A DNA stretch of 64,000 nt. Source: Acidobacteriota bacterium (GTDB lineage Bacteria; Acidobacteriota; Terriglobia; Acidiferrales; UBA7541). Numbering within the stretch: position 1 is the stretch's first letter; each line of letters starts with the position of its first letter. Below the pieces are notes generated by a model that had not been told where the DNA came from, ran no database searches, and was given only the letters and a program-made list of their open reading frames with translations. The position numbers and the translations under genes were made by a program. Shown piece after piece: positions 1-64,000 of this stretch. The stretch covers positions 26,532 to 90,531 of the forward strand of contig QHYI01000104.1 of the NCBI GenBank assembly GCA_003223245.1, written 5' to 3'.

Positions 1-264
1 TTGATGACGGGGCAGGTCGAAATCACCGCGCAGAATCATGGTTTCGCGGTGGACCCGGATTCGCTTCCCTCGCGCGATGTGGAAATCACGCATGTCAACC
101 TGAACGATCACACCAACGAAGGCATGCGCCACAAAAAGGTGCCGATGTTCAGCGTGCAATATCATCCGGAAGCTTCGCCCGGGCCGCACGATTCGCATTA
201 TTTGTTTACGCAGTTCACAGACACGATGAAAGAATGGCGCCAGCCGGGGAGCTCGCGCAAATGA
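1..264 (+). CDS. carA: Carbamoyl-phosphate synthase small subunit, C-terminal end (partial)
   Basis: This is the last 87 codons of the glutaminase subunit, cut off by the left window edge. It would hydrolyse glutamine and pass ammonia to CarB for pyrimidine and arginine synthesis. The class I glutamine amidotransferase ending is visible: [12 protein letters not shown], then [13 protein letters not shown], which carries the catalytic His and Glu of the Cys-His-Glu triad. The nucleophile Cys lies upstream of the window. carB follows after 117 bases in the same orientation, so a carAB operon is likely. The frame is open from base 1; the Met at base 4 is internal and not the start. Confidence 0.95.
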
Positions 265-381
265 AGCCGGGGTAGAGAAGCAAAAAAACAGCAGATCCCT
301 TACTGCGCTCGGGTGACCATTTCGGCGCGGTGGGTCACAACGATTTGCGACGTGAAATGAGAGGAAGACGAACAAAGGGAA

Positions 382-3300
382 ATGCCTAAGCGCAAGGACA
401 TCAAGAAAATCCTGATTATTGGCTCGGGGCCGATCATCATCGGCCAAGCCTGCGAATTCGATTATTCTGGCGCGCAGGCGTGCAAGGCGCTGGGCGCCGA
501 GGGCTACGACGTCGTTTTGGTCAATTCCAATCCCGCGACCATCATGACCGATCCCGAGCTCGCGAAGCGCACCTACATCGAGCCGCTTACGCGCGAGTAC
601 CTCGAAGAAATCATCGCGAGGGAAAAGCCGCAGGCGCTGCTGCCCACGGTTGGCGGGCAAACCGCGCTGAATCTGGCCGTCGAACTTTCCGAAAGCGGCG
701 TCCTCGAAAAGCACAAAGTGGAAATGATTGGCGCCTCGCTGCGCGCCATCAAAGTCGCTGAAGATCGTCTGTGGTTCAAAGACGCTTGCCGCAAAATCGG
801 CTTGGAAGTTCCTGCCTCCGCGCTGGTGAATAACGCGAAGGATGCGTTGCGCCTCTGCGACCAGCTTGGTTTTCCACTGGTGATTCGTCCCTCGTTCACT
901 CTTGGCGGCACGGGCGGCTCCATCGCGTACAACAAAGAGGAATTTGCCGAAGCCATCTCGGCCGCGCTCGACTTGAGTCCCGTCCATGAAGCGCTTGTGG
1001 AGGAATCCGTTCTCGGCTGGAAGGAGTTCGAGCTCGAAGTGATGCGCGATTTCCGGGACAACTTCGTGGTCATCTGCTCGATCGAAAATTTCGACCCCAT
1101 GGGCGTGCACACCGGCGATTCCATCACCGTAGCTCCCGCGCAAACGCTGACCGACAAAGAATATCAGCGCATGCGCGACGCCGCAGCGGCCATCATCCGC
1201 GAAGTGGGCGTCGAGACCGGCGGCTCGAACGTGCAGTTCGCCGTCAACCGGGAAAACGGGCGCATGGTCATCATCGAAATGAATCCGCGCGTGTCGCGCA
1301 GTTCGGCGCTCGCCAGCAAAGCTACCGGCTTCCCTATTGCAAAAATCGCCGCACGCCTGGCCGTGGGCATGAGCCTGGACGAAATTCCCAACGACATCAC
1401 GGAAAAGACGCCGGCCTGCTTCGAGCCGACCATCGACTACGTCGTCGTAAAAATTCCGAAATGGCAATTTGAGAAATTTCCCGGCGCGGACAGCACGCTT
1501 GGCACGCAAATGAAGTCCGTCGGCGAAGTGATGGCCATCGGCCGCACCTTCAAGGAGGCCTTGCAAAAGGGCATCCGTTCGCTCGAGCCGAGCACGCCCT
1601 GGCGCGCGCCTGCGGAGACGCCGGATTCCCTGCTGCGAGAAAAGCTGGCGACTCCGCGCCCGGACCGCATTTACTGGCTGCTGACCGCCATGGAGCGCGG
1701 CCTGCACACCGAAGAAATCTGCGAGCTGACAAAAATCGATCCGTGGTTCATCCACCAGATTGAAGAGCTCACGGCCATGAACCGCCGCGCGGCGGGCGTC
1801 ACCGTCGAAACCGCTTCAAAAGATCTGTTGCGCGAAGTGAAGCGCCATGGCGCGAGCGACGAGCAACTCGCGCAGATTTGGCGCACCACGCCTGCTTCGG
1901 TTCGGTTGCAACGCGCGCGCTACGGCGTCGCGCCGGTCTTCAAACGCGTGGACACTTGCGCCGCGGAGTTCGAATCCTTCACCCCGTATCTCTACTCGAC
2001 TTACGAAGACGAGGACGAGTCCGACGCGCAGCCACGGCCGAAAATCATGATTCTTGGGAGCGGCCCGAACCGCATTGGGCAGGGAATTGAATTCGACTAT
2101 TGCTGCTGCCACGCCTCCTACGCTTTGCACGAAGATGGCTTCGAAACCATCATGGTGAATTGCAATCCGGAGACGGTTTCGACCGACTACGACACTTCGG
2201 ACCGCCTGTATTTCGAGCCGCTCACGCTCGAAGATGTGCTCGCGATCGTCGAACGCGAGAAACCGCAAGGCGTCATCGTGCAGTTCGGCGGGCAAACGCC
2301 GCTGAATCTCGCGTTGGAATTGAAGCGCAATGGCGTGCCCATCATTGGTACAGCGCCAGAATCGATTGACCTCGCCGAAGACCGCAGGCGTTTTGGCCGC
2401 TTGCTCGATGAATTGAAAATTCCGCAGCCGCGCAACGGCACCGCGCTGATCCCGGAAGAAGCTGCGCGCGTGGCCGGCGAAATCGGCTTGCCCGTGCTGG
2501 TGCGCCCGAGTTATGTGCTCGGCGGGCGAGCCATGGTCATCGCCTACGACGTCAATACCGTCCAGGATTACGTCGCGCAAGCAGCCCTGATGGGGCCTGC
2601 GCGGCCCGTGCTCATCGATCAATTTCTCGAAGAAGCGACCGAGGTGGACGTGGATGCGCTCGCGGATGGCAGGGATGTGATCATCGGCGGCATCATGGAG
2701 CACATCGAAGAAGCCGGAGTGCACTCGGGCGATTCGTCTTGCGTGCTTCCTCCGGTAAGCTTGACGCCCGCGGTGATCGACGCTATTCGCGAATACACGC
2801 GCCGCCTTGCGCTGGCGCTGAAAGTTGTTGGCTTGATGAACGTGCAATACGCCATCCAGCGCGACACCGTTTACGTGCTGGAAGTGAATCCCCGCGCGTC
2901 GCGCACCGTTCCCTACGTGAGCAAAGCGACGGGCGTGCCGCTGGCAAAGGTTGCCGCACGCTTGATGGCCGGAAAAACATTGGCGGGCATGCATTTGCCC
3001 GTCGTCCAGAACAACGGCGTTGCGGAAATCGCCGTGCGCGAATTTTATTCCGTCAAATCGCCGGTGTTTCCGTTCAACAAATTCCGCGGCGTGGACACCA
3101 TTCTTGGTCCGGAGATGCGCTCTACGGGTGAGGTCATGGGCATCTCGACTTCCTATGGCCAGGCTTTTGCCAAAGCGCAGCTCGCTGCGGGACAGCGCTT
3201 GCCGCGTAAAGGCACGGTGTTTCTCAGCGTGAATGATGGCGACAAAAAACATCTTGGCGGTCTTGGGAAGGAGCTCGCTTCGCTTGGCTTCCGCTTGCTA

Positions 3301-3636
3301 GCCACGCGCGGTACTGCCGCCGCGCTCGAAGCCTCGGGGATTCATGCGGAAGCCGTTTTTAAAGTGAATGAAGGCCGCCCCAACATTGTGGATTTGGTGA
3401 AAACCGGGAAAATCGATCTGATCATCAACACGCCGCTGGGCCGCGAATCTTTCTACGACGAGAAATCGATTCGGCGCGCCGCGATTCGCTACAATATACC
3501 GTGTATCACCACGCTGGCCGCGGCCAACGCAGCGGCGCGGGGCATCCACGCGCTCCACGAGCAGGGTATCGAGGTGGCGGCGCTACAGGATTTGCACCAA
3601 GGCGCCACTTCCAGCGCGCCCGCATCAGGAGATTGA
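382..3636 (+). CDS. carB: Carbamoyl-phosphate synthase large subunit
   Basis: The product is 1084 residues, the usual size, and makes carbamoyl phosphate from bicarbonate, ammonia and two ATP. Two homologous synthetase halves are visible. The first opens with [16 protein letters not shown] near residue 15 and has [13 protein letters not shown] near 90. The second opens with [15 protein letters not shown] near 557 and has [13 protein letters not shown] near 635. An MGS-like allosteric domain occupies about residues 935-1065. Ile in [12 protein letters not shown] and the preceding PCITT fit the usual end of that domain. It is intact, with no frameshift. dapA starts 3 bases after its stop, so they are probably co-transcribed. 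Confidence 0.98.
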
Positions 3637-3639
3637 GTC

Positions 3640-4536
3640 ATGGATTTTTCCGGAGTTTTTCCCGCCTTAGTCACACCGTTTGCCCGCGACGGCTCCGTTT
3701 CGCTGGCCGACCTAAAACACAACCTGCAACAATACAACCGCACCGGAGTGGCCGGTTATGTGGTGAACGGTTCGACGGGCGAGTCGGTACTACTTTCGAA
3801 GGCGGAAGCGGAGACGCTTCTGGTTGCCGTAAAGGAAACGGCTTCTCGGGGTAAGAAACTGATTGCCGGCACAGGAGCCGAGTCCACTGCGGAAACCATC
3901 GAGCGCACCAAACGCGCCGCCGAACTTGGTTACGATGCGGCACTGGTAAAGACGCCGTATTACTATAAACCGGCGTACAAGCCGGAGGTTTATTTTCAAC
4001 ATTACCGCCGCGTCGCGGATGTCTCTCCAATTCCCGTGCTGCTCTATTCGGTGCCGCAATTCACCGGGGTTGCGCTCGAGCCACCGGAAGTTGCCAAGCT
4101 GGCCGAACATCCCAACATTGTTGGAATCAAGGAAAGCTCAGGCAACGTGGTGCGCGTTGCAGAAATTATTGCGGGCGTTCGCTCCGATTTCCAGGTGCTT
4201 GTCGGCAACGCAGCCAGCGTGCTTCCCTCGCTGGCCGTTGGCGCGCGCGGAGCGATTCTGGCGCTGGCTTCCGCGCTGCCGGAGAAGTGTGTCGCGCTTT
4301 ACGAATTGGTTCGCCAGGGGCAGCAGGAAAAGGCGCGCGAACTGCACACCATGATTTTACGCGCGTCGAAGCTGGTCGTTTCCGAGCTCGGAATCTCCGG
4401 CGTGAAATATGTCATGGACCAGCGCGGTTACCGCGGCGGTGCGCCGCGACTCCCGCTCCTCCCGCTCCAGGATGAACAAAAGAAACGTCTTAACGCTTTC
4501 CTGGAGACCCTCGAACCCGCGGCCATGCGGGTCTGA
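3640..4536 (+). CDS. dapA: 4-hydroxy-tetrahydrodipicolinate synthase (DapA family)
   Basis: The 298-residue class I aldolase condenses pyruvate with aspartate semialdehyde in lysine and diaminopimelate synthesis. The Schiff-base lysine is K164 in GIKESSGN and the catalytic tyrosine is Y136 in LLYSVPQ. The substrate loop reads NGSTGES near residue 48, a small variation on the usual GTTGE. The gene starts 3 bases after carB, with AGGAG just before the ATG inside the carB end. Paralogs of this fold act on other keto acids (NanA, KdgD), so the exact substrate is inferred. DapA is the best fit by length and motifs. Confidence 0.88.
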   Translation: MDFSGVFPALVTPFARDGSVSLADLKHNLQQYNRTGVAGYVVNGSTGESVLLSKAEAETLLVAVKETASRGKKLIAGTGAESTAETIERTKRAAELGYDAALVKTPYYYKPAYKPEVYFQHYRRVADVSPIPVLLYSVPQFTGVALEPPEVAKLAEHPNIVGIKESSGNVVRVAEIIAGVRSDFQVLVGNAASVLPSLAVGARGAILALASALPEKCVALYELVRQGQQEKARELHTMILRASKLVVSELGISGVKYVMDQRGYRGGAPRLPLLPLQDEQKKRLNAFLETLEPAAMRV

Positions 4537-4681
4537 TTCGCGCTTCGCGACCGACTTGCTTCGAACGTATCCTGCTAGCGCTGAGGCGCAAAACGACTCC
4601 GGAAATTCCCGAGAGGTTTTCTCGCGGAACGCTTAACCATGGCCCTGCTAACCGATTCGGCCTAGTATCATCTAACCGCTC

Positions 4682-6295
4682 ATGGATTGTCGCGCGCTCG
4701 CGTTCCACCAACTCCCCCACCAGCCTGCGCTGTTCCTCGCCTATTTGCAAAAGTTTGAAAAAGTGAAGACCTTCTACGCCCTTCCCCCTACGATCGAAAC
4801 CGTGACAAGGTTATCGAAAAAGCTGGACTACCCGGAGGAACGCCGAGCGGAACTAGCGGCGATTCTCGGCCGCCAGAACGCGGCGCTCGGCGCAGGAGCG
4901 GAGACGAGTTCCAACTTAGAGCGGCTGGCGAATGGAGCGGTTGCGGTCGCTTCCGGGCAGCAGGTGGGATTGTTTGGCGGGCCAGCGTACGCCATTTACA
5001 AGGCGCTCACCGCGATTCAGATCGCGGAGGAGTTGACGCGCGAGGGAATTGACGCGGTACCGGTTTTTTGGATGGCCACGGAAGACCACGATTTGGAGGA
5101 AGTGCGCCACACGAGTTGGTTTGATTCAGGGAAACTGATTCGCTTCGCGTTGCCCGACGGAAATGAGGCCGGGCTACCGGTTGGAAGAGTCGCGCTCGGC
5201 GCAGAAGGGGACAGGCTTGCGCGCGAAGCCGCGGATTTGCTGGAAAAAGATGGCAGCGACCTGCTCGCGCAATACTTGAGCGCAAGTTACCAAGCGGAGG
5301 AAACCTACGGCAGCGCGTTTGGGAAATTGTTTGCGCGCTTGTTCGCGCCGCAGGGCTTGATCCTGATGGATCCGCTGGATGCGGGTCTGCACAAGGTCGC
5401 GGCGCCGCTGTATCAGCACGCTCTGGCGGAGCGCGATACTTTAAATGAAAAATTGCTGCAGCGCGGAAAAGAATTGGAGCGCGCGGGATTCGACGCCCAG
5501 GTCAAGGTGACCGCGAAGAGCACGTTGCTGTTTTACCTGGGCGATGGGGCGCGGCAGGTGATTTCGGCAAGCAATGAACAATTCCACGCCGGAGAGAAAA
5601 GCTGGGCCCGCGAAGAGCTGACGCACCTCACACACACGGAACCGGAAAATTTCAGCCCGAACGCGTTATTCCGGCCAGTGGTGCAAGATTATCTGCTGCC
5701 GACCGTAGCCTTTATTGGCGGGCCGGCAGAACTCTCCTACATTGCGCAATCGGAAGTGCTTTACGAGCATCTCCTCGGACGTATGCCGGTGATGCTGCCG
5801 CGCGCCGGATTTACGTTAGTGGACGCGAAGGCGAGCAAAGTGCTCGGGAAATATGGTTTGACGGTAGAAGACGTCTGGGCCGGCTCGCAGGAATTGCGTC
5901 GCAAGTTGGAAGCCGCGTCCGTCCCCAAATCATTGTCCAGAGATTTTGACCGTGACCAGAAGCAGATCGCCAAGATGGTCGAGCACCTTGGAAAGCAAAT
6001 CACGAGGCTGGACTCGACGTTGGCCGGTACGGTTGAAAGAACCAAGAAGGGAATTGAGTTTCATCTCGAGCAGTTGCGGCAAAAAGCGGGCCGCGCGCTG
6101 GACCAGAGGCTCGGCGTGATTGCCGCGCACGAGCAACACCTGGAATCGCTCCTGAATCCCCACAAAGGACTCCAAGAGAGGGAACTTTGCCTGCTGCCGT
6201 TTCTCGCGCGCTGGGGGGCCAGCGGTTTAGGCGAATTGCAGAAGCTGTGCACCGGCAAAAAACTCGGGCATCATTTCCTCGTTGAATTTCCTTAG
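4682..6295 (+). CDS. bshC: Putative bacillithiol synthase cysteine ligase BshC
   Basis: The 537-residue protein matches the BshC family, which is thought to attach cysteine to GlcN-malate in the last step of bacillithiol synthesis. Recognisable blocks are VASGQQVGLFGGPAYAIYKALTA near residue 80 (shown here only in part), PVFWMATEDHDLEEV near 128, and FIGGPAELSYIAQ near 345. A long helical coiled region follows at about 410-475. A 145-base gap separates it from dapA. bshA and bshB are not in the window. The family call is firm; the biochemical step is known only from genetics in Bacillus. Confidence 0.9.
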   Translation: MDCRALAFHQLPHQPALFLAYLQKFEKVKTFYALPPTIETVTRLSKKLDYPEERRAELAAILGRQNAALGAGAETSSNLERLANGAVAVASGQQVGLFGGPAYAIYKALTAIQIAEELTREGIDAVPVFWMATEDHDLEEVRHTSWFDSGKLIRFALPDGNEAGLPVGRVALGAEGDRLAREAADLLEKDGSDLLAQYLSASYQAEETYGSAFGKLFARLFAPQGLILMDPLDAGLHKVAAPLYQHALAERDTLNEKLLQRGKELERAGFDAQVKVTAKSTLLFYLGDGARQVISASNEQFHAGEKSWAREELTHLTHTEPENFSPNALFRPVVQDYLLPTVAFIGGPAELSYIAQSEVLYEHLLGRMPVMLPRAGFTLVDAKASKVLGKYGLTVEDVWAGSQELRRKLEAASVPKSLSRDFDRDQKQIAKMVEHLGKQITRLDSTLAGTVERTKKGIEFHLEQLRQKAGRALDQRLGVIAAHEQHLESLLNPHKGLQERELCLLPFLARWGASGLGELQKLCTGKKLGHHFLVEFP

Positions 6296-6471
6296 TGTTT
6301 CCGAAACAAACTTTGTTAACGCGTGCGCTTTTGGCCGGCGGTTTACCCTGAGCCTCAAAGGGCCGCTTGCGTTCGTCTTCTCTCCGGGCTTTGCCTTGCT
6401 TTGGGTCCTCCGCAATTTCCTTGGAGAAGTTACCGGCAATTTCCTGCTGCGCTTGACACGTTTGGGCTGCC

Positions 6472-6507
6472 AGAAAAGCGGGAGCATGGCTCCCGCACTC
6501 CAAAGGA
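6472..6507. repeat. Dispersed palindromic repeat, copy 1
   Basis: A perfect 8-bp stem, GCGGGAGC/GCTCCCGC with an ATG loop, sits inside the conserved frame AGAAAAGCGG...CCGCACTCCAAAGGA. The same flanks recur at 57063-57093 around a smaller hairpin. It lies between bshC and the yjbQ-like gene and resembles a short REP-type intergenic element. Confidence 0.6.
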
Positions 6508-6525
6508 TTGTCCAAGGGCGTTAGA

Positions 6526-6978
6526 ATGCGTCTGAGAGTTGCGAAGCGGAACATAGCGACATTTTCAATGTCTGGCCAAATGCAAACACTCGTGGTGAAG
6601 ACGGAGCGGCGGACGCAGCTTCTCGACGTGACCGCGCAGGTGCAGAAGGCTGTGTCCGCAGCAAGAATTTCCAAAGGCATTTGCTATTTGTACGTGCCGC
6701 ACACCACCGCAGGGATCGCCATGAACGAATGCGCGGACCCGGACGTGGCGCGGGACATTGAAGGCGCGCTGGACCGGCTGGTGCCGAAGAATGGCCCGTA
6801 TCGGCATAGTGAAGGCAACTCGGATTCGCACATCAAATCCGTGCTCGTGGGCGGCAGCCAGGTCGTGTTTGTCGAGAGTGGCCGGCTGGTGCTGGGACGG
6901 TGGCAGGGAATTTTCTTCTGCGAATTTGACGGTCCGCGCGAACGAAAACTCGTTGTAAAGGTCGTTGCGGAAGAATAG
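6526..6978 (+). CDS. YjbQ/UPF0047 family protein
   Basis: This small protein belongs to the YjbQ (UPF0047) family, some members of which have weak thiamine-phosphate synthase activity; the true role is unknown. The family core is clear: [15 protein letters not shown], then [16 protein letters not shown] and [13 protein letters not shown], with the conserved His and acidic residues that form a metal site. The start is uncertain. ATG 6526 has an AAGGG about 7 bases upstream; ATG 6568 or 6580 would fit the conserved domain better but lack a ribosome site; a TTG at 6508 is also in frame. It stands alone, 230 bases after bshC. Confidence 0.85.
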
Positions 6979-7052
6979 CTGACGCACTCCATCCCTGAGT
7001 TCACAGTCGAAAGTAAAAAGTTTAAAAAAAAGAGAGAAAAGATTTTCCGCTG

Positions 7053-7086
7053 AGGGCCACAGAGACGCACAGGACGCAGAGAAGGT
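7053..7086. repeat. Dispersed intergenic repeat (CACAGAG/CGCAGAGAAGG type), copy 1
   Basis: The segment reads like the common bacterial intergenic repeat built on ACAGAGGACACAGAGAA. A related copy is at 12057-12083. It lies in the convergent space after the yjbQ-like gene, which otherwise shows only an A-rich tract at 7020-7045. Confidence 0.4.
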
Positions 7087-7131
7087 AGTGCGTCTCGTGT
7101 CATGGGCTCATGCCAAGGATGCAATTCCGGT

Positions 7132-7374
7132 CAGTTAGGAGCCGGAGCTTCTCCCAATTGTTTGAGTTTCCGCTCGGCGCTTTCTTTGATGGCTTTGCGC
7201 CGGTCCGCCGAATCCGCCGTATCGGACCGAAGCAACTCCAGCGCCTTCTTGGCGTTCTGGCGGGCCAAATCTTTTTGATTTTAGGTTGACGCCGTCGGAG
7301 GCGGGAATATCCACAACGCGCGGAGCTGGCGGCTGCTGCGCCAGGGCAGCCGTGCCGAGCCATAGAGCAAGCGC
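7132..7374 (-). pseudogene. Remnant of a secreted protein gene
   Basis: Directly after the stop of the PQQ dehydrogenase the same strand reads ALALWLGTAALAQQPPAP, the end of a signal peptide, then RVVDIPASDGVNLK. It then shifts frame to DLARQNAKKALELLRSDT and continues with KAIKESAERKLKQLGEAPAPN to a stop at 7132. The N-terminal Met is missing and the middle is gone. The first part resembles the start of exported dienelactone-hydrolase-like proteins; that identity is a guess. It looks like the two ends of a gene joined by an internal deletion. Confidence 0.5.
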
Positions 7375-9336
7375 TTAGGGGAGGGTGAAGGCGACGATCG
7401 AGTCGCCGAGCTTTTCTTCGGTGATTTTGGGATGGCCGCCGGCGGCGATGACCACGTATTGCTTGCCAGTCGAGCTGACGCGATAGCTCATGGGCGTGGC
7501 GTTGCCGCAGGCAGGAAGTTGGGCTTTCCACAACTGCTTGCCGGTTTCAATATCGAAGGCGCGGAGGAAACAATCAGTCGTGCCGGCAATGAAGACGAGA
7601 CCGCCAGCCGTAACGATGGGGCCACCTAGGCTGATGGAGCCGGGCGGAATCTGAGAGTGAGTGCCGCCAAAATCCTGCATCGAGCCGAGCGGAACTTGCC
7701 ACCGAATCTTTCCTTCCTCCATGTCTATGGCGTTGAGCATGCCCCAGGGCGGCGGGTTGCACGGAAGATCGGAAGGCGACTGAATGAAGCGGCGGTAGAG
7801 GCCGTAGGGAGCGCCGAGTTGGTCGCCATAATCGCCATCTTCGGTGCGCGAGCTGCGATCATTGTATCTTTCGCGTGGGATGAGGCGGGCGACGGCAACA
7901 AGATTGTTGGTGTTAGTGACGAGGATGCTGCGCTTCGCGTCGAAGGCGTAGCCGCTCCAGGTCATGCCCCCGATGTTTCCCGGGACCATCAGCGTGCCTT
8001 GCCGGCTGGGCGGCGTGAAAATGCCTCCGTTGCGCAGGTGTGAGATGTAATTGCGACACCAGTCGCGGTCTTCGGGAGTTGCTCCCCAGGCCTGATCGGC
8101 AGAAAGAGTTTGCGGAACCAGGGGAGGAGGCTTTAGAGGGAAGGGTTGTGTGGGCGAAGGGACTTCGCCAGGAACGTCGCTTTGGGGAACGGGGCGCTCT
8201 TCAACAGGGAAGACAGGCTTGCCCGTGTCGCGATATAAGACGTAAAGAAGGCCGGACTTGTTGCCTTGGATGACGACGGGGACGTCTTTGCCCTCGAGAT
8301 GCAACGTGGCGAGCAGAGGAGGCGCGGCGCTGTCGAAGTCCCAGAGATCGTGGTGGACGAGCTGGAAGCCCCAGACGAACTCGCCGGTTTTGCCGCGCAG
8401 GGCGACCACGGAGTTGGACCACTTATCGTCGCCGGGGCGCAGACCGCCGTAGTAATCGGGGCTGGCGCTGCCGGTAGGAACGAAGAGCAGGTCGCGCGCT
8501 TGGTCGACGACCATGATAGACCAGGCATTGCCCGCGCCGCTGCGCCAGGAGGGGCTCTTGCCTTGCGCTGCCGCTGCGGTGGGATTGGCAGGAAGAGGGT
8601 CCCAGCTCCAGCGCAGAGCGCCGGTGCGACCGTCGTAGGCGCGCACGACGCCGCGAGCCATATCGACGCGATGGTTGTCGTCGATGGCGGAGCCGACGAC
8701 GACGAGATTGTCGATGACGGCAGGCGGAGAAGTCATATGATACCAGCCGGGGTCGTATTGGAGGACATCGCGGAGGCTGACTTGGCCGTCCTTGCCGAAA
8801 TCGGCGCAAGGGGCGCCGGTGGCGGCGTCGACGGCGACAAGGCGAGCGTCTTGCGTGGATTCAAAGATGCGGCGGTGACAGGGCTTGTCTTTGCTGCGTG
8901 AGGAATCGAGCCAGGTGGCGACGCCGCGGTTGACCAGGCCGTCGCCGTAGTCGCCATCGAGGTCGATGTTTGGATCGTAGCCCCAGCGCTGTTTGCCGGT
9001 TTCGGGGTCAAGGGCGATGATGCGATTGAAGGCGGTGGTGAGATAGAGAGTTCCGTCGATCAGCAGAGGCGTCGTTTCTAGGCCGCTGCGTTTCCGGCGG
9101 CCACCGCCTTCGGAAATGTCGCCGGTGTGGAAGGTCCAAGCGACTTTGAGTTGAGTGACATTCTCGCGATTGATTTGCGTGAGCGGAGAATAGCGCATGC
9201 CGCCAGGGTCTTGGCCGTAGTAGGGCCAGGAATCAGCGGGATTTTCCGATGCAGAGGGAGCGCCTGGCCAAGCGAGAACAGCAGACGCCGACAGGAGTAA
9301 AGCGGTGATGCCTACGGACTTGGCTCGATTCGCCAT
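7375..9336 (-). CDS. Secreted PQQ-dependent dehydrogenase (quinoprotein)
   Basis: The 653-residue protein is a periplasmic quinoprotein that would oxidise an alcohol or sugar using pyrroloquinoline quinone. Residues 1-30 form a signal peptide ending ...PSASENPA. The mature start WPYYGQDPGGMRYSPLTQIN is typical of the eight-bladed propeller of the glucose/alcohol dehydrogenase group. Repeated blade motifs follow: GTLYLTTAFNRIIALDPETGKQRW, shown in part, then RLVAVDAATGAPC and VFIAGTTDCFLRAFDIETGK. The five N-terminal membrane helices of the Gcd type are absent, so it is soluble. No cytochrome or PQQ synthesis gene is nearby. The substrate cannot be told from sequence. Confidence 0.9.
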   Translation of the reverse strand: MANRAKSVGITALLLSASAVLAWPGAPSASENPADSWPYYGQDPGGMRYSPLTQINRENVTQLKVAWTFHTGDISEGGGRRKRSGLETTPLLIDGTLYLTTAFNRIIALDPETGKQRWGYDPNIDLDGDYGDGLVNRGVATWLDSSRSKDKPCHRRIFESTQDARLVAVDAATGAPCADFGKDGQVSLRDVLQYDPGWYHMTSPPAVIDNLVVVGSAIDDNHRVDMARGVVRAYDGRTGALRWSWDPLPANPTAAAAQGKSPSWRSGAGNAWSIMVVDQARDLLFVPTGSASPDYYGGLRPGDDKWSNSVVALRGKTGEFVWGFQLVHHDLWDFDSAAPPLLATLHLEGKDVPVVIQGNKSGLLYVLYRDTGKPVFPVEERPVPQSDVPGEVPSPTQPFPLKPPPLVPQTLSADQAWGATPEDRDWCRNYISHLRNGGIFTPPSRQGTLMVPGNIGGMTWSGYAFDAKRSILVTNTNNLVAVARLIPRERYNDRSSRTEDGDYGDQLGAPYGLYRRFIQSPSDLPCNPPPWGMLNAIDMEEGKIRWQVPLGSMQDFGGTHSQIPPGSISLGGPIVTAGGLVFIAGTTDCFLRAFDIETGKQLWKAQLPACGNATPMSYRVSSTGKQYVVIAAGGHPKITEEKLGDSIVAFTLP

Positions 9337-9518
9337 CTTTTAACATCCCAAAAGGAAGACGCGATTGTACACGTGTTTGTTCCTTATAACCGCGACCAGA
9401 CGCTTTTTCATCCAGGTTTGCGTAAAAAGCTTCCGGTCTCTGGGCAATCCTCGAGAATTAAACGAATTAAGCGAGGCGCGCTTCCCCGTTGGGGCAGGTG
9501 TGCTAGAGTTTTTGTGCC

Positions 9519-10823
9519 ATGAGAAGGCTTGGAATCTACGTGCAGGTGCCCTTCTGCCAGACGAAGTGCACCTATTGCAATTTTCATACGGGGGTGGTGG
9601 CGAAGGAACGGTTTGCGCCGTATGTGGAGGCCTTGTGCAGGGAGATTCGGGGGCATAGGGAGTTGTTGAAGGCGGCGGGAGTGGTGTGGGGAAGCGGCCC
9701 ATCGAAGCTCCGGGTGAACCAGTGGCCCCTGGAAGCTCGGGATAAACCAGTGGCCCCTGGACGCTCGGAGACAGCGAGTGGCGAGAGCGACGGGGCGCAA
9801 TTTTTCGTCGATACGGTTTACTTTGGAGGCGGGACACCCAGTTTGTTGGAGGCGGAGCAGTTGCAGAGAATTTTGCAGGCGATTCGGGACGCGTTCGCGA
9901 CGAAAGGATCGGGCAGCGTTGAAGTGGACGGGGGCTGCCACGGAGGGTTTGCAGAGGTGACCCTGGAGGCGGACCCGGAAACGGTGGAAGAAGGAAAAGC
10001 GGCGGCCTGGGCGCGGGCCGGAATCCACCGCGTGAGTTTTGGGGTGCAGTCGTTTTCGGACGAGGAGTTGAAGGCGGCGGGACGGATGCATCGGCGGGCG
10101 GACATTTACCGCGCCGTGCCGATTCTGCGCGCGGCGGGAATTCGGAATATCAGCTTCGATCTGATTTCGGGATTGCCGCACCAGACGAAGGAGAGTTGGC
10201 AGCAATCGCTGGAAGAACTGATCGCGCTCGCGCCGGAACACGTCTCCGTGTATATGCTGGAGGTGGATGAAGGAAGCCGGTTGGGCAAAGAGTTGCTAGC
10301 CGGAGGGACGCGCTATAGCGCTCGAGCCGTCCCGAGCGAAGATCAAATGGCGGAGTTTTACGAAATGGCGAAGGAGGCGCTGGAGGCAGCGGGCTACCGG
10401 CACTATGAGATTTCGAATTGGGCGAGGCCGGGTTTTGAATCGAAGCACAATTTGAAGTACTGGCGGCGCGAGCCATACCTCGGATTTGGGGCGGGCGCAC
10501 ATTCGTTCTCGGGGAAGCAGCGTTGGGCGAATGCGCACGATCGGGCGGTGTATGTCGATGCGATCGCGCGCGGACGATTGCGCGTGGAACAGTTGGAGGA
10601 TGTGAGTGCGGAGCAAGCGCTCGAGGAAGAGCTGTTTTTGGGATTGCGGCAATTGCAGGGAATTGACGTGCGGCGGATTGAGATGGAATACGGAGTCGCG
10701 ATAAGCGAGCGATTTGAACCGCTGGCTGCGGCGGGATTGGTGGAACGAGAAGGAGACGTTGTGAGGCTCACCGAGCGGAAATTAAGCGTGTCGAATGAAG
10801 TGTTTGTGGAACTGATGAAGTAA
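9519..10823 (+). CDS. hemW: HemW-like radical SAM protein (coproporphyrinogen oxidase-like)
   Basis: The product has the radical SAM 4Fe-4S motif CQTKCTYC at residues 13-20 (CxxxCxxC) preceded by IYVQVPF. It continues with DTVYFGGGTPSLL, FGVQSFSDEELKAAGR, HYEISNWARPG and the C-terminal HemN_C domain, which ends FVELMK. HemW proteins are heme chaperones rather than true oxidases. At 434 residues it is longer than usual because of an insertion at about residues 55-95, partly coded by two 28-bp tandem repeats, and a second short insertion near 135-147 (GSVEVDGGCHGGFA). Both keep the frame. Only unrelated genes flank it. Confidence 0.88.
   Translation: MRRLGIYVQVPFCQTKCTYCNFHTGVVAKERFAPYVEALCREIRGHRELLKAAGVVWGSGPSKLRVNQWPLEARDKPVAPGRSETASGESDGAQFFVDTVYFGGGTPSLLEAEQLQRILQAIRDAFATKGSGSVEVDGGCHGGFAEVTLEADPETVEEGKAAAWARAGIHRVSFGVQSFSDEELKAAGRMHRRADIYRAVPILRAAGIRNISFDLISGLPHQTKESWQQSLEELIALAPEHVSVYMLEVDEGSRLGKELLAGGTRYSARAVPSEDQMAEFYEMAKEALEAAGYRHYEISNWARPGFESKHNLKYWRREPYLGFGAGAHSFSGKQRWANAHDRAVYVDAIARGRLRVEQLEDVSAEQALEEELFLGLRQLQGIDVRRIEMEYGVAISERFEPLAAAGLVEREGDVVRLTERKLSVSNEVFVELMK
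9707..9762 (+). repeat. Two tandem 28-bp repeat units inside hemW
   Basis: Unit 1 (9707-9734) and unit 2 (9735-9762) differ at 4 of 28 positions. Both contain the core AGTGGCCCCTGGA followed one base later by GCTCGG. The same core recurs at 46188-46200 in another gene. The units lie in the region of the protein that has no counterpart in ordinary HemW sequences. Confidence 0.75.
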
Positions 10824-10918
10824 AGAAGTAAGGTGTAAGGAAAATAGAAGAGGCAAGAAAAGCGTAACGCGGAAAAACGCTTCGGACAGACGGGCTTGGC
10901 AGACAAGGGGAAGACAAG

Positions 10919-11987
10919 ATGAGTTACACGGTGGCGAAAGGGAATCAGCGGGTGGATCCTGACGAAGCGAAGTTGACCGGGAAAGCCCTGGAAGGCGTCG
11001 TGGATTTGCGCAGCGACACGGTGACGCGGCCGACCGCGGAAATGCGGCAGGCGATGTCGAGAAGCGCGCGGCGGAAATTTTTGGGAGGAAGCCGCGCTGT
11101 TTGTTCCCACCGGGTGCATGGGGAATCTGATTTCGGTCAAGATTTGGACGCATCACGGCAGCGAAGTGATTTGCGAAGAGCGCAGCCACGTGAATTTATA
11201 CGAATTGGCCTCGATGTCGGCGATTGCAGGATGTATGCCGCGGGTGGTGCGGGGCGAAGACGGGATTTTGACCTGGGAAGAGATCAAAGCAGCGATCCGG
11301 CCGAAGATTTATTACGACTCACAGACAGCATTGATTGCCTTGGAAAACACAAGCAACATGGCCGGCGGGACGGTGTATCCGACCGATCGCGTGAACGAGA
11401 TTTGCGACCGCGCGCATGACATGGGGCTAAAGGTGCACCTGGACGGGGCGCGAATTTTCAATGCGGCGACAGCGCTGGGCGACCATGTTGCGGTGATGAC
11501 GAAAAAAGTGGATTCGGTGATGTTTTGCTTGTCGAAGGGGCTGGGCGCGCCGGTGGGCTCGATGGTCGCAGGCTCGAAGGCGTTCATCGAGAAGGCGCGA
11601 ATTTATCGCAAGATGTTTGGCGGAGGGATGCGGCAGGCGGGAGTGATTGCCGCGGCGGGTCTGATTGCGTTGGAGAAGTCGCCCGCGCGGCTGCACGTTG
11701 ATCATGAAAATGCGAAATTGCTGGCGGAAGGCATTGCAAAAATCCCGGGGTTGCAGATCGATCCACAGAAGGTGCGGTCGAACATTGTGATTTTTGACTG
11801 CGCGGCGACGGGGATGACGGCGGTGGAATTGTGCGATGCGGTGCACCCGCACGGCGTGTGGGCGCAGGATACAGCGCCTTATTTGGTGCGCGTGGTGACG
11901 CATTGCGATGTGGACCGCGCGGGCTGCGAGCGAGCGTTGGCGGTGCTGAAGGAAGTGGTGACGAAGAAGAGAAATGCCGGGGCATGA
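10919..11987 (+). pseudogene. Low-specificity L-threonine aldolase, broken
   Basis: The first 45 codons read well in one frame (VDLRSDTVTRPTAEMRQAM). From about 11088 to the stop at 11987 the product reads in another (EEAALFVPTGCMGNLISV onward), including the PLP-lysine region FCLSKGLGAPVGSM and a normal C terminus. Between them two lesions are visible. About 19 codons that should hold the GDDVYGEDP-type motif are missing near 11056. A G is also missing near 11083-11090, where GGGAGGAAGCC should be GGGAGGGAAGCC. An internal ATG at 11118 could start a fragment, but it would lack the N-terminal PLP-site residues. It is probably inactive unless the sequence is wrong. Confidence 0.75.
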
Positions 11988-12056
11988 AATTGCTACGAGC
12001 AAGGGTTACCGACAGCATCCTTAACGCGCTCCAGTGCTGAAACTGAGGTGTTGTTT

Positions 12057-12083
12057 CAACACAGAGGACACAGAGAAGAAGGG
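12057..12083. repeat. Dispersed intergenic repeat (ACAGAGGACACAGAG type), copy 2
   Basis: The segment carries ACACAGAGGACACAGAG followed by AAGAAGGG. Its last bases act as the only purine-rich stretch upstream of the M2 peptidase start codon at 12089, so the repeat may supply the ribosome site. A related copy is at 7053-7086. Confidence 0.45.
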
Positions 12084-12088
12084 CGGGC

Positions 12089-13948
12089 ATGCGATTGATA
12101 CGAGTAGTGATTTGTGGGATTGCGCTGACGTGTTTGTTGGTTGGGGAGGCCGCAAAGAGCGGGCGCGCACCACATGCGAACCCGCCAAACAGGGATGGAA
12201 GCAAGGCAGCGCCAACCGGGGAAGAAGCAGAGAAATACATCGAAAATGCCGAGAAAGAGCTATTTGACCTGGGCGTGAAGGCCTCGCGGGCGTCGTGGGT
12301 GCAAGAGAATTTCATTACTGAGGATACGGAAAAAATCGCGGCGGATGCGAACGAGGTATTGAATACCGCAAGCACGAAATACGCGAAGGAAGCACATCGG
12401 TTTGACGGATTGACGCTGGCGCCGGAACTGGGGCGGAAGCGCTTGCTGCTGGAATTGGCAACGGGATTTCCCGCGCCGGATGATCCGAAAGCCCAAAAAG
12501 AACTGGCGGGGATACTGGCGTCACTCGATGGCGATTATGGAAAGGGGAAGTGGTGCCCGGAGGGCGAAAAAGGAAAGTGTTTGGACGTCACGGCCGTAGA
12601 AAAATTGATGGCCGAGAGCCGCGATCCGGACGAATTGAAGCGGGCGTGGGTAGGATGGCATGCGATTGGGGCGCCGATGCGGCAGCGCTATGCGCGGATG
12701 GTGGAATTGGGAAATGCGGGCGCTCGGGAGTTGGGGTACGCGGACGTCGGAGTGCTGTGGCGTTCGAACTACGACATGCCGCCGGAGGATTTTGCGAAGG
12801 AAGAAGACCGGCTGTGGGAACAGTTGAAGCCGCTGTATCTGTCGCTTCATGCGTACGTGCGCGGACAATTGCGGAAAAAATATGGCAAGGAGCTGCTGCC
12901 GGCCGACGGGCCGATTCCCGCGCATTTGCTAGGGAATATTTGGGCCCAGGAGTGGAACAACGTTTATTCGCTGACGGATTCGCCGATGCCGCCGCGAAGC
13001 TATGACCTGACGAAAATTTTGCAGGAGAGGAAAACCGATGCGCGCGGCATGGTGAAGTACGGGGAGAACTTCTTCGTCTCGCTGGGATTTGCGCCATTGC
13101 CACAGACGTTTTGGGATCGCTCGCTGTTCACTAAGCCGGAGGACCGCGATGTGGTGTGTCACGCGAGCGCGTGGGACGTGGATTCGAAAGAGGATTTGCG
13201 GATCAAAATGTGCATCCAGATTCGCGAAGAGGACTTTCGGACAATACACCACGAGCTGGGACACAACTTTTATCAGCGCGCTTACATGGATCAGCCGCCG
13301 CTGTTTCAGGGCAGCGCGAACGACGGATTTCACGAGGCGGTAGGAGACACGATCGCGCTTTCGGTGACACCGGAATACTTGAAAAAAATTGGATTGATTG
13401 AGACCGTGCCGGCGGCTTCGGGAGACATCGATTACTTGCTGCAGCAGGCGCTGGAAAAAGTGGCGTTCCTGCCGTTTGGCTTGCTGGTGGACAAATGGCG
13501 GTGGGAAGTGTTTAGCGGACAAGTCAAGCCGGAGAATTACAACAAGGCGTGGTGGGAGCTGAGAAGAAAATATCAGGGGATAGCGCCGCCGGTCGCGCGG
13601 TCGGAGGGGGACTTTGATCCGGGAGCGAAATACCACGTTCCCGCAAATGTGCCGTACGCGAGATATTTTCTGGCGCGCATTCTGCAGTTTCAGTTCCAAC
13701 GCGCGCTGTGCAAGGAAGCTGGAATTACCGGGCCGCTCGACCGCTGTTCGATTTACGGAAACAAGACGGCGGGAGAAAGATTGCATCAGATGCTTTCGAT
13801 GGGACAAAGCAGGCCGTGGCAGGAGGCACTGGAAGCGTTGACCGGACAAAAACAGATGGATGCGACGGCGCTGGCGGATTATTTTGCGCCGCTGAAAGCG
13901 TGGCTAGACGAACAGAATAAGGCGAAGGGTTATCCCGTGGGGTGGTAG
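12089..13948 (+). CDS. Peptidase M2 family dipeptidyl carboxypeptidase (ACE-like)
   Basis: The 619-residue protein is a bacterial relative of angiotensin-converting enzyme, a zinc dipeptidyl carboxypeptidase. The first 22 residues form a signal peptide (MRLIRVVICGIALTCLLVG), so it acts outside the cytoplasm. The zinc motif is HELGH at residues 388-392, with the third ligand Glu in FHEAVGDT about 25 residues later. The block TKPEDRDVVCHASAWD upstream and NVPYARYFLARILQFQFQ downstream are typical of M2. The start is the ATG before the signal peptide. It faces a convergent gene across a 148-base gap. Confidence 0.92.
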   Translation: MRLIRVVICGIALTCLLVGEAAKSGRAPHANPPNRDGSKAAPTGEEAEKYIENAEKELFDLGVKASRASWVQENFITEDTEKIAADANEVLNTASTKYAKEAHRFDGLTLAPELGRKRLLLELATGFPAPDDPKAQKELAGILASLDGDYGKGKWCPEGEKGKCLDVTAVEKLMAESRDPDELKRAWVGWHAIGAPMRQRYARMVELGNAGARELGYADVGVLWRSNYDMPPEDFAKEEDRLWEQLKPLYLSLHAYVRGQLRKKYGKELLPADGPIPAHLLGNIWAQEWNNVYSLTDSPMPPRSYDLTKILQERKTDARGMVKYGENFFVSLGFAPLPQTFWDRSLFTKPEDRDVVCHASAWDVDSKEDLRIKMCIQIREEDFRTIHHELGHNFYQRAYMDQPPLFQGSANDGFHEAVGDTIALSVTPEYLKKIGLIETVPAASGDIDYLLQQALEKVAFLPFGLLVDKWRWEVFSGQVKPENYNKAWWELRRKYQGIAPPVARSEGDFDPGAKYHVPANVPYARYFLARILQFQFQRALCKEAGITGPLDRCSIYGNKTAGERLHQMLSMGQSRPWQEALEALTGQKQMDATALADYFAPLKAWLDEQNKAKGYPVGW

Positions 13949-14096
13949 TGCGAGAGTTGTCAGCCTTCCGTGTTCAGTTCTCAGGAGAAGCCCTGAGATT
14001 TGCGAATCGAGGATCGAGGCCATTCGAAGCGGGGCGCGTCTGAGTAATTTAGTTCTTTCTGACGAACAACTCACCACTGAGAACCGGGAACTCTTT

Positions 14097-15860
14097 TCAG
14101 GCGAGGGGGCCGGGATGCTTGAGGTAGCGATCGACGATGGCGTCGGCGGCGCGGTAAACGAAGGCGAGAACCGTGGGAGTGGGATTGGCGGAAGCGTTTT
14201 GCGGAAACGTCGAGCCGCCCAGGATGAAGAGATTGGGGAGTTGCCAGTGCTGCAAATAGGGAGAGACCACCGAGTGGGCGGGTGAGTCACCCATGATCGT
14301 GCCGCCTTGGATATGCGTGGAGTTGTAATGTGTGGCGTCGTAAGAGTGTAAGCCTGGAAAAGGATTGATCTCACGCGCGCCCATGGCGCGGGCGACTTGG
14401 ACGGCGATTGGTGTGGCGAAGGCGGCCATTTTGCGTTCGTTGTCGCGCCAGTCAAGAGTGAGACGGAGAAGCGGGTCGCCGAGAGCGTCTTTGTAAACGG
14501 GGTCGAGGTCCATGAAATTCGTTTTATAGGCGAGATGCTCCCCAGCGAATCCAATGGTTGCCGTGCGGTCATAGCAGGAGATTGCAGCTTTCTTCCATTC
14601 TGATCCCCAAGTCGCTTTGATGGAATTTGGCAGCACCCCAAAGGCACCGATGGGCTGAAAGCCATAGCCACGGGCCCCGAAATAACCGCCACGCATGAAA
14701 TTCAGCCCGGAGCGATCGAGATCGTCGCGGTCGAAATCGCTGAAGAGGACTCCCGCCGAGCCCGATCCCATGAAGCGGTTAAGCGGCCGGTCGAAAAAAG
14801 CGGTGGCGGCTCCAACAGTGACCTGGTGCGTGAGATTGCTGCCAACAGTGCCGCGGCCTGTGGCAGGATCGTAGGGTTCACCAATGCCGGAGAGCAAAAG
14901 AAAGCGCGTGTTATTGAACGTCCAGGAAGCGAGAAAGACGAGAGAAGCGGGCTGGAAGATTTCATCGCCTGAGGAGGCCACGTAGCTCACGCCGCGAGCG
15001 GCAGCAGGTTTCGAGACGGCGTCAAAGAGGATGCGGCGGACCCAGGCTCCGGCGCGCAAAGTAACGTTGCTGCGCTTCTCAATGACCGGCAGTAGAAGAT
15101 TGGTGGGCTGCGCTTTTGCGCCGACCATGCAGCCGAAGCGGGCGCAGAAACCACAATAGGTGCAGCCGCCGCGAGAAATGCCATCCGGATTGGTGTACGT
15201 CTGGCTGATGTTCGCGGAGGGGGCGGGATAAGGATGGTAGCCGAGCGATTTTGCTGCGTCGCGAAATAGTACGGAGAAGTAGGGCATTTTTGTGGGCGGC
15301 GTGGGATACGCTTCGCTGCGCCAGCCTTCGAAGATGTTGCCGCCGTCCAGCAGCTTGCCGCGGATGTTGCCTGCCTGCCCCGAAGTCCCCAGCAGCTTGT
15401 CCACGCGAGTGTAGTAGGGCTCGAGTTCGTTGTAGGTGATGCCCCAATCGCGAACGGCATGGCTTTCAGGCAGAGCGTTGGCGCCGTACTTTTCCGAAGT
15501 TTTCGTGAGCAACTCAAAACAATCGGGAAGGAAGCGGGGAACCTGAGCGTTCCAATGCTCACCAGAGCCGCCGACGCCAGAACCGGGCAGAAAGGCTCCG
15601 TGCTGGCGAAGAGGAAGGGCGCGGCGCGCGGCATCGTGGCGAAGCGTGACGGTCTCTTTGGAGAGGTCCTGCATCATGCGAAAACGAATGGCGTAGTCCA
15701 GTTCATCCATGTCCGTGGAATAATCGGAGGCCCGGCGGGAAGGGCCGCGTTCGAGAACGACGATGTTGAGCGAGGTGCGCTGGGCAAGCTCTTTGGCCAT
15801 GAGCAGGCCAGCCCAGCCGCCGCCGACGATGACGGCGTCAACCGCAGGAAGCGTCTTCAC
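14097..15860 (-). CDS. GMC family FAD-dependent oxidoreductase, catalytic subunit
   Basis: The 587-residue flavoprotein opens with the dinucleotide fold VDAVIVGGGWAGLLMAKEL and ends with the GMC active-site pair HYNSTHIQGG (near 508) and FPQNASANPTPT. It would oxidise a sugar or alcohol. Near residues 229-244 there is a cysteine cluster, GGCTYCGFCARFGC. In FAD-glucose dehydrogenases a similar cysteine set binds a 3Fe-4S cluster for electron transfer, which is inferred here. The gene starts inside the end of its partner (ATGA overlap, 15857-15860), a two-subunit arrangement like gluconate or glucose dehydrogenase. No cytochrome c subunit gene is adjacent. Confidence 0.9.
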   Translation of the reverse strand: MKTLPAVDAVIVGGGWAGLLMAKELAQRTSLNIVVLERGPSRRASDYSTDMDELDYAIRFRMMQDLSKETVTLRHDAARRALPLRQHGAFLPGSGVGGSGEHWNAQVPRFLPDCFELLTKTSEKYGANALPESHAVRDWGITYNELEPYYTRVDKLLGTSGQAGNIRGKLLDGGNIFEGWRSEAYPTPPTKMPYFSVLFRDAAKSLGYHPYPAPSANISQTYTNPDGISRGGCTYCGFCARFGCMVGAKAQPTNLLLPVIEKRSNVTLRAGAWVRRILFDAVSKPAAARGVSYVASSGDEIFQPASLVFLASWTFNNTRFLLLSGIGEPYDPATGRGTVGSNLTHQVTVGAATAFFDRPLNRFMGSGSAGVLFSDFDRDDLDRSGLNFMRGGYFGARGYGFQPIGAFGVLPNSIKATWGSEWKKAAISCYDRTATIGFAGEHLAYKTNFMDLDPVYKDALGDPLLRLTLDWRDNERKMAAFATPIAVQVARAMGAREINPFPGLHSYDATHYNSTHIQGGTIMGDSPAHSVVSPYLQHWQLPNLFILGGSTFPQNASANPTPTVLAFVYRAADAIVDRYLKHPGPLA

Positions 15861-16516
15861 GGCTCGTCCTCGCTGGGACGAACCTTTGAGCCTGTGGCTT
15901 GACGAAGACTCACGGGCTTGGGACGAAACGCCTTGCCGTAATACTTCTCGATTTCGTCAAAGTTGCTCATCCGCGGACCCGGGAAGCCGATAAGCTGCCA
16001 GCCCACCATGCCCGCGTTTCCGCCATGCAGGGGATCACAGAACATGCCTTCGATCGTGTTTTGGCGAAGCAGAGAAAAAAACATTGTGGACTCGATCTTG
16101 CGCAAGGCTTCGTCTTGCGCGGCAGGTGCGAGGAAATGAAAACCTTGCAGGCCCTTCAAACCGTCCCGGTAAATCTGCCGCGGTGTGGCGCTGCCCTGAT
16201 ACCCAAGCTCGCGAGGGGCGTCTTCAAAGGGCGGCTGAGTGTAGCGAAAGCGATCGCGGCCGTAAGGGCCGGCGAGCTGGCGGTCGATGAAAATGGCCAC
16301 GCCCGCTTCGCGAGCGCCGGGGCCGGATTCGTCGGAAGGCAAGATTCGAGATGCTGCGGCGGCAACGATAAGAGCTTCGGCTTCCGTAAAGAAACGAAGT
16401 GGGACGCGAATGGGTTTGTGCTGAGCGGAAAGCAGAGAAGCCTTGCGGTCGAGAGAATAGACCAGGAAGCCGCCGAGACTGTTGGCGGAAAGCGTGAGAA
16501 AATGACGGCGGCGCAT
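15857..16516 (-). CDS. Gluconate 2-dehydrogenase subunit 3 family protein (Tat-exported)
   Basis: The 219-residue protein matches the small subunit that accompanies GMC-type dehydrogenases and helps export and assemble the catalytic subunit. The N terminus MRRRHFLTLSANSLGGFL is a twin-arginine-like signal (RRxFL), so the folded complex would leave by the Tat route. The family core FFTEAEALIVAAAASRILPSD follows at about residue 42, and HGGNAGMVGWQLIGFPG near 167. It overlaps the catalytic gene by 4 bases. Divergent from the acyl-CoA dehydrogenase gene across a 118-base AT-rich spacer. Confidence 0.9.
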   Translation of the reverse strand: MRRRHFLTLSANSLGGFLVYSLDRKASLLSAQHKPIRVPLRFFTEAEALIVAAAASRILPSDESGPGAREAGVAIFIDRQLAGPYGRDRFRYTQPPFEDAPRELGYQGSATPRQIYRDGLKGLQGFHFLAPAAQDEALRKIESTMFFSLLRQNTIEGMFCDPLHGGNAGMVGWQLIGFPGPRMSNFDEIEKYYGKAFRPKPVSLRQATGSKVRPSEDEP

Positions 16517-16634
16517 GTGCGAAGTGTAACAGAGGAACGAAGCCGCGGCACTCGCCGGGAGCGGGCCGAGAATCGTGCTATAAATAGAATTTAGTCTAGC
16601 TATAGAAACAATACATAGTCGAAGGGGAAGAGTC

Positions 16635-17783
16635 GTGGAATTCGCGTTTACCGAAGACCAGCAGCAACTGCGGAAAAGCGTACGGGAGTTCGCGGAAGGG
16701 GAAATTGCCCCGCACGTGATGGAGTGGGACGAGGCTTCGCACTTTCCGATCGAGATTCTGCCAAAGCTCGCAGAGATGGGGTTGCTGGGAGTGATCTTCC
16801 CGGAAGAATACGGCGGCGCGGGCCTAGGTTACATCGAATATGCGCTCGTGATTGAAGAACTGGCGCGGGTAGACGGCTCGGTGGGGCTCATCGTAGCGGC
16901 GCACAATTCGTTGTGTTCGAATCACATTTTCAAGTTCGGAACGGAAGCGCAGAAGAGGAAATATCTCGTGCCGCTGGCTTCCGGGAAAGCGATTGGCGCT
17001 TGGTCGCTGACGGAGCCCGAGGCCGGCTCGGACGCAGGCGGGACGCGCACAACAGCGGTGCGCAACGGGAAGTGTTGGGTGCTGAACGGAGCGAAGACGT
17101 TCACGACAAACGGCCACTACGCGGACTATTGCGTGGCCATGGCGGTGACCGACAAATCGAAGGGCTCGCACGGAATCAGCGCGTTCATTTTGGAAAAGGG
17201 CATGCCGGGATTCAAGCCGGGAAAGAAGGAAAACAAGCTGGGCATGCGCGCAAGCGACACTTCGGAAGTCACTTTCAGCGATTGCCACGTGCCCCAGGAG
17301 AATTTGTTGGGGCCGGAAGGCGAAGGGTTTACGGGAAGCCTGAAAATCCTGGATGGCGGGCGGATTTCGATTGCGGCGTTGGCGCTGGGAATGGCCGAAG
17401 GCGCTTTGGAAGCAGCGATAAAGTACGCGAAGCAGCGGAAACAATTCGGGCAAACCATCAGCGACTTTCAGGCGGTGCAATTCCAGCTGGCAGACATGGC
17501 CACGCAAGTGGAGGCGGCGCGGCTGCTGGTGTATCAGGCCGCATGGCTTGCGGACAAAAGTGACGCGCGGTTTACGAAGGAATCGAGCATGGCAAAACTG
17601 TTCGCGAGCGAAGTGGCCGTGCGCGTGGCAAATGATTGCGTGCAAATTCACGGGGGCTACGGATTCATCAAGGACTATCCGGCGGAGAAGTACTATCGCG
17701 ACGTGAAACTGTGCACCATTGGCGAAGGCACAAGCGAGATTCAACGCCTGGTAATTGCACGACAGCTCCTTGGTAAGAAATAA
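16635..17783 (+). CDS. Acyl-CoA dehydrogenase
   Basis: The 382-residue flavoprotein has the usual family length. N-terminal helices begin [19 protein letters not shown]. The FAD/substrate blocks are [12 protein letters not shown] near 125 and [18 protein letters not shown] near 210. The C terminus has [21 protein letters not shown] and the catalytic glutamate in [17 protein letters not shown]. It would introduce a 2,3 double bond in an acyl-CoA and pass electrons to ETF. meaB follows 45 bases later, which hints at a branched or short-chain acyl-CoA feeding the methylmalonyl route. The start ATG-like GTG at 16635 is preceded by GAAGGGG. Confidence 0.95.
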
Positions 17784-17828
17784 TAGGCGCGTGCATTCCG
17801 TCTCCCCGAAAAGCTCCATAGGACAAGA

Positions 17829-18797
17829 ATGACCGTGCCCAAAGTGGCTGTTGATCAATGGGCCGAACAGGTGCGCGCGGGCAACATACGCGCGCTATCT
17901 CGCGCGATCACCGCCATCGAAAATCACGCGCCGGAAGCAGAGGAGTTGTTGCGGCGGCTCTTCCCGTATACGGGCCAAGCGTATCTAACCGGCGTGACCG
18001 GCGCGCCGGGAACGGGAAAGAGCACGTTGGTGGACCGTCTGGCGGCGTTTCACCGCAAACATCAGGAACAAGTAGGTGTGATTGCCGTGGACCCGACGAG
18101 CCCGTATTCCGGCGGAGCGATTCTTGGGGATCGCATTCGCATGCAGGGGCACGCCGGCGATGCGGGCACGTTTATTCGCTCGATGGCTACGCGGGGATTT
18201 CTTGGCGGGCTGGCGGGCGCGACCGCCGAAGTGGCGCTGCTGCTGGATGCTGCGGGCAAGAAACACGTGCTCATCGAAACGGTCGGTGTGGGGCAGGATG
18301 AGATTGACATCGTGCGGCTGGCCGATTGCGTGATCGTCGTGCTCGTTCCGGGTCTTGGCGACGACATTCAGAATATGAAAGCCGGGTTGATGGAGATTGG
18401 CGACATTTTTGTGCTGAACAAGGCGGATCGCGAAGGCGCGGACCGGCTGGAGCAACAATTGCTCGCGATGCTTTCGCTCGCGATGCCCCGGGAGGGCTGG
18501 CAGCCGCCGGTGATTCGGACAGTGGCCACGGAAAACCAAGGAATCGAGGGGCTGGCCGGTGCGGTGAAGAAATTTGAAAAGCATTTTGAAGCGAGCGGCG
18601 AGCGGAAGCGCAAGCATGTGGACCATTGGAAGAAACGCTTGGTCGAACTGCTCGAATCGCGGTTGCTTGAGCGAGCGCTGGGCGGAGCGGCGGGCGAGGC
18701 AAGGTTAACGGAGTTAGCCAAGGAAGTGGCGGAGCGGAAAAAGGATCCGTTTGCTGCGGTGAATGAAATTTTGAGACGCAGCGGACTCGGGGGATAA
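17829..18797 (+). CDS. meaB: Methylmalonyl-CoA mutase-associated GTPase MeaB
   Basis: The 322-residue G3E-type P-loop GTPase protects and reloads the B12-dependent methylmalonyl-CoA mutase. The Walker A is GAPGTGKST near 57, followed by VIAVDPTSPYSGGAILGDR, then the switch GVGQDEIDIV near 155 and the base-specificity motif NKAD near 198. A C-terminal dimerisation arm is present (LTELAKEVAERKKDPFAAVNEIL, in part). The mutase genes themselves are not in the window. It lies between an acyl-CoA dehydrogenase and an MTA phosphorylase gene, 45 and 13 bases away, so one transcript is likely. Confidence 0.95.
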   Translation: MTVPKVAVDQWAEQVRAGNIRALSRAITAIENHAPEAEELLRRLFPYTGQAYLTGVTGAPGTGKSTLVDRLAAFHRKHQEQVGVIAVDPTSPYSGGAILGDRIRMQGHAGDAGTFIRSMATRGFLGGLAGATAEVALLLDAAGKKHVLIETVGVGQDEIDIVRLADCVIVVLVPGLGDDIQNMKAGLMEIGDIFVLNKADREGADRLEQQLLAMLSLAMPREGWQPPVIRTVATENQGIEGLAGAVKKFEKHFEASGERKRKHVDHWKKRLVELLESRLLERALGGAAGEARLTELAKEVAERKKDPFAAVNEILRRSGLGG

Positions 18798-18810
18798 GGA
18801 GCGGAGAAGC

Positions 18811-19716
18811 ATGGTGGCAAAGCAGGCAAGAAAGGGAAAGGGCAGAGCCAACGGGGCACTAGCAAGCATCGGCATCATCGGCGGCAGCGGGCTTTACTCC
18901 ATGGGCGGCCTGACAAAAACGCGAGAGATTCGCGTGAAGACGCCGTTTGGGGAACCTTCCGATGCCATCGTCTTGGGAATACTGGAGGGTAAGCGCGTGG
19001 CGTTTCTGGCGCGGCATGGGCGGGGGCACCGCATTTTGCCAAGCGAAATCAATTACCGGGCGAACATTTACGCCATGAAGTTGTTGGGAGTCGAGCGAAT
19101 TATTTCGGTGAGCGCGGTGGGCTCGTTGAAAGAGGATTTGCGGCCTGGAGAATTTCTCGTCCCGGACCAGTTTTTCGACCGGACCAAGAATCGCGCGTCG
19201 ACGTTTTTTGGAGCTGGGCTTGTGGCGCACGTGGCGTTCGCGCATCCTACATGCGGGCAATCATCGGGCGTGCTGGCCGACGCGTGCGCGCAGGAAGCCG
19301 TGAAAGTGCACCGGCGCGGCACGTACATTTGCATTGAAGGGCCACAGTTTTCAACGCTGGCCGAGGCGGAAGTCAACCGGCAATTGCGATTTGACGTGAT
19401 TGGCATGACCAACTTGACCGAGGCCAAGCTGGCACGCGAAGCGGAGATTTGTTATGCGACCATCGCGATGATCACGGACTACGACTGCTGGCACCCGGAT
19501 CATGAATCGGTGACCGCGGCCGAGGTCATCGCAACGTTGAACCAGAATGCCGAAAACGCGCAGAAAGTGCTGCGCGCGGCGGTACGCGCGATGCCTGTGG
19601 GGCGTTCGTGCAAATGCGGAGCGGCGCTCGAACATTCGCTGGTTACCGATATGAAGCTCGTTCCCGCTGCTACCAAAAAACGGCTAGCAGCAATCCTCGG
19701 CAAATACGCTTCCTAG
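18811..19716 (+). CDS. mtnP: S-methyl-5'-thioadenosine phosphorylase
   Basis: The 301-residue enzyme would split methylthioadenosine with phosphate to adenine and methylthioribose-1-phosphate in methionine salvage. It has the PNP-family opening IGIIGGSGLYSM, the phosphate loop RHGRGHRILPSEINYRAN, EGPQFSTLAEAE and the purine-binding GMTNLTEAKLAREAEICYA. CGAALEH near the C terminus is typical of the MTAP branch. The TNLTE variant in place of TNMPE leaves some doubt between MTA and other 6-oxopurine substrates. AAGGAG lies just upstream of the ATG. Its stop overlaps the ribosome site of the next gene. Confidence 0.88.
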   Translation: MVAKQARKGKGRANGALASIGIIGGSGLYSMGGLTKTREIRVKTPFGEPSDAIVLGILEGKRVAFLARHGRGHRILPSEINYRANIYAMKLLGVERIISVSAVGSLKEDLRPGEFLVPDQFFDRTKNRASTFFGAGLVAHVAFAHPTCGQSSGVLADACAQEAVKVHRRGTYICIEGPQFSTLAEAEVNRQLRFDVIGMTNLTEAKLAREAEICYATIAMITDYDCWHPDHESVTAAEVIATLNQNAENAQKVLRAAVRAMPVGRSCKCGAALEHSLVTDMKLVPAATKKRLAAILGKYAS

Positions 19717-19725
19717 GAGCGACAT

Positions 19726-20634
19726 GTGTCCTTACTGGTCGTTGGGTCGGTGGCCTTCGATGCGTTGGAAAGCCCTTATGGGAAGGTGGACCGCGCCGTT
19801 GGCGGAGCAGCCACGTATTTTGCCGTGGCGGCCAGTTTTTTCACGCATGTGAATCTGGTGGGGATTGTCGGGGAGGACTTCACGGAAGTGGACGCGCAGA
19901 TTTTTCACGGGCGGACGATTAATCTCGACGGGCTGGAGCGCGCCTGCGGGAAAACGTTTTTTTGGGCCGGCCGCTATTCGCAAAATTTAAATGAGCGCGT
20001 GACCCTCGCAACCGAACTGAACGTATTCGCAGAGTTCCGGCCCAAGCTGCCCGAAAAATATCGCAGCTCAGAATACGTTTTTCTCGCGAATATCGCGCCA
20101 GACCTGCAGCGCGACGTGCTGCATCAGGTGAAGAAAAGGCCGAAGCTCGCGGCGATGGATACGATGAATTATTGGATTGAACGGACCAATGCGGAGCTAC
20201 GGGAGACCTTGAAGCACGTCGACATTCTGATGATCAACGATTCGGAAACGCGCGAGCTTTCGAACGAACACAACCTACTGCGCGCGGCGAAACATATTTT
20301 CAAGATGGGGCCGAGCATCCTGGTGGTCAAACGCGGCGAATACGGCGCCATGATGGTGGACAAGCGCGGCGTGTTTTGCGTACCCGCGTTTCCCCTGGAG
20401 GAGCCGCACGATCCTACGGGAGCGGGTGACAGCTTCGCCGGCGGATTTATGGGATATCTTGCGGGAAGCAAAAGCACGAGCGACGCGTCGCTGCGGCGGG
20501 CGATGGTCTACGGATCGGTGCTGGGAAGCTTCGCGGTGGAAAAATTCGGGTTGGACCGGCTGCGGCACTTGAAGCCTAGCGAGATACACGCCAGAGCACG
20601 GCACTTCTCAAAATTGACGCAATTCAAATTGTAG
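19726..20634 (+). CDS. PfkB family sugar or nucleoside kinase
   Basis: The 302-residue protein is a ribokinase-fold kinase. It starts at GTG 19726 with AGGAG overlapping the upstream stop codon. Visible family signatures are GSVAFDALESPYG at the N terminus, GGAATYFAVAASFF near 28, and the ATP/anion-hole motif DPTGAGDSFAGGF near 225 with the catalytic Asp. The substrate is unknown. Sitting directly after the MTA phosphorylase gene, it may act on a nucleoside or on a sugar of the methionine-salvage pathway; that is inference from position. Related genes follow an MTAP gene in other acidobacteria as far as I recall. Confidence 0.88.
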   Translation: MSLLVVGSVAFDALESPYGKVDRAVGGAATYFAVAASFFTHVNLVGIVGEDFTEVDAQIFHGRTINLDGLERACGKTFFWAGRYSQNLNERVTLATELNVFAEFRPKLPEKYRSSEYVFLANIAPDLQRDVLHQVKKRPKLAAMDTMNYWIERTNAELRETLKHVDILMINDSETRELSNEHNLLRAAKHIFKMGPSILVVKRGEYGAMMVDKRGVFCVPAFPLEEPHDPTGAGDSFAGGFMGYLAGSKSTSDASLRRAMVYGSVLGSFAVEKFGLDRLRHLKPSEIHARARHFSKLTQFKL

Positions 20635-20675
20635 GCGGATAAAATCACACACAGGCGCGCTCGAGCGCCGGAGCC

Positions 20676-21338
20676 ATGCTATCTCTTCGCGACATTTTTT
20701 TGCGGTTGACCATTGCCGCGGTGCTTGGCGCTATCATCGGCATCGAGCGCGACCTGCGGCGCCGCCCGGCTGGCATGCGAACGAGCCTTTTTGTATGCAT
20801 GGCCACAGCGCTGTTCACGATACTCTCCGGTGAGATCGCGCGGCTGTTCGGCGATACCGGGAGCACGCGCATCGCTTCGAATATCGTTCAGGGCATTGGT
20901 TTCCTGGGCGCGGGAGCGATTCTGAAAGAGGCGGGCGGGCGAGTGGGCATGACCACCGCCGCCACCATTTTTGTGGAAGCGGCCATCGGCATGGCTGCCG
21001 GGGGCGGGCTTTTCGCCGTGGCAACATATTCGACCGCGCTCGTGCTTTTTGGGCTGGTTTGCCTGGGATGGGTGGCGCAGCGATTTGATTTGAAGTACCG
21101 TCCCATGGCCTTTCGCGTCACCACCAGCCATGCCGAGAGCGTCGCCACAGAAGTACAACGCTTGCTGAACGAATTAAAGGCACCGATGCAGCATTTTCGC
21201 GTATCCATGGCGGGAGGAAAGTCGATTGTGGAATTCGAGTCCGTGGTCAGCCACAGCCAGCAGGAAAAGATTGTTTCGCAGCTCAACCGCCAGGGAGTGA
21301 TCACCGAGGTGATGCCGGTCGAGGGTAGTCGCGAATGA
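20676..21338 (+). CDS. MgtC/SapB family membrane protein
   Basis: The 220-residue inner-membrane protein has the MgtC core: RLTIAAVLGAIIGIERDLRRRPAGMRTS near the N terminus (given in part), IVQGIGFLGAGAILKE, and GLTTAAT-like GMTTAATIFVEAAIGMAAG. Four to five membrane helices are visible in the first 140 residues, followed by a soluble ACT-like C-terminal domain. Family members are tied to magnesium stress and to control of the F-ATPase; the function here is unknown. The start is 42 bases after the kinase gene. The stop overlaps the next start (ATGA at 21335-21338). Confidence 0.9.
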   Translation: MLSLRDIFLRLTIAAVLGAIIGIERDLRRRPAGMRTSLFVCMATALFTILSGEIARLFGDTGSTRIASNIVQGIGFLGAGAILKEAGGRVGMTTAATIFVEAAIGMAAGGGLFAVATYSTALVLFGLVCLGWVAQRFDLKYRPMAFRVTTSHAESVATEVQRLLNELKAPMQHFRVSMAGGKSIVEFESVVSHSQQEKIVSQLNRQGVITEVMPVEGSRE

Positions 21339-22279
21339 ATGTGGGCAACGGGACTCCGCGAAAACCGAAAGCGCTGACGAAAGGTTCCCGCCTGGCGGTG
21401 TTTGCTCCGGCGTCGCCGGCAGATTCGGTGGAAATGATCGCCGGGCTCGCAGAACTGAAGCGCAAGGGTTTCCAAGTGGTTGCAAATCAAAACAGCAAAT
21501 CCGAAGGCTATTTTGCAGGAGCAGCGCTCGAGCGCATGACCGGATTTGTTTCCGGCATCCAGTCAGCGGAGATCGACGGGCTGGTGGCGCTGCGTGGGGG
21601 CTACGGGTCGAATTATTTGCTGGAGTTCGATCTCGAAAAGAACCTGGGCAGAGCCAAAAGCGTGATCGGATTCAGCGATTTGACTACGCTGCAGATTTAT
21701 CTTTGGCAGAAATGCCGCTGGGTAACCTTCTACGGGCCAATGGTGGCTGCGGGAATCAATGCAGGAGCTGGCGCGGTGAGAGGCTATGATGAGAACTCCT
21801 TCCTTCAGGCGATTGGAAAAGCGGAAGCAGGCTGGAAGCTGCGTCTAAAGGGAGAAGCGGTGCTGACAGGGCAGGCCATGGGGCAAGTTTTGGGTGGGGC
21901 CATGACATTGGTCGAGGCTACGATTGGAACACCGTGGGAACTGGATACAAAAGATTCCATTCTCATTCTCGAGGACCGAGGGATGAAGCCGTACCAGGTG
22001 GATCGCGTGCTCATGCACTTGAAGCAGGCAGGAAAATTTGAGGGCGTAAGGGGAATCGTGCTGGGAGAATTCCCGGACAGCCCCGCGGCGGCGGGAGCGC
22101 CAACCGTAAAGGAAGTTTGCGCGCGCATCTTGCGGCCGTTGGGGATTCCCATCGTCTACGGCGCTCCGGTGGGGCACACGACACAGCCTATGTTGACGAT
22201 CCCGCTGGGCATCAAAGCGCGGCTGGATGCGGAAGGCGAGGGAACACTGGAATTCCTGGAACCGGCGGTGACAACGTGA
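21335..22279 (+). CDS. LD-carboxypeptidase (peptidase S66, muramoyltetrapeptide type)
   Basis: The 314-residue serine peptidase would remove the terminal D-Ala from murein tetrapeptides during peptidoglycan recycling. The S66 catalytic residues are visible: Ser in IGFSDLTTL near 112, Glu in ILEDRGMKPYQVDR near 211, and His in YGAPVGHTTQP near 282. There is no signal peptide, as expected for a cytoplasmic recycling enzyme. It overlaps the upstream gene by 4 bases and the downstream mpl start by 4 bases (GTGA at 22276-22279). Pairing with mpl supports the murein-recycling role. Confidence 0.93.
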   Translation: MNVGNGTPRKPKALTKGSRLAVFAPASPADSVEMIAGLAELKRKGFQVVANQNSKSEGYFAGAALERMTGFVSGIQSAEIDGLVALRGGYGSNYLLEFDLEKNLGRAKSVIGFSDLTTLQIYLWQKCRWVTFYGPMVAAGINAGAGAVRGYDENSFLQAIGKAEAGWKLRLKGEAVLTGQAMGQVLGGAMTLVEATIGTPWELDTKDSILILEDRGMKPYQVDRVLMHLKQAGKFEGVRGIVLGEFPDSPAAAGAPTVKEVCARILRPLGIPIVYGAPVGHTTQPMLTIPLGIKARLDAEGEGTLEFLEPAVTT

Positions 22280-23724
22280 CAGAAACGAAGCACGTTCATG
22301 TGATTGGAATCGGCGGCTCGGCGATGGCCCCGCTGGCGGGAATGTTGCGCGAGCACGGCTTTCAGGTGACGGGGTCGGATTCAGGAGTTTATCCGCCGGC
22401 CTCGACATTGCTCGAGAGCCTGGGAATTTCGTTTTATCACTCGTTCGATGCAGCTCATTTGCAACCGGCGCCCGACCTGGCGGTCATCGGAAACGTCATC
22501 GCGCGAGGCAATCCGGAACTGGAAGAGGTGTTGGACCGGCGCATACCCTATCGTTCTCTGCCCGAGATGCTGGAAGAAGTGTTTCTGCCGGGAAAGCACT
22601 CGATTGTGGTAAGCGGCACGCATGGCAAGACCACGACCACCGCGATGCTGGCGTGGATTTTTCAAACGGCAGGGAAGCAGCCAAACTTTTTGGTGGGGGG
22701 CGTTGCGGAAAATTTCGGAAAGAGCTACGGGCTCGGCGGCGGAGAAGAATTTATTCTCGAGGGCGACGAGTACGAGACCGCGTTTTGGGATCGCGGGCCG
22801 AAATTTTTTCATTATCATCCCGATGATTTGATCGTGACGTCGCTGGAGTACGATCACGCAGACATTTACCCGGATTTTGAGACCTATCAACTGGCCTTTC
22901 GCCGTTTGGTGAACCTCGTGCCGCGGCGAGGAAAAGTGGTGATTTGGGGCGACACGGAGGAATCGGGGCCGGCGTTGCGCCGCGCGGCAGAAAAAGCGTT
23001 CTGTGTGGTGGAATCCTATGGATTTGGCACTGCGAATGACTGGGTGGCTAAAGAATTCGTTGTCGAAGGTGAGCGGATGCGTTTTCGTGTCGAGCATCGC
23101 GGAAGACCGTTTGGCGAGTTCTCGCTGACAGCAACTGGGAAACACAACGCGCTGAACGCCATGGCGGCAATGGCCGTGGCACATGGGCGGGGAATCAGCC
23201 GAAAGCAAGTTGCCGAGGCGCTCGAGACTTTCCGCAGCGTGAAGCGGCGCATGGACGTCAAGGGCGAGATTGGCGGCGTGCTGGTGGTCGATGACTTCGC
23301 GCATCACCCTACCGCCGTGAAAGCCACGATCGAAGCGGCGCGAACGCGCTGGCCCGGGCGGCGGTTGTGGGCGATTCTCGAGCCGCGCTCGAATTCCATG
23401 CGCCGCAAAGTGTTTCAGGAAGCCTTGCCGAAGGCGCTCGCACTGGGCGATCGCATCATTCTCGGCGGGGTGTACCGGGCGCAGCAGTTGGGCGATGATA
23501 ATCGCATGGACCCAGAGGCGGTTGCCGCGGATGTTCGCCAGCTTGGAAAAGATGCTCGCGTATTTCCCAGTTCGGATGCGATTGCGGAGCATCTGGCGGG
23601 GGCGGCGAAAGCGGGCGACTTGCTACTCATCATGTCGAATGGCAGCTTTGACGGATTGTGCGAAAAACTGCTGAAGAAGCTCAGTGCGACCGGGCAAGTT
23701 CCAAGTGAGGCCAAGGCCCGGTGA
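22276..23724 (+). CDS. mpl: UDP-N-acetylmuramate:L-alanyl-gamma-D-glutamyl-meso-diaminopimelate ligase
   Basis: The protein is a Mur ligase of about 482 residues that joins recovered tripeptide to UDP-MurNAc. The N-terminal Rossmann motif is HVIGIGGSAMAPLAGMLREH and the P-loop is GTHGKTTTTAML near 113. LEGDEYETAFWDRGPKF and VVDDFAHHPTAVKATI are the blocks that separate Mpl from MurC. An upstream frame extends to 22117, but the GTG at 22276 that overlaps the LD-carboxypeptidase stop is the likely start, because the conserved fold begins there. Stop and next start overlap (GTGA at 23721-23724). Confidence 0.94.
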   Translation: MTETKHVHVIGIGGSAMAPLAGMLREHGFQVTGSDSGVYPPASTLLESLGISFYHSFDAAHLQPAPDLAVIGNVIARGNPELEEVLDRRIPYRSLPEMLEEVFLPGKHSIVVSGTHGKTTTTAMLAWIFQTAGKQPNFLVGGVAENFGKSYGLGGGEEFILEGDEYETAFWDRGPKFFHYHPDDLIVTSLEYDHADIYPDFETYQLAFRRLVNLVPRRGKVVIWGDTEESGPALRRAAEKAFCVVESYGFGTANDWVAKEFVVEGERMRFRVEHRGRPFGEFSLTATGKHNALNAMAAMAVAHGRGISRKQVAEALETFRSVKRRMDVKGEIGGVLVVDDFAHHPTAVKATIEAARTRWPGRRLWAILEPRSNSMRRKVFQEALPKALALGDRIILGGVYRAQQLGDDNRMDPEAVAADVRQLGKDARVFPSSDAIAEHLAGAAKAGDLLLIMSNGSFDGLCEKLLKKLSATGQVPSEAKAR

Positions 23725-25526
23725 ACCTCCTTCCTGCCTGGAAACGGCTTCGAACTCCATTCCTCCTTTGTTTTTTGGCCCTGCTGGCATTGGGCTCGGC
23801 CGGCAAAGCCACCATTCAGTACACCGTCTCACTCGAACATCCTGAACAGCATCTATTCCACGTGACGATGACCATTCCCGAGGTAAAGGGCGAAGTCACC
23901 GTGCAGATGGCAGCTTGGAACGCGCTGTATCAAATTCGCGATTTCAGCGCGCACCTCCAGCAAGTGGAAGCATTTGTTGGGGCCGAGAAAGCTCCGATCG
24001 AAAAACTTGACAAGCAGACCTGGCGGATCGACGGGAATGGGACGGTTACGGTTCGCTACGCCACGTATTGGGATGAAGTCGGACCATTTGGGACGCAACT
24101 GAACAGTGAACATGCATTCATCAATCCGGCGATGATTCTGTTTTATGTTCCAGACCGACAAGCGGAAGCGGTATCTGTTCCGTTGAATGAAATCGCGTCG
24201 GATTGGCGCATCCAGTCGGCGGCTAGGATAATTTGCGCGCACTCTGGCCCCCATAGTGCCTGTTCTGCCGAGAGCCCGAGCTATGGCACGTTTGCGGACA
24301 GTCCAATGGAAATCGGTAAGTTTCAAGAGTTTGATTTGCCCGGAGCGTTGCCCCGCGTAACCGTTGTTGTCCACGGGGAAAAATGGAGGCGGAAGCTTAT
24401 TGAAGAGGATTTGAAGAAAATTTGCGAGTATGAAATCAAGCTCATGGACGGCGCGCCTTTCGATCATTACATGTTCCTGCTGCACATTGGAAAAGGCGCT
24501 GGCGGCGGGGGCATGGAGCATTCGTTTTCGACGGCCATCGGCGTCTCGTCAGACGAGTATCTGGCAAGTGTGGCGGCACATGAATTTTTTCACTTGTGGA
24601 ATGTGAAGCGCATCCGCCCAGCGTCGCTCGAGCCGGTGGACTACACCAAGGAGCAGTACACACGAGCGCTGTGGTTCGCCGAAGGCGTGACGAGCACGTA
24701 TGGCTCCTACACGCTCGTTCGCACCGGTATCTGGAACAAGGACCACTTTTATGACGACCTGAGCGAGCAGATCACCGAACTCGAAGGCCGGCCAGCAAAC
24801 CGCTGGCAAAGCGCGGAGCAATCCAGCCTCGATGCCTGGCTGGAAAAATACCCGCTCTACAATCAACCGGAAGTCAGCGTGTCGTATTACACCAAGGGGC
24901 AGGTGCTGGGAGACTTGCTGGACATTCTGATCCGCGATCGCACGAACAACGCAAAGAGCCTGGACGATGTGCTGCGCTCGATGAATCAGGATTTTGCCAA
25001 GCAGGGAAAATTTTATCGGGACAGTCTGGACGTGCGCTTGGAAGCCGAGAAGGTTGCTGGAAGCTCGTTCGAGGAGTTTTTCCAGAAATACGTGGCGGGT
25101 AGCGAACCTTTTCCGTATCAACAAATCCTGGGCCTCGCAGGGCTGAAACTGCAGGCCACCGAGCAGCGGCGCGCCACACTGGGTTTTTCGGCGGAACGCG
25201 ATCCCAGCGGCGCGTTGGCGGTGAAGTCCGTGGACCCCGACGGCCTGGCCGCGCAAGCCGGGCTTCGTGTGGGGGACGTTATCGTCGCGTGGAACGGCGG
25301 AGAGCCGCCCCGCCGCATCGGGCGTTGGATCTATGAACAAAAGCCGGGAGACATGCTGAAGCTGAAGGTCCGCCGAGAGGAAAAAGAAATTTCAATGGAG
25401 TTTCCTGTTGGGGAGATGAAGGAGACTGTTTACGCGGTCTTTGAGGATCCGGAGGCTGGCGGAAAAGCGCGCAACATCAGGGAGGGGTTGCTGCGAGGCG
25501 AGACGGCGTCCGCCAATGGGCATTAG
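23721..25526 (+). CDS. M61 family metallopeptidase with PDZ domain
   Basis: The 601-residue protein is a glycyl-aminopeptidase-like (M61) zinc peptidase. A hydrophobic signal sequence covers residues 8-30 (LRTPFLLCFLALLALGSAG), so it is exported. The zinc motif HEFFH is at residues 287-291 in VAAHEFFHLWNVKRIRP. A peptidase C-terminal helical domain follows to about 460. A PDZ domain covers about 490-575 (AAQAGLRVGDVIVAWNGGEP), which would steer substrate binding. It starts at a GTG overlapping the mpl stop. It is translationally coupled with plsC, which begins before its stop. Confidence 0.92.
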   Translation: MNLLPAWKRLRTPFLLCFLALLALGSAGKATIQYTVSLEHPEQHLFHVTMTIPEVKGEVTVQMAAWNALYQIRDFSAHLQQVEAFVGAEKAPIEKLDKQTWRIDGNGTVTVRYATYWDEVGPFGTQLNSEHAFINPAMILFYVPDRQAEAVSVPLNEIASDWRIQSAARIICAHSGPHSACSAESPSYGTFADSPMEIGKFQEFDLPGALPRVTVVVHGEKWRRKLIEEDLKKICEYEIKLMDGAPFDHYMFLLHIGKGAGGGGMEHSFSTAIGVSSDEYLASVAAHEFFHLWNVKRIRPASLEPVDYTKEQYTRALWFAEGVTSTYGSYTLVRTGIWNKDHFYDDLSEQITELEGRPANRWQSAEQSSLDAWLEKYPLYNQPEVSVSYYTKGQVLGDLLDILIRDRTNNAKSLDDVLRSMNQDFAKQGKFYRDSLDVRLEAEKVAGSSFEEFFQKYVAGSEPFPYQQILGLAGLKLQATEQRRATLGFSAERDPSGALAVKSVDPDGLAAQAGLRVGDVIVAWNGGEPPRRIGRWIYEQKPGDMLKLKVRREEKEISMEFPVGEMKETVYAVFEDPEAGGKARNIREGLLRGETASANGH

Positions 25527-26268
25527 CCTCCTTATGCTCCGAACACTTTTCGTCGCGATCTTTTTGTCTCTGTATATCCTGCTGGTCGGGCCGCCGGTGA
25601 TCCTCTACACGGTGATCACGAAGAATCCCGGTCCTCTGTATTGGGCGGGAGTCAAGGGAGTGATGTTTTTCGTCCGCGCCGTCGGAGTGCGCGTGCGAGT
25701 GAGAGGCGTCGAACGCATTCCTGAGGGAGTTTGCTTGTTTGCCGCAAATCATACCAGCGCCGCGGATCCCCCGGCCATTATCAGCGCGATACCCCGCCGC
25801 GTGGCTGTCCTTCTGAAAGAGTCCCTGTTTAAGTGGCCAATTGTGGGGCAGGCATTCCAGGCGGCGCGGTTCATCCCGGTCAACCGCAGCGACCGCGAGT
25901 CAGCCATTGCCAGCGTGGAGAAAGCCACCGCAGCGATAAAGGCGGGGCAATCGTTTTTGATCTATCCCGAGGGCACGCGCAGCCCTGACGGGCGTCTGCA
26001 AGAATTCAAGAAAGGCGCAGTGGTCATGGCCATCAAAGCAGGTGTGCCTATCGTGCCCATGGCTTGTTCCGGCGCGCATCGCATCATGGAGAAACGCTCG
26101 CTGGTGATTCATCCAGGAGAAATCGTGGTAGAGTTCTTGGAGCCCATCGACGCGTCGAAATACACCTTCGAGGAGCGCGACATCTTGAACAAAGTTGTGC
26201 ACGACGCCATGGCTGCCGCGCTGCCGCCCGACCAACGGCCAGCTACTGCCGGTAAAAATCCAAAATAG
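25516..26268 (+). CDS. plsC: 1-acyl-sn-glycerol-3-phosphate acyltransferase (PlsC family)
   Basis: The 250-residue membrane protein would acylate lysophosphatidic acid to phosphatidic acid. One or two N-terminal membrane helices are visible (LFVAIFLSLYILLVGPPVI). The acyltransferase motifs are NHTSAADPP (HX4D), then RFIPVNRSDR, YPEGTRSPDGRLQEFKKG and VPIVPMACSG. The chosen ATG at 25516 overlaps the M61 stop by 11 bases; ATG 25534 is the alternative. Several related acyltransferases share these motifs, so the substrate is inferred. It closes the nine-gene run that starts at 16635. Confidence 0.9.
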   Translation: MGISLLMLRTLFVAIFLSLYILLVGPPVILYTVITKNPGPLYWAGVKGVMFFVRAVGVRVRVRGVERIPEGVCLFAANHTSAADPPAIISAIPRRVAVLLKESLFKWPIVGQAFQAARFIPVNRSDRESAIASVEKATAAIKAGQSFLIYPEGTRSPDGRLQEFKKGAVVMAIKAGVPIVPMACSGAHRIMEKRSLVIHPGEIVVEFLEPIDASKYTFEERDILNKVVHDAMAAALPPDQRPATAGKNPK

Positions 26269-26388
26269 AAGAGGGCTGCGAAAAAAAGCCGTTTGTTTAC
26301 CCCATCGAGTAGTACAGGAAGCCGTACCGGGCTTGACGCGCACCTTGCAGTGATATACCAAGAAAATGCGCCAGCGGCTGCGTTCCCA

Positions 26389-27978
26389 ATGAAAAACCTT
26401 TGCGTTTGTCTCTTCGCGGTTTCCTTAGCAGTTTCCGCTGCGCTTGCCGCATCCGGGACTTTTGCGCCCAGTGCCTGGGCGCAAAAGCCTCCTCTTGCTT
26501 CCATTTCCGTCGAAACAGGAAAACTGGGCGTGCAGATCCCGGAGGACTTTGTCGGAATCAGCCTGGAAGTTTCCGCCGCCGGGCAGGGGGTCGCACCGTT
26601 CGCGAAACCGGGCGCCGCAAAACAGGGCCCAGCACCGCAACTCGCCGCGCCCGCGCGCGTTCCTCAATACGCGCTCGGCCGAGGCGGCGAGCCGAACGAA
26701 ATCTTTTTTCAATTTCTTCGCAACCTCGGGCCTGGCGTCCTGCGGCTCGGCGGGAACAGCCAGGACAACACCTGCTGGAAGCCGGCGTCCGCTCCGCATC
26801 CCGATTGGTGCAAAGGCGAAATCACTACCGAGGACTTCCGCCTCTATTCGCAAGCCGCAAAAAGTTCCGGATGGCGCCTCATCGTCGGCATGAACCTAAA
26901 GCAGAACTCTGCGTCTTGGGCGGTTGACGAAGTGAAGGCCATGGCGAAGGAGATCGCGCCCGAGGAAATTCTCGGGCTCGAAATCGGCAATGAGCCCGAC
27001 CATTTCGCTCGGGCGGGCCGGCGGCCGGAGAGCTACTCCCCGGCGGACCTCGCGAAAGATTTCCGCGCCTACGCCGAAAGTTTTCAGAAAGACCCCGTCG
27101 CCCGAAAATACGCGCTCGTTGGCCCGGCGGTATGCTCCGCCTGGCGGAACGCCAACGATCTTGCCGCGTTCCTGGATGGAGTCGGCCCTTCCACCGTCAA
27201 GCTGGTCACCGTGCATGCTTATCCGCGAACCACGTGCCGAGGGAACACGGTTACAACCGGAGAACTTCTCGCTCCGGAGCTCGTTTCCCATTTTAACGAA
27301 GCCGCAAAGACGTGGGTCGCCGCAGGGCGTCAACGCAATTTGCCGGTTGCGCTCGCCGAGACGAATTCGGCTGCCTGCGGCGGTATGCCCGGCGTGAGCA
27401 ATTCCTTCGCGTCCGCGCCGTGGGGGCTTGACTGGCTGTTTTCCGCAGCGGAGGACGGATTTTCCGGGCTGAATTTTCACATCGGCTATCGCCCCGGCGG
27501 CGCCTGGTACAATCCAGTGGATACCTACAAAACGGAAGAGGCCGGCGGCCCGCGATACGAAAACATTGCCGAACCGCTGTATTACGCGATGTACGCATTC
27601 GCAAAAAACGCTTCGGGCGAATTTCTCTTGCCTGCGACGGTTGAGAGCGCATCGAATATTCGCGCTTATGCGACAACTGCATGCGCCGATTGCGCCATCC
27701 ATGTCGCGGTTCTCAACAAAGACCTTGCCGCTTCGGGCCCCGTCCTGGTGCGCGTGCCGGGGCACGCAGGCGCCGCGAGGCTGCTCCTGCTGAGGGCTCC
27801 GAAGCTGGAATCCCTGGCTTCCGAAGTAACATACGGCGGAGAGCAATTTGACCGCCAAGCGCGAATCGCGCCGCGGCCATCCGAGGAAATTCGGCCGAAC
27901 TCCAAGGGCGAGTACGAATTCCATTTGCCAAATGCCGCCATCGCATTTCTTGCCATTCCCGCCGCAAACGCCCACTAA
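26389..27978 (+). CDS. Secreted glycoside hydrolase, GH79-like
   Basis: The 529-residue protein has a signal peptide (MKNLCVCLFAVSLAVSAALA) that decides the start at ATG 26389; an upstream in-frame extension to 26293 is unlikely. The fold resembles the GH79 clan-A glucuronidase/heparanase family. VLRLGGNSQDNT is near 120, the acid/base is E202 in GLEIGNEPDHF, and the nucleophile is probably E324 in VALAETNSA. A beta-sandwich domain ends the protein (about 420-529). The substrate would be a uronic-acid polysaccharide outside the cell, which is inference. It stands alone, convergent with lpxD. Confidence 0.8.
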   Translation: MKNLCVCLFAVSLAVSAALAASGTFAPSAWAQKPPLASISVETGKLGVQIPEDFVGISLEVSAAGQGVAPFAKPGAAKQGPAPQLAAPARVPQYALGRGGEPNEIFFQFLRNLGPGVLRLGGNSQDNTCWKPASAPHPDWCKGEITTEDFRLYSQAAKSSGWRLIVGMNLKQNSASWAVDEVKAMAKEIAPEEILGLEIGNEPDHFARAGRRPESYSPADLAKDFRAYAESFQKDPVARKYALVGPAVCSAWRNANDLAAFLDGVGPSTVKLVTVHAYPRTTCRGNTVTTGELLAPELVSHFNEAAKTWVAAGRQRNLPVALAETNSAACGGMPGVSNSFASAPWGLDWLFSAAEDGFSGLNFHIGYRPGGAWYNPVDTYKTEEAGGPRYENIAEPLYYAMYAFAKNASGEFLLPATVESASNIRAYATTACADCAIHVAVLNKDLAASGPVLVRVPGHAGAARLLLLRAPKLESLASEVTYGGEQFDRQARIAPRPSEEIRPNSKGEYEFHLPNAAIAFLAIPAANAH

Positions 27979-28069
27979 AAAATTCGCGGGACCTTTGCCG
28001 CCGAAACGAATTCTCTGAGGTTGAGTCAGTGGACTGGCAATCGTCCGCTCGGGTCCGAAATTCCCAAGC

Positions 28070-29107
28070 TCAGCGGGCCCTGAGGCGGCCGAGCTGCGAT
28101 TCGAGCTCACGGACACGTTTTTGCAATTCCGGAAGCTGATTGAGCGCGGCCATCATTTTGAGCCATTGGCGATTTTCGACTGCGGGATAACCGGAATAGA
28201 AAGCGTTCGCCGGGACGTCGTTGGGCACGCCGCTCTGCGCCGTGATCACCGTGCCGTCACCCACAGTGAGATGGCCGGCGGTGCCCACTTGTCCGGCGAG
28301 AATACAATTGTTCCCGATTTTCGTCGAACCTGCCAGACCTACCTGACCGCAGAGCATGGTGTTCGAGCCTACTTGTGAAGCGTGGCCGACCAGCACGAGG
28401 TCATCAAGCTTAGTTCCGCGTCCGATGCGAGTCTCACCGACCGTGGCGCGGTCTACGCAGGCATTGGCTTGCACTTCCACATCATCTTCAAGCACCGCAG
28501 GGCCAGACTGTACCATCTTGTACCAACTGCCGTTGTTTTGCTTGGCGAAACCCAGTCCATCGCCTCCGATGATCACGCCGTTTTGCAGGATCACCCGGTT
28601 GCCGATCCGGCTGTGCTCGCGCACGACCGAGTGTGCGTGAGCAAAGAAGTCATCGCCGATGCGGGCTCCGCGGTAGATGGCTACAAAGCTGTGCAGAACC
28701 GCGTTGCGCCCGATTAGGGTGTCCTCGTCGACGTAGCAGTACGGTCCGACATGCGCACGTTCGCCGATTTTGGCGCTTTTCGCGATGATGGCCGTCGGGT
28801 GAACCCCAGGGGCGTACGTTGGCGCGTCGTAGAAGAGTTCGAGGGCGCGCGCGAACGCGAGATAAGGATTGGCCGAGCGCAAAGCGGCGATGGGCGGCAG
28901 GGACTTGTCGCGTTCGATGGACACGCCTTCTTCGACTAGGATCGCGGAGGCGCGAGTCGTCTTGAGCAGCGCGAAATATTTGCGATTCGCCAGAAAAGTT
29001 AGCTGGCCCGGCTCGGCGTGCTCCATGCCGGCAACGCCGGAAATTTCCAGTTCCGCTGGGCCTTCAAGGCGGCAATTCAGCTTTTGCGCGAGCTCGGCAA
29101 GTTTCAT
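28070..29107 (-). CDS. lpxD: UDP-3-O-acylglucosamine N-acyltransferase
   Basis: The 345-residue trimeric acyltransferase adds the N-linked hydroxyacyl chain in lipid A synthesis, which shows an LPS-type outer membrane. The N-terminal uridine-binding domain (GQLTFLANRKYFALL) is followed by a left-handed beta-helix of hexapeptide repeats. The catalytic histidine is in VLVGHASQVG, after DRATVGETRIGRGTKLDD. A C-terminal helix (LPELQKRVRELESQLGRL) closes it. ATG 29107 is preferred over an upstream in-frame start at 29176, because GGAGGA lies about 10 bases ahead and the family begins there. lpxA, lpxB and fabZ are not adjacent. Confidence 0.96.
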   Translation of the reverse strand: MKLAELAQKLNCRLEGPAELEISGVAGMEHAEPGQLTFLANRKYFALLKTTRASAILVEEGVSIERDKSLPPIAALRSANPYLAFARALELFYDAPTYAPGVHPTAIIAKSAKIGERAHVGPYCYVDEDTLIGRNAVLHSFVAIYRGARIGDDFFAHAHSVVREHSRIGNRVILQNGVIIGGDGLGFAKQNNGSWYKMVQSGPAVLEDDVEVQANACVDRATVGETRIGRGTKLDDLVLVGHASQVGSNTMLCGQVGLAGSTKIGNNCILAGQVGTAGHLTVGDGTVITAQSGVPNDVPANAFYSGYPAVENRQWLKMMAALNQLPELQKRVRELESQLGRLRAR

Positions 29108-29137
29108 AAAAGGCGCTCCTCCGGCAAGGACAAGCAT

Positions 29138-29247
29138 GAGTTCAAGGTTCAAGAGTTCAGGGAAAAGAAAAATCAAAGATAACCTAGAGATGCAGAGTCC
29201 GCAAAGGGACCCAGGGAAGCAAAGAAGTTTAAGAGTTCAAGGTTCAA
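29138..29247. repeat. 15-bp direct repeat pair GAGTTCAAGGTTCAA in the lpxD upstream gap
   Basis: The 15-mer occurs at 29138-29152 and again at 29233-29247. The DNA between is purine-rich (AAGAAAAATCAAAGA...). Loosely similar sequences lie after ccmA (48330-48365), ctaB and nadE. No function is visible. Confidence 0.5.
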
Positions 29248-29303
29248 AAGTTGAAGAAAGACGCGGGACACAAAGAAAGTCGACGGGACGCGCCGCGAGA
29301 AGC

Positions 29304-29816
29304 TTATTCGTTGAAAAGGCGAGGCTGAGCGGCGGCCGCGGCCGCGGGTTTGCGTCGAGCGATGCCAACGACGCCGAGCACGGTCACCTCGGCAAGCGCA
29401 GCGCGCGGCACGAAGATGCGATCCGTGGAGGAATTCAGGTCTGGAGGCGTGATCTGGAGACCGTTGTCAAGCAGCGATAACAAGTCGTTGGGAATGACCC
29501 CCTCGAGCGTTTCGCCATCATGGAATCTCAGCTTCACCCATAAACCATCGAGCTTGGGGCGGCTCAGAAAAGCTTTGCGCTGCGGCAGAAACTCATCGGA
29601 AAACTCACGCACGAAAAAAATGGAACGGACTTTGGCGACGGGGAATTGCACATGCTCCCCGTCAGGGGTAAGCACATCGATGGGATCAAGCTGGCCGAGG
29701 CGGGCAGGATTCAAGTATCCGCGCAGGGACTTCCTGTCGGCGAGCACAAGAACAACTTTCTTGTGCGTCGAGGCTGGGGCTTTCGTCTTCAAGACCGGCA
29801 AATCTCCGGGTGGCAA
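29304..29816 (-). CDS. Conserved hypothetical protein
   Basis: The 170-residue soluble protein is not assigned to a function. It has two similar beta-rich halves: VVLVLADRKSLRGYLNP...DVLTPDGEHVQFPVAKVRSIFFVREF (in part) and LWVKLRFHDGETLEGVIPNDLLSLL. It then has TPPDLNSSTDRIFVPRAALAEV and an Ala-rich tail. The pattern suggests a small beta-barrel seen in acidobacterial proteins of unknown role. The start is TTG 29816; no ATG lies in the first 100 codons. A TTGACA/TAACAT promoter lies upstream. lpxD follows 196 bases later on the same strand. Confidence 0.75.
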   Translation of the reverse strand: MPPGDLPVLKTKAPASTHKKVVLVLADRKSLRGYLNPARLGQLDPIDVLTPDGEHVQFPVAKVRSIFFVREFSDEFLPQRKAFLSRPKLDGLWVKLRFHDGETLEGVIPNDLLSLLDNGLQITPPDLNSSTDRIFVPRAALAEVTVLGVVGIARRKPAAAAAAQPRLFNE

Positions 29817-29844
29817 GTCGCAAATTTGCTAATCAGGCGAATGT

Positions 29845-29874
29845 ATGTTATGTTAAGCAAGCTTTCTCTGTCAA
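29845..29874 (-). promoter_or_regulatory. Candidate sigma-70 promoter of the 29816 gene
   Basis: On the minus strand, TTGACA (29874-29869) is followed after 18 bases by TAACAT (29850-29845). The expected transcript start would be about 20 bases before the TTG start codon. It lies in the divergent spacer with murJ. Confidence 0.4.
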
Positions 29875-29918
29875 GTTGTTGTTTTCATTGGGGTTAGGGG
29901 TCGCGGGAGCGCCGCCGC

Positions 29919-31520
29919 TTGACCGATAAAAAGCATATCCTAAAATCGGCCTCGATCATCTCTTTGGTCACTGTCGTAAGCCGCGTCCTCGGCTACGTGC
30001 GCGACCAGCGCATCACTTTGCTCCTGGGAACCACGCTTTCCGCCGATGCCTACGTCCTAGCGTACCGCATTCCGAACCTGTTTCGCAGGCTGGTGGCGGA
30101 AGGCTCCATGACCGCCTCCTTCATTCCGGTCTTTTCCGGCTATATGCAGGAGAAAAGCCCGGAAGATGTCTGGGACTTCGCCAACCGCTTGTTTTGGACC
30201 CTGGCCCTGGTTGCGGCCGTCATCAGCGTCCTCGGAATGGTTTTCTCGCCCGCCGTCGTGCAACTGTTTTCCGGGGCCAACGTGGCTCGCGACGAGGCCG
30301 TAGCCTTGAACCGCATTCTCTTCCCCTATTTGTTTTTCATCGCCCTGGCCGCGCTGGCCATGGGAATCCTTAACTGCTTCCATATCTTTGGTTTGCCCGC
30401 AGCAACACCAGTCATGCTGAACGTGGCCACCATCCTTTTCTCGGTGGGGATCGTCTGGCATCACTTCAAGGATGCAGCCACGTCTTTGGCAGTAGGAGTT
30501 CTAGCAGGGGGGGTCCTGCAATTTCTCATTCAGGTTCCGGCCTTGGTGCGCAAAGGCATGAACTTCAACTTCGGCATCTCGTTTTCACATCCGGCCATTC
30601 GCGAAGTGTCGCGCTTGATGCTCCCCCGGCTTTTCGGAATCGGCATTGGCCAGATCAATCTCCTGATCGACACTAAGTTTGCTACCGCGGCGACCATGCC
30701 TGCAGGAAGTCTCGCGGCGCTATATGTTGCCGACCGCGTGATGGAGCTGGTGTTGGGCGGGTACGCCATTGCCGTCGCTACGGCCATTCTTCCGATGATG
30801 TCGCACCAGGCGGCGGTAAAGGATTATGAATCACTGAAGAAAACGCTCTCTTTCTCGGTGCGCATTGTGGCGTTCATCACCATTCCGGCAGCATTGGGGT
30901 TGATGGTGCTTCGCGAGCCGATCATCCGCGTGCTGTTCCAGCACGGGCATTTCGACGCCGAATCCACCCGATTAACGGCGCGCGCGTTGCTCTATTACGC
31001 CATCGGCTTGCCCGCGTTGGCGACGGTGAAGTTGGTCGTGCCGGCATTTTACTCCGCAAAGGATACGAAGACGCCGGTGGTCGTCGCTTCCATCTCGCTG
31101 GTCATCAATATCGTGCTGAACATCCTTTTCCTCGAAGTATTCTTCCGGCGCGTGCAAAATGGCGGGCCGGCTTTGGCCACGGCGCTCGCGACGTTCTTTG
31201 ACTTTTTTTCGCTGCTCTTTATTTTCCGCGCGCGCTACGGTTCGATGGGAATGATGCAGGTCATGCGCTCTTTCGCGAAGATTTCGTTGTGCGCCGGCAT
31301 CATGGGCGTGGCCTGCTGGTTTGGGAATCGCTACACGGCATTCACCATACACTCCCGCTTCCTCGTTCAGTTGGCTGTATTTGCGGTTTTGATCAGCGGC
31401 GCAACAGTGCTCTACCTTGCGCTCGCGTGGATTTTCCGCTGCCATGAGATTGAGGAAGTCTACGGAATTGCGGTTCGGCGCCGCGCCCCGGGCGGCGAAG
31501 GCAGCTACGCGGAGGCCTGA
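29919..31520 (+). CDS. murJ: Lipid II flippase MurJ
   Basis: The 533-residue protein has about 14 membrane helices and matches MurJ/MviN, which moves lipid II across the inner membrane. The family opening SLVTVVSRVLGYVRDQRITLLLG is present in part, with PNLFRRLVAEGSMTASFIPVF near 50 and RIVAFITIPAALGLMVLREPIIRVLF (in part) near 310. It starts at a TTG; no ATG lies near and the conserved N terminus begins here. Its stop overlaps the xer start (TGATG). The conserved arginines of the central cavity appear to be kept. Confidence 0.93.
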   Translation: MTDKKHILKSASIISLVTVVSRVLGYVRDQRITLLLGTTLSADAYVLAYRIPNLFRRLVAEGSMTASFIPVFSGYMQEKSPEDVWDFANRLFWTLALVAAVISVLGMVFSPAVVQLFSGANVARDEAVALNRILFPYLFFIALAALAMGILNCFHIFGLPAATPVMLNVATILFSVGIVWHHFKDAATSLAVGVLAGGVLQFLIQVPALVRKGMNFNFGISFSHPAIREVSRLMLPRLFGIGIGQINLLIDTKFATAATMPAGSLAALYVADRVMELVLGGYAIAVATAILPMMSHQAAVKDYESLKKTLSFSVRIVAFITIPAALGLMVLREPIIRVLFQHGHFDAESTRLTARALLYYAIGLPALATVKLVVPAFYSAKDTKTPVVVASISLVINIVLNILFLEVFFRRVQNGGPALATALATFFDFFSLLFIFRARYGSMGMMQVMRSFAKISLCAGIMGVACWFGNRYTAFTIHSRFLVQLAVFAVLISGATVLYLALAWIFRCHEIEEVYGIAVRRRAPGGEGSYAEA

Positions 31521-32413
31521 TGGAGGTAGCGGCTGCCATCTCGTCGTTTTTGACCCACATCCGGGTCGAAAGAGGGCTGTCGGCGAACACGGTCTCCGCC
31601 TACCGACGAGACCTGATGAAATTCAGTGAGTTTGCGCAGAAGCGCAAGCTCTCCCTTCAGGCGGTCAGCCGTGACGATTTGGTGGATTTTCTGGCCGGGC
31701 TTTACCGTCAGCGGCTTGAAAGTAAAAGCGTGGCGCGGCACCTCGTGTCTTTGCGAAATTTCTTACGCTTCGCGCAGATTCAGGAACTGATTCCCGCGGA
31801 TCCTTCCGTGAATCTGGAATCGCCCAAGATCCGCCGGTCCTTGCCTGGGTATCTTCGGCTGGAAGAAGTGGAACGTCTGCTGGCTCAGCCGGACGCGAAA
31901 ACGCCGTTCGGCTTGCGTGACCGCGCCATGGTGGAAGTGCTGTATTCGGCGGGCTTGCGCGTATCGGAGCTGGTTGGCTTGCGCGTTAGCGATCTTGACA
32001 CCAAAGTAGGTTGTGTGCGCTGTATCGGCAAAGGCGACAAGGAGCGGATCGTGCCCATCGGGAAAAAGGCCCTGGGCATGGTGGAACGGTATCTGCGCGA
32101 CGCGCGACCTAAGCTGCTTGGCAAGGCCACGAGCAGCCCTACGCTGTTCGTGAATCGCCGCGGCGGCCGACTTAGCCGCGTGGGTGTGTGGAAGATTCTT
32201 TCCTCTTACGGGCGGCGTGCGGGGTTGCGCGTGGCGCTCACGCCGCACATGCTGCGGCACAGTTTTGCCACGCATTTGCTGGAGCGCGGCGCGGACCTGC
32301 GGTCGGTGCAATTGATGCTGGGCCATGCGGACATTTCCACGACGCAAATTTATACGCACGTCGTGGAAGAGCGGTTGAAACAGATTTACAAAGCGCATCA
32401 CCCGCGTGCATAA
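31520..32413 (+). CDS. xerD: Tyrosine recombinase XerC/XerD
   Basis: The 297-residue recombinase resolves chromosome dimers at dif. An N-terminal core-binding domain (RGLSANTVSAYRRDLMKF) precedes the catalytic domain. The catalytic set is visible: Arg in YSAGLRVSELVGL, Lys in GKGDKERIVPIG, HxxR in HMLRHSFATHLL, His in MLGHADISTTQ, and the nucleophile Tyr at about 278 (IYTHV). The protein is chromosomal and not next to an integron or phage gene. XerC and XerD cannot be separated with certainty; the spacing and GHADISTTQIYTHV favour XerD. It overlaps the murJ stop by one base. Confidence 0.92.
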   Translation: MEVAAAISSFLTHIRVERGLSANTVSAYRRDLMKFSEFAQKRKLSLQAVSRDDLVDFLAGLYRQRLESKSVARHLVSLRNFLRFAQIQELIPADPSVNLESPKIRRSLPGYLRLEEVERLLAQPDAKTPFGLRDRAMVEVLYSAGLRVSELVGLRVSDLDTKVGCVRCIGKGDKERIVPIGKKALGMVERYLRDARPKLLGKATSSPTLFVNRRGGRLSRVGVWKILSSYGRRAGLRVALTPHMLRHSFATHLLERGADLRSVQLMLGHADISTTQIYTHVVEERLKQIYKAHHPRA

Positions 32414-32489
32414 CGCGGCGGTTCGAAGGAGCTCATTGCGGGTGGCTCCGCGACCTCGAACGCGGACGCCCTGAAGCAGAAGGAGCGCA

Positions 32490-34001
32490 ATGCCTGATTA
32501 CATGTTTTTGCTGGAAAGCCGGCTCTCACCCGAGCAGCGGGCCGCGATGCTGCGCGTGCAGGAGCTCTCTGCGGCGCTAGGCTTCAATGTGTACCTTACG
32601 GGCGGGACGGTAAGGGACCTGATCACCGGGGCTTCGTTGCGCGATCTCGATTTTACCGTGGAGGGGAATCCGTCGCGCATCGCCCGCGAGCTCGAGAAAG
32701 GCGGCGCAAAAGTCCTCCTCGAAGATGAGAAATACCGTCACGTCGAAGTCTTGTTTGCCGGCGATTGCGAAGGCAGTCTTTCTGCGGCGCGCGACGATTA
32801 TTACGTGCGGCCGGGAACACGCCCGGAAATCCGCTGGTCCACGATCATGGAGGACTTGCGGCGCCGCGATTTTTCGTTGAATGCCATTGCTATTTCGCTA
32901 AATCCTGCATCTCGCGGGTTGCTCTTGGACCCCACGAACGGGCTGTCCGACATCGAGCGCGCGGAAGTGCGGGCGCTAAGCATCCACAGTTTCACCAATC
33001 AGCCGGTGCGTCTGTTGCGCCTGCTGCGGTTTGCGGCACGTATGGGCTTTAAGGTCGAGCAGCGTACGCAGGAGTGGTTCGACCTGGCCATCGAGCGCAA
33101 CTTGCATCACTCCATCGAGCAGGAGGACGCCGGCAGCGAACTGCAGGCCGTTGCGCGCGAGGAACGCCCCACGGTGGTGCTCAAGGCCTGGGAAGAGGTC
33201 AAGTTGCTGGAGGTAATCAATCCCCTCCTTGCCAAAAAGCATCCGGATTATGACGCCATCAACCGGTTGGTGAAGGTGCGCGAGGATTTGTTCACTGCCG
33301 GATTTCGCCCGCGACTCGCCACGCCCATGCTGCTGGCTATCCTGGGACGTCTGAAGGATCGCGAATTGTCGGGCGTGCTTGCAAAGGCGGGCTTCCGCGC
33401 CGCAGAACTTGAATCCGTTTTGACGTTTGAAGAAAAGGCGCTCGCAGCGCAGAAAGAGTTAGTGGGGAAGAAGATGCAGGCGCCGATTGACGCCTACCAC
33501 TTTCTCGAGAAGCTTCCACAGGAACAAATGGCCTATTTGCTGGCCGAGTCCAACAACAGCAGTGCGCTCTCAAAAATCCGCGCCTACCTGCACAAGTGGC
33601 GGCCCATTCGCAGCGGATTGACGCAGGTCGGAAATGAACTGGAAGCGCTAGGAATGGCCCGAGGCCCGAAATTTGAGCAGATTGTCGAACAGGTCTTTGC
33701 CATGCAGCTCACCGGTCGCGGTAAGACGCCCGAGGAGCGCGAGAAAATCCTCCGCAGGCTGAGCGGGATTAAAGAACCACCCAAAAAGAAAGAAAGAGAG
33801 AAGAAGCCACCGAAGGGCGCTGCCAAGGCGCATGCCGCAGCGGGAGGCGCGTCTGCGGGCCATAAGCAGGCCACACCGAAAGCGGAGATGAAACACGATG
33901 CAAAGGCAAAGGTGTCGCCTGCAAGGTCCGCGGCTAGGCGCAGCGCAGCAAAGGCTCAGGCCCGGCACGGGAGCCCTGCCAAAAGGAACCATCATCGCTG
34001 A
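32490..34001 (+). CDS. CCA tRNA nucleotidyltransferase/poly(A) polymerase family protein
   Basis: The 503-residue class II nucleotidyltransferase has the head motif YLTGGTVRDLITGASLRDLDFTVEG at about residues 32-56 (given in part): GGxVRD plus DLDF. It also has RRDFSLNAIAISL near 128 and the RNA-binding block PVRLLRLLRFAARMGF near 172. It would repair tRNA 3' ends or add poly(A). Residues 428-503 form a low-complexity basic tail rich in Lys, Ala and Pro (PPKKKEREKKPPKGAAKA), resembling histone H1 tails and absent from normal relatives. dnaE starts 91 bases downstream. Confidence 0.88.
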   Translation: MPDYMFLLESRLSPEQRAAMLRVQELSAALGFNVYLTGGTVRDLITGASLRDLDFTVEGNPSRIARELEKGGAKVLLEDEKYRHVEVLFAGDCEGSLSAARDDYYVRPGTRPEIRWSTIMEDLRRRDFSLNAIAISLNPASRGLLLDPTNGLSDIERAEVRALSIHSFTNQPVRLLRLLRFAARMGFKVEQRTQEWFDLAIERNLHHSIEQEDAGSELQAVAREERPTVVLKAWEEVKLLEVINPLLAKKHPDYDAINRLVKVREDLFTAGFRPRLATPMLLAILGRLKDRELSGVLAKAGFRAAELESVLTFEEKALAAQKELVGKKMQAPIDAYHFLEKLPQEQMAYLLAESNNSSALSKIRAYLHKWRPIRSGLTQVGNELEALGMARGPKFEQIVEQVFAMQLTGRGKTPEEREKILRRLSGIKEPPKKKEREKKPPKGAAKAHAAAGGASAGHKQATPKAEMKHDAKAKVSPARSAARRSAAKAQARHGSPAKRNHHR

Positions 34002-34092
34002 GGCCAAACACCCGCAGATCCTGGTTTTCGAAGCCTGTGGGAAACTCACATTGCGTAATGCAAATCTCCGGAGGGAGTTTTAGAATCTCTGT

Positions 34093-37000
34093 ATGGGGCA
34101 ACCGCAGTTCGTACATCTGCACGTACACACGGATTACAGCCTGCTCGACGGGGCCTGCGAAACGTCTGAACTGCTCGACGAGGCCTCGCGCCAGAAGATG
34201 CCCGCGGTGGCCATCACGGATCACGGCAATCTGTTTGCGGCGGCCAATTTCTTCTACGAAGCGAGCAAGAGGGACGTCAAGCCGATCATCGGCTGTGAGG
34301 TTTACGTCGCCAAAGGCAGCCGCCACGACCGCGGGGATAAAACAAACGGCAGCAGCGGGCCGGAAAAAGCGGAACTCGAAGCCGGAATGCGCGGCACCAA
34401 CCACTTGGTACTGCTGTGCGAGACGCCGGAGGGCTACCACAATTTAATCAAGCTGGTTTCTGCCGGTTTCCTCGAAGGCTTCTACTACAAGCCCCGCATT
34501 GACTACGAACTGCTCGCAAAACACGGCAAAGGGCTGATCGCTCTTTCTGCTTGCCTTCGCGGCGCGGTCACCGAGGCGGTGGCCGAGCAGAAATACGAGC
34601 AAGCGCGCGAAAACGCGTACCGCTTGCGAGACATTTTTGGCAAAAATAATTTCTTCCTCGAAATTCAGGACCAGGGCATCGACCTCGAGAAACGCGTAAA
34701 TCCGGAGCTGGTTCGTCTCTCGAAAGAAACCGGCATCCCGCTGGTGGCCACGAACGATTGCCATTACCTGCATCATGAAGACGCGCACGCCCAGGAAGTC
34801 CTTCTTTGCATCCAAACCGGGAAGACCATGGGCGACGCGAACCGCATGAAATTCGCGACCGACCAGTTCTATTTCAAGAGCGCCGTGGAAATGGCCAAGA
34901 TTTTTGGCGAGATTCCGGACGTGCTGAGCCGCACGGTGGACATCGCCGCTCGCTGCAACGTGAAGATCGAGCGCATTTCGAATCCGTTCCCGGAATTTCA
35001 AGTTCCGAAGGGATATGACTCGGCAAGCTATTTTGAGAAGGTGGTGCGCGAAGGCTTCGCGGCGCGCCTTCCGCATCTGGAAGGCCTGGCTAAGCAAGGT
35101 TTCCTGCGGAATCCGCTTTCAGAGTACGAGGGCCGGCTGACCGCGGAAATCGAAATGATCAAGAAGATGCGCTACGAAGGCTACTTCTTGATTGTTTGGG
35201 ATTTCATTCATTATGCGCGAGCGCAAGGCGTGCCCGTGGGCCCAGGACGCGGATCGGCGGCCGGGAGCTTGGTCAGTTACGCGCTGCGCATCACCGACGT
35301 CGACCCCCTGCAATACAACCTGCTTTTCGAGCGCTTCCTGAATCCCGAGCGCGTGTCCATGCCGGACATCGACATTGATTTTTGCATGCGGCGGCGCGGC
35401 GAATTGATCGATTACGTGACGCAGAAATATGGCCGCGAAAACGTGGCGCAGATCATCACGTTTGGAACCATGGCGGCAAAAGCGGCGGTGAAGGACGTGG
35501 GCCGCGCCATGAACATTCCCTATGGCGAAGTAGACCGGCTCGCCAAGTTGATTCCCAATACGCTGGGGATTGAACTGAAAGACGCGCTGGAACAGGCGCC
35601 GCAGCTCAAGGCTGCGGTCAATTCCGACGAAAACCTGAAAGAGCTGATGGCGGTCGCGCTGCGGCTGGAAGGATTGTCGCGCCACGCCTCGACGCATGCG
35701 GCGGGCGTGGTGATCTCGCCGCAGCCGCTTACAGAGGTCGTGCCCCTCTACAAGTCGAACAAAGATGAAATCACCACGCAGTATGACATGAACGCGCTCG
35801 AGCGCATCGGCTTGCTAAAGATGGACTTTCTCGGGCTGACCACCCTCACGGTGTTGCACGATGCCGTGCGCATGGTCGAGCAAAATCGCGGTGTGAAAAT
35901 CGACATCGATAACCTGGCGCTCGACGACGAGGAAACCTACAAGCTCTTTGGCCGCGGCGACACCACCGCGATTTTTCAGTTTGAGTCGCACGGCATGCGT
36001 GACATTCTCCGCCGCTACCAGCCCACGCGCGTCGAAGATCTTACCGCGTTGAACGCCCTCTATCGTCCTGGGCCCATCCAGGGCGGCATGATCGATGATT
36101 TTATCAATCGCAAACACGGCAAGACAAAAGTCACTTACGAACTTCCGCAATTGAAAGACATTCTGGAGGAAACCTACGGAGTCATCCTTTATCAGGAACA
36201 GGTGATGCAGATTGCCAACCGCCTGGCGAGTTTCTCGCTGGGCGAAGCGGACATTCTCCGTCGAGCGATGGGCAAGAAGAAAAAAGAAGAGATGGCGGCA
36301 CAACGCGCGAAATTCATGGCGGGATGCGCGGCGAACAAGATTCCCGAAAAGAAAGCGGAGAAGATTTTCAACCTGATGGAAGAATTTGCCGGCTACGGCT
36401 TCAACAAGTCGCACTCCTGCGCCTATGCGCTTCTCGCGTATCAAACGGCCTATCTAAAAACGCATTACCCGGTGGAATTCATGGCCGCCCTGCTGACCTC
36501 TGAAGCCGGCAACACCGACAAAGTGGTGAAGTACATCAACGAAGCTCGCGGAATGGGCATTTCGATCCTTCCGCCGGACGTAAACGAAAGTGATTTGTAC
36601 TTCACTCCCGTGGGCGAAGCCATCCGCTTCGGCCTCGCGGCGATCAAAAACGTTGGCGAAAACACCGCCAAAGCCATCCGTGACTCGCGGCTGGCGCAGG
36701 GCGAGTTCAAGGCGCTTTACGATTTTTGCGAGCGCATCGAATCGCGTTTTCTGAATAAGCGCGTTTTTGAAAGTTTGATCAAGTCCGGTGCGCTCGATTC
36801 GCTTGGTCCGCGTGAGTCGCTGCTCGCGTCGGCAGACGAGGCTCTTGCCACGTTGCAGCTAGCTTCGCGGATGCGCGAGTCCGGGCAGCACGGCTTGTTC
36901 ATGGCCGCAGCGGCGCCGGCGCCCATCCCCTTCGAGTTGCGGGAAGCAGAACCCTGGAGCGAGGAAGAGCGGCTCGCGAGCGAGTATGCCATGCTGGGGT

Positions 37001-37596
37001 TTTACGTTTCCGGGCACCCGCTGGCAAAATACGCCTCGCGCCTGGCCGATTTAAAAGTAATATCGCTCGACCAAGTCGAACAGCAACGCAACGGAAAAGA
37101 AATTACCATCGCGGCGCTGATTGTGAGCAGCCGACCGATGCGCTCAAGGAAGGGGGCGCGCTGGGCCATTTTTACAATTCAGGACATGACGGGAATACAG
37201 GAACTGCTGGCGTTTCCGGAAAGTTTTGCGCGCTTGGAGCAAATCCTAAAGCCCGGCAAGCCGCTGCTCGTGAAGGTTCGCGTTCAGGTGGAAGAGGCTG
37301 GGACGCGGCTTTCGTTGCAAGAGGCGCGGCTGCTTCAGGATATTGCGGACCGGCCGGCCAATGGCGAGTTCCGGGTGCGTTTGGATCTGCGCAAGCTGAG
37401 CGAGCAGGCCATGGATCAATTGAACGCCTTGATCGCGGAGTCGCCGGGAAGCTGCCCGGTGGTGTTTGAACTGTGCCGGCCGGACGGTTCGGTGGCGGTG
37501 ATGCGGTCCCAGCAGCGCGTGAATCCTTCTACGGAGTTGGTGGAAGCGATTCGGCAAGCCTGCGGTGAGCATGCGGTGGCTTCGGTGGGAGCATGA
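34093..37596 (+). CDS. dnaE: DNA polymerase III alpha subunit
   Basis: The 1167-residue replicative polymerase has the DnaE1 layout. A PHP domain opens with [16 protein letters not shown]. The palm motif is [10 protein letters not shown] near 380 and the catalytic aspartates are in MPDIDIDF near 420. The helix-hairpin region follows [15 protein letters not shown] near 840. An OB-fold appears near 985-1060, and a C-terminal tail ends at 1167. The finger region [20 protein letters not shown] is normal. The stop overlaps the accA start (ATGA), so they are co-translated. The gene is intact. Confidence 0.97.
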
Positions 37597-38585
37597 GAAC
37601 GAAAGAAAAAGAAAAGGACAACCTGGAGAAGCAGCAGGCCGAACGCCAGAAGGTGATCGAGCATCTCGAGAAAGATGTCGAGGAATTGCGGCGGCTGTCG
37701 GGTGCTGCGGAAGCGGACCTGGAGTTGGAACGCATTCGCCAGCAAGTCGCGGAGCTTCGCCGCGACTTCTACACGCATCTGGGTCCCTGGCAGCGCGCGC
37801 AAATCGCGCGACATCAGCAGCGCCCGTACACGCTGGACTATGTCCATTATCTGTTTACTGACTTCATGGAGCTGCACGGCGATCGCGGCTTCGCCGACGA
37901 CAAGGCCATCGTCGCGGGACTGGCGAAATATCATGGCCGACCCGTCGCGGTAGTGGGCCACCAAAAGGGACGCGACATGAAACAACGCCTGGCTCGCAAC
38001 TTCGGCCAGCCGAAGCCGGAGGGCTACCGGAAGGCGTTGCGTGTAATGCAACTCGCGGCAAAATTCGGGCGGCCGGTTCTCACCTTCGTGGACACCCAGG
38101 GCGCCTATCCTGGAATGGATGCCGAGGAGCGCGGACAAGGCGAGGCCATCGCCAGGAATCTACGCGAAATGGCGAGGCTGCCCGTGCCAGTCATCGTGAC
38201 CGTGACGGGCGAAGGCGGCTCGGGCGGAGCGCTGGCGATTGCCGTCGGCGACAAAATCAATATCCTCGAGAACAGCTTCTATTCGGTGATTTCGCCGGAG
38301 GGTTGCGCGTCGATTATTTGGCGCGATGCGGCAAAAGCCGAAACCGCGGCGGCGGCCATGAAAATTACCGCGAAGGATTTAAAAGATCTGGGAATCGTGG
38401 ACGAAATTGTTCCCGAACCCGACGGAGGCGCGCACGCCGACCATGAGGCAGCGGCGCGTTTGTTGGATGAAGTGTTAGACCGGCAGCTCATGGCCTTATC
38501 AAACGAGTCTGTTCGTGAATTGCTTGCGGCGCGGTATGAAAAATTCCGCAAGATGGGACAATTCTTCGATCTTGCCGGCACCTAG
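37593..38585 (+). CDS. accA: Acetyl-CoA carboxylase carboxyltransferase subunit alpha
   Basis: The 330-residue protein is the alpha half of the carboxyltransferase that transfers CO2 from biotin to acetyl-CoA for fatty acid synthesis. Family blocks are [22 protein letters not shown] near 75 (in part), [25 protein letters not shown] (in part) and the oxyanion-hole stretch [15 protein letters not shown] near 210. The N terminus is a charged coiled-coil. accD is not in the window. It begins within the dnaE stop, an arrangement common in bacteria. Confidence 0.97.
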
Positions 38586-38875
38586 GGCCAGCTACAGGAG
38601 CGCTTCTTTCCGAGCCTTCAGAAGGTGGCGCCTATAAGGGCCGCGCATTGTCCCAACTATTGTTTGCAGCTATGCTCGGCTTTTTCGACCCGTAGCACAT
38701 TGGAAACGCGCGCGGCCAACATCGTTGTACCCGCTGCCAACGCGTTCTACTCTGTGAAGGCACTCACGCAGGCGAGTCGCAGCCAGAGAAGCTTGTGCGT
38801 CTATTTTGGGGATCTTACCGGTCGAATTTCGAAGAGCCGGCCGGTCCTTTTGGACGACAGAGAACAGGAACCCTC
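38586..38875. other. Gap between accA and the 2Fe-2S protein gene
   Basis: This 290-base gap holds no convincing gene. A frame on the plus strand runs through it but has no family resemblance and overlaps the next gene out of frame. No clear hairpin terminator or promoter was seen. Confidence 0.4.
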
Positions 38876-39196
38876 ATGTCGGAGCCCTTCCGTCCTTACG
38901 AAAAACTGGTGGACATCACTATCTTCGGGAAGAAGTTTCAGGTGCCGGAGCGCAATTCGCTGTTACGCTGCTTCCAATTCCTCAGCCCCGAGACGATTCC
39001 CTATGGCCGTTTCTGCTGGAACCAGGATTGCCAGTACTGCCGCGTGACCTGCCAGCTCCCCGACGACGATGAGCCGCGCGAAATGCTCAGTTGCAAATTC
39101 ATCGTTATGCCTGGGATGGAAGTCCTCGAAATGAGCCAGGAACTCAAGTGGTGCCTGCGGTCCAAGCTGCCAGCAGACGCGGAAATAATGAAGTAA
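38876..39196 (+). CDS. Small 2Fe-2S ferredoxin-like protein
   Basis: The 106-residue protein has a beta-grasp ferredoxin pattern: DITIFGKKFQVPERNSLL, then IPYGRFCWNQDCQYCRVTC and MLSCKFIVMPGMEVLEMSQ. The cysteines follow Cx4Cx2C, then a further Cys about 25 residues on, as in the plant-type and NuoG N-terminal 2Fe-2S domain. It may carry electrons for an unknown enzyme. ATG 38876 is preferred over an upstream start at 38795, because the fold begins there. No partner gene is adjacent, as the next gene is convergent. Moderately confident in the cluster, not in the role. Confidence 0.72.
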   Translation: MSEPFRPYEKLVDITIFGKKFQVPERNSLLRCFQFLSPETIPYGRFCWNQDCQYCRVTCQLPDDDEPREMLSCKFIVMPGMEVLEMSQELKWCLRSKLPADAEIMK

Positions 39197-39283
39197 AGCC
39201 TAACGAAGTAAGGAAATCCGTTAGCCGCAGGGCCTGTCCAGGGAATCTCTAGTGCACATGGCGAATGGCCCCGCCAGCAGAGC

Positions 39284-41761
39284 CTATTCAGACCGCAAAG
39301 CCTCCACCACGTCGACGCGCGCCGCGCGCGCCGCCGGCAACGCCGAGGCGATAACCGCCGCAGCCAGAAGCACAAAAACCGAGCCAGCCACCGGCAAGGC
39401 GCTGGGCATGCGCAGGTCAGGGAAATAGTGCGCTGCGAAGCGGGCAAGCCAGTATCCGGCAACGGCGCCGGTGGCTACACCAAGGACAGCCATCAGGGCT
39501 CCTTCGCGGATTACTCCAGCAAGCAGGTGCGCTGGCGGCGAGCCGAGAGCCAGGCGGATACCAAATTCGCGCGTGCGCGCACTGACCGAAAAGGCCAGGA
39601 CGCCGGCGACGCCCACCAGCGCAATCGCAAGCGCGACTCCTGCGAAGATGCCGAAGACCACGGTGTTCAGGCGGTCCGGGTGAAGAACTTCGGCGCGAAT
39701 GTCTTCAAGCGTGGCAGCCTTCTCGACAGGTTGCTCAGCCGACATGCCGCGAATCAACTGCGTGACCGGCGTGACCAGCGAATAGGGATTTGCGCTCGTG
39801 TGAATAAACAGACGGCCGTTAAACATGGGGCCATGGTTAAAGGTGCTGTAAACCGTGAGAGTGGGCTTGGGAACGACATTTTCATCGTCAATATCGCCGG
39901 CAACGCCAATAATACGCTCGTGCTCTGACTTAAACCCAGGAATGAATTGCAGCACGGGGTCGGTCCAATAAACATGGCGGCCGATGGCATCCTGGCCGGG
40001 AAACATGCGATTGGCGAGCGTCTCGCTCACTATGACGACGGGCTCTTTCGATTGCGTGTCGAGGTCGTTGAAATCACGGCCCCCGAGGATAGGAACGCCG
40101 AGCGCGGCAAAGAATCCGGGAGAGATCGTGCGGAAGTGTGCGCGCGGATCGTTTTCCGGACTATGGACATGGCCATCCGCCGAAAATTGCAGGCCCGGGC
40201 CGTCGAAGCCGCCATCCCGCCAAGGGGCAGCGACTCCGAAAGCCGTCTTCATCACTCCAGGCATTGCGTCAATCCGGCGGATCGTTTCCTTGTAGAAATC
40301 CACCACTTGCTGCGGCGTTTTTTGGTAGTTCATCACGGGAACGTTGATGGCCAGGACGTGGCGCGTGTCGAGGCCCGTCCGTGCCGTCTGCATGGCGATG
40401 AGCGTTTTGAGAAGCATGCTGGCGCCAGCGAGGAGCACGAACGAAGCGGCAATCTGGACCACGGCGAAGAGGCGGAGGCGCCGACTGGTGCTGCCCGTGA
40501 TGCGGACGCCGCCGCTCGCAAGCCCCGGAGCTTGCGAAACATTTGCGGATGGGAGACGGGGGACATAAGCAAGAAGAACGGCGGCGATGATCGCGAGAAC
40601 AGCGCCGACCCAGAGAACGCTTGAGTCCACTGTGAGATTCAGGGCGCGGACGGAAAACTCCGAGGCGTACCGAGCAAGGACCTCGAGCAGCGGACGCGCA
40701 ATGATCACGCCCAACCCCGCACCGGCAATGCACAGAACGAGGCTTTCGGCCAGCAGCGTGCGCCGCAAGGCCCTCGTGCCAGCGCCAAGAGCCGCGCGGA
40801 TCGCCAATTCGTTTTCGCGGCGAACCGTGCGGGCAAGGATGAGATTGGCGACGTTCGAGCAGGCGATGATGAACACGAGCCCGGAGGCGGCGAGAAGAAC
40901 GAGAAGTACGGTGCGCGCGTCGGAGGTAACCTGATCGCGGAGGAGCTTCGCGCTGATTCGGAAGTCCCCATTTTTGGGATAGTCCGCAGGATGATCTTTC
41001 ATCATTGCCGCGTGGACCGTGGCCAGTTCTGCGCGCGCCTGATCCAGAGTCGCGCCGGGAGCGAGTCGGCCAAACAGCTCGGTCATGCGATGGACCCGGC
41101 CCGTAACCATAGTGGCCGAGAGGTGATGCGGGCTGGTGACCAGATTGGCGATGATTTCAGTATCCTGAGGATAAGGGATAGAAGGTTCAAGGACGCCAAT
41201 GACGGTAGCGGAGCGTGGACCGAAGCCAGCCTCCAGGCGAACCGCTTTGCCGAGCACGTCTGGATCTTTCTTGAGAGCGGTCGACCAGAAGTGATACGTG
41301 AGAACGACGACGCCGGGAGCTTTGGGACCGTCGTCTTGAGGCCCGATGAGCCGGCCGAGGACCGGGTGAAGGCCTACGACTTCGAAATAGGTGCCGCCCA
41401 CGACGGCAGCTTGAATTTCTCGGGGCTCACCGAGGCCCACCATGCTCATGCCGATGGCCGAAAAATCACCAAATTCCGAGACGGAGTGGATGCTGGCTTT
41501 GAAGTCCTGGATTTCGGGAACGGAGAAATTGATTTCATCCATGCCGATCCCCTTGGCGCTCTGCTGAATGTAAATGAGGCGGTTTTCATCGGCGTTGACG
41601 AGCGGCTGAAGCAGGACGCCGCGTACCAGGCTGAAGATGGAGGCGTTGGCGCCGATGCCGAGCGCCAGAGTAGCGATGACGGTGAGCGCGAGGCCTGGGG
41701 AGCGCATCAGAGAGCGAAAAGCGAGCCGCAAATCTTGAACGAACAGCATCAGCGTATGCAC
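39284..41761 (-). CDS. ADOP-type ABC transporter permease (MacB/FtsX family)
   Basis: The 825-residue protein is an Acidobacterial Duplicated Orphan Permease. It carries two MacB-periplasmic and FtsX modules in one chain and has no ATPase gene beside it. The N terminus MLFVQDLRLAFRSLMRSPGL followed by ALTVIATLALGIGANASIF is the hallmark. The first periplasmic domain spans about 50-260, the first FtsX helices about 280-430, the second periplasmic domain about 460-690, and the last helices end near RVDVVEALRSE. It may export a peptide or act in envelope sensing; the substrate is unknown. The start is GTG 41761 or ATG 41749. Confidence 0.9.
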   Translation of the reverse strand: MHTLMLFVQDLRLAFRSLMRSPGLALTVIATLALGIGANASIFSLVRGVLLQPLVNADENRLIYIQQSAKGIGMDEINFSVPEIQDFKASIHSVSEFGDFSAIGMSMVGLGEPREIQAAVVGGTYFEVVGLHPVLGRLIGPQDDGPKAPGVVVLTYHFWSTALKKDPDVLGKAVRLEAGFGPRSATVIGVLEPSIPYPQDTEIIANLVTSPHHLSATMVTGRVHRMTELFGRLAPGATLDQARAELATVHAAMMKDHPADYPKNGDFRISAKLLRDQVTSDARTVLLVLLAASGLVFIIACSNVANLILARTVRRENELAIRAALGAGTRALRRTLLAESLVLCIAGAGLGVIIARPLLEVLARYASEFSVRALNLTVDSSVLWVGAVLAIIAAVLLAYVPRLPSANVSQAPGLASGGVRITGSTSRRLRLFAVVQIAASFVLLAGASMLLKTLIAMQTARTGLDTRHVLAINVPVMNYQKTPQQVVDFYKETIRRIDAMPGVMKTAFGVAAPWRDGGFDGPGLQFSADGHVHSPENDPRAHFRTISPGFFAALGVPILGGRDFNDLDTQSKEPVVIVSETLANRMFPGQDAIGRHVYWTDPVLQFIPGFKSEHERIIGVAGDIDDENVVPKPTLTVYSTFNHGPMFNGRLFIHTSANPYSLVTPVTQLIRGMSAEQPVEKAATLEDIRAEVLHPDRLNTVVFGIFAGVALAIALVGVAGVLAFSVSARTREFGIRLALGSPPAHLLAGVIREGALMAVLGVATGAVAGYWLARFAAHYFPDLRMPSALPVAGSVFVLLAAAVIASALPAARAARVDVVEALRSE

Positions 41762-42065
41762 AGGTCACCCCCTGCTAGAAGTTAAGACTTCGAGGTCGCC
41801 AAGAACTCGGTGGAAATTGAGATTTTCGCCGCGTAGGCGCAAGAAGGCAAGCCGTAACTGGAAGCGCAGCGACGCGCTTCCAATAGCACACCCATGTTGC
41901 CTGGCTCGGCTCCGTGGTCCGTGAAAAACCCCCGTACATCCCCTTCCAGAGCTATAACGCGGCAAGCGGAGTTGTGTTTCACAGAAATCACGCAGGTTTA
42001 AACAAGATGGAATACATGCCCGCAATGGTTGTAAAGTGAATCCTGCTAGAGACTTGCGTTGAGCC
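41762..42065. other. Divergent spacer with hairpin
   Basis: This 304-base gap separates the minus-strand permease from a plus-strand gene. It has one clear 9-bp perfect hairpin, TGGAAGCGC/GCGCTTCCA with loop AGCGAC, at 41859-41882. No ORF with family resemblance was found. Both gene promoters should lie here but no strong consensus was recognised. Confidence 0.4.
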
Positions 42066-42656
42066 ATGACGGTATCGAATTCCAGTGACTTGCGGTGTGA
42101 TGGATGCGGCCAAAGGGCGTCGGCCGAGCATATTGCACGACGGCTGCGGCGGCTGGAATGGGCCACGCGGTATCGGCCGGTGCACATCCACACGCTCTTG
42201 CTTGGCGGCGTTGCCCCGCGGGAGGACGCGGAGTTTTTGTATGCGCCTGGCGGAGGGTTCGACGGTGAAGCGGGGGACTTGCTTCGCGCCACGGGGATCT
42301 CGACCGCGGGAAAGGCGGCCGAGGCGGTGCACACCGAGTTTCAAGGCGCAGGCTTTTTCCTGACACACATTCTGGAATGCCCACTGGAGGATAGAGATAG
42401 CCCCGGAGACAAAGTCGCGAACCTGCTCCATGAACATCTCCAGTCGGTCGGCTCACGAATCCGGCGTTCGCTGAGACCCAGGCGTGTGACTTTGGTCACA
42501 GAACTCCCGCAATCGGTCGTGGACGATATTCTTTCGATGGATTTGGGCTGTTCGGTGGTTTTGGATAACGGGAAGCCATTTCTGTTCTGCCACTCGACGG
42601 AAGGAACGGGTTTTTCGCGTTTTCGGAAATTGCTCTCCGCGGCGGAACGGAACTGA
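42066..42656 (+). CDS. Conserved hypothetical protein next to ccmE
   Basis: The 196-residue soluble protein has no function I recognise. It starts with a CxxC knuckle (LRCDGCGQRAS) followed by a basic helix (ARRLRRLEWATRYRP). It then has VHIHTLLLGGVAPREDAEFLY, a domain containing FFLTHILECPLED, and SLRPRRVTLVTELPQSVVDDI. Two Cys only, so a full zinc ribbon is not present. It lies 93 bases upstream of ccmE in the same orientation and could be the first gene of the cytochrome run, but the link is only by position. Confidence 0.7.
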   Translation: MTVSNSSDLRCDGCGQRASAEHIARRLRRLEWATRYRPVHIHTLLLGGVAPREDAEFLYAPGGGFDGEAGDLLRATGISTAGKAAEAVHTEFQGAGFFLTHILECPLEDRDSPGDKVANLLHEHLQSVGSRIRRSLRPRRVTLVTELPQSVVDDILSMDLGCSVVLDNGKPFLFCHSTEGTGFSRFRKLLSAAERN

Positions 42657-42749
42657 ACGGAAGGGCAAAGCCTGGACACTGTACCTTATGGTCTTACAAG
42701 GCGATAGACCACCTTTTTGGCTGTGGTAGAATTGAGCGGGTAGAATCAT

Positions 42750-43190
42750 ATGAAAAGACAAGCGAAATTTGGCGTGGGCATTGGAATCATTGTGATCGCG
42801 CTGGCGTTTCTCGCGTGGCTCGGTTACGGCGAGAGCAAGACCTATTACCACACAATTGCTGAACTGCAGACCTTGAGCGGGTCGGCGAGAACGCAGCGCA
42901 TGCGCGTTGCCGGTACGGTCCAGGACGGCAGCATCCGGCACCTTTCCGGACGCGTGGATTTCGTGCTCCGGGGAGAGGGAAAAACGCTTCCCGTTAGTTA
43001 TATCGGCACGGATCCCTTGCCCGATACGTTTAAGGACAAGGCGCAGGCACTGGTGGAGGGCCGCCCAGGCGCGGATGGCCGGTTCGTGGCCGAACACGTT
43101 CAAGCAAAATGTGCTTCCAAGTATGAAGCGGCTCCTGGTGGGGATACCAAGGGCGCCGCAGCCGGTTCTAGTGAGCGAAGCAGTATGTAA
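42750..43190 (+). CDS. ccmE: Cytochrome c maturation protein CcmE, CxxxY variant
   Basis: The 146-residue periplasmic heme chaperone has one N-terminal membrane anchor (GIGIIVIALAFLAWLGYG). A small OB-fold follows with the family blocks MRVAGTVQDGSI and FVLRGEGKTLPVSYIGTDPLPDTFKD (in part). The heme attachment motif is C121-A-S-K-Y125 in HVQAKCASKYE, where classical CcmE has HxxxY. The cysteine form is known from Desulfovibrio and archaeal CcmE proteins, where heme binds to the Cys. It heads the ccm run; ccmF follows 36 bases later. Confidence 0.93.
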   Translation: MKRQAKFGVGIGIIVIALAFLAWLGYGESKTYYHTIAELQTLSGSARTQRMRVAGTVQDGSIRHLSGRVDFVLRGEGKTLPVSYIGTDPLPDTFKDKAQALVEGRPGADGRFVAEHVQAKCASKYEAAPGGDTKGAAAGSSERSSM

Positions 43191-43226
43191 AACACCCGGA
43201 AGGACCGGGGGAGAGGCGGGGTTGCT

Positions 43227-45284
43227 GTGGATGTATTTGGTTCCTTTGCACTCCTGTTAGCTTTCGTGTGTGCCGTGTATGCCTTCGCGGGAGGCATCGC
43301 GGCAATCATCACGCGCCACCCGCTGCTGGTGAAAAGTACGCGCCAGGCAGGGATGGCCACGTGTGGCTTGATTTTCCTTGCCACCTTCAGCCTCGAATAT
43401 CTCTTCTTCACCGACAATTTCTCCATCGCGTACGTGGTTTCGCACAGCAACCGTGACCTGTCCACATTTTACAAAATTGCGGCGCTGTGGTCGGGGATGG
43501 AAGGCTCGCTGCTGTTCTGGAGCTTGCTGCTGGCCATTTATGTTCTGTCGGTCTTAATCACTTACCGCAACAAGAACGGCGAGTTGATGCCCTATGTCGG
43601 CGTGGTCATGGCTGGCGTGCAACTCTTTTTTCTGACGCTGAACAATTTTGTGGAGAGCCCGTTCAAGGCACTGGCCACCCCCGGTGCAGGCGGAGTTCTG
43701 AGCTTCATCACGCGGGCGGACGGCAACGGATTGAATCCGCTCCTGCAATACCCCGAAATGGTGATTCACCCGCCGAATTTGTACTCGGGTTACACCGGTT
43801 TTACGATTCCGTTCGCGTTTGCATTGGGGGCGTTGTTGGCGCGCTACCCCGGTGAGAAGTGGATTCACCTGACGCGCAAGTGGACCATGATTGCCTGGAT
43901 GTTCCAATCGCTCGGAATTCTGCTGGGCGCGCACTGGGCGTACGCGGTGCTGGGCTGGGGCGGATACTGGGGCTGGGACCCGGTCGAGAATGCTTCGCTG
44001 CTGCCTTGGCTGAGCGGCACGGCGTTCCTGCATTCCGTGATGATGCAGGAAAAGCGCGGCATGATGAAAGTGTGGAACGTGTGGCTGGTTTTCTGCACCT
44101 TCCTGCTCTGTATTTTAGGCACGTTCCTCACGCGCAGCGGCGTGGTCAGCTCGGTGCACGCGTTCGCGCAGTCCAATATCGGGGGTTGGTTTGTCGCATT
44201 CATGGGCATCACGCTGGCGGTATGCCTGTTTGCGTATTTGAAGAACCGGGATTACCTGGCGAGCGAAAATCAGTTGGATTCGGTGATTTCGCGCGAGTCG
44301 AGCTTCCTGTTTAACAATCTGCTTTTCCTGGTGGCTTGCATCGCGGTGCTCTCCGGCACGCTGTTTCCAGTATTCTCGGAATGGATCACCGGCAACCGTA
44401 TCAGCGTGGGCGCGCCGTACTTCAACCGCGTGAATATCCCCGTCGGATTGCTGATTCTGTTCCTGACGGGGGTGGGCCCGCTGCTCGCGTGGAGGAAAAC
44501 TTCCCGGGAGAGCCTGAAACGGAATTTTGGTTGGCCTTTGCTGGCCGGTCTTGTTGTCGGCGCGGTGGCTTTCGTGTTCGGATTCCGCGCCTTCTATTCG
44601 CTGGCGAGTTTATTTCTATGCCTTTTCGTAGCGTCTACGATTTTGCTGGAATTCTACCGCGGCGCGAAAGTAATTCGCGCGCGCTCGGGAGCGTCGTTTG
44701 CGGCCTGCGCCATTGACCTGACCATGCGCAACACCCGCCGCTACGGCGGCTACATCATTCACATGGGTATGGTGTTCGTGTTCATCGGCTTGGCCGGGGC
44801 GGCGTTCAATCGCGACGTACAGAAAAGCATGCAAATGGGCGACTCCATGCAGATTGGGCCGTACACGCTCGCTTTGCAAACCGCGGATACCAAGCCGGAA
44901 AAGAATTACACCGCAGAGCGCCTGGTGGTAGAAGTGCTTCACGGCAATAAGCCGATGATGATGCTGTTTCCGGAGAAGCGGCACTTCGTTACCAACCAAG
45001 AAAACGGCACCATGGTGGCCATCTATTCGACGCTGAAGGAAGATTTGTATGTGGTGTACGCGGGAACCGATCCGGACACAAATCTGCCGGTGCTCCATGC
45101 GTTTCTCAACCCGCTGGTGAAGTGGATTTGGTTTGGCGGCGTTACGGTGGTGTTTGGGACGCTGATCGCGCTGTTGCCGAACCGCCGCTCGGTGCTGGTT
45201 TTGGCGCCGGCGTCACAACACGCGGTCGAACCGCTGCCGCATGGCGTTGTGGCGTCCCCCATTCTGCGAGAGGGCCATGACTAA
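43227..45284 (+). CDS. ccmF: Cytochrome c heme lyase subunit CcmF
   Basis: The 685-residue integral membrane protein has about 14-15 helices and takes heme from CcmE to the apocytochrome. The WWD-type heme-handling motif WGGYWGWDPVENASLLPWL is near 243-262 and is flanked by conserved His-bearing loops (SHSNRDLSTFYKIAALWSG near 73, in part, and NLYSGYTGFTIPF near 187). The large periplasmic loop near 560-640 precedes the last helix. It starts at GTG 43227 after GGGGGAGAGG. Its last 8 bases overlap ccmH. It is the key protein of the ccm system and appears intact. Confidence 0.96.
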   Translation: MDVFGSFALLLAFVCAVYAFAGGIAAIITRHPLLVKSTRQAGMATCGLIFLATFSLEYLFFTDNFSIAYVVSHSNRDLSTFYKIAALWSGMEGSLLFWSLLLAIYVLSVLITYRNKNGELMPYVGVVMAGVQLFFLTLNNFVESPFKALATPGAGGVLSFITRADGNGLNPLLQYPEMVIHPPNLYSGYTGFTIPFAFALGALLARYPGEKWIHLTRKWTMIAWMFQSLGILLGAHWAYAVLGWGGYWGWDPVENASLLPWLSGTAFLHSVMMQEKRGMMKVWNVWLVFCTFLLCILGTFLTRSGVVSSVHAFAQSNIGGWFVAFMGITLAVCLFAYLKNRDYLASENQLDSVISRESSFLFNNLLFLVACIAVLSGTLFPVFSEWITGNRISVGAPYFNRVNIPVGLLILFLTGVGPLLAWRKTSRESLKRNFGWPLLAGLVVGAVAFVFGFRAFYSLASLFLCLFVASTILLEFYRGAKVIRARSGASFAACAIDLTMRNTRRYGGYIIHMGMVFVFIGLAGAAFNRDVQKSMQMGDSMQIGPYTLALQTADTKPEKNYTAERLVVEVLHGNKPMMMLFPEKRHFVTNQENGTMVAIYSTLKEDLYVVYAGTDPDTNLPVLHAFLNPLVKWIWFGGVTVVFGTLIALLPNRRSVLVLAPASQHAVEPLPHGVVASPILREGHD

Positions 45285-45798
45285 AGCCCGTTCCCGAATC
45301 GCCATTGCCGTTCTACTGGCGTTTGCCACCCTGCCTTTGGTGTTGGCGCCGGTTGGCGCGGAGCAGTTTTCCCCGCGAGCGAAGGAAATAGGGGCGAAGG
45401 TCAAATGCATGTGCGGGTCGTGCAGTATGCCGGCAGCAGGCTGTTCGCATCCCGGAGGCGAGTTCTCTGGCCCCTGTCCCACGGCAAAAGGGATGCTGCA
45501 GAAAGCGGAGCAGCACATCGCCAAGGGCGAAACCGACGACCAGGTTATGCAAGCGTTCGTGCAGGAATTCGGAGCAAGCGTGTATGCCGAGCCGCCAAAG
45601 TCAGGATTCAGTTTGGTGGCCTGGGTTATGCCAACGTTTTATCTTGTGCTTGGCGCGCTGCTGGTGATTTTCGTGATTTCGCGGTGGGTGAAGAAGGGCG
45701 GTTCAGAAACCACTGCCAGTCCCGTTCCTGCAAAGACCATTTCACCCGAACTACTAGAACGCGCCAGAAAGCTGGCCGCGCAAGAGACGGAGGATTAG
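45277..45798 (+). CDS. ccmH: Atypical CcmH-type cytochrome maturation protein
   Basis: The 173-residue exported protein has a signal sequence to about residue 28 and one membrane helix near 110-132 (WVMPTFYLVLGALLVIFVI), the normal CcmH arrangement. The classical LRCxxCQ redox motif is replaced by KCMCGSCSMPAAGC, with cysteines at 44, 46, 49 and 56 and another at 67. The following helical part (AKGETDDQVMQAFVQEFGA) matches CcmH well. It would reduce apocytochrome thiols; the extra cysteines suggest changed redox chemistry. ATG 45277 overlaps the ccmF end by 8 bases. Confidence 0.85.
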   Translation: MTKARSRIAIAVLLAFATLPLVLAPVGAEQFSPRAKEIGAKVKCMCGSCSMPAAGCSHPGGEFSGPCPTAKGMLQKAEQHIAKGETDDQVMQAFVQEFGASVYAEPPKSGFSLVAWVMPTFYLVLGALLVIFVISRWVKKGGSETTASPVPAKTISPELLERARKLAAQETED

Positions 45799-45802
45799 GG
45801 CT

Positions 45803-46168
45803 GTGGTCTCGCTTCTTTTTGCCGCAATTTTGGCCGATTCCGGAGATTGGGCCGTGTTGGGGGCCTGTTTGATGCTGGCCGTCGCGGTCGCGCTGTTCAT
45901 TTTTTACATTCAGCCGGATGCCTCCGACCTCGCGCCCCACCGCACGAAACTCGATCAGTTGCTCGAGCGGCGCGATACCATTTATGACAACCTGCGGGAT
46001 TTGCGATTTGAATACCGTTCGGGCAAATACTCGGATGGCGATTTTGAGGCCATGAAAGCGGCTCTCGAAAATGAAACGGCGCTGGTTCTTGCGGAAATCG
46101 ATCAAGTGACAGAATCGCAGGTGCGGCGTCCGCGCGGCGCGCGCCCCGCCGACCGGAGCGCGCAATGA
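45803..46168 (+). CDS. CcmI/CycH-like short membrane protein
   Basis: The 121-residue protein has one N-terminal membrane helix (WAVLGACLMLAVAVALFIFYI) followed by a charged helical tail (KLDQLLERRDTIYDNLRDLRFEYRSGKYSD). This resembles the first part of CcmI, which anchors apocytochrome, without its TPR domain. The start is GTG 45803, four bases after the ccmH stop. Its stop overlaps the next start (ATGA at 46165-46168). The pattern of residues ERRDTIYDNLRDLRFEYRSGK is common in ccm clusters outside the proteobacteria. Confidence 0.75.
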   Translation: MVSLLFAAILADSGDWAVLGACLMLAVAVALFIFYIQPDASDLAPHRTKLDQLLERRDTIYDNLRDLRFEYRSGKYSDGDFEAMKAALENETALVLAEIDQVTESQVRRPRGARPADRSAQ

Positions 46169-47547
46169 AACGCAGTGGCGAGTGCCGAGTGGCCCCTGGA
46201 CTTCGCTCGGCGAAAGCGCGTGGTGCATATAGCGCGCGTCATGCCTCGCTGTTCCTTCTGGTCTTGTTCCTCCTACCGTTTTACGCCGCACGTGCGGGAA
46301 CGGTGCGCGGCACAGTCAGGAACGGTACGACCGGGCAACCAGCGTCAGGTGTGGACCTGACGCTGGTTCAGCCTATGGGCGGCATGCAAGAGCTGGCGCA
46401 TGCGAAGAGCGGCCCGCAAGGCGAGTTTAATTTTGACAATCCCAACATCGGCACGCAGCCGATTCTCGTGCAGGCAGAGTACCGCGGCGTTCGTTTCAAT
46501 GCCGCAGTGCCGCCCGGTAATAGCAACGCCACGGTGCAGCTGGATATTTACGACCCTTCCAAAGATCCCAAGACCATCGATGTTACTTCGCATTTCGTGA
46601 TTTTTCAGCCGAACGGCGCCACTTTGAAAGTAGCGGAAGAATACCAGGTGGAGAACAAATCGCAGCCGCCACATGCGTATTTCCGTACGGACGGAACTTT
46701 TGATTTTGCGCTGCCGGAACAGGGGCAATTAGACCGAGTGGATGCAGCTGGACCGGCAGGAATGCCCTTGCAACAAGTCCCCATCGACAAGAAGAAGAAT
46801 CGCTACTCCATCGCGTTCGCGTTTCGTCCCGGTGACAATTCGGTACGTTACTCCTACGACGTGCCGTATGCGAGTAATGCAGCAACGTTGAAGCTCCCCA
46901 CGATTTATCCCGGCGGCCGGCTTTTGCTCGTCGCGCCGCCAAGCATGCAGGTTAGCGCCGACGGTTTTTCGCCTGCCCCACCAGAGCAGGGAATGAATCT
47001 GTACCTGCGGCAAGACGTGCCTGCAGGAACTTTGGTATCGGTGAATGTTTCAGGTACGGCGCCCGCGAACGCCGTGGCCGCGACCGATCAAGGACAACCG
47101 GGCCGCGATGCGCAGGGCGGTGGCGCGGAATCCGGAGGAGCGGAGGTTCAGGCGGTTCCCGGCAGACTTGATGCCATGAAATGGCCGCTGCTCGGCGGCT
47201 TCGTCGTTGTGTTTGGAGTGTTTGCCTATCTGCTTTCCCGCAAGACGGTGGTGGCCGTGAACGGAGGAGAAGTCGCTACGGAAGTTGCGCCTGCGGCGAA
47301 GGCCAAGAAGCCAAAGGCGCCTCCTCCCGTAGAGGCCGCACCTCTAACGGCCGCACAAAAAGCTCCTTCCCATGGCCCCGCGACGCTGTCCGCAGTGGAC
47401 GCGGCCATCGGCACAAGCCTAGATGCGCTAAAAGAGAGCTTGTTCCGGCTCGAACTGCGTCACCAGGCGGGAACGATCACAGAAGAAGAATATGCGCGAG
47501 AACGCGCCAGGGCCGAGAAGGTCCTGCGCGACCTGGTACGCGGGTGA
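46165..47547 (+). CDS. Exported carboxypeptidase-regulatory-like domain protein in the ccm cluster
   Basis: The 460-residue protein is not a classical Ccm component. It has an N-terminal leader with a membrane helix (residues 26-44), then a beta-sandwich of the carboxypeptidase-regulatory type (GTVRGTVRNGTTGQPASGVDLTLVQ, in part) and a further exported domain to about 300. A second membrane helix follows at 335-355. A cytoplasmic Ala/Lys-rich linker precedes a SHOCT-like end (LELRHQAGTITEEEYARERARAEKVL, in part). Its first codons carry the AGTGGCCCCTGGA repeat core. It overlaps the ccmI-like gene and precedes ccmA by 77 bases, suggesting a ccm-linked role. Confidence 0.75.
   Translation: MKRSGECRVAPGLRSAKARGAYSARHASLFLLVLFLLPFYAARAGTVRGTVRNGTTGQPASGVDLTLVQPMGGMQELAHAKSGPQGEFNFDNPNIGTQPILVQAEYRGVRFNAAVPPGNSNATVQLDIYDPSKDPKTIDVTSHFVIFQPNGATLKVAEEYQVENKSQPPHAYFRTDGTFDFALPEQGQLDRVDAAGPAGMPLQQVPIDKKKNRYSIAFAFRPGDNSVRYSYDVPYASNAATLKLPTIYPGGRLLLVAPPSMQVSADGFSPAPPEQGMNLYLRQDVPAGTLVSVNVSGTAPANAVAATDQGQPGRDAQGGGAESGGAEVQAVPGRLDAMKWPLLGGFVVVFGVFAYLLSRKTVVAVNGGEVATEVAPAAKAKKPKAPPPVEAAPLTAAQKAPSHGPATLSAVDAAIGTSLDALKESLFRLELRHQAGTITEEEYARERARAEKVLRDLVRG
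46174..46210 (+). repeat. Repeat core shared with hemW insertion
   Basis: AGTGGCGAG (46174-46182), the 13-mer AGTGGCCCCTGGA (46188-46200) and GCTCGG (46205-46210) match the elements seen at 9707-9785. The copy lies in the leader codons of the 46165 gene and reads VAPG..RS in the same frame as unit 2 in hemW. Confidence 0.55.
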
Positions 47548-47624
47548 ACGCGTGATAAGTCATTGAAAAAAGGCTTGGATGAGCTTGGCATGAACTGCAA
47601 CGTGGCTATCCACGGGGTTGTGCG

Positions 47625-48329
47625 GTGAAGGCCGCGGCATTTACCCCCACAGGAATCCGCTTCGCAAATATCGAAAAACGCTACGGAAACCTTTACGCTT
47701 TGCGGCGCGTGAGTTTGGAGATTCGCGCAGGTGAATGCGTGGCGTTTGCCGGACGGAATGGTTCGGGAAAGACGACGTTGCTGCGTATTGCGGCGCGTTT
47801 GGTGCGCGCGTCGGCAGGGAAAGTAGACTTTGTCGCCTCTGATAGACAGGAGACCGATTCGGCGGCGCCAGCGGGTTTCGTGGCGCACGCCACGATGGTT
47901 TATGACGAATTGACGGCCGAAGAGAACCTGCTGCTCTTTGCAAAGTTACAAGGAATCGCGGAACCCGGATCAAGGGCTGCCGCGTTATTGGAAGAAGTGG
48001 GGCTGTCGGAACGGCGGAAGTCCCTGGTGCGAACGTTTTCGCGGGGGATGCGGCAGCGCGTGGCCATCGCGCGAGCGCTGCTGAACGAACCGTCGGTGCT
48101 GCTGCTCGATGAACCGGCCACCGGGCTCGACCCCGACGGAATCACCTGGCTGGCGAATACGCTCGAGCGGATGCGGGATGCCGGCCGCACCATCCTGATG
48201 AGCTTGCACGGGGAGTCAGAGATTTCCGCGCTGGCGTCGCGCGCGGTTCGATTGGATGCAGGTTCGGTAGTTGCCGATACACGCACCGGCTCGGATATGC
48301 ACGGGATTCTCAGTTTTGCGGGCGCATGA
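47625..48329 (+). CDS. ccmA: Heme exporter ATP-binding protein CcmA
   Basis: The 234-residue ABC ATPase has Walker A GRNGSGKTTL near 43, the signature FSRGMRQRVAIARALL near 140, Walker B VLLLDEPATGLD near 163 and the switch His in LMSLHGESE near 193. It is followed by ccmB and ccmC and so is called CcmA, the ATPase that releases heme-loaded CcmE from the CcmABCD complex. The start is GTG 47625; the sequence just before it (GGGGTTGTGCG) offers a weak ribosome site. The downstream gap of 112 bases is A-rich. Confidence 0.9.
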   Translation: MKAAAFTPTGIRFANIEKRYGNLYALRRVSLEIRAGECVAFAGRNGSGKTTLLRIAARLVRASAGKVDFVASDRQETDSAAPAGFVAHATMVYDELTAEENLLLFAKLQGIAEPGSRAAALLEEVGLSERRKSLVRTFSRGMRQRVAIARALLNEPSVLLLDEPATGLDPDGITWLANTLERMRDAGRTILMSLHGESEISALASRAVRLDAGSVVADTRTGSDMHGILSFAGA

Positions 48330-48441
48330 GGGGTTGAAAGTCAAAAGCTCCAAAGTTTGAAAAAGAAGAGAAGAGTTTAGCGTGCTTCAAGAAGCCATGT
48401 TTCCAGGGACGGGTGCAAATGGCAGCGCCTACGCCACTTGA

Positions 48442-49131
48442 GTGAGTGTCAAAACGATGGCACTGCTCGCGGACACCACCGTGTTGCTGGGGAAGGAACT
48501 TCGCACGGAGTTCCGTTCGCGGGAGCTGCTGACCACGACGGTCGTATTCATCCTGGTAGTAGTCGTGCTTTTCAGTTTCACGTTTGATCCCAGCGCCAGC
48601 GAGTCACGAAGGTTTGGCCCCGGACTTTTATGGCTTTCGTTTTTGTTTGCGGCTTCGCTGATGCTTCAGCCTTGTTTCTTGCGCGAGCAAAACAACGACA
48701 CGCTGAGCGCGCTGCGACTGTCGGTGCGGGATCCGTTTTCGATTTTTCTGGCGAAGCTCAGCGCCAACACGTTGTTTTTGCTTTTGACGGAAGTTTTGAT
48801 GCTGCCGATTTTTGCGGTTCTGTATAACGTGCATATCCTTGCGGTTTTCCCGCAACTGGTGCTGGTCTTGTTTTTGGGCAGCCTGGGCGTGGCGATTCCG
48901 GGCACGGCGTTTTCCGCGATTTCGGCGCAGGCGCGGATGCGCGAACTGATGCTGCCGCTGCTGCTGTTGCCGCTGCTGACGCCGGTTCTGATTGCCAGCA
49001 CCGAAGCGACGGGCGCCCTTCTTGACGTGAACCCGGCCTTGCGGGTCGACTGGCTGGGATTTTTGGCCGGCTTCGACGTAGTTTTTTTGACCGCACTATG
49101 GCTTTTCGGCGAATATCTGTTGGAGGAATGA
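48442..49131 (+). CDS. ccmB: Heme exporter membrane protein CcmB
   Basis: The 229-residue protein has six predicted membrane helices and matches CcmB: KELRTEFRSRELLTTTVVF at the N terminus, ASESRRFGPGLLWLSFLFA near 50, and QNNDTLSALRLSVRDPFSIFLAKL (in part) near 80. With CcmA it forms the ABC unit of cytochrome maturation. The start is GTG 48442 or ATG 48457. TGGAGGAATG closes the gene, with the stop at 49129-49131. ccmC follows after about 50 bases. Confidence 0.92.
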   Translation: MSVKTMALLADTTVLLGKELRTEFRSRELLTTTVVFILVVVVLFSFTFDPSASESRRFGPGLLWLSFLFAASLMLQPCFLREQNNDTLSALRLSVRDPFSIFLAKLSANTLFLLLTEVLMLPIFAVLYNVHILAVFPQLVLVLFLGSLGVAIPGTAFSAISAQARMRELMLPLLLLPLLTPVLIASTEATGALLDVNPALRVDWLGFLAGFDVVFLTALWLFGEYLLEE

Positions 49132-49165
49132 GATGAGGCGACCCCGCCAGCTGGAGACAAACCGT

Positions 49166-49174
49166 AAAGGAGGT
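49166..49174 (+). promoter_or_regulatory. Strong Shine-Dalgarno site of ccmC
   Basis: AAAGGAGGT is almost the full anti-Shine-Dalgarno match. It sits 8 bases before a GTA codon in the ccmC frame and lies inside a 17-codon frame that opens with ATG at 49133 and ends TAA at 49184, overlapping the GTA. Confidence 0.6.
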
Positions 49175-49182
49175 GCGCTACG

Positions 49183-49857
49183 GTAAAGAGCATAATCAGA
49201 TCGGTCATCGTCTTCCTTTTAATAGCCTTCACCGCCTATCTGGCGTTCTATTACGCTCCGCTCGAAAAGACCATGGGCGTGATCCAGAAGATATTCTACG
49301 TGCACGTTTCCTGCGCGTTTAGCGCCTTCGTGGCGTTTGGGACATGCTTCTACGCCAATCTTCGCTACGTGTTCACGCGCGAACCGCAATCAGACTGGCT
49401 GGGCGTGTCGGCGGCGGAAGTAGGGCTGGCATTTATTACCGTGGTACTGGTCACCGGACCGATTTGGGCGCATCCGGTGTGGGGAATCTGGTGGACTTGG
49501 GACGCCCGGCTGACGCTCACGTTTGTATTGGGCCTGCTCTATCTTTCCTATCTGCTGTTGCGGTCGATGGTTGAGGAGCCGGACAAGCGTGCGCTGTTTA
49601 GCGCGCTGTTCGGCATTTTTGCGTTTCTGGATGTGCCGCTAGTGTATTTCTCGATTCGTTGGTGGCGCACGCAGCATCCGCAACCGGTGATTCTGGGCGG
49701 GCCGGGTTCGGGACTGGAGCCGCGGATGCGTGTTTCTTATTTGCTGATGTGGGGCGCCCTCACAGGGCTGCTCATTCTGCTTTTAAGCGCGCGGTACCGG
49801 CTGGAAGCGCTGCGCGCCAGCGTGGACGAATTGCGAAGGGAGGCGGACGTTCGATGA
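49183..49857 (+). CDS. ccmC: Heme exporter protein CcmC (non-standard start)
   Basis: The protein of about 224 residues has six membrane helices and the WWD motif HPVWGIWWTWDARLTLTFVLG near 105 (in part), which identifies CcmC, the protein that loads heme on CcmE. Between an in-frame stop at 49165 and the first ATG at 49273 the frame codes a normal first helix, IIRSVIVFLLIAFTAYLAFYY in part, ahead of MGVIQKIFYVHV. No ATG, GTG or TTG lies there. A near-perfect Shine-Dalgarno AAAGGAGGT (49166-49174) is 8 bases before GTA 49183, so GTA or ACG 49180 is the likely start, or a mutation has hit a former GTG. Start at 49273 would lose the first helix. Confidence 0.88.
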   Translation, partial: VKSIIRSVIVFLLIAFTAYLAFYYAPLEKTMGVIQKIFYVHVSCAFSAFVAFGTCFYANLRYVFTREPQSDWLGVSAAEVGLAFITVVLVTGPIWAHPVWGIWWTWDARLTLTFVLGLLYLSYLLLRSMVEEPDKRALFSALFGIFAFLDVPLVYFSIRWWRTQHPQPVILGGPGSGLEPRMRVSYLLMWGALTGLLILLLSARYRLEALRASVDELRREADVR

Positions 49858-49997
49858 AAAACCTGGATAGCGTGCTTGCGGCGTATCTTGCGGGCTGGGC
49901 CATTTTCTTTGTTTATTACATCTCGGTGGCCCAGCGGATGAGTACGCTGCGAGAAGAGGTAGAGCGGCTGAAGGCGCTGTTGAGCAAGGGGAAATAG
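49854..49997 (+). CDS. ccmD: CcmD-like small membrane protein
   Basis: The 47-residue protein (MKNLDSVLAAYLAGWAIFF at its start) has one membrane helix and a charged helical C-terminal tail (MSTLREEVERLKALLSK). This is the CcmD shape that helps release heme-loaded CcmE. Its ATG overlaps the ccmC stop (ATGA). Short length makes the family match weak but the position is exactly that of ccmD. Confidence 0.8.
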   Translation: MKNLDSVLAAYLAGWAIFFVYYISVAQRMSTLREEVERLKALLSKGK

Positions 49998-50042
49998 CGC
50001 CCCTTTCTGACACACCGTTGGACGGAGCGATCTAGCCAAGAT

Positions 50043-50064
50043 GGGGCGCAGCAGGCTGCGCCCC
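50043..50064. repeat. Perfect hairpin between ccmD and hemH
   Basis: GGGGCGCAGC pairs with GCTGCGCCCC around two bases (9 bp with a four-base loop). It has no following T run, so it is more like a short palindromic element or an attenuating structure than a plain terminator. The ferrochelatase ribosome site AAAGGAGA follows 35 bases on. Confidence 0.55.
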
Positions 50065-50113
50065 TAGAACGACTTGCGGAGCCCAAAACGAATCCCAGAA
50101 AGGAGATATCAGC

Positions 50114-51163
50114 GTGGCAAGGAAGAAGCGTGTGGGGATCGTATTGTTCCAGCTTGGTGGACCGGATTCGCTCGAGGCCGTCGAGCCGTTTCTGCGGAAC
50201 CTATTCCTGGATCCAGACATCATTCCGCTCGGGCCACTCGGTTTGTTGCGGCGTCCCATTGCGAAACTTATTTCTTCAAGACGTTCGATTCCCGTCGCGA
50301 AGAAGTACGCGGAAATCGGGGGCGGATCACCCATCGGAGCGCTTACCGAAAGGCAGCGCGTGGCATTGGTGGAAGCGCTGTCGCCGCATATCGAGCCCGT
50401 GGCGGTGACCGCCATGCGGTACTGGCACCCCCTGACAAGCGCAGCCGTGAACGGCCTGCGCAAAGCCGGGCCGTTGGATGAAATCGTCCTGCTGCCGCTG
50501 TATCCCCATTACTCCTACGCCACAACGCTCAGCAGTCTGAAGGAATGGCGGCGCGTGTATGGACAGCAGGATGGCGGACCTCCGGAACGCACAGTCGATC
50601 ATTTCTATGATCATCCGCTGTATATTGCGGCGCTCGTCGAGAGGATTGGCTCGGTGCTGCGGCAATTCGCGGACAGCTCGCGCATTCATTTGGTTTTCAG
50701 CGCGCACGGGCTGCCGATGAGCCTGGTCGAGAAGGGGGACCCCTATCCGAAGCAGATTGAAGCAACCGTGCGTGCTGTCTGCGAGTTGGGCGCCAAGGAA
50801 CACACAGCGTGGCCGAAGACGCACCTGCTTTGCTACCAAAGCCGGGTGGGTCCGGCGAAATGGCTGCAGCCAGCGCTCACGGAAACGATTGAGCGACTGG
50901 GGCGCGGAGGTGTGAAAGAAATGCTGGTGGTGCCCATTTCATTTGTGACGGAGCATATCGAGACGCTGCACGAAATCAATATCGAAGCGCGCGAGGAGGC
51001 AGAGAAGTGTGGAATCGCAACCTTCCGCATGATGCCGGCGGTCGGAGACTCGGCTCTGTTCATCGGCGCACTCAAGGACCTCGTCTTGCGCGCCGTGGGG
51101 ATTGAAGCGGGACCCGCGTCTACGCCATTGGCTTCGGCGCAAATAGGCACTCTAAAGATTTGA
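50114..51163 (+). CDS. hemH: Ferrochelatase
   Basis: The 349-residue enzyme inserts ferrous iron into protoporphyrin IX. The opening VGIVLFQLGGPDSLEAVEPFL and the catalytic His198 in VFSAHGLPMSLVEKGDPY are clear, with CYQSRVGPAKWLQPAL near 238. The metal-binding Glu lies in SFVTEHIETLHEIN near 280. The start is GTG 50114 with AAGGAGA 8 bases ahead. It follows the ccm genes and precedes heme A genes, so heme supply and use are grouped. The C-terminal tail is short and has no iron-sulfur cysteines. Confidence 0.95.
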   Translation: MARKKRVGIVLFQLGGPDSLEAVEPFLRNLFLDPDIIPLGPLGLLRRPIAKLISSRRSIPVAKKYAEIGGGSPIGALTERQRVALVEALSPHIEPVAVTAMRYWHPLTSAAVNGLRKAGPLDEIVLLPLYPHYSYATTLSSLKEWRRVYGQQDGGPPERTVDHFYDHPLYIAALVERIGSVLRQFADSSRIHLVFSAHGLPMSLVEKGDPYPKQIEATVRAVCELGAKEHTAWPKTHLLCYQSRVGPAKWLQPALTETIERLGRGGVKEMLVVPISFVTEHIETLHEINIEAREEAEKCGIATFRMMPAVGDSALFIGALKDLVLRAVGIEAGPASTPLASAQIGTLKI

Positions 51164-51183
51164 GATTGCTGCTTTCTTTCCGC

Positions 51184-51621
51184 TTATTTATGTGTAGGCT
51201 GCCTGGGCGGGTTGACGTTAAGCACTTCGCGCGCCGTGGCGGCGTCTTCCCCGCGAACCAGAACCCGGACTCGCCCCTGGTCGCGTAGGCTATCAGTTGG
51301 GTCCGCTTCGACCGTTGCGACAATACCTGCCTCGAGAAGGGCGCCCTGCGCAAGATCGGCCTCAGCTCGCGTTCCAAATGTCTGAACCAGGACAAGCTCA
51401 CTTTCGGGCGGCTGAAGTAATTGACGCGCGTCAATTTCATCTTCCTCGCGAACCAGGACCCGAAAACCGAGACCACTCCACGCGACATGAGGGCGCATAC
51501 CGCCCACGGTGTCGGCCAGGATCATGGCATCGATGCCGGCGGATTCGAGCATGCTCTTGGCCAGTTCCGCTTCGCCTTGCGAAGCGAAGGCTTGCGCCAA
51601 AACGAGCTTGCTGTGATCCAT
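51184..51621 (-). CDS. Protein with two DUF2007-like domains
   Basis: The 145-residue protein contains two similar domains in tandem: VLAQAFASQGEAELAKSMLESAGIDA (in part) and LVQTFGTRAEADLAQGALLEAGIVATVEAD (in part). This is the ferredoxin-like fold of DUF2007, also annotated as a putative signal-transducing domain, with no known activity. The ATG at 51621 (MDHSKLVLAQAF) is the natural start; an upstream extension to 51666 is unlikely. It lies on the opposite strand between hemH and ctaA and probably has its own promoter. Confidence 0.78.
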   Translation of the reverse strand: MDHSKLVLAQAFASQGEAELAKSMLESAGIDAMILADTVGGMRPHVAWSGLGFRVLVREEDEIDARQLLQPPESELVLVQTFGTRAEADLAQGALLEAGIVATVEADPTDSLRDQGRVRVLVRGEDAATAREVLNVNPPRQPTHK

Positions 51622-51761
51622 GGCGTCATTATACGCCTGGATGCGATTACGAATCTGGATGTGCACTTCGACCCGCGTGAGGTCCGCCCCACGGGCCCAA
51701 AGGGTTGGGCTTCACAAAATCGCGGCGACTCAAGGTATAATTCGCCTTTGGGCCTTCGGGG

Positions 51762-52682
51762 ATGACATCTACCTATCATTCGGGAATTCACAAATTTGCT
51801 GTTTTCACGGTTCTTTGGACCATCCTGCTGTTTGTCGCGGGCGCGCTCGTGACGTCCAAAGACGCAGCGCTTTCGGTAATCGACTGGCCGAAATCGCACG
51901 GAGTTTGGGTGCCCCGCTTAAGTTCGCTCCAGGGAGGGGATTTTTACGAGTTCTCGCACCGCTTTGTTGCTGGCGTTTTGGGAGTCCTCGTTCTGCTTTT
52001 GGCGGTATGGCTTCTCGTCAAAGAACGCCGCGTGTGGTTGCGCTGGCTTGGCGTGATTGCGGTGCTGGGCGTGGTGGTGCAGGCGATCCTGGGAGGCCAG
52101 GTGGTGATTCAGTTGCTGCACTACTGGCTGCCGGTGATTCATGCGTGTTTTGCGCAAATTGTTTTCGCCGCGGTGCTCGGCATTGCGGTGTTCACCAGCA
52201 AATGGTGGATTGCTGACCGGCCGCAACTCGAAGACAAAGGGGCGCCGTCAATCCACTCCGTTGCCATACTGAGTGCGGTCGTGATTTATTTGCAGGTGAT
52301 TCTTGGCGCGGGGTTCCGGCACAAAGACATTCCCATCTGGCCGCATGCCGCCGGGGCACTGGTAGTTCTTGGCACGGTCACTTGGACCGCGGTAGCGCTG
52401 CGCAAGCGGTTTGGCGCCTCGCCGGAACTGGGTAAGGCCCGCATTCTGTTGCACGCCATTTTCGGGGTGCAATTTTTGCTCGGGCTGCTGGCATACTGGT
52501 CGCGCTTGACAACCGCGGAGGCGCCGCAACCGATGCCGCTGATGGTGTGGCTGACGGTGATTCACACGGTGGTGGGAGCGATTCTGTTTGCCTTTTCAGT
52601 GCTGGTGGTCTTAATGTGCTACCGCCTGGTGCCGCGCGGCGGGGAAGTGGCCGCGACCGAACCGCAGGTGACCGCAGGATGA
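51762..52682 (+). CDS. ctaA: Heme A synthase CtaA
   Basis: The 306-residue membrane protein has eight helices and matches COX15/CtaA, which oxidises the C8 methyl of heme O to make heme A. Conserved blocks are GALVTSKDAALSVIDWPKSHG (in part) near 27, EFSHRFVAGVLGVLVL near 62 with the heme-ligand His, and RHKDIPIWPHAAGALVVLG near 186. The gene ends in an ATGA overlap with ctaB, the usual operon order. It would supply an aa3-type terminal oxidase, whose subunits are not in the window. Confidence 0.93.
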   Translation: MTSTYHSGIHKFAVFTVLWTILLFVAGALVTSKDAALSVIDWPKSHGVWVPRLSSLQGGDFYEFSHRFVAGVLGVLVLLLAVWLLVKERRVWLRWLGVIAVLGVVVQAILGGQVVIQLLHYWLPVIHACFAQIVFAAVLGIAVFTSKWWIADRPQLEDKGAPSIHSVAILSAVVIYLQVILGAGFRHKDIPIWPHAAGALVVLGTVTWTAVALRKRFGASPELGKARILLHAIFGVQFLLGLLAYWSRLTTAEAPQPMPLMVWLTVIHTVVGAILFAFSVLVVLMCYRLVPRGGEVAATEPQVTAG

Positions 52683-53572
52683 GCACCGTCCCTAGCGTTG
52701 GCCTCACACTCGCTTCGCGCGCCAATGCCTACGTGGCGCTCACCAAGCCGGACGTATCCTTCCTCGTTTTAATCACCACGGCGGCCGGGTATTACATGGG
52801 CGTGCGCGGGCCGGTGGGCTGGCTGCACATGAGCCACGTGATTTTCGGGACGCTGCTGATTGCCGGGGGAACTGCGGCGCTGAACCATTATGTGGAGCGC
52901 GAGTCCGACCGCTATATGCGGCGGACCGCTTCGCGGCCGTTGCCGAGCGGCGTGCTGCAACCTGGGCAGGCGCTAGCGTTCGGCATGGCGCTGGCGATTG
53001 CGGGAGCCGTTGATCTTTACCTGGCAGCGGGGATCCTCGCTTCGGGTCTTGGCGCTTTAACGTGTCTCAGCTATTTGCTGGCGTATACGCCCCTCAAAAG
53101 GCGCACGGTTTGGGCAACGTTTGTTGGGGCATTTCCGGGCGCGGTCCCGCCGTTAATTGGCTGGGCGGCAGCCGCGGGGTCTCTCGACCGCGCAGCGTGG
53201 CTGCTGTTCGGGATTCTGTTCTTGTGGCAATTTCCGCACTTTTACGCCATTTCCTGGATGTACCGCGAAGATTACGCGCGCGCGGGAATCCTGATGTTGC
53301 CCGTGGTAGACAGGGAGGGCAAACGCACGTTCCGGCAAATTATTCTTTATGCCGCGGCGCTTGTGGGCGTGAGCCTGCTTCCTGCCGTCGTTGGCCTGGC
53401 CGGAGTGGTTTATTTCTTCGGAGCCCTGGTAGTGTGCACGGGGCTAGTGCAGGTTTGCCTATGGGCGGCAAGCAACAAAACCAACGCGCGCGCGAAATGG
53501 CTCATGCACGCTACGGTATTGCACATTCCTTTGCTGCTGGGGCTGATGGTCTACGATAAACTACCGCGGTGA
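52679..53572 (+). CDS. ctaB: Protoheme IX farnesyltransferase
   Basis: The 297-residue UbiA-type prenyltransferase attaches farnesyl to heme B giving heme O. The first aspartate-rich motif is NHYVERESDRYMRRTASRPLP near 67 (in part) and the second is MYREDYARAGILMLPVVDREGKRT near 200 (in part). About nine helices are visible. ATG 52679 overlaps the ctaA stop and is chosen over an upstream in-frame start at 52547, because the family begins with an N-terminal LTKPDVS helix. It forms an operon with ctaA and possibly with the DUF420 gene. Confidence 0.95.
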   Translation: MSTVPSVGLTLASRANAYVALTKPDVSFLVLITTAAGYYMGVRGPVGWLHMSHVIFGTLLIAGGTAALNHYVERESDRYMRRTASRPLPSGVLQPGQALAFGMALAIAGAVDLYLAAGILASGLGALTCLSYLLAYTPLKRRTVWATFVGAFPGAVPPLIGWAAAAGSLDRAAWLLFGILFLWQFPHFYAISWMYREDYARAGILMLPVVDREGKRTFRQIILYAAALVGVSLLPAVVGLAGVVYFFGALVVCTGLVQVCLWAASNKTNARAKWLMHATVLHIPLLLGLMVYDKLPR

Positions 53573-53706
53573 CCTTAGTCGTAAGTCGTGAGTTTTGAGT
53601 TCTAAAGACAAGAAGAGAGAAGACGGCGCCACCCCGCTTTTATGGGCCTAGCGCGGCTTTACGCCGTTGTTATTGCAGGATATTCCGCATAAGGACGTGA
53701 ATCCTG

Positions 53707-54129
53707 ATGATCTCCAACGCGGCGGTGAATGCAAGCCTGAACGGGCTGAGCGGGATTCTGCTGGCGTGCGGGTATCTGGCGATCCGCGCGGGCAAAAAGG
53801 ATGTGCATAAGGCGTTCATGTTGTCAGCGGTCGGCGTATCGTTGCTTTTCTTCATTTCCTACGTGACGTATCACGTTCGCGTGGGGAAAGTGGTTCTCTT
53901 TCAGGGGCAAGGCCGGATCCGCCCGGTGTACTTCACGCTGCTGACGTCGCATACGATCCTCGCTGCTGCGATTGTGCCGTTGATTATCGTGACGCTGCGT
54001 CGCGCGTGGCTACGGAGATTCGACAAACATCGCTTGATTGCACGCTGGACGCTGCCGTTGTGGTTCTACGTCTCGGTGACCGGAGTGATCATCTATTTTA
54101 TGGTCTACCAGATTTATGCCCCGAAGTAG
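53707..54129 (+). CDS. DUF420 membrane protein (CtaM-like)
   Basis: The 140-residue protein has four membrane helices and matches DUF420 (YozB). Family signs are AVNASLNGLSGILLACGYLAIRAGK (in part), HKAFMLSAVGVSLLFFISY, HTILAAAIVPLII and HRLIARWTLPLWFYVSVTGVIIY (in part). In Staphylococcus the same family (CtaM) is needed for maturation of the aa3 oxidase. Following ctaA and ctaB 135 bases later, the same role fits here. The conserved histidines are present. The spacer before it is purine-rich without a clear promoter. Confidence 0.88.
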   Translation: MISNAAVNASLNGLSGILLACGYLAIRAGKKDVHKAFMLSAVGVSLLFFISYVTYHVRVGKVVLFQGQGRIRPVYFTLLTSHTILAAAIVPLIIVTLRRAWLRRFDKHRLIARWTLPLWFYVSVTGVIIYFMVYQIYAPK

Positions 54130-54256
54130 AGAAGTAGAAACAAAATACCTGGGGAGCGCACCATGAAACTGTGATGTACCTCAACTCCGGGCGTGAACTC
54201 AACCCTAAAGTCACAAGGGAGCCGCTAAAGCGCGCCCCTCGAACTCCGCCCGGAGA

Positions 54257-54661
54257 TCAAAACTGCTCGTTGTCGTCTTGGCGGAAGCCGGGAGGGACCA
54301 GGGCGCCAGTCTGCGGGGAGCGGACGGCTTGGCGCGTGCCGGCTTTGGGGAAGACGATGTGCCAGAAGTCGGTGTTTGGCGAGGTAAAGCTGACCCCCAC
54401 GAAGCGCCGTTCCCGCTTCTCTCGCAGAGAGGTAACGTGGCAATCGACGGACTCGGCTGTCATCTCGTTGAAAAGACGGACGTTCTGGCCAGGGATGAGG
54501 GGCGTGTCCATAAGCAGAAGAGCCCCGTGGGCGCTCACGACATAGGTGGCGGCTTGCAGGTCAATCGTTTCGCCTTCAGGGAGACGACAGCGCACCTTCA
54601 CGGGAATCTGAAGAGGAAGGCGAACCGTGCGCCGACGCTCCGGGTAATGGGTTCTCTGCAT
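54257..54661 (-). CDS. PilZ-like domain protein
   Basis: The 134-residue protein fits the PilZ beta-barrel: RRRTVRLPLQIPVKVRC at the N terminus carries the RxxxR-type arginines, and the later strand has SAHGALLLMDTPLIPGQNVRL where PilZ has (D/N)xSxxG. Only part of the c-di-GMP motif is clear (SAHG), so binding is uncertain. The C-terminal part VGVSFTSPNTDFWHIVFP is typical of acidobacterial PilZ proteins. It is a single gene between two convergent or co-oriented units. An opposite-strand frame here is a shadow. Confidence 0.72.
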   Translation of the reverse strand: MQRTHYPERRRTVRLPLQIPVKVRCRLPEGETIDLQAATYVVSAHGALLLMDTPLIPGQNVRLFNEMTAESVDCHVTSLREKRERRFVGVSFTSPNTDFWHIVFPKAGTRQAVRSPQTGALVPPGFRQDDNEQF

Positions 54662-54791
54662 AGAAAGCCTTGGAAAGGACGGTCCCCAACTTCGCGACTA
54701 TGCTGCCACGAAATGTGACCGAAGACAAGGAAAATAATGATTTGGCGGCTGGTACTTACTTTGACCGAGGGGAATCCTTACATTTGGGGGC

Positions 54792-55808
54792 TTACTTGGA
54801 CGTTATTGCGCCCAGGGCGTCCAAGACGGCATTCGTGAACTGCTCGGTATTCGCCTTCCCGCCGACGTCCCGTGTTGTGTAGATGCCTTCCTGGTACGTT
54901 TTTAGCAGGGCGGCCTGAATCCTCTCCGCAGCAACATGTTCCCCGATGTGATCGAGCATCAAAAGGGCGCTCATCAGCAGGGCCGTGGGATTTGCAAGCC
55001 CCTTGCCGGCGATGTCCGGGGCGGTGCCATGGACGGCTTCAAACATGGCGCAATCATCGCCAATGTTGGCGCTGGGAACTACGCCCAAGCCGCCTACGAG
55101 GCCGGCGGCGAGGTCACTCATCACGTCGCCATAGAGATTGGGCAGCAAAAGCATGTCAAACTGCAACGGGTCCATCACCATTTGCATGCAGGCGTTGTCA
55201 ACGATTAATTCCTGGTACTGAATTTCCGGGAATTGCGCGGCCACGGTGCGAACAGAACGCAAAAACAGGCCGTCCGACATCTTCATGATATTGGCTTTGT
55301 GGATGGCGTGAATCTTCTTGCGCCCGTGGCGCCGAGCATAATCAAAAGCAAAGCGCGCAATGCGTGTGGAAGCTTTTTCCGTAATGATTTTCAGGCTTTC
55401 CACGACGCCGGGGACGACTTCGTGCTCAAGGCCGGAGTACAAATCCTCGGTGTTTTCGCGGACGATCGTCAGATCCACGCCTTCAAAGTGGGATTTCACG
55501 CCGGGGATGTTTTTCACCGGCCGCAGATTGGCGTAAAGATCCAGCGACTTGCGAAGCGCCACGTTGACGCTGGGCGCGCCTCCGGCAATAGCTGTTGCCA
55601 TGGGGCCTTTCAGGGCCACGCGGTTGCGGCGCACGGAACGGATGGCTTCCTGATTTACGCGCTGGTTGTGGTCGGACGGGCCGGCGGCTCGCCCGGCGAT
55701 TTCCTCCCATTCGATCTGCACGCCTGCGGCTTCCAGAATGCGGCGCGTGGCACGGGCCACTTCCGGGCCGATGCCTTCGCCGGGAATGAGCGTAACTTGA
55801 TGCTTCAT
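54792..55808 (-). CDS. NAD-type isocitrate/isopropylmalate dehydrogenase family enzyme
   Basis: The 338-residue beta-decarboxylating dehydrogenase shows [13 protein letters not shown], the substrate serine region [34 protein letters not shown], the Lys in [14 protein letters not shown] and the metal aspartates in [17 protein letters not shown]. The SVNVxLRK and ENTEDLYSG features favour an NAD-dependent isocitrate dehydrogenase (the mitochondrial IDH3-like branch) over LeuB. It would work in the TCA cycle. The start ATG 55808 has no strong ribosome site. It diverges from the IscA-type gene across a 160-base spacer. Confidence 0.85.
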
Positions 55809-55905
55809 GGTTGCATCTCATTGTAAGCGAGGCGTTTGCGGATGTCGAAACGCTCGAAGAAGGTGTTTTCGATACAATACCAGCGATGCAGCAGTTGCGA
55901 GGTTT

Positions 55906-55914
55906 TGCTATAAT
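55906..55914 (+). promoter_or_regulatory. Extended -10 promoter of the IscA-type gene
   Basis: TGCTATAAT is an extended -10 element (TGnTATAAT) 55 bases before the iscA-type ATG. No good -35 box lies 17 bases upstream, which is normal for extended -10 promoters. Confidence 0.45.
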
Positions 55915-55968
55915 GTAATTTGAGTTTAGCGTCCCCGGGAATGCCGAGGGCGCGGAGGACAAAGTAAT

Positions 55969-56292
55969 ATGCTAAGTTTGACGCCCTTTGCGAGTTCCAA
56001 AGTAAAGGAAATCATGAACCTGCAGAGCCCGGTGCCGGCCGCGCTTCGCGTGGCGGTGGTGGGCGGAGGCTGCTCCGGTTTTCAGTATCACATGGCGTTC
56101 GAGAACAATACGACGGAAGCAGACCAGATTTTCGACTTTGACGGCTTGAAGGTGGCCGTGGATCAGATGAGCTCGATGTACTTGGACGGGGTCGAGATCG
56201 ACTATATCGAGACGCTGGAAGGCGCAGGATTCAAGTTCAACAATCCGAACGTGAGGAGCACCTGCGGCTGCGGGAGCTCGTTCAGCGTTTAA
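55969..56292 (+). CDS. Iron-sulfur cluster carrier, IscA/ErpA family
   Basis: The 107-residue A-type carrier accepts and passes iron-sulfur clusters. The three ligand cysteines are present: VGGGCSGFQY near 36 and CGCGSSF at 100-105. LTPFASSKVKEIM and VDQMSSMYLDGVEIDYIETLEGAGFKF (in part) are normal. Whether it is the ErpA or IscA branch is unclear. It has its own promoter (TGCTATAAT) and terminator, so it is a single-gene unit, divergent from the isocitrate dehydrogenase gene. Confidence 0.92.
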   Translation: MLSLTPFASSKVKEIMNLQSPVPAALRVAVVGGGCSGFQYHMAFENNTTEADQIFDFDGLKVAVDQMSSMYLDGVEIDYIETLEGAGFKFNNPNVRSTCGCGSSFSV

Positions 56293-56334
56293 TGTTCGAG
56301 ACGGCGGGGTAACTCCGCCGCTACACCTTTCTCT

Positions 56335-56368
56335 GGCTCCTGGACGATAATGTTCAGGAGCCTTTTTT
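56335..56368 (+). terminator. Rho-independent terminator of the IscA-type gene, overlapping the next gene's ribosome site
   Basis: GGCTCCTGGA (56335-56344) pairs with TTCAGGAGCC (56353-56362) around CGATAATG, followed by six T. The T run ends at the base before ATG 56369. The AGGAG of the 3' arm (56356-56360) is also the only ribosome site for the following methyltransferase gene, 8 bases before its ATG. A smaller hairpin GGCGG/CCGCC lies at 56303-56319. Confidence 0.8.
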
Positions 56369-57007
56369 ATGCCCACCAGTCAAACAGAATGGGATGCCAA
56401 GCATAGCTTGGCGGCGAAGGAAGCTGCTGAGCCACCAGTGGGGATTCTGACCGAGCTGTGGCCGCTACTGCCTCTAGGCGCCGCGCTGGACTTGGCCTGC
56501 GGCAGAGGCCGAAACGCGCTCTTCCTGGCCGAGCACGGGCGCCACGTGACGGCCGTGGATTGGTCTGCGGCTGCACTGGACATTCTGGAAGAGCGAGCAG
56601 GGACTCTCAAGATTCCCGTCAGACGCATTCCGAGGATGGATGAAGGGAAACAGCCGACGCGCGCGGGAATTGATCTGCTGCAAGCAGATCTCGAGAGCGT
56701 GAAACTACCAGCGAGTCGCTACGCGCTTATTCTCTGCGTACGATACCTGCAGCGGCCGCTGTTTCCACAGATTTGCCGGGCGCTGTGTCCGGGAGGAATG
56801 CTGCTGATGGAGACGTATACCAAAGCGCAGCTGGAATTTTCCGGGGGACCGCGGGATCCCGCGCACCTTCTAGATAAAGGTGAACTGAGGAAAGCTTTTC
56901 CCGAATTGGAGACGATTTTTTACCGCGAGTTGCGCACGGAGCAGGGAATTGCGAGCTTAGCCGCGAGGAAGGCCGGCGGCAACAATCGCGACTCGATTGG
57001 CGACTAG
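56369..57007 (+). CDS. Class I SAM-dependent methyltransferase
   Basis: The 212-residue enzyme has the SAM motif I ALDLACGRGRNALFLAEHG near 39 and motif II TAVDWSAAALDILEE near 60. Motif IV appears as DLLQADLESVKLPASRYALILCVRYLQ (in part). A Pro-rich motif follows near ALCPGGMLLMETYTKAQ. It resembles TehB/UbiE-like small methyltransferases of unknown substrate. The only ribosome site, AGGAG, lies in the upstream terminator hairpin, so translation may depend on that hairpin opening. Alternative in-frame starts downstream are weak. A repeat copy follows its stop. Confidence 0.88.
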   Translation: MPTSQTEWDAKHSLAAKEAAEPPVGILTELWPLLPLGAALDLACGRGRNALFLAEHGRHVTAVDWSAAALDILEERAGTLKIPVRRIPRMDEGKQPTRAGIDLLQADLESVKLPASRYALILCVRYLQRPLFPQICRALCPGGMLLMETYTKAQLEFSGGPRDPAHLLDKGELRKAFPELETIFYRELRTEQGIASLAARKAGGNNRDSIGD

Positions 57008-57062
57008 CGACTCACGTCCTCCTGCTATAGAAGTTCGGCCCATCCCGAGAGGGCGCACGGCA

Positions 57063-57093
57063 AGAAAAGCGGAGGGCTGCCGCACTCCAAAGG
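57063..57093. repeat. Dispersed palindromic repeat, copy 2
   Basis: The frame AGAAAAGCGG...GCCGCACTCCAAAGGA matches the 6472-6507 element, with a shortened hairpin (GCGG/CCGC) in the middle. It sits between the methyltransferase and nadE genes. Confidence 0.6.
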
Positions 57094-57168
57094 ACTTCTT
57101 CGCAAGAATTTTGCATGGCGCTGTCGGTTTGCAATCTTGGGTCACAGTTCGTATGCTTTAGTTCGAGC

Positions 57169-58806
57169 ATGAAAATAGCTCTCGCTCAGTTCAATCCTAC
57201 AGTCGGAGACTTTGCAGGGAATTCGGCTCGCATCTTGAGCCTTTCGGCGCAAGCGCACGAACGTGGCGCCGGGCTAGTGGTATTTTCCGAGCTCTGCTTG
57301 TGCGGGTACTTTCCTTTGGACCTTCTCGAGCGCCCGGCTTTTGTCGAGCGAAATCACCAGCAATTGAAAGAACTCGCGGCCAAGATTCCAGTGCCATCGA
57401 TTGTTGGTTATGCGGGGCGCGTTAAGAATGGAACGGGGAAATCCATCGCCAACAAAGCGGCGTTGATTTGCGCGGGGCGCGTGGTTTTCGAGCAGAGCAA
57501 GATGCTGCTACCGACCTATGACGTGTTCGACGAAACGCGTTACTTTCAGCCAGCGGACCGGCAATACGTGTTTGGTTTAGACGGCGAACAACTGGGAATC
57601 ACGATCTGCGAAGACGTGTGGAACGACAAGAACTTTTGGGCCAAGCCCATGTACGAGCGCGACCCGGTCAGCGAAATTGTGAGGCAGGGAAGTACGGTAT
57701 TGCTGAACCTCTCGGGTTCGCCTTATGCCCTCGACAAGCGCGCACTGCGCTTCGAGATGCTGCGGTCGATTGCGCTGACGCACAAACGGCCGGTCATTTA
57801 CGTCAATCAGGTGGGGGGCGACGACAGCTTGGTTTTCGACGGCGCGAGCATTGCGCTTACCGCGGATGGCAAGGTGGCGGCTCAGGCGAAAGCATTTGAA
57901 GAAGACCTGGTCATCTTCGATACCGCAACGGGAAAGGGCGAAATCCATGAGCTGCCGCACGAGGAGATTGCTTATGCGTATCGCGCCCTGGTAACCGGGA
58001 CGCGCGACTATGTGCGCAAATGCGGCTTCAAGAAAGTGCTTGTGGGGCTGAGCGGAGGCATTGATTCGGCGGTGGTTGCAACGATTGCGGTGGACGCCCT
58101 GGGCGTGGAAAATGTGCTGGGCGTTTCGATGCCCGGGCCTTTCTCTTCGCCCGGGAGCAAATCGGACGCGCAAACGGTAGCGAAGAACCTGGGGATTCAA
58201 TTCCTCACCCTGCCGATTACCGATGTGTTTGAGAGTTACAAGAAGGCGCTGGCTCCGGCGTTCGGTGAACGCCCCATGGATGTCACGGAAGAAAACATTC
58301 AAGCGCGCATTCGAGGAAATTATTTGATGGCGCTGTCCAACAAATTCGGGTCCATGGTGCTCAGCACGGGAAACAAATCGGAGATTGCGGTCGGTTATTG
58401 CACACTGTACGGCGACATGGCCGGAGGATTGGCCGTGATTTCGGACGTGCCGAAATTGATGGTATATGAATTGGCGCGATGGATTAACCGCGAGAGGGAA
58501 GTGATCCCCCGATCGACGATCGAAAAGCCGCCTTCGGCAGAGCTGCGGCTGAATCAGAAAGATGAGGACAGTTTGCCTCCCTATGAAGTACTGGACCGCA
58601 TCCTGAAGGCTTATATTGAGGATTTGCGAAGCCCTGAGGAAATTGCCGACCATTATGGGCTGGACCTGAAACTGGTCCAAGAGATTGCGCTGCGCGTCGA
58701 TCACAATGAGTACAAACGCAAGCAAGCAGCTCCGGGGCTGAAAATTACGTCGCGGGCATTTGGGTTTGGGCGGCCGTTTCCGATTGCACAGAAATTCATT
58801 CCGTAG
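57169..58806 (+). CDS. nadE: Glutamine-dependent NAD+ synthetase
   Basis: The 545-residue enzyme amidates NaAD to NAD. The N-terminal nitrilase-type glutaminase domain has E41 (FSELCLCGYF), K111 (EQSKMLLPTYD) and C147 (ITICEDVWN). The ammonia ligase domain has the ATP P-loop GLSGGIDSAVVATIAVDA near 295 (in part), then VLSTGNKSEIAVGYCTLYGDMAGG (in part) and PSAELRLNQKDEDSLPPYEVLD (in part). ATG 57169 is chosen over 57115, because the conserved fold begins MKIALAQFNPTVGDF. It is complete, with no frameshift. Confidence 0.95.
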   Translation: MKIALAQFNPTVGDFAGNSARILSLSAQAHERGAGLVVFSELCLCGYFPLDLLERPAFVERNHQQLKELAAKIPVPSIVGYAGRVKNGTGKSIANKAALICAGRVVFEQSKMLLPTYDVFDETRYFQPADRQYVFGLDGEQLGITICEDVWNDKNFWAKPMYERDPVSEIVRQGSTVLLNLSGSPYALDKRALRFEMLRSIALTHKRPVIYVNQVGGDDSLVFDGASIALTADGKVAAQAKAFEEDLVIFDTATGKGEIHELPHEEIAYAYRALVTGTRDYVRKCGFKKVLVGLSGGIDSAVVATIAVDALGVENVLGVSMPGPFSSPGSKSDAQTVAKNLGIQFLTLPITDVFESYKKALAPAFGERPMDVTEENIQARIRGNYLMALSNKFGSMVLSTGNKSEIAVGYCTLYGDMAGGLAVISDVPKLMVYELARWINREREVIPRSTIEKPPSAELRLNQKDEDSLPPYEVLDRILKAYIEDLRSPEEIADHYGLDLKLVQEIALRVDHNEYKRKQAAPGLKITSRAFGFGRPFPIAQKFIP

Positions 58807-58944
58807 GGGAGTTGAAAGTTAAGAATTGAAACAGGAAGCAGAACGAGCAGCACAGGCAACAAATTCGATTAGGCGCTAGGAGGCTCGCGTTAGGCATCCC
58901 CAGGCAGCAACGCGCCCGCGGGCCGCCCGCGCCAGAAAAATCAG

Positions 58945-59868
58945 ATGAGGTCCTTTGTGAAGACACTTCTAAGGCTCAGTATAGTCCTGACAGCGTTCCT
59001 GGTTGGTTTGCCGTTGCAGGCCCAGCAACCCCAACCGGTTGCGGCCACAACGGCTTCAACGGCCCCACCTCAGACACAGAAGAATATCGAAGCCTATTTG
59101 CGAAATCTCTATGCCTTCGGGCCGGATGTGAAATTGACCGTTGGACCGCTGAACGAATCGGCAGTAGAAGGAATTCTCGAATCCGAGATTACTGTGACCA
59201 TGGGAGAGCAAAAGCAAAACGCCAAATTCTACGTGAGCAAGGACGGGAGATATCTTTTTCGCGGCGAGCTCTCCGATATGACCAAGGATCCCTTGGCCGA
59301 GAACCTGGCGCAGATTCGCATGACCGACGCGCCAGCCCTCGGTGATCCCAAGGCCCCGGTGACCATCGTGGAATACTCGGACTTTCAGTGCCCCGTGTGC
59401 CGCAGTCTACATGACACGCTGCGAGGCCTCCTGCCGAGCTACGGCCGAAAGGTGAGAGTAATCTTCAAGGATTTTCCGCTCGAAAAGCTCCACCCATGGG
59501 CGCGCACTGCAGCCATCGCCGGCCGCTGCGCGTATCAGCAAAAACCCGAGGCCTTCTGGAAGCTGTATGACCTGATTTACGACAACCAGGAGATCATTTC
59601 CGCGGAGAACGCCTGGACCAAGATGACGGACTATGCCGTCCAGGCCGGCCTGGAGCAGGGCGCTTTTAAGAGCTGCATGGCCAGCCCCGAAGCCGCGGCC
59701 GCGGTTAACGCCAGCCAGGCCAATGGTGAAAAGCTGGAAGTCAACAGCACGCCAACCGTCTTCGTCAATGGGCGCCGCATGGTTGGTGCGGACGAGCATC
59801 TACTCCAACAGTACATCAACTACGAACTCGCCAAATCGAGCGCGAGCAAAACAGCAGAAAAAAGGTAA
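58945..59868 (+). CDS. Exported DsbA-like thiol oxidoreductase
   Basis: The 307-residue protein starts with a signal peptide (SIVLTAFLVGLPLQAQQ) and has a thioredoxin-like domain with C149-P-V-C152 in VEYSDFQCPVCRSLHD. The DsbA helical insert and the cis-Pro in VNSTPTVFVNGRRMVG follow. Residues 45-130 form an extra N-terminal domain. The family of Thioredoxin_4-type DsbA proteins oxidises or isomerises disulfides outside the cytoplasm. It could serve the cytochrome thiols of the ccm system 10 kb upstream; that link is only an idea. It has no neighbour in the same unit. Confidence 0.88.
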   Translation: MRSFVKTLLRLSIVLTAFLVGLPLQAQQPQPVAATTASTAPPQTQKNIEAYLRNLYAFGPDVKLTVGPLNESAVEGILESEITVTMGEQKQNAKFYVSKDGRYLFRGELSDMTKDPLAENLAQIRMTDAPALGDPKAPVTIVEYSDFQCPVCRSLHDTLRGLLPSYGRKVRVIFKDFPLEKLHPWARTAAIAGRCAYQQKPEAFWKLYDLIYDNQEIISAENAWTKMTDYAVQAGLEQGAFKSCMASPEAAAAVNASQANGEKLEVNSTPTVFVNGRRMVGADEHLLQQYINYELAKSSASKTAEKR

Positions 59869-60529
59869 TTGACCCTCGCAAAACGGAAGGGCCGGGGGAG
59901 CGCAGGGAAGCCGAGAAGGGAAAGCGGTTTGTGGACCTGCTTCCTGAGGGCGGCCCCGTGCGACGCATTTATTAGTTAACATAATATTCCTTATCGGACG
60001 CAGACGGTCAGGCCTGGCCTTTGCGTTTCCACAACTTTCTTCGGCAACCGCTTAACGGTCTTGCCGGGACGGGCTTACGGTCGGACGGCCGTGACGAGCC
60101 AAGGTAAATAGCCTGCTAGGTGCATGGAAGGAATTCTTCACGTCGTTATTATTTAATGTTGTAATCGCGAGAAATCGCCGGTATGCTAGGCGCAACTCGC
60201 TTGGCCAGCGTACACAGTGTATGTTGACTTTGGGCGGCGCAGAAGAAGCGCCGCCCTGCTTGTTTTCCGTCTGACACCGAAAAGACCTCGAGCACGGCGT
60301 GCTAGCCGCGCGTTTTTTCTGACGGGACAGGCGGCGGTAATTCCCGTGCCGCCCCGTTGAAGGCTTTGAGCTTCCAGTTGTTCAGCGCACTTCCCTGCAC
60401 CGGGACGCAATAGCCCCCCTTGCCGTTCCAGCTGTCAGCAAAGACCTGGATATAGCCGGCCACGAACAACATTGTGTCTCCCGCCACCTGCCCGGACGCC
60501 GGGGCTGCGCGAAACCTGCGAAAATCCCC
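59869..60529. other. Large gap with an orphan terminator hairpin
   Basis: This 661-base gap holds no recognised gene. It includes AT-rich stretches (59966-59995 and 60140-60165), an 11-bp palindrome TACACAGTGTA (60211-60221) and the hairpin terminator at 60232-60266. On the minus strand a frame from 60562 to 60302 (86 codons) has some protein-like composition (VAGYIQVFADSWNGKGGY) but no recognised family. A short RNA ending at the terminator is possible. Confidence 0.4.
60232..60266 (+). terminator. Orphan intrinsic terminator-like hairpin
   Basis: GGGCGGCGC (60232-60240) pairs with GCGCCGCCC (60248-60256) around AGAAGAA, followed by TGCTTGTTTT. No gene on this strand ends just upstream; the nearest is 360 bases away. 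Confidence 0.55.
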
Positions 60530-60558
60530 TTGACAATCCCTAGCTTGTACGCTATTGT
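60530..60558 (+). promoter_or_regulatory. Promoter of the SatD-like gene
   Basis: TTGACA (60530-60535), a 17-base spacer and TATTGT (60553-60558) form a good sigma-70 promoter. Operator 1 covers the -10 box, which suggests repression. Confidence 0.6.
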
Positions 60559-60562
60559 GCAA
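60545..60562. promoter_or_regulatory. Operator 1 (TTGTAC-N6-GTGCAA)
   Basis: The 18-bp pseudo-palindrome overlaps the -10 box of the SatD-like gene. Its centre is 28 bases from that of operator 2. Confidence 0.7.
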
Positions 60563-60572
60563 ATCCTTAGAG

Positions 60573-60590
60573 TTGTACGAAATTGTACAA
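60573..60590. promoter_or_regulatory. Operator 2 (TTGTAC-N6-GTACAA)
   Basis: This is the perfect form of the 18-bp palindrome, 28 bases centre to centre from operators 1 and 3. Confidence 0.75.
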
Positions 60591-60600
60591 GTTCTAGTAT

Positions 60601-60618
60601 TTGTACAGTACCGTACAA
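60601..60618. promoter_or_regulatory. Operator 3 (TTGTAC-N6-GTACAA)
   Basis: This is a second perfect copy, ending 29 bases before the SatD-like ATG. Confidence 0.75.
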
Positions 60619-60647
60619 ATCAGAATCGCTTGCGAAGCGGTGGCCCT

Positions 60648-61292
60648 ATGCCTTCCGAAACCTACGCTGTGGTGATCGCCGACGTGCTGGCTTCGAGTGC
60701 CCGCAAGGACCTGCGCGCCCTACTGGGCAAGAAGTTAGCGGACGCATCTGAGAGGCATCTGCGGCAGAAGCTCATCCGCCTGCCCTATAGCGTGACCGCC
60801 GGCGATGAATTTCAGACCATTACCGCGGAGCTGCCCTCGCTCCCCGCCTTGCTTCTGGACCTGCGCGCCACGCTTCAGCCGTTACCCCTCCGCGTGGGCG
60901 TCGGCATCGGTGAAGTTGCCGACCGCATTCAGCCGCCGGTCAACCGGCTCACCGGTGAAGCCTTTCAATTCGCGCGCTGGGCGCTGGAAAAGGTCAAGGC
61001 CAACAGCCTCTTTAAATTCGAGGTCCTGACCGCCTTTGCCTCGCACAATGAGCCCTTCATCCACACGATCAACCTGCTTTACGGCTTGCATGACACACTG
61101 ATGTTGCAGATCACCGCGAAACAGTGGGAGACTATCCGCCGCTTCCTGGACCACCCGGCGCTCGAACAAACCGCCAAGCGGCTGAAGCTGGACGTTTCCA
61201 CGGTTTCGCGAAATCTGAAACGGGGATACTATTGGCAACTCGCCGAAACTGTTAAAGTAGCCGGGGCGTTCATCGAGCGCGCTTTTCGTTAG
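60648..61292 (+). CDS. SatD-like transcription regulator
   Basis: The 214-residue protein matches the SatD family, often paired with DUF3307 genes. The N-terminal domain (YAVVIADVLASSARKDLR) contains SVTAGDEFQTI near 50 and LRVGVGIGEVADRI near 85, which look like a degenerate GGDEF/nucleotide-cyclase fold with the catalytic set lost. Its C-terminal end has an HTH, LEQTAKRLKLDVSTVSRNLKRG, near 170-192. ATG 60648 is preferred to an upstream in-frame start at 60555, which would lie inside the operators. It probably represses itself and the next gene through the five operators. The gene ends 38 bases before DUF3307. Confidence 0.82.
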   Translation: MPSETYAVVIADVLASSARKDLRALLGKKLADASERHLRQKLIRLPYSVTAGDEFQTITAELPSLPALLLDLRATLQPLPLRVGVGIGEVADRIQPPVNRLTGEAFQFARWALEKVKANSLFKFEVLTAFASHNEPFIHTINLLYGLHDTLMLQITAKQWETIRRFLDHPALEQTAKRLKLDVSTVSRNLKRGYYWQLAETVKVAGAFIERAFR

Positions 61293-61302
61293 CTGCCGTT
61301 AG

Positions 61303-61320
61303 TTGCACAAAAACGTACAA
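61303..61320. promoter_or_regulatory. Operator 4 (TTGCAC-N6-GTACAA)
   Basis: The copy lies between the SatD-like stop and the DUF3307 start. One base differs from the perfect form. Confidence 0.7.
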
Positions 61321-61330
61321 ATCGGGGAAT

Positions 61331-61348
61331 TTGTACAAAACTATGCAA
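61331..61348. promoter_or_regulatory. Operator 5 (TTGTAC-N6-ATGCAA)
   Basis: The copy is 28 bases centre to centre from operator 4. Its right half contains the ATG 61343 of the DUF3307 gene, so binding would cover the start of translation. Confidence 0.65.
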
Positions 61349-62137
61349 ATCCTCTTCCGGGCGTTTCTAGCCATTTATTTGGCTCATCTGCTGACCGATT
61401 TCGTTTTTCAGACGCACCGGCTCGTCGAACAAAAGCGCCATGGCCAGTTGTCCGCCTATGTTTTCCATGGTCTGACGCACTATCTTTCTGCAGTCCTCCT
61501 AGTCAGCTTCTTCCTGGCGGGATCCGGTTTATGGTTGCGCACGCATCTGGTTCTTTTGGCCCTCACGCTCGTTCATTTGCTCATCGATTTCGCCAAAATC
61601 CAATTCACCAAGAAAGCTCCTCTCAACGACGGCGCCGCCGCGTATGTTTCCGACCAGTTTCTCCATTTTCTGAGCGTTGCGTTCGCCGCCTGGTTTCTCT
61701 CGCCCGGCCTGCCCTTTGCGGAAGTGGCCGCGCTGCTTGGTCGAGGGCGCGCCGTTCCGAGCAGGCTGCTTTTTATTCCTGTCATTTACGTCGGCGTGAT
61801 TTTTGGCGGCGGCTATTTGATTCGCGCTCTCACCCGCCCTCTCGCGCAAAGCGTGCATCTTGACCCGCCGGAAAAGCGCAACGAACCCATGCAAAACGCC
61901 GGACTCTACATCGGCTGGCTCGAGCGCTTTTTGTTGCTCACGGCCCTCCTGCTGCAATCTCCGGGCACCACCGGGCTGATCCTTGCTGCCAAAGCCATTG
62001 CCCGTTATCCGGAGTTTAAATCCGAACATTTTGCAGAATATTTTCTGATCGGCACGCTTCTGAGCTTCTCGATCGCGGTAATGGGCGGGGCCATTCTTGC
62101 GCGCGTGGTCCTGGGCCAATTCCATGTCGCGGGCTGA
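61343..62137 (+). CDS. DUF3307 membrane protein
   Basis: The 264-residue protein has about seven membrane helices and the DUF3307 opening AIYLAHLLTDFVFQTHRLVEQKR near 8-30 (in part), with HLLIDFAKIQF near 82. His, Asp and Gln of that block (AHLLTDFVFQ) are conserved in the family; the function is not known. ATG 61343 is taken as the start; a TTG at 61331 is in frame, but falls in operator 5. The preceding GGGGA is rather far (14 bases). It is probably regulated by the SatD-like protein. Confidence 0.83.
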   Translation: MQILFRAFLAIYLAHLLTDFVFQTHRLVEQKRHGQLSAYVFHGLTHYLSAVLLVSFFLAGSGLWLRTHLVLLALTLVHLLIDFAKIQFTKKAPLNDGAAAYVSDQFLHFLSVAFAAWFLSPGLPFAEVAALLGRGRAVPSRLLFIPVIYVGVIFGGGYLIRALTRPLAQSVHLDPPEKRNEPMQNAGLYIGWLERFLLLTALLLQSPGTTGLILAAKAIARYPEFKSEHFAEYFLIGTLLSFSIAVMGGAILARVVLGQFHVAG

Positions 62138-62199
62138 ATTTCCACAGAATCTTTGCTGATGGGTGCTGTTTCCCTTCGCAATTTTGTTAGAATTCCCCC

Positions 62200-63006
62200 G
62201 TGGAAACCTCGACGGTTTCGCCGCGGCTTGCCATCATTCAGCTGCACCCGATCAAGTCGCTCGACCCGGTGCAGGTCAAGGAAGCGCGTGTCGGCCCTGG
62301 CGGCGGGCTGGAATTTGACCGCGCCTGGGCTCTCTACTCCGGCGACGGGCAATGGGTGAACGGCAAGCGCACTGCGGCGGTTCACCTAATTCGTGCTGCG
62401 TACGCCCCGGACCTCAGCTCCGTCACGCTTTCTGTTCCCACGAATCGCGGCAGCACTCCCACCAAGACGTTTGACTTTCCGGGCGGCTCGGCCGATGCCG
62501 CACAATGGTTCAGCAAGTTCTTCGACCAACCCATTACGGTGCGTTATTCTCCCGAAGGTTTTCCTGACGACACCGTCGCCAATGGCCCTACGATCATCTC
62601 CACCGCGTCGCTCGACGCGATTGGCACCGTATTCCCCGGGCTCACCGTCAGCGATATGCGCCTGCGTTTTCGCACCACGCTGGAAATCGATGGCGTACCG
62701 GCCTTTTGGGAAGACCAGCTTTTCGCCGCAGACAAGAATGTTCTCGTGCCGTTTCGCATCGGCGAAGTGCAGTTCGAGGGCAGCAATCCCTGCGTGCGCT
62801 GCCCTGTCCCTCCGCGCAATCCGCAAACCGGGGCAATCATTCCTGGCTTTCAGAAACTCTTTTCCGACTATCGCCGCAGCCACATCCCGAACTGGACTCC
62901 CGAGGCGCGCTTCGACCATTACTACCTCCTAGCCACGAACACGCGCGTCGCCAAGTCAGAGGCCGGCAAGGTCCTCCGCGTCGGAGACCCGGTTGTAGTT
63001 GGCTGA
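62200..63006 (+). CDS. MOSC domain protein
   Basis: The 268-residue protein has an N-terminal MOSC_N beta-barrel (LAIIQLHPIKSLDPVQVKEARV in part, then LEFDRAWALYSGDGQWVNGK) and a C-terminal MOSC domain containing the sulfur-carrying Cys in EGSNPCVRCPVPPRNP near 208. The family (YcbX/MARC-like) transfers sulfur to, or uses, the molybdenum cofactor. The C-x2-C pair fits. The start is GTG 62200, with no nearby ATG. It is a single gene; a molybdoenzyme partner is not in the window. Confidence 0.88.
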   Translation: METSTVSPRLAIIQLHPIKSLDPVQVKEARVGPGGGLEFDRAWALYSGDGQWVNGKRTAAVHLIRAAYAPDLSSVTLSVPTNRGSTPTKTFDFPGGSADAAQWFSKFFDQPITVRYSPEGFPDDTVANGPTIISTASLDAIGTVFPGLTVSDMRLRFRTTLEIDGVPAFWEDQLFAADKNVLVPFRIGEVQFEGSNPCVRCPVPPRNPQTGAIIPGFQKLFSDYRRSHIPNWTPEARFDHYYLLATNTRVAKSEAGKVLRVGDPVVVG

Positions 63007-63039
63007 ATCAGACAAACTTCGGATTTGGTTTCAGTCTCT

Positions 63040-63387
63040 TTACAGAGGGAGGATGGCCTTTTTTATCGCATCCAATTTATGTTGCGCGATAATGGTGTCC
63101 TTCTGGTTAAAAACAACCGGCGGCTCGTACCGCGCGGTGCGGCTCTCATTTAGCAAATCCCGGTAATCCCGACGAATCCGCTTCAATTTTGCGCTTCTTT
63201 CTACGTAAGTGAGACGAGCGGCATGCGTTGGCGGGTGGACACCCAAAGTTGCCAAATAGGCATCCACATATTGCAACGCGGAATAAAATATCCCGGTCAG
63301 TTTCCAATCAAAGAACGGATTATCCGTGGACTGTGCGAAGAACTCGTTGTGTTGCGCTCGTGCGAGATGGTCGTCCTTGCTGGGCAA
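63040..63387 (-). CDS. HEPN-like protein of a three-gene cassette
   Basis: The 115-residue helical protein resembles HEPN proteins: DHLARAQHNEFFAQSTDNPFFDW (in part), IFYSALQYVDAYLATLGVHPPTH and LLNESRTARYEPP. The catalytic HEPN pattern Rx4-6H is not clearly present; an N-terminal H-x-x-R and ESRTARY take its place. HEPN proteins are often RNA-cutting toxins. It starts 7 bases after the stop of the middle gene on the minus strand, so all three genes are one operon. Confident in the cassette, moderate on the fold. Confidence 0.65.
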   Translation of the reverse strand: MPSKDDHLARAQHNEFFAQSTDNPFFDWKLTGIFYSALQYVDAYLATLGVHPPTHAARLTYVERSAKLKRIRRDYRDLLNESRTARYEPPVVFNQKDTIIAQHKLDAIKKAILPL

Positions 63388-63393
63388 AACGCA

Positions 63394-63783
63394 TCACCTC
63401 TCAAACACAATTTTGCCCACCTTGCTAATGAGGTCGTCAAGCCTGCGATTCATTCTAGCTAGAACGTGAAAATCAAATCTCACACCAGGATAGATCGCCA
63501 TGATTTCTTCTTCTCGAGCATAAACCTTGTCTCGAATCGCTGCATCGCGCTCATTAACAACAGAGATCACGCGAAACTCGCCATCCGCGTTGCGCTCAAC
63601 GATAACTGCTTCGATTTCGGGAACCAGAGACAATTCAATTTGAAGGCATGCCTCTATGCTGAATATGGGCCTGCTCGAGACAGACGGGCGTTGCGGTTCC
63701 ACGTTAACAACTGCGCTTTTCTCGCTGCTAAAGAACGGAAAAGCGGACGCGGCTTGGTTGTTCCAATTGGTTGTTTCAATCAT
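63394..63783 (-). CDS. Unknown protein, middle gene of the HEPN cassette
   Basis: The 129-residue protein is not assigned. A disordered Ser-rich N terminus (about 40 residues) precedes a domain with ACLQIELSLVPEIEAVIVERN, VISVVNERDAAIRDKVYARE and FDFHVLARMNRRLDDLISKVGKIVF (in part). The pattern resembles proteins paired with HEPN partners and could be a decayed nucleotidyltransferase or an antidote; I cannot prove either. It overlaps the upstream small gene (ATGA at 63780-63783) and precedes the HEPN-like gene by 6 bases. Confidence 0.7.
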   Translation of the reverse strand: MIETTNWNNQAASAFPFFSSEKSAVVNVEPQRPSVSSRPIFSIEACLQIELSLVPEIEAVIVERNADGEFRVISVVNERDAAIRDKVYAREEEIMAIYPGVRFDFHVLARMNRRLDDLISKVGKIVFER

Positions 63784-63989
63784 GCTCTTTTTTTCAATTG
63801 ATCGGGGACGTCTGTCGCCACAACGTTGGATGCATTCACCATGTACATGGGATCACCGTTCGGGAGGTACTCGTCCAGTCTAATAACGCTCGCAACCACC
63901 GCTTTCATTCGGAGTTTTGTGCCGTCGGCGAGAATGTAGGTATTCCACTTTTCGCCGCCATCTGGCTCGAAATCAACTTCTTCTCCCAT
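63780..63989 (-). CDS. Small protein, first gene of the HEPN cassette
   Basis: The 69-residue acidic protein has a compact beta-type core: WNTYILADGTKLRMKAVVAS, VIRLDEYLPNGDPMYMVNAS and NVVATDVPDQLKKR. Its small size and lead position fit an antitoxin or a regulator; no family is named. A good ribosome site, GGAGAG, lies at 63995-64000, 5 bases before the ATG. The stop overlaps the next start by 4 bases. The promoter is outside the window. Confidence 0.75.
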   Translation of the reverse strand: MGEEVDFEPDGGEKWNTYILADGTKLRMKAVVASVIRLDEYLPNGDPMYMVNASNVVATDVPDQLKKRA

Positions 63990-64000
63990 AATTTCTCTCC

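Follow-up and report, generated by a model that had tools for sequence, protein, structure and literature searches.

The window, by which we mean the whole stretch of 64,000 nucleotides analysed here, corresponds to positions 26532-90531 of contig C13 of genome G000. This assembly, from an uncultured soil acidobacterium, consists of 237 contigs with a completeness estimate of 95.8%, and its closest named relatives are metagenome genomes of gp2 Acidobacteria. The region investigated is a cytochrome c maturation cluster containing a CcmF-like gene, ccmA, ccmB, ccmC and a short ORF at the ccmD position. On the plus strand, the ccmA-like gene for an ABC ATPase (47625..48329; PF00005, 105 bits) is followed by ccmB (48442..49131), which matched PF03379 with 107 bits and TIGR01190 with 65.9 bits, below the curated cut-off of 156.2. 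The next gene, ccmC (49180..49857), encodes a heme handling membrane protein. It matched PF01578 (Cytochrom_C_asm) with 87.2 bits, above the Pfam cut-off of 29.9, and TIGR01191 with 121.7 bits, short of the curated cut-off of 186, and is therefore named CcmC-type. The best solved-structure match of its product was PDB 7f02 chain C, Heme exporter protein C (E 6.6e-19), and the gene shares an operon with ccmA and ccmB, as is expected of CcmC. The ccmC stop overlaps in an ATGA with the start of a 47-aa ORF (49854..49997), which we take to be ccmD from its position only; no Pfam family was found in 49857-49997.

Past an in-frame TAA at 49165-49167 the ccmC frame reads AGG AGG TGC GCT ACG GTA AAG AGC ATA ATC, with the ACG at 49180..49182 and the GTA at 49183..49185. 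No ATG, GTG or TTG (xTG) occurs between this TAA and the ATG at 49273. The SD of ccmC, AAAGGAGGT (49166..49174, plus strand), is spaced 5 nt from the ACG and 8 nt from the GTA. It lies within a leader mini-ORF on the same strand, MRRPRQLETNRKGGALR (49133..49186), whose 17 sense codons run from ATG 49133 to a TAA at 49184-49186 overlapping GTA 49183. The leader has an SD of its own, GGAGGA at 49122..49127, within the 3' end of ccmB. A sequence-only reading of this DNA had reported that ccmC was without ATG, GTG or TTG before 49273 despite a near-perfect ribosome site, that this site lay 8 bases ahead of GTA 49183, and that a 17-codon frame from ATG 49133 ended in a TAA overlapping the GTA; direct reading of the letters confirmed all three. 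The same reading took the frame before 49273 to encode the first membrane helix, and codons 49183-49272 do encode a hydrophobic first helix (KD peak 2.33) that is conserved in relatives. From the codon use of ccmC itself, 30 codons free of xTG are expected with p ~0.05. The gap alone is weak evidence, and what is unusual is the combination of the SD, the coding signal and the start position in relatives. As in sigR, a strong SD stands at proper spacing, and the orthologous ccmC start position holds neither ATG, GTG nor TTG. RNA folding of the junction in four stretches gave nothing beyond shuffled sequences (z -0.1 to -1.1).

Another annotation would place the true start at ATG 49273, the first standard start codon in frame. 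We consider this barely credible, since it would delete the first helix that the relatives conserve. The Met at 49273 is moreover an ordinary family residue, nearly invariant in 11 aligned rows, and no strong SD was seen ahead of it.

The ccmC start was compared within a genus set of 36 genomes, the window's own included, of which 34 gave a DNA match. It was readable in 33 of the 36, again with the window; the contig of G010 is cut, and G016 and G023 gave no match. All 32 other readable genomes have an xTG start, at 49180 or within one codon of it, and a nonstandard ccmC start codon was found in 0/32; conservation of the kind seen for infC and sigR is not present. This outcome lowers any claim that ccmC has an established non-standard start comparable to that of sigR. 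In a wider comparison of loci, reaching down to ~44% identity, every printed row except that of the window had an xTG near the start. At the codons corresponding to 49180 and 49183 the window reads ACG-GTA, whereas G007 and G008 read GTG-TTG, G014 GTG-GTG, G006 TTG-GTG, and both G011 and G012 ATG-ACG. Thus xTG is found at offset 0 from 49180 in all six nearest relatives and, as GTG or TTG, at 49183 in four of the six. The alignment of the six proteins with the window CcmC was ungapped and supports ACG 49180 as the orthologous position. Rows of the protein alignment were cut at their own start codons and carry an initial M by construction, so that the DNA comparison constitutes the test of start position. 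From the xTG of the relatives at 49180 it follows that the lost start is the ACG, and that GTA is codon 2, a spare start in some relatives. Support for the branching order among these genomes (77/93 for the window with G006) is too weak to fix the ancestral codon.

These results bear on the options left by the sequence-only reading, namely a non-AUG start, a mutated GTG or a misread base. The non-xTG state of the junction held, but the orthologous start is ACG 49180 and not the GTA. A plain GTG in relatives at the GTA position, together with reads showing G, had been named as grounds for refutation; GTG is indeed found there in G006 and G014, with TTG in G007 and G008 and neither in G011 and G012. 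A metagenome consensus error, or a base from a minority strain, in a population with a standard start codon at 49180 or 49183, is an explanation that we regard as nearly as likely as our preferred reading. The relatives place the window one substitution away from a standard start at either codon, the start change is private to this assembly, and nothing else is damaged in the gene, the leader or the SD. That defects of some origin occur in this assembly is shown by an FG-GAP gene with a frame change. Against such an origin of the base, xTG is missing from two adjoining codons.

From 49273 onwards ccmC differed from the six relatives with pN 0.02-0.05 and pS 0.40-0.56, corresponding to a dN/dS of 0.04-0.06. 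Codons 49183-49272 gave higher values (pN 0.15-0.25, pS 0.64-0.985), and this N-terminal segment diverges more in the window than between most of the relatives, among which pS was 0.30-0.77 and pN 0.07-0.23. The additional divergence could reflect relaxed constraint. Together with the missing standard start it would speak for a young pseudogene, in which a real start-loss mutation has silenced or nearly silenced ccmC. We find this improbable, given the strong constraint on the rest of the gene, the open ccmA-, ccmB- and CcmF-like frames, and a PF01578 search that found no second full-length CcmC-type gene in the 95.8% complete genome, although a very recent loss would leave an identical picture. 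The CcmC protein is intact and constrained. The search returned three other matches. One is the window's CcmF-like gene, another looks like hemX to judge from its neighbours, identified by eye as hemA and hemE, and the third is a truncated fragment from contig C109. None is a full-length CcmC-type gene, and rescue of ccmC by a paralogue was not supported. The C109 fragment (L126) is a truncated CcmC-like sequence, 44% identical to ccmC, that ends shortly past the motif WGIWWTWD.

Leaders of 17 codons also occur in G007 and G014 at the same place as in the window; they enclose the SD of ccmC, and their stop overlaps the start codon of ccmC. The G014 leader has a further in-frame ATG 3 codons earlier. 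The distance from the leader ATG to the ccmC start column is 47 nt in all three, yet between the ATG and GGAGG just 9-12 of 31 bases are identical across the three pairs. G006, the neighbour of the window in the tree (77/93), is without a bridging leader. The leader also raises the possibility that translation from ATG 49133, which has a good SD and lies one frame off ccmC, shifts by -1 into ccmC, or that a base was lost there. We rate this as very improbable. In G007 and G014 the 17-codon leader is out of frame as well and ccmC has its own GTG start, GGAGG lies at an identical distance from the start column in G007, G014 and G008, and no slippery heptamer was seen by eye at the junction. A one-base indel at the junction is disfavoured by the same comparison.

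The ccmB-ccmC gap was compared between the window and 28 other genomes of the genus. It is 2-6 nt in 14 genomes, in which the ATG of ccmC lies approximately where the leader ATG lies in the window, and in 13 of these 14 the GGAGGA at the end of ccmB precedes ccmC itself. The other 15 genomes, including the window's, have spacers of 36-198 nt. We defined a bridging leader as a mini-ORF that opens with ATG, has at least 5 codons and ends in a stop overlapping the start of ccmC. Such leaders were present in 13 of the 15 long spacers, G006 being one of the two exceptions, against 5.9 expected by shuffling. In this comparison the rows are related by descent, and for three spacers the chance is necessarily 1.00, their ATG lying in the unshuffled part; the remainder gave 10/12 against ~2.9. 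This excess of bridging leaders in the genus is suggestive. Little excess was observed in other spacers of the fetched part of the genome (6/58 against 4.1 expected, with start codons picked by a rough score). Re-initiation has been described to drop with distance, at 38 nt by 80-90% for two E. coli gene pairs and completely for a third (PMC10666635, in the part available). Since re-initiation falls so steeply, a bridging leader would make sense in the longer spacers.

For nonstandard starts elsewhere in the genome, an SD census was made over 79 stretches holding 988 gene-like ORFs in 1,154,257 of 6,311,796 bases; the piece L128, which overlaps the window, was dropped, L129 was trimmed, and an SD weight of at least 6 was demanded. 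Thirteen ORFs had an SD well upstream of their first xTG. Among these ccmC ranked first both in coding score and in SD strength, and the other 12 had coding scores of at most 0.27. Four of the 12 were opened (L173, L132 and those at window positions 40931 and 58894). By eye, L173 and window 40931 resemble antisense shadow ORFs, and at window 58894 an ordinary ATG is present. When coding signal upstream of any xTG was ranked with no SD demanded, ccmC was first of 834 gene-like ORFs. We concluded that ccmC is an isolated case within the 1.15 Mb searched, where no other ORF pairs a strong SD with a high pre-xTG coding score. This counts weakly against an erroneous or minority-strain base. The argument from a single case is weak because 31 of the 834 ORFs exceeded a pre-xTG coding score of 0.3 without the SD demand, of which three besides ccmC were opened. 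One was a peroxiredoxin containing an in-frame TGA, another changed frame, and the third was a gene fragment.

The census likely misses infC, which has GGGGGA before its ATC and lies outside the stretches searched. In a separate survey infC was matched in 34 of the 36 genus genomes and 12 loci (L208-L219) were fetched. The presumed start was ATC in 11 of the 12, the window's genome included, mostly after GGGGGATTT; the exception, L209, comes from G032, represents a different copy and is without the ATC start. An in-frame xTG upstream of the ATC was absent in 6 of the 11 loci, among them that of the window's genome, and present in 5. Near-cognate starts are thus probably tolerated in the genus.

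Our preferred reading, which we hold tentatively and at slightly less than an even chance, is that translation of ccmC begins on a near-cognate codon in the former start position, helped by the strong SD and by stop-start coupling. The lineage's ccmC would have lost its ATG, GTG or TTG start. Ribosomes ending ccmB would restart at the leader ATG 49133, traverse the SD AAAGGAGGT and stop at the TAA 49184-49186 atop the ccmC start, where some of them would re-initiate ccmC with fMet-tRNA. The start codon would be ACG 49180 rather than GTA 49183, perhaps by a modest preference. By our own reasoning, ACG would pair with the anticodon of the initiator tRNA at two positions and GTA at one plus a wobble. 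ACG holds the orthologous position, and GTA overlaps the leader stop. The sequence, the start position of the relatives, the intact protein and the leader in other species were seen directly; we infer that the bases are correct, that initiation takes place at ACG or GTA, and that coupling is at work. Against a near-cognate start, no other genome read has a non-xTG ccmC start, unlike sigR, and the frame change and gene fragment elsewhere in the assembly indicate that errors or decay occur. A stronger version, in which a natural ACG or GTA start is served by a leader delivering terminating ribosomes to a near-perfect SD, so that the start codon becomes nearly dispensable, we consider unlikely. 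If it were true, the output of CcmC would be set by IF3 and by translation of the leader.

A near-cognate start of ccmC would be of a kind already known from infC and sigR. In Streptomyces, sigR has a proven GTC start behind the SD AGGAGGTG and is repressed by IF3; of 34 species, 32 have GTC and two have GTT as the start codon (PMC5472188, available part). ccmC is likewise an intact gene whose non-xTG codon follows a near-perfect SD, but the codon is conserved in sigR, whereas the ACG/GTA of ccmC is private. The same part of that source gives near-cognate infC starts, ATT in E. coli and ATC in Streptomyces (PMC5472188). infC resembles ccmC in having such a start in an otherwise normal gene, and in the genus of the window it presumably does so in 11 of 12 loci, but infC autoregulates via IF3 and ccmC is without such known logic.

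The leader, with a short first ORF, the second SD inside it and a stop overlapping the second start, has the arrangement of a bicistronic leader. In the engineered bicistronic design (BCD) a 17-aa leader carries an embedded SD2, GCAAAGGAGGTG (PMC5995908, available part). The first cistron ahead of ccmC is likewise of 17 aa, with the SD of the second gene embedded and the stop at the second start; the BCD is engineered, whereas the ccmC leader is natural. The BCD target gene has a standard start, unlike ccmC. Termination-reinitiation is also described for overlapping ATGA and GTGA pairs (PMC6728339 and PMC10666635, in part), where the stop of the upstream frame overlaps the next start as it does at ccmC, with the difference that at ccmC the overlap is between a 17-codon leader and a non-canonical start. 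Near-cognate starts are weak, an ATT start being quoted at ~0.3% of ATG (PMC10666635, same part). Loss of RRF has been reported to permit initiation at non-canonical codons past a stop (PMC2268962, in a passage citing others), and a frame-shifted cI gene, an engineered case, is said to begin at ACA in E. coli (PMC6397469, available part). No natural bacterial ACG start was found among the matches listed for non-canonical ACG/GUA starts and non-AUG reinitiation, which is not proof of absence, and the available part of PMC11497404 did not deal with ACG.

A natural ACG or GTA start of ccmC, if real, would extend the short list of non-standard starts characterized in bacteria. It would also suggest that the start-codon rule can be relaxed by stop-start coupling, a possibility that gene finders seldom take into account. 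The natural leader common to several species has the layout of the synthetic bicistronic design. Should the missing start turn out to be an error of the assembly, the observations on the leader and on the infC ATC would still stand as ordinary but useful facts.

Several ORFs opened during the searches are recorded here in their own right. L132 (5245-5335) contains a prolyl oligopeptidase-like frame (by eye) with AAGGAGG just 5' of an ATC, 26 codons before the first GTG; this ATC is a possible second near-cognate start, with a low coding score of 0.15. The FG-GAP repeat gene (by eye) in L205 (~3550-5230) changes frame in mid-gene, through an assembly indel or a real frameshift. An RND efflux pump-like fragment (by eye) without a start lies on the minus strand of L169 (16597-17995, reverse-complement count). 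In L175 (~14130-14795; contig C22 of G000, ~54130-54795) a BCP/AhpC-type peroxiredoxin frame (by eye) holds an in-frame TGA, at what we take to be the expected Cys of the ...PKANTSG-C... motif, making this TGA a candidate selenocysteine codon. A selB match above the cut-off was found on contig C180 of the same genome.
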